DNA from: Gammaproteobacteria bacterium
GTDB taxonomy: Bacteria; Pseudomonadota; Gammaproteobacteria; Arenicellales; JAJDZL01
NCBI GenBank assembly: GCA_022824665.1
Contig: JAJDZL010000132.1
Coordinates: forward strand, 1 to 36,022
DNA length: 36,022 nt
Reading direction: 5' to 3'
Made by a program: the position numbers and the translations under genes. Position 1 is the stretch's first letter. Each line of letters starts with the position of its first letter. Shown here piece after piece: positions 1 through 36,022 of this stretch. The notes under the pieces were generated by a model, which did not search any database, had not been told where the DNA came from, and worked only from the letters and a program-made list of their open reading frames with translations.

Positions 1-1
1 A

Positions 2-265
2 GAGTTCCCGGACGATGAAACAATGAAAGCGATTGCGAAGAAATGGAGTATGTTGACCAGGGAGCAAATGATGGAGAGTTGCCGGCAGGAAGGTCGGCAG
101 GAAGGCTACGAGGAAAGCTTTCAGGAAGGCTACGCCAACGCCAGACAAGATGAAGTTGAACGGCTGGCAAACAAAGGCCTGAGTGATTCACAAATTAGTG
201 AATTCACTGATCTGACATTGGACGAGATCAAACAGATGAAGAATTGGGACAATTCAACCGGGTAG
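2..265 (+). CDS. Rpn-family recombination-promoting nuclease/putative transposase, C-terminal end (5' part outside window)
   Basis: The reading frame is already open at the first bases and runs ...EFPDDETMKAIAKKW, so this is the 3' end of a longer gene that starts before the window. What is visible is the Rpn C-terminal tail: a helix with repeated Q/E-E-G motifs (RQEGRQEGYEE, residues about 20-32 from the ATG at 23), then a small helical unit reading LANKGLSDSQISEF and ending LTLDEIKQMK. That ending is typical of Rpn/PD-(D/E)XK proteins. The nuclease domain itself cannot be seen, so activity cannot be judged. The same segment recurs 352 bases downstream. An internal ATG at 71 has a strong ribosome binding site, which matches the known production of a C-terminal inhibitor from inside rpn genes. 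Family assignment rests on the tail pattern only. Confidence 0.6.
   Translation, partial: EFPDDETMKAIAKKWSMLTREQMMESCRQEGRQEGYEESFQEGYANARQDEVERLANKGLSDSQISEFTDLTLDEIKQMKNWDNSTG
59..73 (+). promoter_or_regulatory. Internal ribosome binding site and start (AGGGAG-N6-ATG) in the Rpn gene
   Basis: AGGGAG lies at 59-64, six bases before an ATG at 71 that is in frame with the Rpn tail. Use of this start would give a 64-residue protein beginning MESCRQEG. A second ATG at 68 is too close to the SD to be preferred. The same arrangement is kept in the downstream copy at 411-425. In E. coli, Rpn C-terminal small proteins are made from such internal starts and inhibit the full-length nuclease; that this happens here is inference. 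Confidence 0.5.
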
Positions 266-302
266 TTCCTTTGTGCGATATAGCGTATGAGGTTCCGAAG
301 CG

Positions 303-602
303 GTGAGACTTGACCACGGGCTGGTTGACATAATGCAAAAGACAATACAGACAGAGTTCCCGGACGCTGAGACAATGAAAGCGATTGCGAAGGAATGGGA
401 TATGTTGACCAGGGAGAATATCATGGAGAGTTGCCGGCAGGAAGGCTTTCAGGAAGGCTACGAGGAAGGTTTGGAGGAAAGCTACGCCAACGCCAGACAA
501 GTTGAAGTTGAACGACTGGCAAGCAAGGGTCTGAGTGATTCACAGATCAGTGAATTCACTGGTCTGACATTGGATGAGATCAGGCAGATGAAACGAGGTT
601 AG
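303..602 (+). CDS. Free-standing duplicate of the Rpn C-terminal region (truncated copy or stand-alone inhibitor)
   Basis: From about base 354 this gene repeats the tail of the preceding gene, with the same EFPD..ETMKAIAK start, MESCRQEG helix and a GLSDSQISEFTGLTLDEIRQMK ending. The sequence upstream has an in-frame TGA at 288-290, so no nuclease domain can precede it. The longest frame opens with GTG at 303 (99 residues). A better-supported start is ATG 423, six bases after AGGGAG (411-416), giving 59 residues. The copies differ by substitutions and by small rearrangement of the EG repeats, yet the frame is intact, which argues against a long-dead fragment. It is either a decaying partial duplication or a separate gene for the C-terminal dimerisation/inhibitor part of an Rpn system. 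Confidence 0.55.
   Translation: MRLDHGLVDIMQKTIQTEFPDAETMKAIAKEWDMLTRENIMESCRQEGFQEGYEEGLEESYANARQVEVERLASKGLSDSQISEFTGLTLDEIRQMKRG
411..425 (+). promoter_or_regulatory. Internal ribosome binding site and start (AGGGAG-N6-ATG) in the truncated Rpn copy
   Basis: AGGGAG at 411-416 precedes ATG 423 by six bases, exactly as in the upstream copy at 59-73. It is the best SD/start pair in this gene and would yield a 59-residue protein starting MESCRQEG. The GTG at 303 has no comparable SD. Confidence 0.5.
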
Positions 603-891
603 TCCACATCGGTAATTCCTTCTCTTAAACAAAGCAATGATCCGTCCAAACTGACAGCTAATCCAAGTTGTTCGAGCAAAGTATCTAACCACCGCGATTA
701 TTTGGTCCCTACACCCTATGCCATGCGCTGCGGCGCACTTTGGGACTTTGTTTGCCCCAAGGTATATCGGCTCTGGTGTGACACTCAATAAGCGTTGCTC
801 ATGATGGTCACTTTGAATCTGATGAATGAATCGTTCAATATTGCCGCATATCGGAGATAACTGTAGTGCGAATGCTTTCTTGTACAAAATG
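603..891. other. Non-coding stretch after the Rpn copies
   Basis: This AT-richer stretch holds only short frames broken by stops. I see no RNA gene or convincing terminator in it. It probably contains the 3' untranslated part of the Rpn copy and the start of the promoter region for the next genes. Confidence 0.4.
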
Positions 892-919
892 CTTGCATAT
901 AAAACGATCAATATGCAAG
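892..919. promoter_or_regulatory. Perfect 9-bp inverted repeat, candidate operator of the DUF4396-copC-copD genes
   Basis: CTTGCATAT (892-900) and ATATGCAAG (911-919) are exact inverse complements separated by ten bases. Their centres are 19 bp apart, about two helical turns, as expected for a dimeric repressor or activator. The site ends 28 bases before the ATG at 948. A TATAAA (898-903) overlaps the left arm but has no good -35 partner. It does not look like the CueR or CopR boxes I know. Confidence 0.4.
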
Positions 920-947
920 ACTTAAGCAAATTAAATCGACAGAAAAA

Positions 948-1394
948 ATGCCTCCTATATTCCAAAAACTCGCGATAGACTGGCGATGTCGTCACACCTG
1001 GCGCCGTTCATCTGTCAATACTGCCTGGTGTTTGCTTGGCTGTGCGATTGGCGATTTCGGAACAATTGCTTATTTCCAGTTTACCGGCATTCCCTGGCCA
1101 ACGCTGGCAATCATGATTCTCGCGATCATCAACGGAATACTAACTTCAATAGCGCTTGAAACAATAATTCTGCTCCGTCAGATGGCGCTGAAGGCAGCAT
1201 TTCGAACAGCTGTCGGTATGTCCCTCATCTCGATGGTCGCAATGGAAACAGTCATGAACGCAGTAGACTGGCTCCTTACCGGTGGTGCCAGGTTGACTTG
1301 GTGGGTTATTCCAATTATGCTAATTGCAGGTTTCATCACCCCGCTCCCCTACAACTACTGGCGCCTCAAAGCACTTGGACGGGCGTGCCACTAA
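948..1394 (+). CDS. DUF4396 domain-containing membrane protein
   Basis: This 148-residue protein has about four hydrophobic segments. The second half of the LLGCAIGDFGTIAYF motif and the later MSLISMVAMETVMNAVDW segment match the DUF4396 family (small integral membrane proteins of unknown function), as I recall it. The N-terminus is short and basic (WRCRHTWRRSS), before the first membrane span. The ATG at 948 follows a purine-rich stretch without a clear SD. CopC and CopD follow on the same strand after a 150-base gap, so a role linked to copper or metal handling is possible but is inferred from position only. Confidence 0.65.
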   Translation: MPPIFQKLAIDWRCRHTWRRSSVNTAWCLLGCAIGDFGTIAYFQFTGIPWPTLAIMILAIINGILTSIALETIILLRQMALKAAFRTAVGMSLISMVAMETVMNAVDWLLTGGARLTWWVIPIMLIAGFITPLPYNYWRLKALGRACH

Positions 1395-1546
1395 CTCCGG
1401 GTACGTTCATTTTATTTACTGCGCTTTGAATCGGTTGATTCGCTGCAGGATTAACAATCCGTATATCAACACCAGATCTGAACACCAATAAAGATAAGAC
1501 TGCCCCGCCCACCATAACGGTAGTGACCAGATATCGAGCAAGCAAA

Positions 1547-1888
1547 ATGAAGTTCCTGATTAGTCCGCTATTTTTTGCCCTGCTGTCGACGGCAGTGCTT
1601 GCGCATGCTCCGCTCACCAAGACTACGCCGGAAAACGGCGCGCAGCTCGCTGACGCACCAACCGAAATCGTTCTGCACTTCGCCAAACGCATGCGTCTCA
1701 CCAGGGTTCAGCTGACCCTTGAAAACGCAACTTCAGTTGACTTGGAAATCGACGGCAACCAGGAATTCGCGACCCAATTTACAATACCATTGCCTACGAT
1801 CGGTCGCGGCACCTACTCAGTTGAGTGGCGCGGGCTCGCGATAGACGGGCACATCATGAACGAAGGCATTTCTTTCCAGGTGCAGTAA
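1547..1888 (+). CDS. copC: CopC-family periplasmic copper-binding protein
   Basis: CopC proteins bind copper in the periplasm and work with the membrane protein CopD in copper uptake or tolerance. The start at ATG 1547 gives 113 residues with a classic Sec signal (MKFLISPLFFALLSTAVLA) cut before HAPL. The mature protein then begins with His, the residue that forms the N-terminal copper ligand in this family. The family pattern continues with TTPENGAQLADAPTEIVLHF and ends in a DGH..EGISFQV strand, whose His is the usual second ligand. An in-frame GTG at 1523 would put eight polar residues before the signal and is less likely. The stop codon is one base from the TTG start of copD. Confidence 0.85.
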   Translation: MKFLISPLFFALLSTAVLAHAPLTKTTPENGAQLADAPTEIVLHFAKRMRLTRVQLTLENATSVDLEIDGNQEFATQFTIPLPTIGRGTYSVEWRGLAIDGHIMNEGISFQVQ

Positions 1889-1889
1889 T

Positions 1890-2768
1890 TTGACGCCCGA
1901 CCCTTGGGTCTTAGCAATCGCGCTGTCGAGATCAGTACTCTATTTCGGGACTCTGGCAAGCTTGGGGCTCGTTTTGACCTGCATTGTGTTCAATCAGGAA
2001 TGCCGCGTGATCAAGGGCAGAATAATCCAACGCGCCAATCATATCGCTTTCCTTGCACTTCTTGCACTCGGTGCAGGATTCAGCTTTACAAGTGCCGCCT
2101 TGTTCGGCGAGTTTTCTCGTTTGTTTGACACCGGGATCATGGTGATGCTTTGGCAAACACCCCTTGGCAAAGGGTTTGCCCTGACCGCTGCCGCATTCGT
2201 ATTACTGATCAGCGGACTCTATGCCAAAATTTTACCGGTTGCCGCCGCGGGCGGTCTGCTGGCACTCTATTCGTTCACCGCAACCGGACACATCGCTGAT
2301 TTCGGTTCAATTTGGCTGAAACTCGTTCTGATCACTCATCTTGCTACACTAGCGTTTTGGGTCGGCATTCTGGCGCCGCTGCAAATGCTTGCTAAAGACA
2401 CCGACAAACTGCCGCTGGCCGCCACACTTGGTCGCCGATTCGGACAAATTGCGCGCTGGACCGTACCCGTTCTGATCGTTGCCGGGGTGATCATGGCATG
2501 GCAGCTGATCGGCTCATTGAATAATCTTATTTCGTCAGTTTACGGATGGTTTCTGATCATCAAGGTCAGCACTGTCACGGTACTCATCGGTGCCGCAGCG
2601 TTCAATAAACTGCGTTTTATACCAGCAATGAGTGAAGGCGACCAAGACGCTGCAATACGCCTTTGTCAATCCATTAAAATCGAGAAATTGCTCTTCATGC
2701 TGATCTTCCTGCTAACCGCACTTCTGACAACCGTTCCGGGTCTGCCCACCCAATCTCACATGGAGTGA
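1890..2768 (+). CDS. copD: CopD-family copper resistance/uptake membrane protein
   Basis: This 292-residue, strongly hydrophobic protein has about eight membrane spans. The C-terminal half fits the CopD domain, with a GHIADFGSIWLKLVLITHLATLAFWVG-like stretch (residues about 130-160) and a further GWFLIIKVSTVTVLIGAAAFNK segment. His residues in the spans are likely metal ligands. The start is a TTG directly after the copC stop, and the tight junction suggests translational coupling. CopD is thought to move copper across the inner membrane after delivery by CopC. It converges with pcnB; 67 bases separate the two stop codons, with no obvious terminator. Confidence 0.85.
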   Translation: MTPDPWVLAIALSRSVLYFGTLASLGLVLTCIVFNQECRVIKGRIIQRANHIAFLALLALGAGFSFTSAALFGEFSRLFDTGIMVMLWQTPLGKGFALTAAAFVLLISGLYAKILPVAAAGGLLALYSFTATGHIADFGSIWLKLVLITHLATLAFWVGILAPLQMLAKDTDKLPLAATLGRRFGQIARWTVPVLIVAGVIMAWQLIGSLNNLISSVYGWFLIIKVSTVTVLIGAAAFNKLRFIPAMSEGDQDAAIRLCQSIKIEKLLFMLIFLLTALLTTVPGLPTQSHME

Positions 2769-2835
2769 ATGACACCAACACCATTCGCTTCCAGACCCTG
2801 AATCTTCTTGCGAATAGGCCGATATCCACGCATAT

Positions 2836-4149
2836 CTAACGCCGCTTCGAACGACGTCTGAATCTTCGCCTGCGTCTGCGCTGATTTTGCTGCTGCCGAT
2901 CACGCATCATCACCCATGGTTCTACGACCTCAGATTTGATTTCACCTGCCTTGGCCCGCAGCTCAAGCAGCCTGACTGCAGAGCGGAAATTGCGCTCCTC
3001 TACCACCCGCTGTTCACCACTTCGGCAAGATTCGAGCACACTTTGTAACTGCCAGATATCTGTGATCCGATAGACCAGCTGTCCGCTCAAATAAGTTCTT
3101 TCATTTTGCTGACTCAGTACACCCTCAGCAATTCTTCGCGATGCGGGGCGTCTTTTTTTGGCGTGCTTGCTCATCGCGTTCCGAAACCGGGGCCAATGCA
3201 CAGCTGCAAGTGTAAAAGCGACACTGATATGTTCGTCCCGAGCGATTCGCTCATCAGTTTCCCGGAACAGCATCCTTAACCAGTCCACTACACCATGATC
3301 GTTGTTTAGCCCCGCATGCAGCCAGCGATAGGGCGGGAACAGTACTCGAAACAAATTATGCTGATAGAGGAGCTCAAACGTCGGCAATGCCCGTCCGTTG
3401 AACAACATCTTGGTCACTTCATCGGTCAATCTGTAATTGGATACATCCGTTAAAAGATTGGCCTGCTCGGCAATAGCGGCTTCGGTTTCAACAGCAACCC
3501 GAAAGCCCGGCAATGTAGCAAAACGCACCGCCCGCAGCATCCGTACCGGGTCTTCCCGATATCGCTCCATCGGATCGCCAATACATCGGACAATACGATG
3601 CTGCGCATCTTCAAACCCGCCCGTGTAATCGACGACACGCATGTCCGAGGGATGCAGGTAGAGAGAATTGATCGTCAGGTCGCGTCGAAATGCATCCTCT
3701 CGTATATCTCCAAATCGATTGTCCTTGAGAATTTTCCCCCTGGCTGAATAGTTGCGGGACCGCCGGCGTCGGCTATCCAATATCGGCGGCTTGCGATAAG
3801 TGGCAACCTGAATACCCTCACCCCTGAACCACACCTCGGCTATCTTGAAGCGCCGGCCAAAAACATCACAGCGCCGAAACAGCGACTTTACCTGATCCGG
3901 CCTTGCGCTTGTCGCAACATCAAAATCTTTCGGCTGTCTGCCAAGCAGCAGATCCCGCACGCACCCGCCGACCAGCTCACTGGAAAAACCGGCCTGTCTG
4001 AGGCTTTCCACAACTTCGATTGCATTGGAGCTGATCGCGGCAGGCTCAATTCCATGCTCGTAGGGTGAGATAATTCTTGGACTGTCCGCGTCACGCCGGG
4101 CCGCGGAAGGCACCGGTCCTGTCATTGTTTTTTTGAATTGTGATACCAT
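2836..4149 (-). CDS. pcnB: Poly(A) polymerase I
   Basis: PcnB adds poly(A) tails to RNA 3' ends and promotes decay. The 437-residue protein has the nucleotidyltransferase signature GGCVRDLLLG followed by KDFDVAT, with the catalytic acidic pair at D75 and D77. A RDLTINSLY motif and the RNA-binding helical region (RYREDPVRMLRAVRFA) follow. The C-terminus is very basic (RRRRRRFRRRSKRR), as in gammaproteobacterial PcnB, and separates it from tRNA CCA-adding enzymes of the same fold. Length fits the family. In many gammaproteobacteria folK follows pcnB; here it does not. The gene is divergent from the tRNA-Glu gene, and the two promoter regions must overlap within about 25 bases plus the pcnB 5' end. 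Confidence 0.92.
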   Translation of the reverse strand: MVSQFKKTMTGPVPSAARRDADSPRIISPYEHGIEPAAISSNAIEVVESLRQAGFSSELVGGCVRDLLLGRQPKDFDVATSARPDQVKSLFRRCDVFGRRFKIAEVWFRGEGIQVATYRKPPILDSRRRRSRNYSARGKILKDNRFGDIREDAFRRDLTINSLYLHPSDMRVVDYTGGFEDAQHRIVRCIGDPMERYREDPVRMLRAVRFATLPGFRVAVETEAAIAEQANLLTDVSNYRLTDEVTKMLFNGRALPTFELLYQHNLFRVLFPPYRWLHAGLNNDHGVVDWLRMLFRETDERIARDEHISVAFTLAAVHWPRFRNAMSKHAKKRRPASRRIAEGVLSQQNERTYLSGQLVYRITDIWQLQSVLESCRSGEQRVVEERNFRSAVRLLELRAKAGEIKSEVVEPWVMMRDRQQQNQRRRRRRFRRRSKRR

Positions 4150-4174
4150 TTAAAATAACTGAATGTTCGAATAC

Positions 4175-4249
4175 GCTCCCTTCGTCTAGCGGTCAGGACA
4201 TCGGCCTCTCAAGCCGGCAACAGGGGTTCGATTCCCCTAGGGAGCGCCA
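4175..4249 (+). tRNA. tRNA-Glu (anticodon CTC), CCA encoded
   Basis: The acceptor stem GCTCCCT (4175-4181) pairs with AGGGAGC (4239-4245), then discriminator G and encoded CCA (4247-4249). The anticodon arm tcggc/gccgg encloses ctctcaa, with anticodon CTC at 4208-4210 (reads GAG). The T arm is CAGGGGTTCGATTCCCCTA-like, with GTTCGAT in the loop. The body strongly resembles E. coli tRNA-Glu apart from the anticodon. Eight T residues follow at 4251-4258 and could help end transcription. Confidence 0.95.
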
Positions 4250-4276
4250 ATTTTTTTTGTGATTTGAGGTTTCTTC

Positions 4277-5158
4277 GTGGTTCACTTGATTAATCCAGAT
4301 GCAAATGCTCCAAGCAATGATGCCGTCGATGTCGGTGTCGACAATTTCGCCCAGGAAGTCGTCGAAAAATCGCGGACAGTGCCGGTTCTGGTTGATTTTT
4401 GGGCACCGTGGTGTGGACCATGCAAGAATTTGACGCCGATTCTTGAAAACCTTGCCAAAAAGCATGCCGGCGCCTTCCAGTTAGTCAAAATCAATATAGA
4501 CGAACACCAAGAGCTGGCCATGCAGTTCTCAGTTCGCAGCGTCCCAACAGTCTTCCTGGTGAAAGATGGCCAGGTGGTTGACGGCTTCATGGGCGCACAG
4601 CCAGAAAAAACAGTCGAACAGTTCCTCGCTAAGCACATCGCAGATTCCACGCAGGCACCGCCAGCCAAGGCAGACCCGATTCAGCAGTTGATCGATCATG
4701 GTCGGGTTGATCAGGCAATCGCATCACTCAAAAAGGAAGGCTCCGCAGAAAGTACGCTCCGGCTTGCCCGGCTCTACGTCAATCTCGGCAATTTCGAAAC
4801 TGCGCGCACGACGCTCAAGGACGTCAAGGACAAATCGGGCGACCCTGAGTACCGGTTCGTCGCGGCGGCACTCGAGTTTGCTGAAATCGCCGAAGACTGC
4901 GGCTCTGAAACCGAGCTGCGCGATCAAATCGCCAATGACAGTCAAAACTGGGACGCACACTACAAACTCGCCGCGCTCTATATGGTAAACAGCAACTATG
5001 CTGAAGCGCTGGAATTGCTGCTCGAGATCGTCAGAAACGATCGCAGCTTTAACGACGATGCTGGGCGCCGCGCCATGATCAGTGCCTTTGACCTGATCGG
5101 CAGCGATCACCCGCTGGTATCTCAATACCGAAGCACACTGGCGAGAACCCTGCACTAA
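4277..5158 (+). CDS. cnoX: CnoX (YbbN)-like thioredoxin-TPR co-chaperone
   Basis: CnoX is a chaperedoxin: it holds unfolding proteins during oxidative stress and passes them to GroEL. The 293-residue protein has an N-terminal thioredoxin fold (about residues 15-125) with FWAPWCGPCK (active-site Cys 46 and 49) and the cis-proline in SVPT (P90). A C-terminal helical, TPR-like region (about 135-290) is characteristic of YbbN. E. coli YbbN lacks the CxxC pair, but this protein has a complete CGPC, so thiol reductase activity is likely. The start is GTG 4277, after a GAGGT at 4266-4270. It directly follows the tRNA gene, and its stop overlaps the xerD stop on the other strand. Confidence 0.88.
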   Translation: MVHLINPDANAPSNDAVDVGVDNFAQEVVEKSRTVPVLVDFWAPWCGPCKNLTPILENLAKKHAGAFQLVKINIDEHQELAMQFSVRSVPTVFLVKDGQVVDGFMGAQPEKTVEQFLAKHIADSTQAPPAKADPIQQLIDHGRVDQAIASLKKEGSAESTLRLARLYVNLGNFETARTTLKDVKDKSGDPEYRFVAAALEFAEIAEDCGSETELRDQIANDSQNWDAHYKLAALYMVNSNYAEALELLLEIVRNDRSFNDDAGRRAMISAFDLIGSDHPLVSQYRSTLARTLH

Positions 5159-6087
5159 CCACGCGGGTGGTGTTCCTTGAGCAGCTGCGAGAGGCGCTGT
5201 CTCGACACGTGCGTGTAAATCTCGGTGGTCGAAAGGTCACTGTGTCCCAGAAATTGTTGTATCGTTCGGATATCTGTTCCGTGATCCAAAAGATGCGTTG
5301 CAAATGAATGGCGCAAAACATGGGGCGTGATATCCGCAGGAATCCCCGCGATCGATGCATATTTTTTAAGATTTGTCCTAAATGCCTGCCGCGTCATTTT
5401 CTTGCCACGGTGAGTGATGTAAAGGTCACTGGAACGACGGCTCTTCAGCAGGCTCGGCCGTGCACTGGCCAGGTATTCATGCAGCCAGTGAAGCGCATGC
5501 TCCCCCACCGGCACGATTCGCTCGCGCGCACCCTTACCCGTCATTCTCACCCAGCCATCTGCACGATTGACAGCGCCCATCTGCAGATTTACGAGCTCTG
5601 ACACGCGCAAGCCCGAACCGTATAGCATCTCCAGCATAGAACGGTCCCTTAGGCCAAGATCACGACTGGTATCCGGTGCGCTCAGGAGGGCTTCTATATC
5701 CGATTCGGACAGCGATTTTGGCAGACTCCTGCCAATGAGCGGTGCTGAGATATCGTCTGTCGGGCAGATCTTTATCTCAGAGGTGGCAACCAGGTATCGA
5801 TAAAATCGGCGATACGCGCTCATCTGCCTTACAATCGTGCGGGCGCCATAGTCAGCCCTGCTCGCCAGATAACGCATAAGATCTGCACGGTCTGCCTGTC
5901 GCAGACTCTTGTCGTGTTCCGAGAGCCAGCGGGCGAGTAACCCGAGATCCAATCGATAAGCTTCCAGCGTTTGCTTGGCGAGTCCCGATTCTGCCCAGAT
6001 CGCATCAGTAAACTGATCAATCAACTGAAGGTCCGCTGCCGGAATCGGAGGTCGTGCGTGTGCACTTGTCATCGGGGTGTCGCTCAT
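5155..6087 (-). CDS. xerD: Site-specific tyrosine recombinase XerD
   Basis: XerD acts with XerC at dif to resolve chromosome dimers. The 310-residue protein has an N-terminal SAM-like core-binding domain (about 20-105) and the catalytic domain. The catalytic set is complete: R161 (GSGLRVSEL), K185, H256 and R259 (PHVLRHSFATHLL), H282 (LGHSDLSTTEIYTHV) and nucleophile Y291. The LSTTEIYTHV ending is typical of XerD rather than XerC or phage integrases. The ATG at 6087 overlaps the stop of the upstream TPR gene by four bases (ATGA), so the two are translationally coupled. There is no attachment site or cargo nearby, so this is a housekeeping gene. Confidence 0.93.
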   Translation of the reverse strand: MSDTPMTSAHARPPIPAADLQLIDQFTDAIWAESGLAKQTLEAYRLDLGLLARWLSEHDKSLRQADRADLMRYLASRADYGARTIVRQMSAYRRFYRYLVATSEIKICPTDDISAPLIGRSLPKSLSESDIEALLSAPDTSRDLGLRDRSMLEMLYGSGLRVSELVNLQMGAVNRADGWVRMTGKGARERIVPVGEHALHWLHEYLASARPSLLKSRRSSDLYITHRGKKMTRQAFRTNLKKYASIAGIPADITPHVLRHSFATHLLDHGTDIRTIQQFLGHSDLSTTEIYTHVSRQRLSQLLKEHHPRG

Positions 6088-8003
6088 CGCGGTGTTGGCA
6101 GGTTGGCCATCAGATTGGCGATCAGTGCCCGACTGCGCGGGTCTATCGTATCTTCATGCAGCTGACTGTAAATCACCCTGGCATCATCGATGTAGCCTGC
6201 ACTGACCAGCTCATCTGCCGCCTTAAGCCTGGCTGACAGGGCCCAGTCATCGCTCCACAGATCACCCGGCTGGGCAGAGCGCAACAGGTGAATTGATGCA
6301 TTCGCATGATCTCCCTTGGCGGCATACGACTCACCAATCCAGCGCAGAATCTCCCGTCTCGTCTGCTCGTCTGTAACCAGGTTGTAAAGTTCAACAAAAA
6401 ACTGAATCGCAAGATCATGTTGATCCCGCTTCTGGAGATCAAAAACAACCTGCATAATCCGATCAATTGCCGCCTGCTCCGGGAGCGGCGGCAACTGACC
6501 GATCACGTCGTTGAGCAACTGCTCACTTCTTTCGGGATCTGCAACCGCGATTGCGAGTCTCGCTTGTCTGAGCAGCCATTGTTCGATCGATTGCGGCTCC
6601 TCAGGTCTTGGCATGACGTTGATAATTGTCAGTGCCTTGACATAATCCTGATCCCGCAACGCGCTGTTTGCAAGCCGCGTCTGAAGCTCTGCTTCAACCT
6701 GGGCCACATCAAGCAGATTTAGTCGGACAAACAGTGAGTCCAGCAACCGATACAACCCGTCATCAAATAAACTTCTCGCAAACGCGGCCGTGCTTCGGTC
6801 CTTCGACTCCTGACTGTAGGAATGCCTGGCAAGATAGGCGTGAAATGCACGCGCGGTGGCAGGTGAAGTGATTTCAAATTCCTGCGCCAGCTGGTACCAG
6901 CTCGCATCGTCACCGATAATCAAGCCAACATCATTACCGACAAATAGTGCAAACCGATCGTAAATCTCAAGCAGCTGCTGCTCGGTAACGAGCGGCACAA
7001 CCGGCAAATGATCCCAGTTGGATAATCGGCTGTATTCAACTGACAGTGCTGCTTCTGTCGCGGCCGCCTGCATTTCCAGATCGTTGTAGCTGCGCGCCGC
7101 CGCTTCAATGACTGCCCACAATTCCGCTTGCAAGACAGGCTCAGCCGCAAATGCCGGCGCCAGCTCCAGGCCGCTTGAAACGACCTCGGATGCACTGAGC
7201 GCCTGCGTTCGAAACCCGGCATACAGACCCAAAAGCTGCGCTTCCAAAGTCTGCAATGGTGCCAGCCTGACCATCGCCTCTTCGAATCTGCCACTCAAAA
7301 ACAAAATCCGGATGTAGCGATGTTCCCAGTTTGGATCGCTTGGACGATAATCCCGATCAAAGAGTGACAGCGCAATCTGCGCGTCTTCAAGATTGCCTTC
7401 ATCGAGATAAATTTGCGCGATCAGTCGCCGATGCTCGATCAACGCGTGCCGGTCTTCGGGCCGCTGCAAAATCATTTTGCGCAGCCGCTGCAGCGCAGCC
7501 GAGTACTGACCGAGCTGGATTTGGGCCATGGCAGCGTGCGTCTGTGCTACGACATAAGCACCCCAGGCACCTGTTTCCCTGACCTGATCGGCTCTCAATA
7601 CAAGATCATTCCAGCGACCCAATCCGGCGCCCAATTCAAAAAACAGGGTCTCCCACTCGATCCACTCGTCGCGGTACTCGTAGTTCGTGCGCTCCTCAAC
7701 AACAATACGATAAGCAAGCTCATGCGTGCCGAGCTCTATCAGCTCGCGAACCCGTTCCAGCGTGGGTCGGGTTTCATACGCTGTTCGCACAACGGGTACA
7801 GTCTGAACGGCCGTGTCAGATTGACTGTCCGCGTCCGGCGCCGCAAGTTCAACCGCAGTTTCGGGGCTCGATTCAGTCGATTGGGACTGAGCCTCAAGCG
7901 CGCATGCAAACCATGCAATTGCTGCCGGCAGTGCAGCAAAGAGCGCGGTTCGCCGCCACCGATAGCGACAGTCTTTGTGAAGGATTAGCGTCGATTGACT
8001 CAC
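6084..8003 (-). CDS. Secreted or periplasmic TPR-repeat protein of unknown function
   Basis: This 639-residue protein begins with a basic stretch (HKDCRYRWRRT) and a hydrophobic segment (ALFAALPAAIAWFACALEAQS), which look like a signal peptide or N-terminal anchor. The rest is nearly all helical, with repeated Ala/Leu-rich pairs of helices of TPR type, such as AAYAKGDHANASIHLL-like units near the end, LGQYSAALQRLRKMILQRP near residue 165 and LDEGNLEDAQIALSLF near 200. TPR arrays bind proteins or cell-wall complexes; no catalytic motif is visible. It is coupled to xerD by an ATGA overlap and lies downstream of rplS, with about 120 bases between. I do not recognise a named family. Confidence 0.7.
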   Translation of the reverse strand: MSQSTLILHKDCRYRWRRTALFAALPAAIAWFACALEAQSQSTESSPETAVELAAPDADSQSDTAVQTVPVVRTAYETRPTLERVRELIELGTHELAYRIVVEERTNYEYRDEWIEWETLFFELGAGLGRWNDLVLRADQVRETGAWGAYVVAQTHAAMAQIQLGQYSAALQRLRKMILQRPEDRHALIEHRRLIAQIYLDEGNLEDAQIALSLFDRDYRPSDPNWEHRYIRILFLSGRFEEAMVRLAPLQTLEAQLLGLYAGFRTQALSASEVVSSGLELAPAFAAEPVLQAELWAVIEAAARSYNDLEMQAAATEAALSVEYSRLSNWDHLPVVPLVTEQQLLEIYDRFALFVGNDVGLIIGDDASWYQLAQEFEITSPATARAFHAYLARHSYSQESKDRSTAAFARSLFDDGLYRLLDSLFVRLNLLDVAQVEAELQTRLANSALRDQDYVKALTIINVMPRPEEPQSIEQWLLRQARLAIAVADPERSEQLLNDVIGQLPPLPEQAAIDRIMQVVFDLQKRDQHDLAIQFFVELYNLVTDEQTRREILRWIGESYAAKGDHANASIHLLRSAQPGDLWSDDWALSARLKAADELVSAGYIDDARVIYSQLHEDTIDPRSRALIANLMANLPTPR

Positions 8004-8124
8004 TAAAGCCAGCGTACATTAACCGACGAAATTTAGCCAGCCCTGCTCAGTAAACCCTGCAGAGTCGGAAAAGCAGCCTGTGTCTGTTGAACGTCGTATC
8101 GGCTGCATCGCAAGGGCCGTAAAT

Positions 8125-8475
8125 TTACTTGATTTTTTCCTTGATTCTCGCAGATTTTCCAGTCCGCTCGCGCAGGTAATATAACTTTGCCCGTCGAACT
8201 GCGCCGCGTCGTTTCACTTCGATGCTGCGAATGAGCGGGCTGTGCGTTTGAAATACACGCTCTACGCCTTCACCATAGGAAATCTTTCGCACCGTGAATG
8301 ATGAATTGAGCCCGCGGTTTCGTTTGCCGATCACGATGCCCTCAAAGGCCTGCAATCGTTCCCGTTCGCCTTCCCTGACCAATATCACAACGCGAACCGT
8401 GTCACCCGGAGAAAATTCCGGAAGATCATCGCGTAGTTGTTCAGATTCAATTTCCTGTATTGGATTACCGCTCAT
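8125..8475 (-). CDS. rplS: 50S ribosomal protein L19
   Basis: L19 sits at the 30S-50S interface. The 116 residues include the family stretch [52 protein letters not shown] and a basic C-terminus ([23 protein letters not shown]). Length is normal. The ATG at 8475 overlaps the trmD stop (ATGA, 8472-8475). It is the last gene of the rpsP-rimM-trmD-rplS operon. No hairpin-plus-T-run is evident in the 120 bases after it. Confidence 0.97.
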
Positions 8476-9224
8476 GATTTCCTCTGTTCATCATATTCAT
8501 TCTGAAATTCTTTCAATGCCTGACGCTGTTCCTCATCAAGTTCCAAGCTTTCTAGCAAATCAGGGCGCTTAAGCCAAGTCCGACCGATCGATTGCTTCAG
8601 ACGCCAGTGCCGGATCGCCTGATGGTCGCCGGAAACCAGCACCTGGGGAACTGATATGTTCTGCACAGTTTGTGGGCGCGTATAGTGTACACAATCCAGC
8701 AGCCCGTTAGAGAACGATTCGTTCTCACTTGAGTGCTCATTTCCCAACGCGCCAGGAAGCTGCCGCACAATTGCATCAATCAGCACCATCGCGGCCAATT
8801 CACCGCCAGACAGCACATAATCGCCAATTGACCATTCCTGGGCACCAATTATATCCAATGCGCGCTGGTCGATGCCTTCATAACGCCCGCACAGCAAAAT
8901 AAGCTGCTCCTCATGAGCAAATTCACAGACATCGCGATGGGCCAGGCGCTGCCCCTGCGGGCTCATACAAATGACCGGCACATCGTTAGACAGTTTCTGC
9001 CTGAGCTCTGACACACAGTTGATGATTGGCTCGGCCAGCATGACCATGCCAGGACCACCCCCAAAGGGCCGGTCATCTAACTGCCGGTGCTGCCCCTGAC
9101 CGAAATTCCTTAAGTCAACCGCGTTTAGGCCGAGCAAACCCGAGTTGACTGCACGCGCGGTGATTCCGTAATCCGTCAGCGACTGAAACATCGCCGGAAA
9201 TATTGTTACAGCATGAATTTGCAT
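8472..9224 (-). CDS. trmD: tRNA (guanine-N1-)-methyltransferase TrmD
   Basis: TrmD methylates G37 of tRNAs next to the anticodon, which prevents frameshifting. It is a SPOUT (knotted) enzyme; the knot sequences are visible as [15 protein letters not shown] and [27 protein letters not shown]. The frame stays open up to 9266, but the family start is [10 protein letters not shown]. That places the ATG at 9224, gives 250 residues (normal length) and avoids overlap with rimM, which ends at 9248. The C-terminal helical domain is complete. Confidence 0.95.
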
Positions 9225-9247
9225 GCATTCGCCTGCCCCGAAACGCC

Positions 9248-9763
9248 TTAGAGCTCCGCATACCAATCGGCACGAATGATCGCTCGGTCGAGATCAACCT
9301 CTACGATAACATCGGGAATATAGGGCATGAGATGGGTTTTCTCACCCTTGATCACCAGCACATCATTGGCACCCGTTTGCATGACATCCTCAACCTGTCC
9401 GTAGCGCTGACCGTCAATATCGACAACCTCCAGACCGAGCAGCTGAAAATGATAATACTGCCCCTCGGGCAATTGCGGCAACTCGGCCCTTGGGATTAAT
9501 ACATCTGCGCCTTTCAAATCGAGCGCCTCATCGCGCGAATTGACCCCGGCGAGCCTTGCCGTAACCAGCTTGCCGTGCAGCTGACCTGACACGAGATCAA
9601 ATGATTGTCGCCCAGTCGGCTTTTTTTCCAATACCCAGGCGGAATACTGCAGGATGTTTTCCGGTTTTTCCGTGAAAGAACGAACCTTCACCTGCCCCTT
9701 GATTCCAAACGCATCGGCAACACGGGCAACAACCACATATTGACTGGTTGAATTTGGCACCAT
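9248..9763 (-). CDS. rimM: Ribosome maturation factor RimM
   Basis: RimM binds ribosomal protein S19 and helps mature the head of the 30S subunit. The 171 residues show the N-terminal beta-barrel start (VVARVADAFGIKGQVKVRSFTEKPENIL) and the C-terminal PRC-barrel (YYHFQLLGLEVVDIDGQRYGQVEDVMQTGANDVLVI) ending with the usual IPDVIVEVDL. It sits between rpsP and trmD in the conserved order. The gap from the rpsP stop is 126 bases and contains a short palindrome (9841-9857). Confidence 0.95.
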   Translation of the reverse strand: MVPNSTSQYVVVARVADAFGIKGQVKVRSFTEKPENILQYSAWVLEKKPTGRQSFDLVSGQLHGKLVTARLAGVNSRDEALDLKGADVLIPRAELPQLPEGQYYHFQLLGLEVVDIDGQRYGQVEDVMQTGANDVLVIKGEKTHLMPYIPDVIVEVDLDRAIIRADWYAEL

Positions 9764-9840
9764 GTTATCGAGGTTTTAGGCAGCCGCACCTTGCGTTATC
9801 CGCACATGGACTTGAAATAAACGATTCGGTGATTCCGAGT

Positions 9841-9857
9841 GAGCAATTGAACTGCTC
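9841..9857. repeat. Short inverted repeat in the rpsP-rimM gap
   Basis: GAGCAATTGAACTGCTC forms five paired bases (GAGCA/TGCTC) around ATTGAAC. It lies between the rpsP stop and the rimM start. No T-run follows on either strand, so it is not a standard terminator. It could be a processing site or weak attenuator; function unknown. Confidence 0.3.
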
Positions 9858-9889
9858 AACTGAAAATTTTCGGTGGGATATGTGTGCGC

Positions 9890-10132
9890 TTAGCCTTGAC
9901 TGGACTTGATCAGTGAGCGAACCCGGTCAGAAACTTTCGCACCGTTAGACACCCAATAATCCACCCTTTCGAGGTCAATTTTCAGGCTTTCCTCGCTTTC
10001 GTGCGCAATGGGATTGAAAAACCCGATGCGTTCAATAAATTTGCCTGTCGGCGCGCGCCTGCTGTCTGCGACGACAATCGAATAAAAGGGCCTCTTCTTT
10101 GCCCCGCCACGCGCTAAACGAATTACGACCAT
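9890..10132 (-). CDS. rpsP: 30S ribosomal protein S16
   Basis: This small 30S protein is needed for assembly. The family start [20 protein letters not shown] fixes the ATG at 10132, although the frame is open further upstream to 10348. The product is 80 residues and continues with [19 protein letters not shown] and the usual [15 protein letters not shown]. It is the first gene of the rpsP-rimM-trmD-rplS operon. In many gammaproteobacteria ffh lies just upstream; here ffh is about 11 kb away. Confidence 0.97.
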
Positions 10133-10171
10133 TGGTGAAAATACTCCGTCAGTGTCTTGCCAAAACGGAAA

Positions 10172-10202
10172 ATTATATTGAAATGTCAGGTTACACCGAC
10201 AA
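10172..10202 (-). promoter_or_regulatory. Candidate promoter of the rpsP operon
   Basis: On the minus strand a perfect TATAAT lies at 10177-10172, about 40 bases before the rpsP ATG. A TTGTCG at 10202-10197 is a possible -35, although the 19-base spacer is long. A TTGACC further up (10216-10211) is too far from this -10. The -10 is the stronger evidence. Confidence 0.4.
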
Positions 10203-10524
10203 GAAAATTGGGTCAAACTGCAACAATTTGACATAAAACAAGGACTCGAACGGCGAATTTGGACGATTTTGTGCCCCAATGGTCGAACCGACTCGCCGCG
10301 CGAAAGCTCACCTTTTTGAAAAACCAGGCGCTGCAGCTCACTTTGCACTTTTTACAGCACTCGCTGATTCTCACCCACGCCACTGTAACCGATGGCACAC
10401 AAATGGTCGGTAGCCAAAAAAACTGCAATGGACTGACGCTATTCAGCTGCCAGCTGCCGCCGCCAATTGCACCCGCCTGGCACCCGCTCCAATTTGCAGA
10501 TATTCCGGCGCATGCCACGCCGGA
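10203..10524. other. Spacer between the LysR gene and the rpsP promoter
   Basis: No gene is supported here. A hairpin CCGGCG-N7-CGCCGG lies at 10505-10523, immediately after the LysR stop, but no T-run follows, so it is at best a weak terminator. Overlapping CAGCTG repeats occur near 10444-10456. The stretch probably marks the junction between the catabolic cluster and the ribosomal operon. Confidence 0.4.
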
Positions 10525-11460
10525 TCAGCGGCCGCTTTCGTCCACAATTTCGTGTACCGCCCCACCATAGGTTCGAATGACAAAATCGTAAAACGACCGC
10601 GCTGGTAAAGACAACGTGTTCTGTCGATGCCAGGCAATGCCAACATCCATCGTTGGAACAATGCCCGCTACCGGTCTTGTTTCTACCCGATATCCTTCCA
10701 GCGACCACGGACGATAAACCATGTCGGACAAAATTGTAATGCCCATTCCCAACGCGACCATACTGCGTACGGCTTCAACCGACGACGTCGCGAAAATGAC
10801 GTTCGGGCGATATGGCGTGCGTTCCCAGTAACGCATCGCGGTGCGGTCGGCTTCGTCAACCGTCAGCATGACATACGGCTCATTGGTGATCTCTTCGAGC
10901 GAGACCGCATCTTTTTTCATAAAGTGATGATTGGCACTCAGCCACAGTTTGCGTGGCGAGCGCAGCAGCGTTTCAGAATCAATTTGTGCTATGTTTCTCA
11001 GGTTCGAAACAAGCATTAACGCCAAATCAAGTTTGCCATCCAGCAAACCATTCTCAATGTCATCCCGGTGGTGTTCCAGTACATGGACAGTAACCTTTGG
11101 AAATATTCGTTGGAACCTGGCCAGCAGATTGGGCAGGAAATACGCTGCAACGGTAAACGATACCCCAACTTCGATGTTACCCTCAACACTCTCGCTAGGT
11201 CGGTACGGTGCGCGTGTCGCCTCAGCAACAGCCGCGATGATGTTACGCGCGTGCTGAAGAAACTGGTGCCCTTCAAATGTCAGGGTCACGCCGTAGGCCT
11301 GCCTGGTAAACAGGCGTGAATTTAGCTGGTCCTCCAGGTCTTTGATTGCAGTGCTGACGGCAGACTGAGAGACGTTCAAATCTGCCGCTGCTAATGAAAC
11401 CTTCCCCTTGTCAGCTGTGGCGATGAAGTACCGAATCTGCCGGAATGTAATCACACGCAA
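10525..11460 (-). CDS. LysR-family transcriptional regulator
   Basis: This 311-residue protein has the LysR layout. The N-terminal winged helix-turn-helix (about 5-64) contains FRQIRYFIATADKGKVSLAAADLNVSQSAVSTAIKDLEDQLNSRLFTR. An effector domain follows, with VEGNIEVGVSFTVAAYFLPNLLARFQRIFP and a typical SVEAVRSMVALGMGITILSD loop. LysR proteins usually sense a small metabolite. It is on the same strand and at the end of the biotin-enzyme/transporter cluster rather than divergent from it, which suggests but does not prove that it controls the cluster. A 17-bp palindrome lies 11 bases before its start codon. Confidence 0.9.
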   Translation of the reverse strand: MRVITFRQIRYFIATADKGKVSLAAADLNVSQSAVSTAIKDLEDQLNSRLFTRQAYGVTLTFEGHQFLQHARNIIAAVAEATRAPYRPSESVEGNIEVGVSFTVAAYFLPNLLARFQRIFPKVTVHVLEHHRDDIENGLLDGKLDLALMLVSNLRNIAQIDSETLLRSPRKLWLSANHHFMKKDAVSLEEITNEPYVMLTVDEADRTAMRYWERTPYRPNVIFATSSVEAVRSMVALGMGITILSDMVYRPWSLEGYRVETRPVAGIVPTMDVGIAWHRQNTLSLPARSFYDFVIRTYGGAVHEIVDESGR

Positions 11461-11471
11461 TACTCAAACTG

Positions 11472-11488
11472 AGGCAATTGAATTGCCT
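11472..11488. promoter_or_regulatory. 17-bp palindrome before the LysR gene, candidate operator
   Basis: AGGCAATT-G-AATTGCCT is a perfect inverted repeat around a single G, 11 bases upstream of the LysR start on the minus strand. Its position suits autoregulation by the LysR protein. The inner CAATTGAAT recurs at 15172-15180 before the biotin-carrier gene of the same cluster. Confidence 0.4.
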
Positions 11489-11612
11489 GTTTGTTTAAAA
11501 CTCCTGTTTTTCGCCCGCTCACTGTCGCTCGAAGTTCGCAAAATACGTCTCGATTTTTGCTCCGAAAATCGGCTGATTCGAAGCAGACTTTGAGATTAAA
11601 ACTCTGTTTTTT

Positions 11613-12590
11613 TCAGCTGACAAGCCGTCTGACCTCGTCCAGCATTGCTTTTCTGTCCCGACGGGCGCTGAGTGCGGTTTCCATATCTACCGGCATAAAC
11701 TGAACCTCCATGTTCGGCTGTAGCTGCCCAATATAATCCATATCTGTCGAGATCACCGTGCCAAGCATGAAGTATCCGCCTCCCGACACAGCATCGCGAT
11801 GCAAAACAATGGGTTCTGTACCGCCAGGCACTTGAATTGAACCATACGGATAACAGCTGTCAACAATGTTGGACGGATCCGAGCCAGCACCGAACGGCTG
11901 TTCCCGTTCTACAAAATCGAGCGGACTGCCGCCTCGAAATCGATAACCAATGCGATCCGCCTCGGTGGCAACTTTCCAGGTCTCGGCAAAGAATCTTTGC
12001 CCCGATTGCTCCTGCAGCCGGTGCCAGTAAAGGCCAGGAATCACTCTCAGACAGGCTGGAGAGTCAGGCAATCGTTTGAACTTATCGGGTACACTGCGCC
12101 GCGTATTACCGACCTTGCCCTGACTGATGCCCGTGTGCAATTCATCACCTGACTGTAGATTTCGACCTGCCAATCCACCTAAAGCACCAAGCGTGTAAGT
12201 TGAACGGCTGCCGAGTGCCAGCGGCACATCAATCCCACCGCTGACCGCGATATAAGCACGCGCACCGTGCTGGAGAAAGTCAAAACTCAAAGTCTGGCCG
12301 GACTTGACCGAAAACGCCGTCCAGGTCTCGCGCTGGACTCCATCGACCTTGGGAGGTAGCTGAGCACCGGTTACTGCAACGACGGCATCCTCAGTAAACT
12401 CGAGTTCCGGGCCCAAAAATACTGTTTCCAGAACTGCCGCGTCTTCGGAATTCCCAACCAGCATATTCGCAACCCGCAACGCATAACGGTCCATTGCACC
12501 TGAAATCGGGATTCCAAGATGATAATATCCGGGGCGACCCAAATCCTGAACAGATGTCGCCAAACCTGATCCCAATACTCTAATTGACAT
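11613..12590 (-). CDS. pxpC: Biotin-dependent carboxyltransferase-family protein, AHS2 (PxpC/KipA-like)
   Basis: AHS2 proteins form the 5-oxoprolinase subunit PxpC, or the second half of the urea carboxylase carboxyltransferase domain. The 325 residues open with the family pattern GLATSVQDLGRPGYYHLGIPISGAMDRYALRVANMLVGN. Further family features are VLETVFLGPELEF, ARAYIAVSGGIDVPLALGSRSTYTLGALGG and the PYGSIQVPGGTEPIVLHRDAVSGGGYFMLGTV segment near the end. Its start overlaps the pxpB stop by eleven bases. Because biotin carboxylase and a biotin carrier are encoded just upstream, I prefer a carboxyltransferase role over a simple ATP-dependent oxoprolinase role. The substrate is unknown. Confidence 0.85.
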   Translation of the reverse strand: MSIRVLGSGLATSVQDLGRPGYYHLGIPISGAMDRYALRVANMLVGNSEDAAVLETVFLGPELEFTEDAVVAVTGAQLPPKVDGVQRETWTAFSVKSGQTLSFDFLQHGARAYIAVSGGIDVPLALGSRSTYTLGALGGLAGRNLQSGDELHTGISQGKVGNTRRSVPDKFKRLPDSPACLRVIPGLYWHRLQEQSGQRFFAETWKVATEADRIGYRFRGGSPLDFVEREQPFGAGSDPSNIVDSCYPYGSIQVPGGTEPIVLHRDAVSGGGYFMLGTVISTDMDYIGQLQPNMEVQFMPVDMETALSARRDRKAMLDEVRRLVS

Positions 12591-13455
12591 TTAGCATCTC
12601 CCCAATGTTGACGTTGTATTGATCAATGTTTTGGTAATAGGCATTCAGTGAAAAGTTAAAGCTCCTGACAATTGGTTCATAGCGACCCTGCTCTACCTGA
12701 ATCAGGTAATCGTCATATTGCTCTCGATTGATCGATCTGAATTTAACGATGTCGCCAGGGTTGAAAAACACCATGAAGTCCTGCAGATACGAAGTACTTT
12801 GTTCAGGATCATAAATCGGCATTGGCGTAATGCCAAACATCTGATAACCGCCCGCACCCCGAACCGAGTAAATGCACGAGAAACAGCCACCGTAGCCGAC
12901 CGTGAGTTTCGGTGTGTCGGTGCGCGGTCGTAAGTACTTTGGCACCTCAATTTGCCTCGCCCGATCAACCATTTGAAACATAAATGGAAGACCGGCGACG
13001 AAACCAACCATCGTCACAAACCACGGATTTGCGCAATGCGCCTGGATGAATGCAGCGACTGAATCAAAGCCATTGATTCGCGCCGCATAGTCGAGATCAG
13101 TGCCAGTGGGGTCCTGATGGCGTTCGCGAAAGCGCATGAGCGTCGCGCGGGTCCACGGATCGTTGTAGTAAACCGGCACATCGATCACCCGCGTCTTTAA
13201 ATGCGAATCAGATGATTCGGCCGCAGCTTCCAACTGCTGAAGCTCTGCCAAAAGATCAGTTGCGCTGATCCGGTCCGGATCGAACTTAATCTGATACGAC
13301 GCATTGGCAGGGCATATTTCAGTGACGCCTTCGATCTGAGCGTCTCGAACTGCATTGGTAATTGACAAACTTTTAAAAAACGCTTCAAGCGACATTTGTT
13401 CGTCAATCTCAACAAATATGTGGTCGTCACCACCAAAAGAATAACGCGCCGTCAT
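12580..13455 (-). CDS. pxpB: Carboxyltransferase/5-oxoprolinase-type subunit, AHS1 (PxpB/KipI-like)
   Basis: This 291-residue AHS1-domain protein partners the AHS2 protein downstream. The N-terminal part (1-90) is the alpha/beta KipI-type domain. The C-terminal part has VPVYYNDPWTRATLMRFRERH, then DLDYAARINGFDSVAAF, then NPWFVTMVGFVAGLPFMF, and closes with GGYQMFGITPMPIYD. The DPWTR...ARINGF spacing and KYLRPRTDTPKLTVGYGG resemble, as I recall it, the carboxyltransferase domain of urea carboxylase more than E. coli PxpB, which reads VGFLPGFPYLG there. The ATG at 13455 has an almost ideal ribosome binding site (AAGGAGGTGG, 13472-13463). It is followed by an eleven-base overlap with pxpC. Confidence 0.82.
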   Translation of the reverse strand: MTARYSFGGDDHIFVEIDEQMSLEAFFKSLSITNAVRDAQIEGVTEICPANASYQIKFDPDRISATDLLAELQQLEAAAESSDSHLKTRVIDVPVYYNDPWTRATLMRFRERHQDPTGTDLDYAARINGFDSVAAFIQAHCANPWFVTMVGFVAGLPFMFQMVDRARQIEVPKYLRPRTDTPKLTVGYGGCFSCIYSVRGAGGYQMFGITPMPIYDPEQSTSYLQDFMVFFNPGDIVKFRSINREQYDDYLIQVEQGRYEPIVRSFNFSLNAYYQNIDQYNVNIGEMLNVN

Positions 13456-13462
13456 AAATTTA

Positions 13463-13472
13463 CCACCTCCTT
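13463..13472 (-). promoter_or_regulatory. Very strong ribosome binding site of pxpB
   Basis: AAGGAGGTGG on the minus strand is nearly complementary to the 16S rRNA 3' end and lies seven bases before the pxpB ATG. It is the strongest SD I noticed in the cluster and points to high expression of the AHS1-AHS2 pair. Confidence 0.75.
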
Positions 13473-13485
13473 GAATGGTCCACGA

Positions 13486-14859
13486 TTACTGTAATTTGAA
13501 TGAGTTTCTGAGCAGCCATGGCTCCAGATATTCAGTATGGAAATTTGCCTCACGAACATCACCATCTGATGCCAGCACCTGGTGCAGTGGCTGCGTCGTA
13601 TTGATGCCATCAATACGTAATTCAACAAGGGCCCGTTCCAGTCGGCGCAGTGCCCTCGATCTCGATTCATCCCATACCACCAATTTGCCGAGCATGGAAT
13701 CATAAAAGGGCGGCACTTCACAACCGGCATATAGCATCGAATCAAATCGAACGCCCGGACCGCCCGGAAACATGACCGATTCGACTTTGCCGGGCATGGG
13801 CATAAAATCCCTGGCCGGGTCCTCTGCGTTAATTCGACATTCAATAGAATGCCCCCGCACACCCACATCCTCCTGCTTAAGCCTGAGTTTTCCACAGCCT
13901 GCGATGATGAGCATTTCACGAACCAGATCTATGCCAGTAACAAACTCCGTAACAGGATGTTCAACTTGAATTCGAGTATTCATCTCTAAAAAATAAAACT
14001 GGCCGGCCGCCTCATCGTAGAGAAATTCCACCGTGCCGGCACCTCGATACTGTACATGGTGTGCCAGTGCAACCGCCGCGGCACACATTTGACGACGCAC
14101 GGCATCCGGCAAAACTATCGCCGGCGCTTCTTCCCATATCTTTTGCCGGCGGCGCTGCAGGGAACACTCTCGTTCAAAACAATGAATGACATCCGACCCG
14201 TCACCGAGCACCTGTACTTCGATGTGCCTTGCCCGGGCAATAAACTGCTCAATAAACACTCCCCCATCCCCGAACGTTGCCTGTGCCTCGGCAATAGCCT
14301 GCGGAACAAGACGCGGCAGTTCGCTACTGTGTGTTGCAATGCGAATACCGCGGCCACCCCCGCCGGCAGCTGCTTTCACCAGAATCGGGTAACCAATCGC
14401 TTCGGCAGCCTCACACACTTCATCAGCTGATTCAAGACGTCCGGCACTGCCATTGACAATCGGCACCCCGGCAGCTGCCGCCGCGGTCCGCGCATTGACT
14501 TTGTCACCCATCAATTCAATGGTCGAAGCATCAGGTCCGACAAAAATCATTCCGGCTGACTCAACCGCTTGAGCAAACTTTGCGTTTTCAGCCAAAAATC
14601 CGTAACCAGGATGAACTGAATCGATGTTCTTTGCCTGCGCCGCCTGGACAATGGCCTCAATATCCAGATATGACTTTGCCGCCGCCGGCGGACCGATTTC
14701 GCAAGCGTCGTCAGCCAGCCTGACGGGCAGAGAATTGCCATCACACTGGCTGTGAGCAACGACCGTATGAATACCCAATTCACGCGCTGCGCGAATAATT
14801 CGCACCGCAATCTCACCTCGATTGGCAACCAGTAGCCGGTTGATTCTCATGTCGTCCAA
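13486..14859 (-). CDS. Biotin carboxylase (AccC-type ATP-grasp subunit)
   Basis: This enzyme carboxylates biotin on a carrier protein with ATP and bicarbonate. The 457 residues contain the whole family: LLVANRGEIAVRIIRAARELGI at the N-terminus, SVHPGYGFLAENAKFA, the glycine-rich ATP-grasp loop LVKAAAGGGGRGIRI, the ERECSLQRRRQKIWEEAPA segment and the catalytic EMNTRIQVEHPVTE. It resembles AccC in length but lies far from any accB or other fatty-acid gene. It is followed by AHS1-AHS2 and preceded by a single biotinyl-domain gene (five bases away), so it probably serves a separate carboxylase of urea-carboxylase type rather than acetyl-CoA carboxylase. The start MDDMRINRLL could also be the second Met. 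Confidence 0.92.
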   Translation of the reverse strand: MDDMRINRLLVANRGEIAVRIIRAARELGIHTVVAHSQCDGNSLPVRLADDACEIGPPAAAKSYLDIEAIVQAAQAKNIDSVHPGYGFLAENAKFAQAVESAGMIFVGPDASTIELMGDKVNARTAAAAAGVPIVNGSAGRLESADEVCEAAEAIGYPILVKAAAGGGGRGIRIATHSSELPRLVPQAIAEAQATFGDGGVFIEQFIARARHIEVQVLGDGSDVIHCFERECSLQRRRQKIWEEAPAIVLPDAVRRQMCAAAVALAHHVQYRGAGTVEFLYDEAAGQFYFLEMNTRIQVEHPVTEFVTGIDLVREMLIIAGCGKLRLKQEDVGVRGHSIECRINAEDPARDFMPMPGKVESVMFPGGPGVRFDSMLYAGCEVPPFYDSMLGKLVVWDESRSRALRRLERALVELRIDGINTTQPLHQVLASDGDVREANFHTEYLEPWLLRNSFKLQ

Positions 14860-14864
14860 ATGTG

Positions 14865-15107
14865 TTACGCCTCTAGCTCGACAAGCGGCTGACCTGCAAT
14901 GACAGTCGCTTCATTTTCGACCAGAAACTTTGTCACCTTTCCTGACACAACCGAATTGACTTCGTGAAACGATTTCATGACCTCAATCAATCCAATTACA
15001 TCACCTTCAGCGCATGTATCGTTTTCTCTCACATAGGGTGGTTCATCGGGAGCAGGCCTTCTATAAAAAATCCCCGGTAAAGGTGAATACACTATCTTCG
15101 TTGCCAT
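14865..15107 (-). CDS. Free-standing biotin carboxyl carrier (biotinyl/lipoyl domain) protein
   Basis: An 80-residue protein consisting of only a biotinyl domain. The attachment site is EVMKSF, with Lys45 the expected biotinylated residue. The usual AMKM is replaced by VMKS, as in some AccB-like carriers. A conserved GDVIGLIEVMKSFHEV...GKVTKFLVENEATVIAGQPLVELE pattern surrounds it. AccB of acetyl-CoA carboxylase has a long linker before this domain and is twice as long. Start ATG 15107 follows TAGGAG (15120-15115). The biotin carboxylase follows five bases downstream, so the two almost certainly form one enzyme. Confidence 0.9.
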   Translation of the reverse strand: MATKIVYSPLPGIFYRRPAPDEPPYVRENDTCAEGDVIGLIEVMKSFHEVNSVVSGKVTKFLVENEATVIAGQPLVELEA

Positions 15108-15324
15108 CGAATATCTCCTAATTCAAGGGGCCTCAGTTTCGCATTGCAAATGGAACTGAAACCAAATGAGTCAATTGAATGTGGTGGTTTTCGTTGTTCA
15201 ATGCTGTATCGTCTTGCACACATGGGCCGTTACCATTGACTTGCCTTAATGACACCTTAATGACACGGCCAACTGCACTCAGTCATCGTTAAGCAGCTCG
15301 CAAAGCAAATCATGTTTGTTTCTT
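15108..15324. promoter_or_regulatory. 217-base gap between the LamB/YcsF gene and the carrier gene, possible internal promoter region
   Basis: This gap splits the cluster in two transcription blocks or holds an attenuator. It contains an exact tandem repeat CCTTAATGACA (15244-15254 and 15255-15265). It also contains CAATTGAAT (15172-15180), which is shared with the palindrome before the LysR gene. I see no clear terminator. Confidence 0.4.
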
Positions 15325-16053
15325 CTAATGGGACAGGTAAGATCGAATCATTGCGCGCACTGCCTGGGCAACTTCGATCGCATTTGGGGTATCTGAATGC
15401 ACGCAGATGCAGTCAGAGCCAACTTTGAGGTCCACTCCGTTGACCGATTCAACCAATCCTTCTTCGATCGCACGCAGGGAACGACGGGCAGCAGACTGTG
15501 GATCGACTTCCTCATGTTCCCTGGTGATGATTAAGTTACCGTCATCATCATAAAGAAGGTCTGCATAAAACTCCGCAACAAAGGTGTGCCCCCGGTCAAC
15601 ATAAATCTCCTCGTGCAAAGTGTGCTTCATGCCCAGCACGGGTACTCCAAACACGTCTGCTGCGTCGCAAATTGCATGCGCGATTTCACTGTCTTTAGCA
15701 GCCATTCCATAAAGCGCACCATGCGGCTTTATGTGATTGAGCTGCATATCTTCGGACTGCAAAAACGCAGACAGTGCACCGACCTGGTAAAGAATGATGT
15801 TGGCGAGCTCATCGCGGCCAATTTTCATCGCCCGACGGCCGAATCCCTGCAGGTCTGGCAACGATGGATGTGCACCCACGCGTACGCCATGCCTTTTGGC
15901 CAGTCTTACGGTTGCCCGCATATGATTCGGATCTGACCCATGAAAGCCGCAGGCGACATTCGCCATTGAAATCAGCGGCATCATCCTGGCATCATCTCCC
16001 ATTCTATAAATCCCAAAGCTTTCTCCCATATCACAATTTATCTCTGTAGCCAT
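15325..16053 (-). CDS. pxpA: LamB/YcsF-family protein (5-oxoprolinase subunit PxpA-like)
   Basis: LamB/YcsF proteins are part of the PxpABC oxoprolinase and were first linked to lactam use in Aspergillus. The protein shows the family signature throughout: INCDMGESFG at the N-terminus, ANVACGFHGSDPNHM, GVRVGAHPSLPDLQGFGRR and LNHIKPHGALYG. The acidic and His residues in these motifs are the presumed metal/substrate site. I start it at ATG 16053 (MATEINCDMG, 242 residues); an in-frame ATG at 16065 would add four residues, and neither has a clear SD. It lies between the ABC permease and the biotin-carrier gene. It probably acts on the carboxylated or activated product of the biotin enzyme. Confidence 0.88.
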   Translation of the reverse strand: MATEINCDMGESFGIYRMGDDARMMPLISMANVACGFHGSDPNHMRATVRLAKRHGVRVGAHPSLPDLQGFGRRAMKIGRDELANIILYQVGALSAFLQSEDMQLNHIKPHGALYGMAAKDSEIAHAICDAADVFGVPVLGMKHTLHEEIYVDRGHTFVAEFYADLLYDDDGNLIITREHEEVDPQSAARRSLRAIEEGLVESVNGVDLKVGSDCICVHSDTPNAIEVAQAVRAMIRSYLSH

Positions 16054-16230
16054 TGTATGCACCATATTTATTGAATAATTTCAAACAGTTCATCAAATAT
16101 CTTCATCATCGGGATAAATCTTGCGCAGCATTCGTTGAAACGTTAATCCTCGTCAATCACCCTAAACATCGTTTATTCTGAAGCATCTTCAGTTGCTTGA
16201 CCGGCTTACTCGATTGCACCTGAAGTTCAG

Positions 16231-17277
16231 TCAACTGCTGATTTTCGCAATGTATCGCAGCCGCAGCTGGTCAGAAACAACGGCGAATATCAGCAAGGCT
16301 CCGATTACAACAATTTGCAGGTAAGACTCAATTCGCGCCAGATTCATGCCGTTTTGTACCAGTCCGATGAACAGCGCACCAAACACCACATTTTCCAGCC
16401 TGCCGACCCCACCGCGCAAACTGACGCCCGCAATCACACACGCAGCAATCGACAAAAGCGGCATCGTAGCACCGATATTGGCCTCCCCGGTATCAAGTCT
16501 TGCGGTTAACAGAATGCCGGCGACAGCCGCCAGCGCACCGCAAAATACGTAAGCGAGAAATAAGGTCAGCCTGGTATTGATGCCGGACAGCCGGGCGGCC
16601 TTAATATTGCCGCCGACCGCGTAAAAATACCTGCCAAGTCGCGTCCAGTTCAATACGAAGTAAAGCACCGCAATCAGGGCGATCGTAATAATCACCGGAA
16701 CCGGCAGGTTGAGTAACGTTCCAAAACCGAACGTGTCACCAAATTCAATTGGCATGCCATAAACGGGCGTACCGCCAGTCATGTAGAGCGCCAGACCAAA
16801 TCCGACCGATGCCATACCGAGACTCATCATGAATGGCGACACGTTGAAGAGCGAAATGCCGATGCCATTGACGACACCGATCGCAGTGCCAGCCGCTGCG
16901 CCCGCGACCATGCCAATCACGATGGATAACACGACTGCATCCGGCATTGCCGTGTAAGCCGCAGCCATGGCAGTTGCACCGACAACCGACGTCAGCGCTA
17001 AAATTGTCCCGACTGACAGGTCAAACCCACCGGTCAACAGCGCAAACATCTGTCCCATCGATACCAGCGTAAGGTAAGTTGACTGGCGCACTACATTCAT
17101 CAGATTGCGACCGGTCAAAAAGTTCTCTGACAGCAGCGCAAAAACGACAACCGCGATAATCAGCAAAAACGGCAATACACCCCATCGAACCAGCACCAGC
17201 TGGAACACATACAGCACCCGGGCAACGAGTCCGCGCGTTGTTTCATTTTTCACAGCCATACGATCGTGATCACTCAT
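16231..17277 (-). CDS. ABC transporter permease, ribose/sugar (CUT2, RbsC-like) type
   Basis: This 348-residue integral membrane protein has about ten spans. Features of the BPD_transp_2 family are seen: FDLSVGTILALTSVVGA (cytoplasmic loop region after the third span), IGVVNGIGISLFNVSPFMMSLGMASVGFGLALYMTGG, YFYAVGGNIKAARLSGIN, which contacts the ATPase, and RGGVGRLENVVFGALFIGLVQNGMNL near the end. The start ATG overlaps the ATPase stop (ATGA, 17274-17277). It is the transmembrane part of a single-permease importer with the ATPase and binding protein upstream. By homology the family carries sugars, but the TorT-like binding protein suggests another solute. Confidence 0.9.
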   Translation of the reverse strand: MSDHDRMAVKNETTRGLVARVLYVFQLVLVRWGVLPFLLIIAVVVFALLSENFLTGRNLMNVVRQSTYLTLVSMGQMFALLTGGFDLSVGTILALTSVVGATAMAAAYTAMPDAVVLSIVIGMVAGAAAGTAIGVVNGIGISLFNVSPFMMSLGMASVGFGLALYMTGGTPVYGMPIEFGDTFGFGTLLNLPVPVIITIALIAVLYFVLNWTRLGRYFYAVGGNIKAARLSGINTRLTLFLAYVFCGALAAVAGILLTARLDTGEANIGATMPLLSIAACVIAGVSLRGGVGRLENVVFGALFIGLVQNGMNLARIESYLQIVVIGALLIFAVVSDQLRLRYIAKISS

Positions 17278-18830
17278 GCTGCCTGCTGCTCAAAACAGTG
17301 CCTAAGTACATTTTCCTGGGTAATTTCATTGGCACTGAGCTCAGCGCTCAGCACACCGCGACACATCACGTACACCCGGTGAGTAAGATACAGAATTTCA
17401 GGCAGATCTGACGATATCAGCAGTACCGCTGCACCTGCTTCACAAAGGTCCCGGATAAATTCGTAAATCGCCGCGCGCGTTCCAACATCGACGCCCACCG
17501 TCGGCTCATCGAAGACAAACAAACTGATTTCTTGCATTAAGCACTTTGCCAGCAGAATCTTTTGCTGATTGCCACCGGAAAAGTTGGCCGCATCCTGTTC
17601 GATTCTGAGTGGCTGCAGATTTAATCGACCGGCAAGCTCTCGCACCTGTATCGCTTCCGCCCGACGTCTCAAAATCATGGCTTTCGAAAACCTGCGCGTG
17701 TGTAGCGCCGGCAAGGCAATATTCTCTCGCACGCTGCGTGCCATCACCAGCCCTTCTGCGCGTCGGTCTGCAGGAATATAGAACAATCCCCGATCCATAA
17801 TTTGTCGCACTGAAAGATCATCAATAGATTCGCCAGCCAAACGAACGCTGCCACCGGTTTTTTCATTCAGACCAAATAAGGCACGCCCTAATTCCGACTT
17901 TCCTGACCCGACCAGTCCGGCCAGGCCTACGATCTCGCCCCGACGAACATTGATCGAAACATCTGCGACAATACCGCCTGCAGTACTCAAGTCATTCACT
18001 TCAAGCAATTGCTCTCCCGGACTGAAGGCGATTTTTGGAAATATCTGATCGATGACCTGACCGGTCATCAATCGAACCAATTCGCGTTCCGATGTTTGGG
18101 CACTGACCGTGGCAACGCGTTGACCGTCTCGAAGCACCGTTATCCGATCCCCAATTTGCCGTATCTCGTTGATCCGGTGGGTGATGTATATGATGCCAAC
18201 ACCCTGTGATTTGACCTGTTGAATGAGGTCAAACAACTGCTCTGTCTCCCGCTCGGTCAACGATGCAGTCGGCTCGTCCAGTATGAGTACGGTCGCGCTC
18301 GTGCGAAACGCCTTGGCAATCTCGACCATTTGCTGCTCGGCACGTGACAAGTAAGCGACTCGCTGATCAGGGCGAAGTGCAAAACCCAGGCGTTCCAGAA
18401 TTTGTGTCGAACGCTTGCGCAAATACTTTTTGTCCAGCAGACCATTTTTGGTCTGTTCAGACCCAAGAAAAAGGTTCTGTTCAACCGTCAGGTCCGGCAC
18501 CAGAGAGAACTCCTGGAAAACTGCACTGATTCCCAAGGTCCTCGCATGATGTACGCAAGCCAGTTGAAGCGACTGTCCCGCAAAGTGAATCTCCCCGCCA
18601 TGCGGCTTGACCGCGCCGGCAACTATCGATATCAGTGTTGATTTGCCAGCACCATTTTCTCCAAACAAAACATGAACCTCACCTGAGCGCAAAGTGAAGT
18701 CAACACGGTCAAGCGCCTTGATACCCGGATAGTATCGGCTAATGCCGGTCAGTTCAAGAAGTGGTGAATTATCGTGTCTTGGCAATTCACCACCTCCGTC
18801 CCTGTGCCCGTGTAATAAATGCTGAGCCAC
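17274..18830 (-). CDS. ABC transporter ATP-binding protein, duplicated RbsA/MglA type
   Basis: A 518-residue protein with two nucleotide-binding domains in tandem. The first has Walker A GENGAGKST (57-65), signature LSRAEQQMVEIAKAF and Walker B LILDEPTASL. The second has GLVGSGKSELGRALFG, signature FSGGNQQKILLAKCL and FVFDEPTVGVDVGTRAAI. The degenerate first signature (LSRAEQQ) and the altered second Walker A (GSGKSE) are normal for the ribose family. It starts 23 bases after the binding-protein gene and overlaps the permease gene. It energises import of the cluster's substrate. Confidence 0.93.
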   Translation of the reverse strand: MAQHLLHGHRDGGGELPRHDNSPLLELTGISRYYPGIKALDRVDFTLRSGEVHVLFGENGAGKSTLISIVAGAVKPHGGEIHFAGQSLQLACVHHARTLGISAVFQEFSLVPDLTVEQNLFLGSEQTKNGLLDKKYLRKRSTQILERLGFALRPDQRVAYLSRAEQQMVEIAKAFRTSATVLILDEPTASLTERETEQLFDLIQQVKSQGVGIIYITHRINEIRQIGDRITVLRDGQRVATVSAQTSERELVRLMTGQVIDQIFPKIAFSPGEQLLEVNDLSTAGGIVADVSINVRRGEIVGLAGLVGSGKSELGRALFGLNEKTGGSVRLAGESIDDLSVRQIMDRGLFYIPADRRAEGLVMARSVRENIALPALHTRRFSKAMILRRRAEAIQVRELAGRLNLQPLRIEQDAANFSGGNQQKILLAKCLMQEISLFVFDEPTVGVDVGTRAAIYEFIRDLCEAGAAVLLISSDLPEILYLTHRVYVMCRGVLSAELSANEITQENVLRHCFEQQAA

Positions 18831-18853
18831 CAGGTATTTGCCTCACGTAATAA

Positions 18854-19960
18854 TCAATTGACTGAAAATGTCGCCTTGAAATCATCAGGTGCCAGCGACG
18901 AACCTCGATCAAATGTATCGATATTGTTTGAATCAATCACATAAAGCGCCGGACCTACGTGTTTTTCATACGGTTTGCTTTCCAGCACTCTGACGGCCTG
19001 ATCGATTGCCACCCGGCCTTGGATGACCGCTGAATCGGTTGGTGCCGCTAACATCTGACCTCGTTTGATGCCGCGAAAAACCCCAGGCGTAAAGTAATAG
19101 GCCATGACCTTAACCTGTTCGGTCAATCCTCGAGCCCTGAGTAAACCAACAGCCGCCTCCGCGGTGACTGCAGTGCCTACAACGTATTCGATGTCGGGAT
19201 GCGCTTCCAATGTGTCTTCCACCAGTTTGAGCTGAACTTCCTTCCCTGTATCGCCATATTTGGTTTCAACAACTTCAATATCCGAACCTGCAACAGCCTC
19301 CTGGAACCCGGCATTGCCGGCTTCAACCCAGCCCGCTCCCGGCGGTCCGGGAAACCAGGCAACTTTAACTTTGCCGGAACCTGCAGGATGTGCTTTGGCG
19401 ATGTATTCACCCGCTTTAAATCCCATTTCTCCAAAAGATACCAGCGACTTGGCTGACAGATCTGGTGATGACATGCCATTGATCACATCAATCACGGGAA
19501 TGCCTTTGCCACGAATTTCAGCGACCAGATTGTTCAGACCATCAAAAGAAATTGCACCGATGACTACCGCTTCGGAACCACCTGCCACACAATCCTCAAT
19601 TTGCGATATCTGTGTATTCAAATTGGTATACCCGCCTGCTTCCACAAGTTGCATCTTCACTCCGAGCCGTTCAGATTCGGCCACGATGCCGTAGTCGACA
19701 GCCAGCCAATATGCATCCTTCATGTGCGGAAAGGAAACGCAAATATCCCATTGCTTTGCAGCCTTTTCCAGCGGTAAATAATCAACCGTCGAGCGAGGAC
19801 TCGACATATCAAAAGGAGGGTTCCATACCTCAACCGGATAGGGATACCAATTCTCATCCGCCGCGCTATCCTGCGCAAACCAAAACACGGTCAAAAACAC
19901 ACCTGCTGCAAATACCAGCGATGTGCGCCAAGCAAATCTGTCTGTGAACTTCATATTCAT
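18854..19960 (-). CDS. TorT-like periplasmic substrate-binding protein of an ABC importer
   Basis: The 368-residue protein has an N-terminal signal (WRTSLVFAAGVFLTVFWFAQDSAAD, cut near residue 34) and a periplasmic-binding-protein type I fold. The KQWDICVSFPHMKDAYWLAVDYG stretch, the QLVEAGGYTNLNTQISQIEDC that follows and ARGLTEQVKVMAYYFTPGVFRGIKRGQMLAAPTD resemble, as I recall, TorT of E. coli, which binds trimethylamine N-oxide for the TorS sensor. Here no TorS/TorR is near, and the gene is followed by ATPase and permease. It therefore most likely supplies a transporter for a small polar or amine-type solute. Start ATG 19960 follows GGAG with nine bases between. Confidence 0.82.
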   Translation of the reverse strand: MNMKFTDRFAWRTSLVFAAGVFLTVFWFAQDSAADENWYPYPVEVWNPPFDMSSPRSTVDYLPLEKAAKQWDICVSFPHMKDAYWLAVDYGIVAESERLGVKMQLVEAGGYTNLNTQISQIEDCVAGGSEAVVIGAISFDGLNNLVAEIRGKGIPVIDVINGMSSPDLSAKSLVSFGEMGFKAGEYIAKAHPAGSGKVKVAWFPGPPGAGWVEAGNAGFQEAVAGSDIEVVETKYGDTGKEVQLKLVEDTLEAHPDIEYVVGTAVTAEAAVGLLRARGLTEQVKVMAYYFTPGVFRGIKRGQMLAAPTDSAVIQGRVAIDQAVRVLESKPYEKHVGPALYVIDSNNIDTFDRGSSLAPDDFKATFSVN

Positions 19961-20502
19961 GGTTACTTACTCCATTGCCTTCGGGTTAAAATCAAGTTTC
20001 CTCATCACCATGGTCCTGGACAAATTCAAACCGATATGGCTTCGAAACATTCCAGCTCAGCTGTCAGATACAACAGCTCACCATGCTGACGAAGACTGCC
20101 ATGACTACGAATATACAAACTACTTTAGATATCGTAAAGCATAATATTTAGATAATAGGTATCTGTTTTTATGATATCTTTCCAATCAGAATGAATTCAC
20201 AAAGCAGCGATTTGAAGCAGACTGCCTGTGCATCTGAGAGGACGGCAGCTGAATGATCAGTTTTAGATTGATTTGGCTGCCTGATGGCTGGCAAATTAGT
20301 TGTCAGAAACGCCGGTCGATGAATGCGTGGCGACTCTCGCCGCATAGCAATCGTCTACAATAGCGCCATATCACCGCGCTAAACGAGGCGGGCTTCGCAC
20401 TGCCAACGCACATCGTGCCAACGAGAGGTCCAGCAAATTATTGAGGGAGTATACTTACTCACTCGCCCGATCAAACCTGGCGGAAATGAACCCAATTCAT
20501 TT
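19961..20502. promoter_or_regulatory. Divergent regulatory region between the importer operon and the membrane-protein gene
   Basis: This 542-base stretch must carry the promoter of the minus-strand importer/biotin-enzyme genes. Its AT-rich core (about 20110-20185) holds two GATATC palindromes (20128-20133 and 20173-20178) and a GATA-N5-TATC element (20151-20163) between them. On the plus side a TATACT at 20450-20455 lies inside a small inverted repeat, GAGTA-TACT-TACTC. I could not fix a clear -35/-10 pair for either direction and see no known riboswitch. Confidence 0.4.
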
Positions 20503-21027
20503 GTGCTTTATTTCGACACACAAGTTATTCTTGATATCGAGCCCGATTCAACTGACAAGGTATTTGCACGCGGACAGGTCGAAGCAGGATTTTTCAAAAT
20601 GACAGGGAAGTTAAACTCACCGCTCGCCCGATCCTTTCTGAAGTCGCTGCTGTATTCGGTCTGGCTGCCCGTATCAATACTGGTCCTGTCGCTGATCCGC
20701 TTTGGCATCGAAGGCTGGTCAAGCTTCGATGACCTGCAATCGAGTCTCGCGACCATTGGCTGGCTCTTCTTACTCACCTGGCCGTGCGGCCTGCCCTTGA
20801 CAATCGCACTTCGGAAGCTCTACCGTCGATCGAGAGCCATCGCGTATTTGACAGCAGTGGTGCTGATTCCTCTTTCTGCGGTCGCCGCGATCACCGGCGG
20901 GCTCCTCGGACCCATTGGAATTCTCGGCTATACGGCAGTTTTTTCCCTGCCGGCGTGGTTAATCCTGTGTATTTCGCACTTACGCCAGCAATGGCGGCAG
21001 CGAAATCAGGCGAACAGAAATCGATAA
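20503..21027 (+). CDS. Small hypothetical integral membrane protein
   Basis: This 174-residue frame has a polar first 40 residues and then about four hydrophobic spans (LYSVWLPVSILVLSLI, LATIGWLFLLTWPCGLPLTIAL, AIAYLTAVVLIPLSAVAAITGGLLGPIGIL and YTAVFSLPAWLILCIS), ending with a basic tail. The start could be GTG 20503 or ATG 20599 (142 residues, which removes the polar part); the second is not preceded by a good SD either. No family recognised. It converges on ffh with 14 bases between the stop codons. It is the only plus-strand gene between rpsP and ffh and may mark the edge of the inserted cluster. Confidence 0.55.
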   Translation: MLYFDTQVILDIEPDSTDKVFARGQVEAGFFKMTGKLNSPLARSFLKSLLYSVWLPVSILVLSLIRFGIEGWSSFDDLQSSLATIGWLFLLTWPCGLPLTIALRKLYRRSRAIAYLTAVVLIPLSAVAAITGGLLGPIGILGYTAVFSLPAWLILCISHLRQQWRQRNQANRNR

Positions 21028-21041
21028 CTGGAGCCGAAGAT

Positions 21042-22391
21042 TTACATCGGGAACCGGTTTTTCAATTCCTCCATACCCGGAAGCTGCATCTTGCCCTTTT
21101 GCCGCCCCACTTTGCGCATGGTTCTTTGCAGTTTTTCGAACTTTCTTAACAGCTGACTGACGTAGCGCACCTCGACCCCGGAGCCGGCCGCGATCCGCGT
21201 CCTGCGACTGGCCCGAATAATCGCCGGTCGTGCCCTTTCGTGCGGGGTCATCGAATTGATGATCGCAATCTCGCGCAGCACATCGCGATCTGCATTGCCA
21301 AGGCCCGGCACTTTGTCTGCTGGCATACCGGGAATCATCTTGGCTAAATTGGCAATACCACCCATTTCAAGGGTCATTTGCATCTGATCGCGATAGTCGC
21401 CAAGATCCAGCCGTCGTCCGGTACGAAGTTTCTTCTCAAGCGCCTTGGCTTTGTCTTCATCCGTCTTTTGCTGCACCGACTCAATCAGCGTCAGCACATC
21501 ACCCATGCCAAGAATTCTTGAGGCGATGCGCTCGGGATGAAAGTGTTCAAATGCATCGATCGCTTCACCCACGCCAATGAACTTAACCGGCTTGCCGGTC
21601 ACCTGCCTGACTGATAACAGCGCGCCGCCGCGGGTATCACTGTCGAGCTTGGTTACAACCACCCCGGTTAACGCCAGCGTTTCATCAAAAGCCGCCGCAC
21701 TTGTGACCGCATCCTGGCCAATCATTGCATCGATTACAAACAGCGTCTCGTGCGGCGCGATGGCACGGTGCACCGATTGAATTTCAGCCATCATTTCCTT
21801 GTCAATATGCAGCCGGCCGGCGGAGTCAACAATCACCACATCAATTGCGCCTTGCCGGGCATGTGCAATCGCAGCCTTGGCAGTCAACTCGGGCTTGAGC
21901 CCAATATCCGTCTCCCAGAAATCCGCCCCGACTGTTTCGGCCAGCGTTCTTAGCTGATCAATCGCGGCCGGCCGGTAGATGTCAACGCTCGCCAAAAGGA
22001 CGCGTTTTTTTTGCTCCCTGAATACATGTGCGAGTTTCGCACATGTGGTGGTTTTACCCGAGCCCTGCAGCCCTGCAACGAGCACGACACTCGGACCGGC
22101 AGAAGCAAGTTCAATGGGCACATTTGCTTGACCCAATAGCGCGCTTAACTCTTCGTGCACGATGCTGATGATGGTCTGTTCCGGTGTGAGACTGTCCAGC
22201 ACCTCGGCGTCGATTGCGCGCACTTTGACCTGCTCGATAAACTGCCTTGCAACAGGCAGTGCGACATCAGCCTCAAGCAGCGCCCGGCGCACCTGTCTCA
22301 GCGTATCGTCGATGTTCGCCTCGGTCAGTATTTTCTTGCCCCGCAGGGAACCAAGCGCGTTGCTAATTCGTTCTCGAAGCGTATCCAGCAT
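21042..22391 (-). CDS. ffh: Signal recognition particle protein Ffh
   Basis: Ffh binds 4.5S RNA and signal sequences, and targets membrane proteins co-translationally with FtsY. The 449 residues show the N-domain, the GTPase P-loop GLQGSGKTTT (107-116), SVDIYRPAAIDQL, the DSAGR motif (189-193), TKLDSDTRGG (247-256) and the Met-rich M domain with GDYRDQMQMTLEMGGIANLAKMIPGM. Two motif positions are conservative variants: DSAGR instead of DTAGR, and TKLDS instead of TKLDG. The gene is complete, and its ATG follows a GGAAG. In many gammaproteobacteria a CcsA/YpjD-type gene lies between ffh and corB; here that gene is absent. Confidence 0.96.
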   Translation of the reverse strand: MLDTLRERISNALGSLRGKKILTEANIDDTLRQVRRALLEADVALPVARQFIEQVKVRAIDAEVLDSLTPEQTIISIVHEELSALLGQANVPIELASAGPSVVLVAGLQGSGKTTTCAKLAHVFREQKKRVLLASVDIYRPAAIDQLRTLAETVGADFWETDIGLKPELTAKAAIAHARQGAIDVVIVDSAGRLHIDKEMMAEIQSVHRAIAPHETLFVIDAMIGQDAVTSAAAFDETLALTGVVVTKLDSDTRGGALLSVRQVTGKPVKFIGVGEAIDAFEHFHPERIASRILGMGDVLTLIESVQQKTDEDKAKALEKKLRTGRRLDLGDYRDQMQMTLEMGGIANLAKMIPGMPADKVPGLGNADRDVLREIAIINSMTPHERARPAIIRASRRTRIAAGSGVEVRYVSQLLRKFEKLQRTMRKVGRQKGKMQLPGMEELKNRFPM

Positions 22392-22431
22392 AATTATTTC
22401 TTCCGTTCATCTAAAATTACTGAAATTCGTA

Positions 22432-22461
22432 TTGCAATTAATTCATCAATTCCAATACACT
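22432..22461 (+). promoter_or_regulatory. Weak candidate promoter for the CorB-type gene
   Basis: TTGCAA (22432-22437) and TACACT (22456-22461) are separated by 18 bases, with four of six matches each to the sigma-70 hexamers. The site lies in the 104-base gap between ffh and the transporter gene, which must contain both divergent promoters. Confidence 0.3.
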
Positions 22462-22495
22462 TTACATTTTCACGACTGACTAACCAACGATTCAA

Positions 22496-23809
22496 TTGGA
22501 CGACATTCCTGTCGGCATATTATTAATCTCGCTTGCAGTGCTGATCTGCCTGTCAGCTTTTTTCTCTGCATCCGAGACGGCCACAATGGCCTTGAACCGG
22601 TATCGCCTTGCCGACCAGGCAGGCAAGAAAAATCGCAAAGCCATGATGCTGCAGAAGCTGATCCAGGAACCGGATCGGCTGCTAGGCACAATTTTACTCG
22701 GCAATAACCTGGTTAACAACGCCGCAGTTGCGATTACCACAATACTGGCCGTCAAGTTCTATGGCGAAGCCGGCGTCGCGATTTCAACGGTATTCATCAC
22801 CATTGTCATCCTGGTTTTCGCAGAAATCCCGCCGAAAACACTGGCCGCGATCTACCCGGAAAAAATTGCCTACTTCGCAGCCTTTTTTCTGAGTCTGCTG
22901 CAAAAGCTCGCCTATCCGTTTCTGTGGCTGATGAGCTGGCTTGTGAAATTGCTCAGAAAGTTTCCCATTTTCAATCAGGCAGATCACGGCTCGCACACGC
23001 TGGATTCAGACGCACTGCGGGCTGCAGTAAAAGCCTCAGAACAGCACTTTGAGCGAGATCACTATGAACTGCTGCTCGGCATTTTAGAGCTGGGTTCGCA
23101 AACTGTTGAAAGCATCATGGTACCACGCTCGGAAATTCACGCGATTGATCTCGACGACGAGCTCAGCGAAATCGTCGAGCAAATCGCCAAGGAAACGCAC
23201 GCGCGGCTGCCCGTTTACGACAAGTCATTTGAAATCATCAAGGGTGAGCTGGATATTCGCGAGCTGCTGCAAAAACACAGCATTGAAAATCTCACCAAGG
23301 AAAAAATCCTGGACAGCCTGAAAGACCCGATTTATTTGCCCGAAGATGCAAGGCTGGTGGAACAGATCCAAAGACTGCAGATTGCCGAGCGCAACATGGG
23401 CATCGTCATCGATGAGTATGGAGAAGTGATGGGGCTATTTACGCTGCATGAGCTGCTCTCACAGCTCGCAGGCGTCATTGGCGGCCCAATTCACGACAAG
23501 ATTCCAGGCATCGTCCAGGAAGAACAAGGCAGCTTCCTGGTCAGCGCAACCATGAGTATCCGGGACCTGAATCGGCTAATGAAATGGTATTTGCCGACCG
23601 CAGGACCCATTACACTCAATGGACTGATTATTGAACAGAATGAAGATATTCCGCAGCCGGGAATGAGCTTTAACATCAACGGATACATCGTCGAAACGGT
23701 GCGGGTCAGGGGTACTGCAGTTGACGTCGCACGCGTGTATCCCTATACTGAATCTACCAACGAACTCGCCACTGAAACTGATTCAGGCCAGGCCTCGATT
23801 ACAGACTGA
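22496..23809 (+). CDS. CNNM/CBS-domain transporter, CorB/YfjD (HlyC/CorC) type
   Basis: A 437-residue protein with the full layout of the CNNM (DUF21) family, linked to Mg2+/Co2+ transport. The transmembrane domain (about 1-150) starts SAFFSASETATMALNRYRL. A CBS pair (about 205-325) is introduced by SIMVPRSEIHAID, and a C-terminal CorC_HlyC domain (about 340-420) has DEYGEVMGLFTLHEL before it. The start is a TTG; alignment with YfjD, which begins MEHIS and reaches ASET-like residues at the same distance, supports it. It is divergent from ffh, and its stop lies two bases from that of tsaB. Confidence 0.88.
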   Translation: MDDIPVGILLISLAVLICLSAFFSASETATMALNRYRLADQAGKKNRKAMMLQKLIQEPDRLLGTILLGNNLVNNAAVAITTILAVKFYGEAGVAISTVFITIVILVFAEIPPKTLAAIYPEKIAYFAAFFLSLLQKLAYPFLWLMSWLVKLLRKFPIFNQADHGSHTLDSDALRAAVKASEQHFERDHYELLLGILELGSQTVESIMVPRSEIHAIDLDDELSEIVEQIAKETHARLPVYDKSFEIIKGELDIRELLQKHSIENLTKEKILDSLKDPIYLPEDARLVEQIQRLQIAERNMGIVIDEYGEVMGLFTLHELLSQLAGVIGGPIHDKIPGIVQEEQGSFLVSATMSIRDLNRLMKWYLPTAGPITLNGLIIEQNEDIPQPGMSFNINGYIVETVRVRGTAVDVARVYPYTESTNELATETDSGQASITD

Positions 23810-23811
23810 AT

Positions 23812-24471
23812 CTATGCGCTAAAGTATGGCGAGTGATAGTTCGGAATGGCAAGGGCAGCATCTTTGCCACCCTCGCTCGCGAACGACGCGGCACCCAGTT
23901 CAGCAATTTGCACCGCATGTGGCACCTCAGCGGGACTGGTCGCTGAAATGCACGCCTCGCCGGCGCTCTTAAGCAGCGCTTTTGCATGTAGGTCCCAGCC
24001 ACTGCCGGCACCGCACCAATCCGTGCCCTCAACATAAAATTCTGCGAGCGGCGTCAATCGCTCTTCACCATCGAGCTCCATCAGGCCCTGACTGTTGCGT
24101 CGATACCAGCCCCAGTAAATCTTCGCTCGTTTGGCATCCAGCGCAACTGCGACTTTGTCCGAGTCCAGACGCTGCGCAATGGCTGCCATACACGACACCG
24201 GTACGGTTGGCACCCCGAGTGCAAAGGCTATGCCCTGTGCTACCGCGGCGGCAATTCTAAGCCCGGTAAATGAACCCGGGCCGACACCAAATGCCACCGC
24301 GTCAATTTGGCTGATCGGTGTGCCGGCATCTGCCAGGAGGCGCTCGATCAGCACCAGCACAAACTGATTGTGGTTGCGTTCGGCCTTGAGCTGGTCAAAT
24401 GCAATCTCGCCATCGGCATAGAGCGCGACCGACAAAAGCTCATCTGATGAGTTGAGTGCCAATAGGTTCAA
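23812..24471 (-). CDS. tsaB: tRNA threonylcarbamoyladenosine biosynthesis protein TsaB
   Basis: TsaB is the TsaD partner in making t6A at A37 of ANN-reading tRNAs. Family features: VAFGVGPGSFTGLRIAAAVAQGIAFALGVPTVPVS, AVALDAKRAKIYWGWY, and a C-terminal YHSPYFSA. The frame remains open to 24579, but the family start is at NLLALNSSDELLSVAL. That makes the TTG at 24471 the best start and gives 219 residues. The TTG overlaps the stop of yoaA (TTGA), with GGGAG eleven bases upstream. E. coli also has yoaA directly before tsaB. Confidence 0.92.
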   Translation of the reverse strand: MNLLALNSSDELLSVALYADGEIAFDQLKAERNHNQFVLVLIERLLADAGTPISQIDAVAFGVGPGSFTGLRIAAAVAQGIAFALGVPTVPVSCMAAIAQRLDSDKVAVALDAKRAKIYWGWYRRNSQGLMELDGEERLTPLAEFYVEGTDWCGAGSGWDLHAKALLKSAGEACISATSPAEVPHAVQIAELGAASFASEGGKDAALAIPNYHSPYFSA

Positions 24472-26381
24472 GTCGAAAAAAACTCCCGCACCTTGCCGAC
24501 CGAATCGGTTTTTGGCATGGGTGGCAAACTTTCCAGAAACGCCTTGCCGTAGCCTTTCCGATAAATTCTGGGATCGCAAAGTATCAGCACGCCCCGATCA
24601 CCGACATCGCGGATGAGGCGCCCGGAACCTTGCTTCAGCGTCAGCACCGCATTGGGCACCTGGTAGTCATTGAAAAAACTCTTGCCGCTTTCTTCCATCA
24701 GGTTGCGCCTGGCGATCTCACGCGGCGTATTGAACGGCTGAAAGGGCAGTTTGTCGATGATCACGCAGGCCAGGGCATCCCCTTTTATGTCCACGCCTTC
24801 CCAAAAGCCCATGGTACCGAGCAGCACCGCATTGCCATCGCGCTTGAATTCACGCAGCAGCTGGGCATTGGATTTTTCGTACTGGCAAAGCAGTGTGTAG
24901 TCGATCCGATCAGCCAGATAGTTTCTCGCGGACTTCATTGATGCGCTGCTGGTAAATAGCGCCAGTACCCGCCCCCTGGTCAGTGGCACAATCTGCTCAA
25001 CCACCTCGGCAACCCGTCGATCAAACTCATCGCGGCTTGAATAAATCGGGGTCGGCATTTCAGGCGGGAAATACATCAAAGTGCACCTTTCAAAATCAAA
25101 CGGACTTTCCCAGCGGGCCGAAATCACTTCATTGAGTCCCATGCCATGCTGGAAATGGGAGAAATCCTCACCCACTGCCATTGTCGCAGAAGTGAAAATC
25201 CAGCTGCCCTTAAAATCTGCAATTCTTGGACCGTAAAACTGGCCTGGCTGCAGCGGCAGCCGATGGACCGAAAACCCCTTGGCACCCGTTTCACACCAGC
25301 TGGCCGTTTCAACGCTGTCTCTTTCAAAGATCGTTCTTGCATCGTCGACAATGGTGCCTAGCTGATCGCAGCAAACTTTAACGTCCTGCGATTGTTCAAT
25401 ATGCGGCTCAAGCAGTTTGATCGTATCGGCCAGGATATCGACCAACTGCCAGTAACGATCAACCCGGTCTGAGCTTTCCTCAAATTCAGCCAGCGAAAGC
25501 TGCGCATTGTCCTCACCAATCTCTTTGGCCAATGAGTCAGCGGTTTCAGACATCGTACGTGCAATTGAAGCAACCAAATTGGGGTCAAGGTCGCTGACTT
25601 GCGCGGCTGTTTCCAGATTGGCACAGAATTTTTCAAGCCGTTCCTTTGAGAACACGATGCCCAGCGTTTCCGCGGCAATCTCCAAGAACCGGTGAGCTTC
25701 ATCGACGATGACCACATCGGCTTTGTGCAGTATCCCGAATTCGTCATCCCATTGCTGAGTGACCGCGAGACTGAGAAGATTGTGGTTAACGACCAGCACA
25801 TCAGCCCGCTGCGCCTCGTTTCTCGCCTGATTGGCGAAGCAATCCTTCCAGAAATTGCAGTGTGGACCGACGCAGGTCTCCGCGGTTGCCGTCATCAGCT
25901 GACGCTCACTCTCGCGCATTTCATATTCGGAAATATCACCGTCGCCGCGCTCCATCACCCACTCATAAACCCGCTTGATCTTGCTGCCAAAATTCAAAAG
26001 GTCTGCCTGTTTAGTGGCCTGATCGTGACGCAGCAGACAAAGATAATTCGACCGTCCTTTCAGTATCTTTACCTTGGGATAGATTCCAAGCGTATCACAG
26101 ACTTGCGGAATGTCTTTCTGAAACAGCTGTTCCTGCAGATACTTGGTGCGCGTTGAGATGATGGTTTTCTTTTTGTTGAGCAATGGCGGGACCAGGTAGG
26201 CAAAGGTTTTGCCAGTACCGGTGCCCGATTCAACCAGTGCGACCTGCCCGGCCTGAATGGCTGCTTCAACCGACTCTGCCATCTCCCTTTGGCAGTCGCG
26301 CACAGAAAACCACTTGAGCTTGTGCGCGAATGGACCCTGCGGCCCTAGTGTTTCGAAACTGGTCGGCATGCCAGGCGCCAA
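24468..26381 (-). CDS. yoaA: DinG-family ATP-dependent DNA helicase YoaA
   Basis: YoaA is an XPD-like 5'-3' iron-sulfur helicase involved in replication repair. The 637 residues have Walker A ESGTGTGKTF (51-60), DEAH at 227-230 (VIVDEAHRF), and four Cys for the FeS cluster at 115, 170, 175 and 181 (NYLC, ETC, PHC, KDC). Late helicase motifs include VLALFTSSASMKSARNYL, the MGFWEGVDIKGDAL stretch and QGSGRLIRD. Length fits YoaA (E. coli about 636) rather than DinG (716). It lies 51 bases after dnaJ and overlaps tsaB by a few bases, so it may be transcribed with the chaperone operon. A minor start uncertainty exists between the Met residues at 1 and 5. Confidence 0.9.
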   Translation of the reverse strand: MAPGMPTSFETLGPQGPFAHKLKWFSVRDCQREMAESVEAAIQAGQVALVESGTGTGKTFAYLVPPLLNKKKTIISTRTKYLQEQLFQKDIPQVCDTLGIYPKVKILKGRSNYLCLLRHDQATKQADLLNFGSKIKRVYEWVMERGDGDISEYEMRESERQLMTATAETCVGPHCNFWKDCFANQARNEAQRADVLVVNHNLLSLAVTQQWDDEFGILHKADVVIVDEAHRFLEIAAETLGIVFSKERLEKFCANLETAAQVSDLDPNLVASIARTMSETADSLAKEIGEDNAQLSLAEFEESSDRVDRYWQLVDILADTIKLLEPHIEQSQDVKVCCDQLGTIVDDARTIFERDSVETASWCETGAKGFSVHRLPLQPGQFYGPRIADFKGSWIFTSATMAVGEDFSHFQHGMGLNEVISARWESPFDFERCTLMYFPPEMPTPIYSSRDEFDRRVAEVVEQIVPLTRGRVLALFTSSASMKSARNYLADRIDYTLLCQYEKSNAQLLREFKRDGNAVLLGTMGFWEGVDIKGDALACVIIDKLPFQPFNTPREIARRNLMEESGKSFFNDYQVPNAVLTLKQGSGRLIRDVGDRGVLILCDPRIYRKGYGKAFLESLPPMPKTDSVGKVREFFST

Positions 26382-26432
26382 GTCAACACCGTGATGCAGA
26401 TTGCCCGGGCCTGCAGGAAATAAAGGCGACTG

Positions 26433-27566
26433 CTACGCCGCGAGCCGGTCCCAAAAGGACTTGATGCGTTGCGTCCAGTTATTCTGATTGGGCGAATGGC
26501 GGGCGCCGCCTTTCTCAATCAGTTCATCGAATTCCTTCAGCAACGCCTTTTGTTTGCCGGTCAGTCCGACCGGCGTCTCAACGACCAGCTTACAGAAAAG
26601 ATTACCAATCTCGCTGGCTGCGCGGACATTACGAATCCCCTTGCCTCTGAGTCGCACCACCTTGCCCGATTGAGTTTCAGGGCGAACCTTTAGATTGGCG
26701 CGTCCGTCAAGTGTCGGAACTTCGACAGTCCCGCCCAGTGTCGCGGTACCAATGCTGATTGGCACCTCGCAGTAAATGTCGTTGCCGTCGCGCTGAAAGA
26801 TCGAGTGCGGTCGAATGCGGATTTGAACATACAGGTCGCCAGGCGCCACGCCTGCCCGGCCTGCTTCGCCCTTGCCGGCTATCCTGATTTGATTGCCATG
26901 ATCAATGCCGGCTGGGATTTGTATGGCAAGGCGTGTGGTCTCATGCATCCGGCCCTGTCCATCACACTTCGGGCACGGGTCGGTGATGACCGTACCCTGT
27001 CCGTGACACGCCGGGCAGGTTTGCTGCAGGGTAAACCCCAGCTGCTGCATGCGCACCTGTCCGTGTCCGCCGCAGGTCCCGCAGGTGCCTGGACGCGAAC
27101 CCCGACGGGCGCCTGTGCCATCACAGCCATCACAGCCAACCATTCTTGGCACATTTATCTCGGTTTCAACGCCGTGCACGGCATCTTCAAGGTCAATGTC
27201 AAGCGCATATTTGAGATTCGCACCCTGCGCCTGGCGGCTCGACTGTCGTCCGCCGCCAAAAATATCGCTGAAAAGATCCCCGAAGATATCGCCGAATCCG
27301 GCGCCGCCGGCACCGGAGAATCCAGAAGCCGCAAACCCTTCGAGCCCGTCGTGCCCAAAGCGATCATAACGGGCCCGGGCGTCCGTGTCCATGAGCACTT
27401 CACAGGCCTCTTTCGCTTCCTTGAACTTGGCCTCTGCTTCCTCAAGATTGTCCTGATTACGGTCCGGGTGATATTTCATCGCCAGGCGTCGATACGCCTG
27501 CTTTATATCGGATTCAGAAGCGTTCTTCTGAATACCAAGCACCTCGTAGTAATCACGCTTAGACAT
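26433..27566 (-). CDS. dnaJ: Chaperone protein DnaJ
   Basis: The Hsp40 co-chaperone that delivers substrates to DnaK. In the 377 residues the J domain (5-70) has HPD at 33-35. A Gly/Phe region (74-106) follows, then four zinc-binding CxxCxGxG motifs (145-152, 162-169, 184-191, 198-205) and the C-terminal substrate-binding domain. All key residues are intact. It lies 32 bases after dnaK in the hrcA-grpE-dnaK-dnaJ operon. The long plus-strand frame opposite it is a shadow. Confidence 0.98.
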
Positions 27567-27598
27567 GGCAGGTTTTTCTGTGGCAGTCGAGTCCCTGA

Positions 27599-29533
27599 CT
27601 ATCTTGTATCCTGGTCGTCTCGCACCTCTTCAAAGTCGGCATCAACAACGTCATCATTGGTGCTCGAATCAGATCCCGAATCAGTGCCGGTTTCAGCACC
27701 GCCCTGACCTTGCGATTGGGTGTAGGCTTTAGCAGCCAGTGCATGGCTTGCTGTACCCAGCGCTTCAGTCTTGGTCTTGATCTCGTCCGTATCGGCATCC
27801 GCTGCCAGGGCAGCCTCAAGGTCGCTAATGGCTGACTGAACGGCAGTTTTTTCCGACTCGTCAACCTGCTCGCCCAGATCTGTCATGGTTTTTTGGACTG
27901 AGTGAATCAGCCCTTCAGCCTGATTGCGCGCATCCACCTTGTCACGCTGCAGACGATCTTCATCGGCATGTTCCTCGGCTTCGCGCACCATGCGTTCGAT
28001 TTCCGCCTCATCCAAGCCTGAACTCGACTTGATCTCGATTCGGTTTTCTTTGCCGGTGGCCTTGTCCTTGGCCGATACGTGCATGATGCCGTTGGCATCG
28101 ATATCGAAGGTCACCTCGATCTGCGGCATCCCCCGCGGCGCCGGCGGAATGTCAGATAAATCAAATCTGCCCAGCGATTTGTTGTGCTGCGCCATCTCCC
28201 GTTCACCTTGAAGAACGTGCACTGTAACCGCAGTCTGATTATCGTCTGCGGTGGAAAACACCTGGGTTTCCTTGGTCGGTATCGTGGTGTTTTTCTTGAT
28301 CAGTTTGGTCATCACCCCGCCCAGGGTCTCAATGCCCAGCGACAGTGGCGTAACATCGAGCAGCAGCACGTCCTTGACGTCACCGCCGAGCACGCCACCC
28401 TGGATCGCGGCACCGGCAGCAACCGCTTCATCCGGGTTGACGTCTTTGCGAGCATCCTGACCAAAAATCTTGGCAACGGTCGACTGTACCTTGGGCATAC
28501 GGGTCTGCCCGCCAACCAGGATGACATCATCAATTTCCGACGCAGAAAGTCTGGCATCTTTGAGTGCAGTCTTGCACGGCTCGACAGTTCTTGCAATCAG
28601 GTCATCAACCAGTGACTCCAGCTTGGCTCGGGATACTTTGTAGTTCAGGTGTTTCGGACCGGACTGATCGGCAGTGATGTATGGCAGGTTCACCTCGGTC
28701 TGCGAACTGGAGGACAGCTCAATTTTGGCTTTTTCCGAGCCCTCCTTGAGCCGCTGCATGGCAAGCGGGTCGCCGCGCAGATCCATACCCTGATCCTTCT
28801 TGAACTCATCTGCGAGATAGTCAATCAACCGGCGGTCGAAGTCCTCACCGCCAAGGAAGGTGTCACCGTTGGTAGACAGCACCTCAAACTGGTGTTCACC
28901 GTCCACCTCGGCAATTTCAATGATTGAGATGTCGAATGTTCCACCGCCCAAGTCATAGACTGCGATCTTTCTGTCGCCCTGCTGCTTGTCCAGACCGTAG
29001 GCCAATGCAGCTGCGGTCGGCTCGTTGATGATTCGCTTGACTTCGAGCCCGGCAATTTTACCGGCATCCTTGGTGGCCTGGCGCTGCGAATCATTGAAGT
29101 AGGCCGGGACCGTAATTACAGCACCCGTCACCTCGCTGCCAAGATAGTCTTCAGCAGTCTGTTTGAGTTTTTGCAAAATTCGCGCAGCAACTTCCGGCGG
29201 CGCCATATCCTTATTGTCGGCTTCCACCCAGGCATCACCGTTGGCGGCCTTGATGATCTTGTAGGGCATGAGTTCGAGGTCCTGCTGGACTACTTTTTCG
29301 TTGAACTTGCGCCCGATCAGTCGTTTGACCGCGAATAAAGTGTTGTGCGGATTGGTCACTGCCTGACGTTTCGCTGACTGTCCCACCAGCACTTCATCGT
29401 CGGTGTAAGCAACAATCGAAGGTGTTGTTCGATCACCCTCGCGATTTTCAATTATTTTTGCACTGCCGCTGCCTTCGTAAACCGCCACACAGGAGTTGGT
29501 GGTTCCAAGGTCAATGCCAATAATCTTGCTCAT
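27599..29533 (-). CDS. dnaK: Molecular chaperone DnaK (Hsp70)
   Basis: The 644-residue protein begins [16 protein letters not shown] and has the second phosphate loop [14 protein letters not shown] and the [11 protein letters not shown] signature. The substrate-binding domain is complete, with a helical lid and the standard acidic end VVDADFEEV. It works with DnaJ and GrpE encoded around it. A near-consensus sigma-32 promoter lies about 60 bases before the ATG. A GGGAG SD lies six bases before the start. Confidence 0.98.
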
Positions 29534-29594
29534 GTTTCACTCCCAGATCATTAAGCAAAAGTTAAATGTTTGTTGAAATAGATTCTTATCGGTC

Positions 29595-29623
29595 TAAATA
29601 GGGTTCTATGTGTAAAAATCAAG
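29595..29623 (-). promoter_or_regulatory. Sigma-32 (heat shock) promoter of dnaK overlapping the end of grpE
   Basis: On the minus strand CTTGAT (29623-29618), fourteen bases, then CCCTATTTA (29603-29595). The E. coli dnaK P1 promoter, as I recall, has CTTGAT-N14-CCCCATTTA, so only one base differs and the spacing is the same. The -35 box contains the grpE stop codon. It would allow dnaK-dnaJ (and perhaps yoaA-tsaB) to be induced without hrcA-grpE. Confidence 0.72.
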
Positions 29624-30293
29624 CACTTTGAGGTCCATCGTCTGCAACGTCGCCCGACGCTTCGGCAGAGGGTTCAGTTTGCGGTATGCTGGCCGATACG
29701 ATCACCGACGCGGCACGCAGCAAACGATCATGAATCATGTACCCCGGCCGAAAAACCTCATAGATGTGATTGGGTGCCATATCTGCACTCGGTACCGAAG
29801 CCATCCCGGCGTGTTTGTTAGGGTCAAAGGGGTCACCAACTTCGGGTTCGATTTTACGAATCGATGCTTTTTCGAACACACTCAAAAGCTGTTTCCGAGT
29901 CAGCTCAATACCTTCCCGAATTGACTCGTTATCTGCTGCCTGGTCAATCTCGCAGGCTTTGTCCAGGCTCTCCATCACTTCGAGCAACGCTCTGGCAAAT
30001 TTGTCTATCGCAAATTTGCGGGCCTTTTCAAGCTCTGCCGCGTTGCGCTTGCGAAGATTGTCAAGCTCGGCAACCGCCCTGAGGTACGTTTCGCTCTTGT
30101 CTGCCAACTGCTGATTCAGATCTTCAATTTCTGATCGCAAAATATCTTCAACAAACTCAGCCGATTCATGTGACGCGGTGGACTCAGCTGTGGCACTGCC
30201 TTGAGCTTGTTCATCCTGTTCCACAATCACTTCGATTGAGTCATCGTTTAATTCATGTTTTTCCTGCTTTTTTTTACCCATAGACATTCCCAT
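29619..30293 (-). CDS. grpE: Nucleotide exchange factor GrpE
   Basis: GrpE releases ADP from DnaK. The 224-residue protein has an acidic, low-complexity N-terminus, then the long coiled coil (YLRAVAELDNLRKRNAAELEKARKFAIDKFARALLEVMESLD), and the C-terminal beta domain with EVGDPFDPNKHAGM and the VFRPGYMIHDRLLRAASVIVS ending. Three in-frame ATGs lie within the first five codons (MGMSMG), so the precise start is uncertain. The first is used here; GGGA before the third could serve it. It is preceded by hrcA and followed by dnaK. Confidence 0.96.
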   Translation of the reverse strand: MGMSMGKKKQEKHELNDDSIEVIVEQDEQAQGSATAESTASHESAEFVEDILRSEIEDLNQQLADKSETYLRAVAELDNLRKRNAAELEKARKFAIDKFARALLEVMESLDKACEIDQAADNESIREGIELTRKQLLSVFEKASIRKIEPEVGDPFDPNKHAGMASVPSADMAPNHIYEVFRPGYMIHDRLLRAASVIVSASIPQTEPSAEASGDVADDGPQSA

Positions 30294-30377
30294 AAAATCA
30301 GTTTGCCTGGTTGCGCAATGAATCGAGAGACAAGATAAGTCTCAAAACAAAGAATTCAAGAACCAAAGAGTAAGTTT

Positions 30378-31448
30378 TTAGTTCTGATTCAGGTGGGTCA
30401 ACGCGTTGCTCAGCATTTTCGCGGTGACATCGACAATCGGAATAACCCGATCGTATGGCATCCGCGTCGGACCAATGACACCAATCGCACCGAGGCTTTG
30501 GCCTTCCATTTCGTACGGTGCGGTAATCACGCTGCAGTCATCCAAACCATCATAGCCGGACTCACTGCCAATGAATATTGACACCCCGCGTGCCCGAACA
30601 CTCTGGTCAAGCAGGCTCAGCAGCGAGTGGCGTTTTTTGAAGGTTTCAAATATTTTCTTGATTTTTTCGATTGCCGCGAAGTCCGGCACGTTCAGCAAGT
30701 TCGCCTCGCCGCTTAGAACGACATCATCTTCAAAACGGTCATCGCGATCAAACACCCGATTGGCAATCGTAATGGCTGTGCGCATTAGCTTGTCAATCTG
30801 CTCGCGATCGCGTTTCATCTCCTTGACAAGAATTTCCTTGACCGCACCCAGGGATTTGCCGCGGTAGGTTTCGTTAAAGTAATTAGCCGCTTCAGTCAAC
30901 TCTGCCGCCGAGTACTTCCTGTGGTTGCTGATCACCCGGTTTTGCACCGTACCGTCTTCGGTCACCAAAATGACCAATGTGCGATTGCTTGTCAGGCGCA
31001 CGAACTCGATTTGCCGAAATTTCGAAGACGAAGCATCCGGCAGGAAAACAATACCTGCAAACTGCGTCACTTCGGACAGCAAGGTCGAAGCCGCCATCAT
31101 TAATTCTTTGGCATCTGTCTGTTCATTGAGGCGGTATTGAATTTCCAGCTCCTTGGCGGCGCGCAACGGACGAACCGTTAACAGGGTGTCGATAAACAGT
31201 CGATATCCCAGGGCCGTCGGTACCCGTCCGGCAGAGGTGTGTGGCGACTGAATCAGGCCCAGCTCTTCAAGGTCGGCCATGACGTTCCTGATGGTCGCCG
31301 CACTGAGCGCCAGTCCGGGCTCATGAGAAAGCGTGCGCGAGCCGATCGGCTGCCCCTGCTCTATGAAGCGCGCAATCAGCAGCCTTAGCAAGGTCTCGGA
31401 TCTTTCGTCGAGATTCAGATTGATTACGTTCTGATTTGTTGCCGGCAT
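30378..31448 (-). CDS. hrcA: Heat-inducible transcription repressor HrcA
   Basis: HrcA represses heat-shock operons by binding the CIRCE element, usually with GroEL help. The 356 residues have the N-terminal winged helix (LLRLLIARFIEQGQPIGSRTLSHEPGLALSAATIRNVMADLEELGLI, about 20-66), the SAGRVPTALGYRLFIDTLL hinge, and the GAF-like C-terminal domain with SVRARGVSIFIGSESG and the GAIGVIGPTRMPYDRVIPIVD signature. It heads the grpE-dnaK-dnaJ operon, and the stop lies 84 bases before grpE. No CIRCE element is seen near it, which is unusual. Confidence 0.96.
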   Translation of the reverse strand: MPATNQNVINLNLDERSETLLRLLIARFIEQGQPIGSRTLSHEPGLALSAATIRNVMADLEELGLIQSPHTSAGRVPTALGYRLFIDTLLTVRPLRAAKELEIQYRLNEQTDAKELMMAASTLLSEVTQFAGIVFLPDASSSKFRQIEFVRLTSNRTLVILVTEDGTVQNRVISNHRKYSAAELTEAANYFNETYRGKSLGAVKEILVKEMKRDREQIDKLMRTAITIANRVFDRDDRFEDDVVLSGEANLLNVPDFAAIEKIKKIFETFKKRHSLLSLLDQSVRARGVSIFIGSESGYDGLDDCSVITAPYEMEGQSLGAIGVIGPTRMPYDRVIPIVDVTAKMLSNALTHLNQN

Positions 31449-31507
31449 TTAAAAATTATTCCATACGAATTGACTCGAATCTGACAGATTTCATCGTTAA
31501 TGAAATT

Positions 31508-31536
31508 AGTATAAACCGAATGTAAGCCGATGGGAA
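31508..31536 (-). promoter_or_regulatory. Candidate sigma-70 promoter of hrcA
   Basis: On the minus strand TTCCCA (31536-31531) and TATACT (31513-31508) are separated by 17 bases. The -10 differs from consensus at one base and the -35 at two. It lies about 60 bases before the hrcA ATG. No inverted repeat of CIRCE type overlaps it. Confidence 0.45.
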
Positions 31537-32101
31537 TTGCGTCCGGGTGTCTTTTGTTCGATTGAGGCATCACTAAACGATCAATATATTGCGAGTATTT
31601 GCCGCCCGGCAGTACTCCATTTCACCCGGATTTTCCGACACCTTTGCAGTTTTCAAACTGCGTCTCGAACAGACACGTGCAGCCAGGATTACTCGTAAAT
31701 TAGTCTGTTGCGGTCATGTAAAATTGAATATGTTAGTTGCAAAATAGCGTCGGTAAGTCGCTCAGGCGATGCTTGGCGAGTTTAGATTCTGTCTGACGAT
31801 GTGCTGATGTCCGTCGCTAAATTCGCGCGGCCTTGAGGCCGATCAATGCCATTCACCAGGCGCGCAGTAAACGACCAGACAGTTAATTGACGTCAGAACA
31901 CGTACCGCCGCGAATTCAATTTCATATAACACTCGACAGGATTTGTTTTCTCTGAAGTTTTGCAGGCACTAAAACCATCGATGATTGTCAACGTAATTTG
32001 ACATTAACGGGTTAATGCGTCTGGTCTGTCGAAATTCAGAGTTGAATAAAAGGGGAAGTTCTCGGTTGATCAATCAGCGCTGCCTGTCAACTTTAAAAGT
32101 C
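31537..32101. other. Long non-coding region between hrcA and nadK
   Basis: No convincing gene is present in this divergent gap. Two tight hairpins occur: GCAGTT-TTCA-AACTGC (31646-31661) and CGGCC-TTGA-GGCCG (31828-31841). A divergent promoter pair is expected, but 565 bases is long for that, so a small RNA on either strand is possible though I cannot show one. The frame that extends nadK back to 32015 lacks family similarity. Confidence 0.4.
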
Positions 32102-32959
32102 ATGAAGAAGTTCAAATTAATCGGCATATTTGGAAACTTTGAAGTCGCCGCGGTGGCTGAGGTTGCAGCACAAGTAACCGACATACTTGCGCGGCACAGT
32201 GTCGGCTACGAACAGTACACATCGCCGGTCGGTGACTTTACCGAACTCGACGGCATCGATAATCCAATGCTCGACCTTGCCGTGGTGATTGGCGGCGACG
32301 GCACATTCATGAACGTCGCGCGTCGAAGAGCCGGCCACGACGCACCCCTGCTTGGTGTCAATCTGGGCAGACGAGGTTTTCTGACAGATGTTGCGGTACG
32401 TGAAATCAGCGAATCCTTCGAACAGATGCTAAAGGGTAATTTTCAAATCGAAACCCGCATTTTGCTGGAAGCATCGCTAAGCTCGAATGATGCTGACAAC
32501 GACAAGCGGGCATTTAGCGCACTGAACGACATCGTCGTTTACAAGACCAACTTCGGGCGTCTGCTGGATTTCAGAATCTCGGTCGACCGTGAATTTGTAA
32601 CCGCACTTCGCGCAGACGGCGTCATTGTTGCGACACCGACCGGCGCCACTGCCTACGCATTGTCTGCCGGCGGACCGGTTCTATACCCCAGTTTACCGGC
32701 AATTGAGCTCGTACCAATCAGCCCTCACACTCTCACTCAGCGACCGGTCGTTGTCAGTGATACCAGCGTCTTTGATATTGAGCTCTTAAATGCGGAATCC
32801 GGCAACGCGAATCTAGTCGTGGATGGACATGTTCGTCGGGAGCTAACGGGCCGAGAAATAATCACTGTCCGACGATCAGACCTGTCAATTGATTTTGTCA
32901 GAATTCAGGGTCACACATTCTTTAATGCACTGCGACACAAACTGGGCTGGGGTGTCTAG
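32102..32959 (+). CDS. nadK: NAD kinase
   Basis: NadK phosphorylates NAD to NADP. Starting at ATG 32102 (MKKFKLIGIFG) the protein has 285 residues; the frame is open to 32015, but the extra 29 residues do not fit the family. Hallmarks are the GGDGTFM motif (64-70), LLGVNLGRRGFLTDV, ADGVIVATPTGATAYALSAGGPVLYPSLPAIELVPISPHTL and the C-terminal FFNALRHKLGWG, as in E. coli NadK. No clear SD precedes the ATG. It is divergent from hrcA and 21 bases from recN. Confidence 0.95.
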   Translation: MKKFKLIGIFGNFEVAAVAEVAAQVTDILARHSVGYEQYTSPVGDFTELDGIDNPMLDLAVVIGGDGTFMNVARRRAGHDAPLLGVNLGRRGFLTDVAVREISESFEQMLKGNFQIETRILLEASLSSNDADNDKRAFSALNDIVVYKTNFGRLLDFRISVDREFVTALRADGVIVATPTGATAYALSAGGPVLYPSLPAIELVPISPHTLTQRPVVVSDTSVFDIELLNAESGNANLVVDGHVRRELTGREIITVRRSDLSIDFVRIQGHTFFNALRHKLGWGV

Positions 32960-32980
32960 TCCACCCGTGAATCTGATGGC

Positions 32981-34648
32981 ATGATCAAGTCGCTGTATAT
33001 CAAAAATTACCTGCTAATTGAAGAAGTCCAGATTGACTTTGAAAGCGGTCTTACGGTCATCACGGGTGAGACCGGCGCGGGTAAATCCCTGATTATTGAC
33101 TCCATCGAACTGGCCATCGGCGCGCGGGCGGACTCCGGCATCGTACGCCGCGGATGCGACAAGGCAGAGATTTTTGTCACCTTTGACGCGGACCGCGAGG
33201 GTGTTCAGGAATGGCTGCACGAACACGATATGTATGAAGGGAGCGAAGCGATTCTGCAGCGTATTATTTTTCGTGATCGACCATCGCGCGCTTACCTCAA
33301 CTCCCGTCCCCTAACGCTGAACAGCATTCGGGATATTGCATCCCGAATTGTTGCCATCCACGGCCAAAGCGAACATCAAACCCTGCAAAAGCCCGCAACT
33401 CAGCGCGACATACTTGATGGCTTTGGTGATGGACTTGACACGGCACGAAAAGTGTCTGAACTGGCGTCTGCTATCCGACGCGCGGAAACTGAAAAAGCGG
33501 GTCTGGAAGACAGGTTCCGAACGTTGAATGACAAGCTCGACTTGCTGCAGCACCAATTCGACACACTCAAGCAGCTCGAACCAGCGGCCGGTGAATTTTC
33601 CGAATTGAAAGCGGAGCACATCAAAGTGACACATGCCAGTGAACTGGCCGCCACTCTGGGCGAGATTTCCTACCAGTTGTTTTATTCGGATGACATGACG
33701 GTTAGCAACACCCTGGCCGAGTCTGTCAGGCGAATTGACAAGTTGCTTGATGTGGACGATTCGCTTGCGCAGTTTAAGGAGCTCCTCTGCGAAGCTCAAA
33801 TGCGGGTTGATGATGTGGCGCGTGAGCTCAACGTCATTTCTGAACGAACCGAATTTGATCCTGCACGGATTGGCATGCTCGAAGAGCGGATGGCAGCGCT
33901 CCAGCAGCAGGCCAGAATTCATGGTGTTGACGCTGATTTGCTGCCGGATACTGCGGCTGCTCTCGGTGCTCAAATTGACGAGATAGAAACGGCACTTGGT
34001 GAAGTTGCCAGCAGCGACGAAAAACTCAGTCAACTGAAAGCGGAACATCGGTCCACCTCGGCGACACTGACCGAAAAACGAAAAAAAGCCGCACGCAGAC
34101 TAGGCGCAGCGGTGACTGAAAACATGCAGTATTTGGGCATGGCAGACGGTGAATTCAGTGTGGACTTGATTGCTGAAGAGCCTGATACGTTTGCTGGCTT
34201 TGGTCATGAAACTGTTCGCTTTGTCGTCTCAACTGCACCTGGACAGGAGCCTGGCCCCTTAGCTTCGGTTGCCTCTGGCGGTGAGCTCTCGCGACTCAGT
34301 CTGGCTATTCAGGTCGTAGCCGCCAATGTCACGCAAGTGCCTTCGGTCGTGTTCGATGAAATTGATGTTGGCATCGGTGGCAAGGTCGCCGAGCGCGTGG
34401 GCCGGTTGCTTCGCACACTCGGCAAATCGTTGCAGATATTCTGCGTTACGCACTTGCCGCAGGTCGCTGCCAAGGGCGACCAGCAACTGAATGTAACGAA
34501 GAGCACCAGATCAGCGTCCAACATTCAGATTCAGCGACTGGACGAACAACAGCGCGTTAAGGAGATAGCAAGAATGCTTTCGGGTGCTAAAATAACGGCT
34601 CGTACTACTGAACACGCCAGGGAACTGCTTACTCAGAGTGGAATATGA
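32981..34648 (+). CDS. recN: DNA repair protein RecN
   Basis: RecN is an SMC-like ATPase for double-strand break repair. In the 555 residues Walker A is GETGAGKS (29-36). A long coiled coil (about 165-375) interrupts the ATPase. The C-terminal part has the signature SGGELSRLSLAIQV, Walker B SVVFDEIDVGIGG and the VTHLPQVAAKGDQ switch. Length is normal. Its stop overlaps the next gene's ATG (ATGA, 34645-34648). nadK-recN-bamE order is known from E. coli. Confidence 0.96.
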   Translation: MIKSLYIKNYLLIEEVQIDFESGLTVITGETGAGKSLIIDSIELAIGARADSGIVRRGCDKAEIFVTFDADREGVQEWLHEHDMYEGSEAILQRIIFRDRPSRAYLNSRPLTLNSIRDIASRIVAIHGQSEHQTLQKPATQRDILDGFGDGLDTARKVSELASAIRRAETEKAGLEDRFRTLNDKLDLLQHQFDTLKQLEPAAGEFSELKAEHIKVTHASELAATLGEISYQLFYSDDMTVSNTLAESVRRIDKLLDVDDSLAQFKELLCEAQMRVDDVARELNVISERTEFDPARIGMLEERMAALQQQARIHGVDADLLPDTAAALGAQIDEIETALGEVASSDEKLSQLKAEHRSTSATLTEKRKKAARRLGAAVTENMQYLGMADGEFSVDLIAEEPDTFAGFGHETVRFVVSTAPGQEPGPLASVASGGELSRLSLAIQVVAANVTQVPSVVFDEIDVGIGGKVAERVGRLLRTLGKSLQIFCVTHLPQVAAKGDQQLNVTKSTRSASNIQIQRLDEQQRVKEIARMLSGAKITARTTEHARELLTQSGI

Positions 34649-35133
34649 TTCACCTTGCCCGACAGATTCAACCTGAACACATCGTTCGGGATGCAACGAT
34701 TGCAGATGTTGACAGCATTTTTGCACTAATGCGCACGTACACCGCTACCGGTGTGCTGCTGCCGCGCTCGAAAGCAGATATTTGTGACAACGTGTTGAAG
34801 TTCAGCGTAATCGAGTATGACGGCGAAACTGTCGCCTGTGCAGCACTGGAGATTTTTACGTCAGAGTTGTGTGAAATCAGGAGCCTTGTGGTCGATGAAC
34901 GCAGCAGCCGCAGTGGCTTTGGACGCATGCTGGTTGAAGAATTAATTTGCAAGGCCAATGTTCTTGGACTCAAACGAATTATGGCGTTGACGTATGTTCC
35001 GGAATTCTTTCACAATTTGGGCTTTACAACCGTACGAAAGGAAATTTTTCCGGAGAAAGTCTGGGGTGTTTGCGTCAAGTGCCACAAATTCAACGACTGT
35101 GATGAAATCGCAGTTGTTAAAAATATATCCTGA
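34645..35133 (+). CDS. Short GNAT-family N-acetyltransferase resembling N-acetylglutamate synthase
   Basis: This 162-residue protein has a GNAT domain: IRDATIADVDSIFALMRTYTATGVLLPRS at the start, then EIRSLVVDERSSRSGFGRMLVEELICKA, where R/Q-x-x-G-x-G/A binds acetyl-CoA. The ending YVPEFFHNLGFTTVRKEIFPEKVW and CVKCHKFNDCDE is typical of the stand-alone ArgA-type acetyltransferases, which lack the amino-acid kinase domain of classical ArgA. It is translationally coupled to recN. Activity on glutamate, the first step of arginine synthesis, is likely by family, but the substrate is not proven by sequence. Confidence 0.8.
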   Translation: MIHLARQIQPEHIVRDATIADVDSIFALMRTYTATGVLLPRSKADICDNVLKFSVIEYDGETVACAALEIFTSELCEIRSLVVDERSSRSGFGRMLVEELICKANVLGLKRIMALTYVPEFFHNLGFTTVRKEIFPEKVWGVCVKCHKFNDCDEIAVVKNIS

Positions 35134-35166
35134 CCCGTTTTCGCCAACTAACTGCCAGCAAATTCA

Positions 35167-35907
35167 ATGACAGCGAAGTCTATTCGATCTATTTTGATCT
35201 GTATCTGCCTAAGCGGCGTTCTAATCGCCGGATGCACGGTATATCGACCGGAAATTCACCAGGGACAAAACGTTGAGCCAGAAGATGTTGAACTGGTAAC
35301 TCAAGGGATGAGTCCTGCTGAGGTTCTGGACATTCTCGGTACTCCGCTCGTAACCGATGTCTTTAACCAGGAGCGTTGGGATTACGTTTATAACGCTTAC
35401 GATCGTGACCAAAATCAAACCGATCTCAAACGGGTTAGCATTTTCTTTAAAGACGGTGTTGTTGAAAGCGTACAAACCGATACCCAGCTGGCAAGTCCTG
35501 ATGATGATGTCGATTACATAGCCGAGCGACGAGGCAAGCGCAAGGGGTGGTTCAAATCAACCAGGCAAAAGTTCTCTGATTTTTTTCAGCGTGAGAACGA
35601 AGAGGAAGGTGCCGAGGCAACCGATGCTCAAAACGAGCTCGTTGTCGAAGATGAAGCAACTCTCGACAATGAAGAAGTTGCAGAAGACGAAGAAGCGATT
35701 AAAGAAGAAATCGCTGATGAAATAGAACCTGATACTCAGGAAGCGCAGGCCGCGGACGAAGTCAGTGACACCACCGAAACGCCCACCAAGAGCAATGGCT
35801 GGTTTAAGTCGATTGGGCAAAAGTTTTCCAATTTCTTCAACCGGAAAGATAAAGACGAATCAGAAAATAGCACTGAAGAAGATAACAGCACTGAAGAAGA
35901 TAACTGA
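35167..35907 (+). CDS. bamE: Outer membrane assembly lipoprotein BamE with long acidic C-terminal extension
   Basis: BamE is the small lipoprotein of the BAM complex that inserts outer membrane proteins. The signal ends in the lipobox IAGC with Cys23 lipidated. Residues about 35-105 are the SmpA/OmlA domain (GMSPAEVLDILGTPLVTDVFNQERWDYVY). Normal BamE proteins are around 110-150 residues; this one has 246. The extra part is highly acidic and contains two copies of a GWFKS-x3-KF-S-x-FF motif (127-140 and 211-224), each followed by charged residues. An exact 18-bp tandem duplication ends the gene. The function of the tail is unknown. Confidence 0.85.
   Translation: MTAKSIRSILICICLSGVLIAGCTVYRPEIHQGQNVEPEDVELVTQGMSPAEVLDILGTPLVTDVFNQERWDYVYNAYDRDQNQTDLKRVSIFFKDGVVESVQTDTQLASPDDDVDYIAERRGKRKGWFKSTRQKFSDFFQRENEEEGAEATDAQNELVVEDEATLDNEEVAEDEEAIKEEIADEIEPDTQEAQAADEVSDTTETPTKSNGWFKSIGQKFSNFFNRKDKDESENSTEEDNSTEEDN
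35869..35904 (+). repeat. Exact 18-bp tandem repeat at the end of bamE
   Basis: The unit agcactgaagaagataac is present twice (35869-35886 and 35887-35904) directly before the TGA stop, adding STEEDN twice to the protein. The perfect identity points to a recent slippage-type duplication. Confidence 0.85.
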
Positions 35908-36022
35908 ATCAGGAAAACGTAAAGTCTTTCGCTCCCCTCCAACATTACCTCCATTTACCGAAGCAGGTCTGTAGCCTGCAAACTCAGAATCGCCAACCGA
36001 TATTACCAGATGCTTGCGTATT
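35908..36022. other. Sequence after bamE to the window end
   Basis: Short stretch without a gene. It contains the weak inverted repeat GCAGG-N7-CCTGC (35963-35979), with no T-run after it. Confidence 0.4.

Follow-up and report, generated by a model that had tools for sequence, protein, structure and literature searches.

A probable free-standing rpnS gene formed by tandem duplication of an Rpn C-terminal tail in an Arenicellales contig

At the start of an Arenicellales contig, a sequence encoding an Rpn C-terminal tail occurs twice in tandem, and the second copy is probably a free-standing rpnS gene, copied in tandem either from the 3' end of rpn or from a free tail that already existed. Rpn proteins are bacterial DNA-cutting defence proteins that carry a self-inhibitor part. 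Both copies are open and retain the same internal start site, the tail is constrained and, by sequence comparison, homologous to RpnAS, and the arrangement recurs within the genus. The window, meaning the whole stretch of 36,022 bases analysed here, is the entire contig C198 of a 2.6-Mb, 87%-complete Arenicellales bin.

The duplicated tail and its internal start

The features of the repeat are listed in Table 1. The two copies, each of 240 nt and spaced 352 nt apart, give a self-BLAST E-value of 2e-86, and the repeat is therefore not due to chance. Copy 2 lies in a different frame from copy 1, open from position 291 and with GTG 303 as an alternative upstream start. The original prediction, that an Rpn tail is duplicated as a separate intact frame, is thus borne out.

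Table 1 Features of the tandem Rpn tails (positions in the window)
Feature	Position	Strand	Remarks
Direct repeat, first copy	1..240	+	88% identity to 353-592, no indel
Copy 1, Rpn C-terminal tail	2..265	+	Open from contig edge; stop TAG 263-265
AGGGAG, Shine-Dalgarno-like, copy 1	59..64	+	5' of ATG 71 (also ATG 68); -7.4 kcal/mol against anti-SD
Copy 1 RpnS-like frame (MESCRQEG...)	71..265	+	64 aa from internal Met
Copy 1 four-residue repeats, n=4 (RQEG RQEG YEES FQEG)	83..130	+	From translation; repeat type as in PMC10327210
Copy 2, free-standing frame	303..602	+	99 aa from GTG 303; stop TAG 600-602; TIGR01784 positions 185-272
Direct repeat, second copy	353..592	+	From self-comparison
AGGGAG, Shine-Dalgarno-like, copy 2	411..416	+	5' of ATG 423; -8.2 kcal/mol, best among all starts of the frame
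Copy 2 RpnS-like frame	423..602	+	59 aa from internal Met
Copy 2 four-residue repeats, n=4 (RQEG FQEG YEEG LEES)	435..482	+	From translation

Both copies have AGGGAG-N6-ATG, with the ATG at 71 and 423. The predicted Shine-Dalgarno (SD) pairing at these two internal Met codons is much stronger than at 202 other internal ATGs in rpn genes of the genus (mean -3.2, sd 2.4), and an equally good SD was found in only 6% of synonymous shuffles. The earlier claim that the motif is kept before the same Met therefore holds, and the SD is the strongest of its frame.

Four-residue repeats are a hallmark of RpnS (PMC10327210). The two copies have the same number of repeats, with several repeat residues differing between them. 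In both, the repeats start at about residue 5 from Met 71 or Met 423, against the 8-20 residues after the Met of the RpnS criterion. Both frames match only the last 66-88 positions of the NCBIfam family TIGR01784 (Rpn nuclease/putative transposase), with E-values of 4e-7 and 4e-8, both below the curated cut-off. A tail profile built from 18 tails of the genus and the window matches RpnAS (PDB 7TH0 chain A) with an E-value of 4.7e-5, which supports the proposed RpnS-type identity; judged by sequence, the window tails and E. coli RpnS are homologues. The AlphaFold2 model of copy 2 has helices at residues 54-74, 79-86 and 90-98 (pLDDT about 83), a predicted layout of one long and two short helices like that of RpnS. 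A Foldseek search with this model gave no significant match and did not recover 7TH0. The tail profile also matches five stretches of PDB 8vd6 chain A, named CAP REPEAT (E 2e-18).

Base 1 of the contig falls within copy 1, and any nuclease domain 5' of it is therefore not visible. The description of copy 1 as the tail of an Rpn gene stands as regards its Rpn C-terminal type; that it belongs to a gene is something we infer, because the contig begins at base 1. A complete rpn gene may end here, or copy 1 may be one more free tail. The missing nuclease domain was sought in the bin using TIGR01784, PF04754, DNA overlap and PF12784 (a profile with no match in any control genome), and no fitting contig end was found. 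Three other PF04754 genes are present in the bin, all located elsewhere. Further Rpn tails lie at contig ends in the window's bin (C209) and in another bin, G001 (C56 and C28), probably because such repeats break assemblies. The contig-end tails of the two bins are at L084 1-229, L085 3562-3729 and L088 4543-4719.

A promoter scan found no promoter-like site 5' of copy 2. The remaining ORFs of the contig, recognised by eye, include pcnB, trmD, ffh, dnaK, recN and others, which we take to be ordinary housekeeping DNA; for this reason the window lacks the appearance of a defence island.

Free tails in E. coli and in the genus

According to Zhong et al., initiation at an internal start in E. coli yields RpnS, which blocks RpnL; additional free rpnS copies sit downstream of rpnE (as ypaA) and rpnC, and RpnES from ypaA is detected as a protein (PMC10327210). 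The proposed free-standing arrangement agrees with these published genes, and since they are already described downstream of rpn, the arrangement in the window is already known in kind. The closest parallel is rpnE/ypaA, where sequence comparison shows, as in the window, a free tail with an internal SD and Met and four-residue repeats; there the tail lies directly 3' of rpn and is made as protein (PMC10327210). It differs in that copy 2 of the window has at least 23 codons 5' of the Met, belongs to Arenicellales, and has no parent gene in view, any such gene lying off the contig. The rpnC/rpnCS pair is likened by description: some strains have a second rpnS copy 3' of the full-length gene (PMC10327210). 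RpnAS has a homologous tail and the three-helix layout (in the window, from the model), but is an intragenic product of rpnA and not of a separate gene.

A survey of relatives for the tandem copy, using a frame-blind nucleotide search of all fetched full-gene loci, found extra tails at nine loci of the genus, one to three at each and downstream of rpn at all nine, open in several. A full rpn gene followed by free tails is present in three congeners, at L076 (two tails), L083 (three, one partly masked), L080, L082, L068, L055 and L069; L058 and L062 have free-tail remnants, and L070 has two tails behind a frameshifted gene. Apart from these nine loci, L050 is a tandem pair of whole genes. One congener is the Arenicellales MAG OY282380.1. 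The 4.4-Mb genome G002 contains 42 Rpn-family matches, and the congeners G004 and G005 none. The closed genome G002 also encodes four full-length Rpn proteins (L051, L054, L060 and L067) that are almost identical to one another, their main difference being how many four-residue repeats they have.

A search for close relatives of the window tail, covering 109 genomes from the order and 369 from the class, found them in the same genus only; the other matches were distant Rpn proteins. A scan of genome contigs with the window tail gave no match. A class-wide TIGR01784 survey of 184 genomes, based on coordinates only, found lone tails and no evident full gene followed by at least two free tails.

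Repeat numbers and the origin of free tails

In 10 of the 11 usable genus pairs, free and parent tails differ in length by a multiple of 12 nt and in repeat number. The same is seen in E. coli, where 14 rpnE loci with a free copy (L106-L119) provide 11 distinct pairs, none with equal repeat number; in K-12 the two are exactly one 12-nt unit apart. Chance pairing in E. coli is expected to give 0.9 matches (P 0.35), and the E. coli mismatch is therefore no proof of selection. Selection for mismatch was accordingly rejected for E. coli, as the mismatch is not beyond chance pairing.

The repeat numbers bear on a different origin for copy 2, namely that a new tail recombined into rpn ahead of the old one, and that the orphaned old tail serves either as protection from the nuclease in its earlier form or as a spare for that form. 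Polymorphic toxins likewise leave orphan tails. The downstream position of every free tail and the mismatches just described are as this origin would have them. In addition, one E. coli strain (L120) has no free copy, and its rpnE ends in a C-terminus of the free-copy type. The free tails cluster with full genes of their own subfamily, sometimes closer to a paralogue at another locus (the L068 tail with L064, and the L055 tail with L075). However, these observations are also explained by plain tandem duplication and rapid slippage of the repeats thereafter, repeat number already varies between near-identical full genes (the L050 pair and the four genes of G002), the E. coli mismatch is within chance, and the two window copies share one repeat number. 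We therefore regard displacement as unlikely.

Less likely still is a functionless, decaying tandem duplication caught while still open, which the original prediction had named as its alternative. The window copies differ at 28 of 237 bases, distributed 7/7/14 over the codon positions, a third-position excess. In the tail, the comparison of copies gives a dN/dS of 0.24 (95% interval 0.09-0.63; dS 0.36, dN 0.087), and 5' of the Met, where sites are few, 1.2. A constrained copy 1 with a drifting copy 2 would give a pair dN/dS near 0.6, at the edge of the interval. A neutral pair of the same divergence was still stop-free in 25% of simulations, and the absence of stops alone is weak evidence against decay.

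In the genus, the copied unit often extends into the nuclease domain, and this portion carries frameshifts or stops next to a tail that is still open. Counting breaks common to several units once, and with loci initially picked by profile matches and so biased towards recognisable tails, there are 10 frame breaks in 555 upstream codons against 3 in 918 tail codons (p 0.007). The unit 5' of the tails is decaying, and free tails are themselves broken at L058, L062 and L069. Against decay of the tails as such, the breaks are concentrated 5' of them, open tails have lengthened or shortened, on balance, by multiples of 12 nt, and the start site is kept. The dN/dS of free tail against parent is 0.2-0.4 at most loci and up to 0.62, with upper bounds of 0.42 in L080 and 0.45 in L078/L079. 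The tail in the window thus looks constrained rather than decaying.

An assembly artefact is very improbable: the repeat lies at a contig edge, as do other Rpn tails, but its copies differ with a third-position excess and the same layout is found within a closed 4.4-Mb genome (L076, L070).

A possible role for free rpnS genes

We return to copy 2 as a free-standing rpnS gene. As the internal SD and start codon are kept, an RpnS-type three-helix protein could be made from it alone. If translated, this small protein would pair through its first, repeat-bearing helix with an Rpn that shares its type and number of repeats, and the pairing would keep the nuclease inactive. A copy with the matching repeat number would add inhibitor, and one with another number would guard against a nuclease version with a different number of repeats, or be a relic of one.

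It had been proposed that a second copy raises the dose of inhibitor. Zhong et al. found that one repeat added to only one partner abolishes inhibition (PMC10327210). Inhibition therefore needs equal repeat numbers, and since these rarely match between free copies and parents in congeners and E. coli, a dose effect is doubtful as a general rule. Free copies are perhaps not simply extra inhibitor; they may act on versions with other repeat numbers, or may be tails that were displaced. A speculative extension, which we hold to be improbable as it stands, is that the free Rpn tails behind a nuclease gene make up a small array of differing lengths, a store of inhibitors that do not match the nuclease, would immunise against other repeat versions, whether the cell's own paralogues or incoming ones, and could recombine into the parent and so switch its specificity.

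The free-rpnS arrangement is here extended from E. coli to Arenicellales, where a locus can hold as many as three free copies. Since published data indicate that inhibition needs equal repeats, and free copies in E. coli and in this genus rarely match their parent, YpaA-type proteins may have targets other than the parent nuclease.
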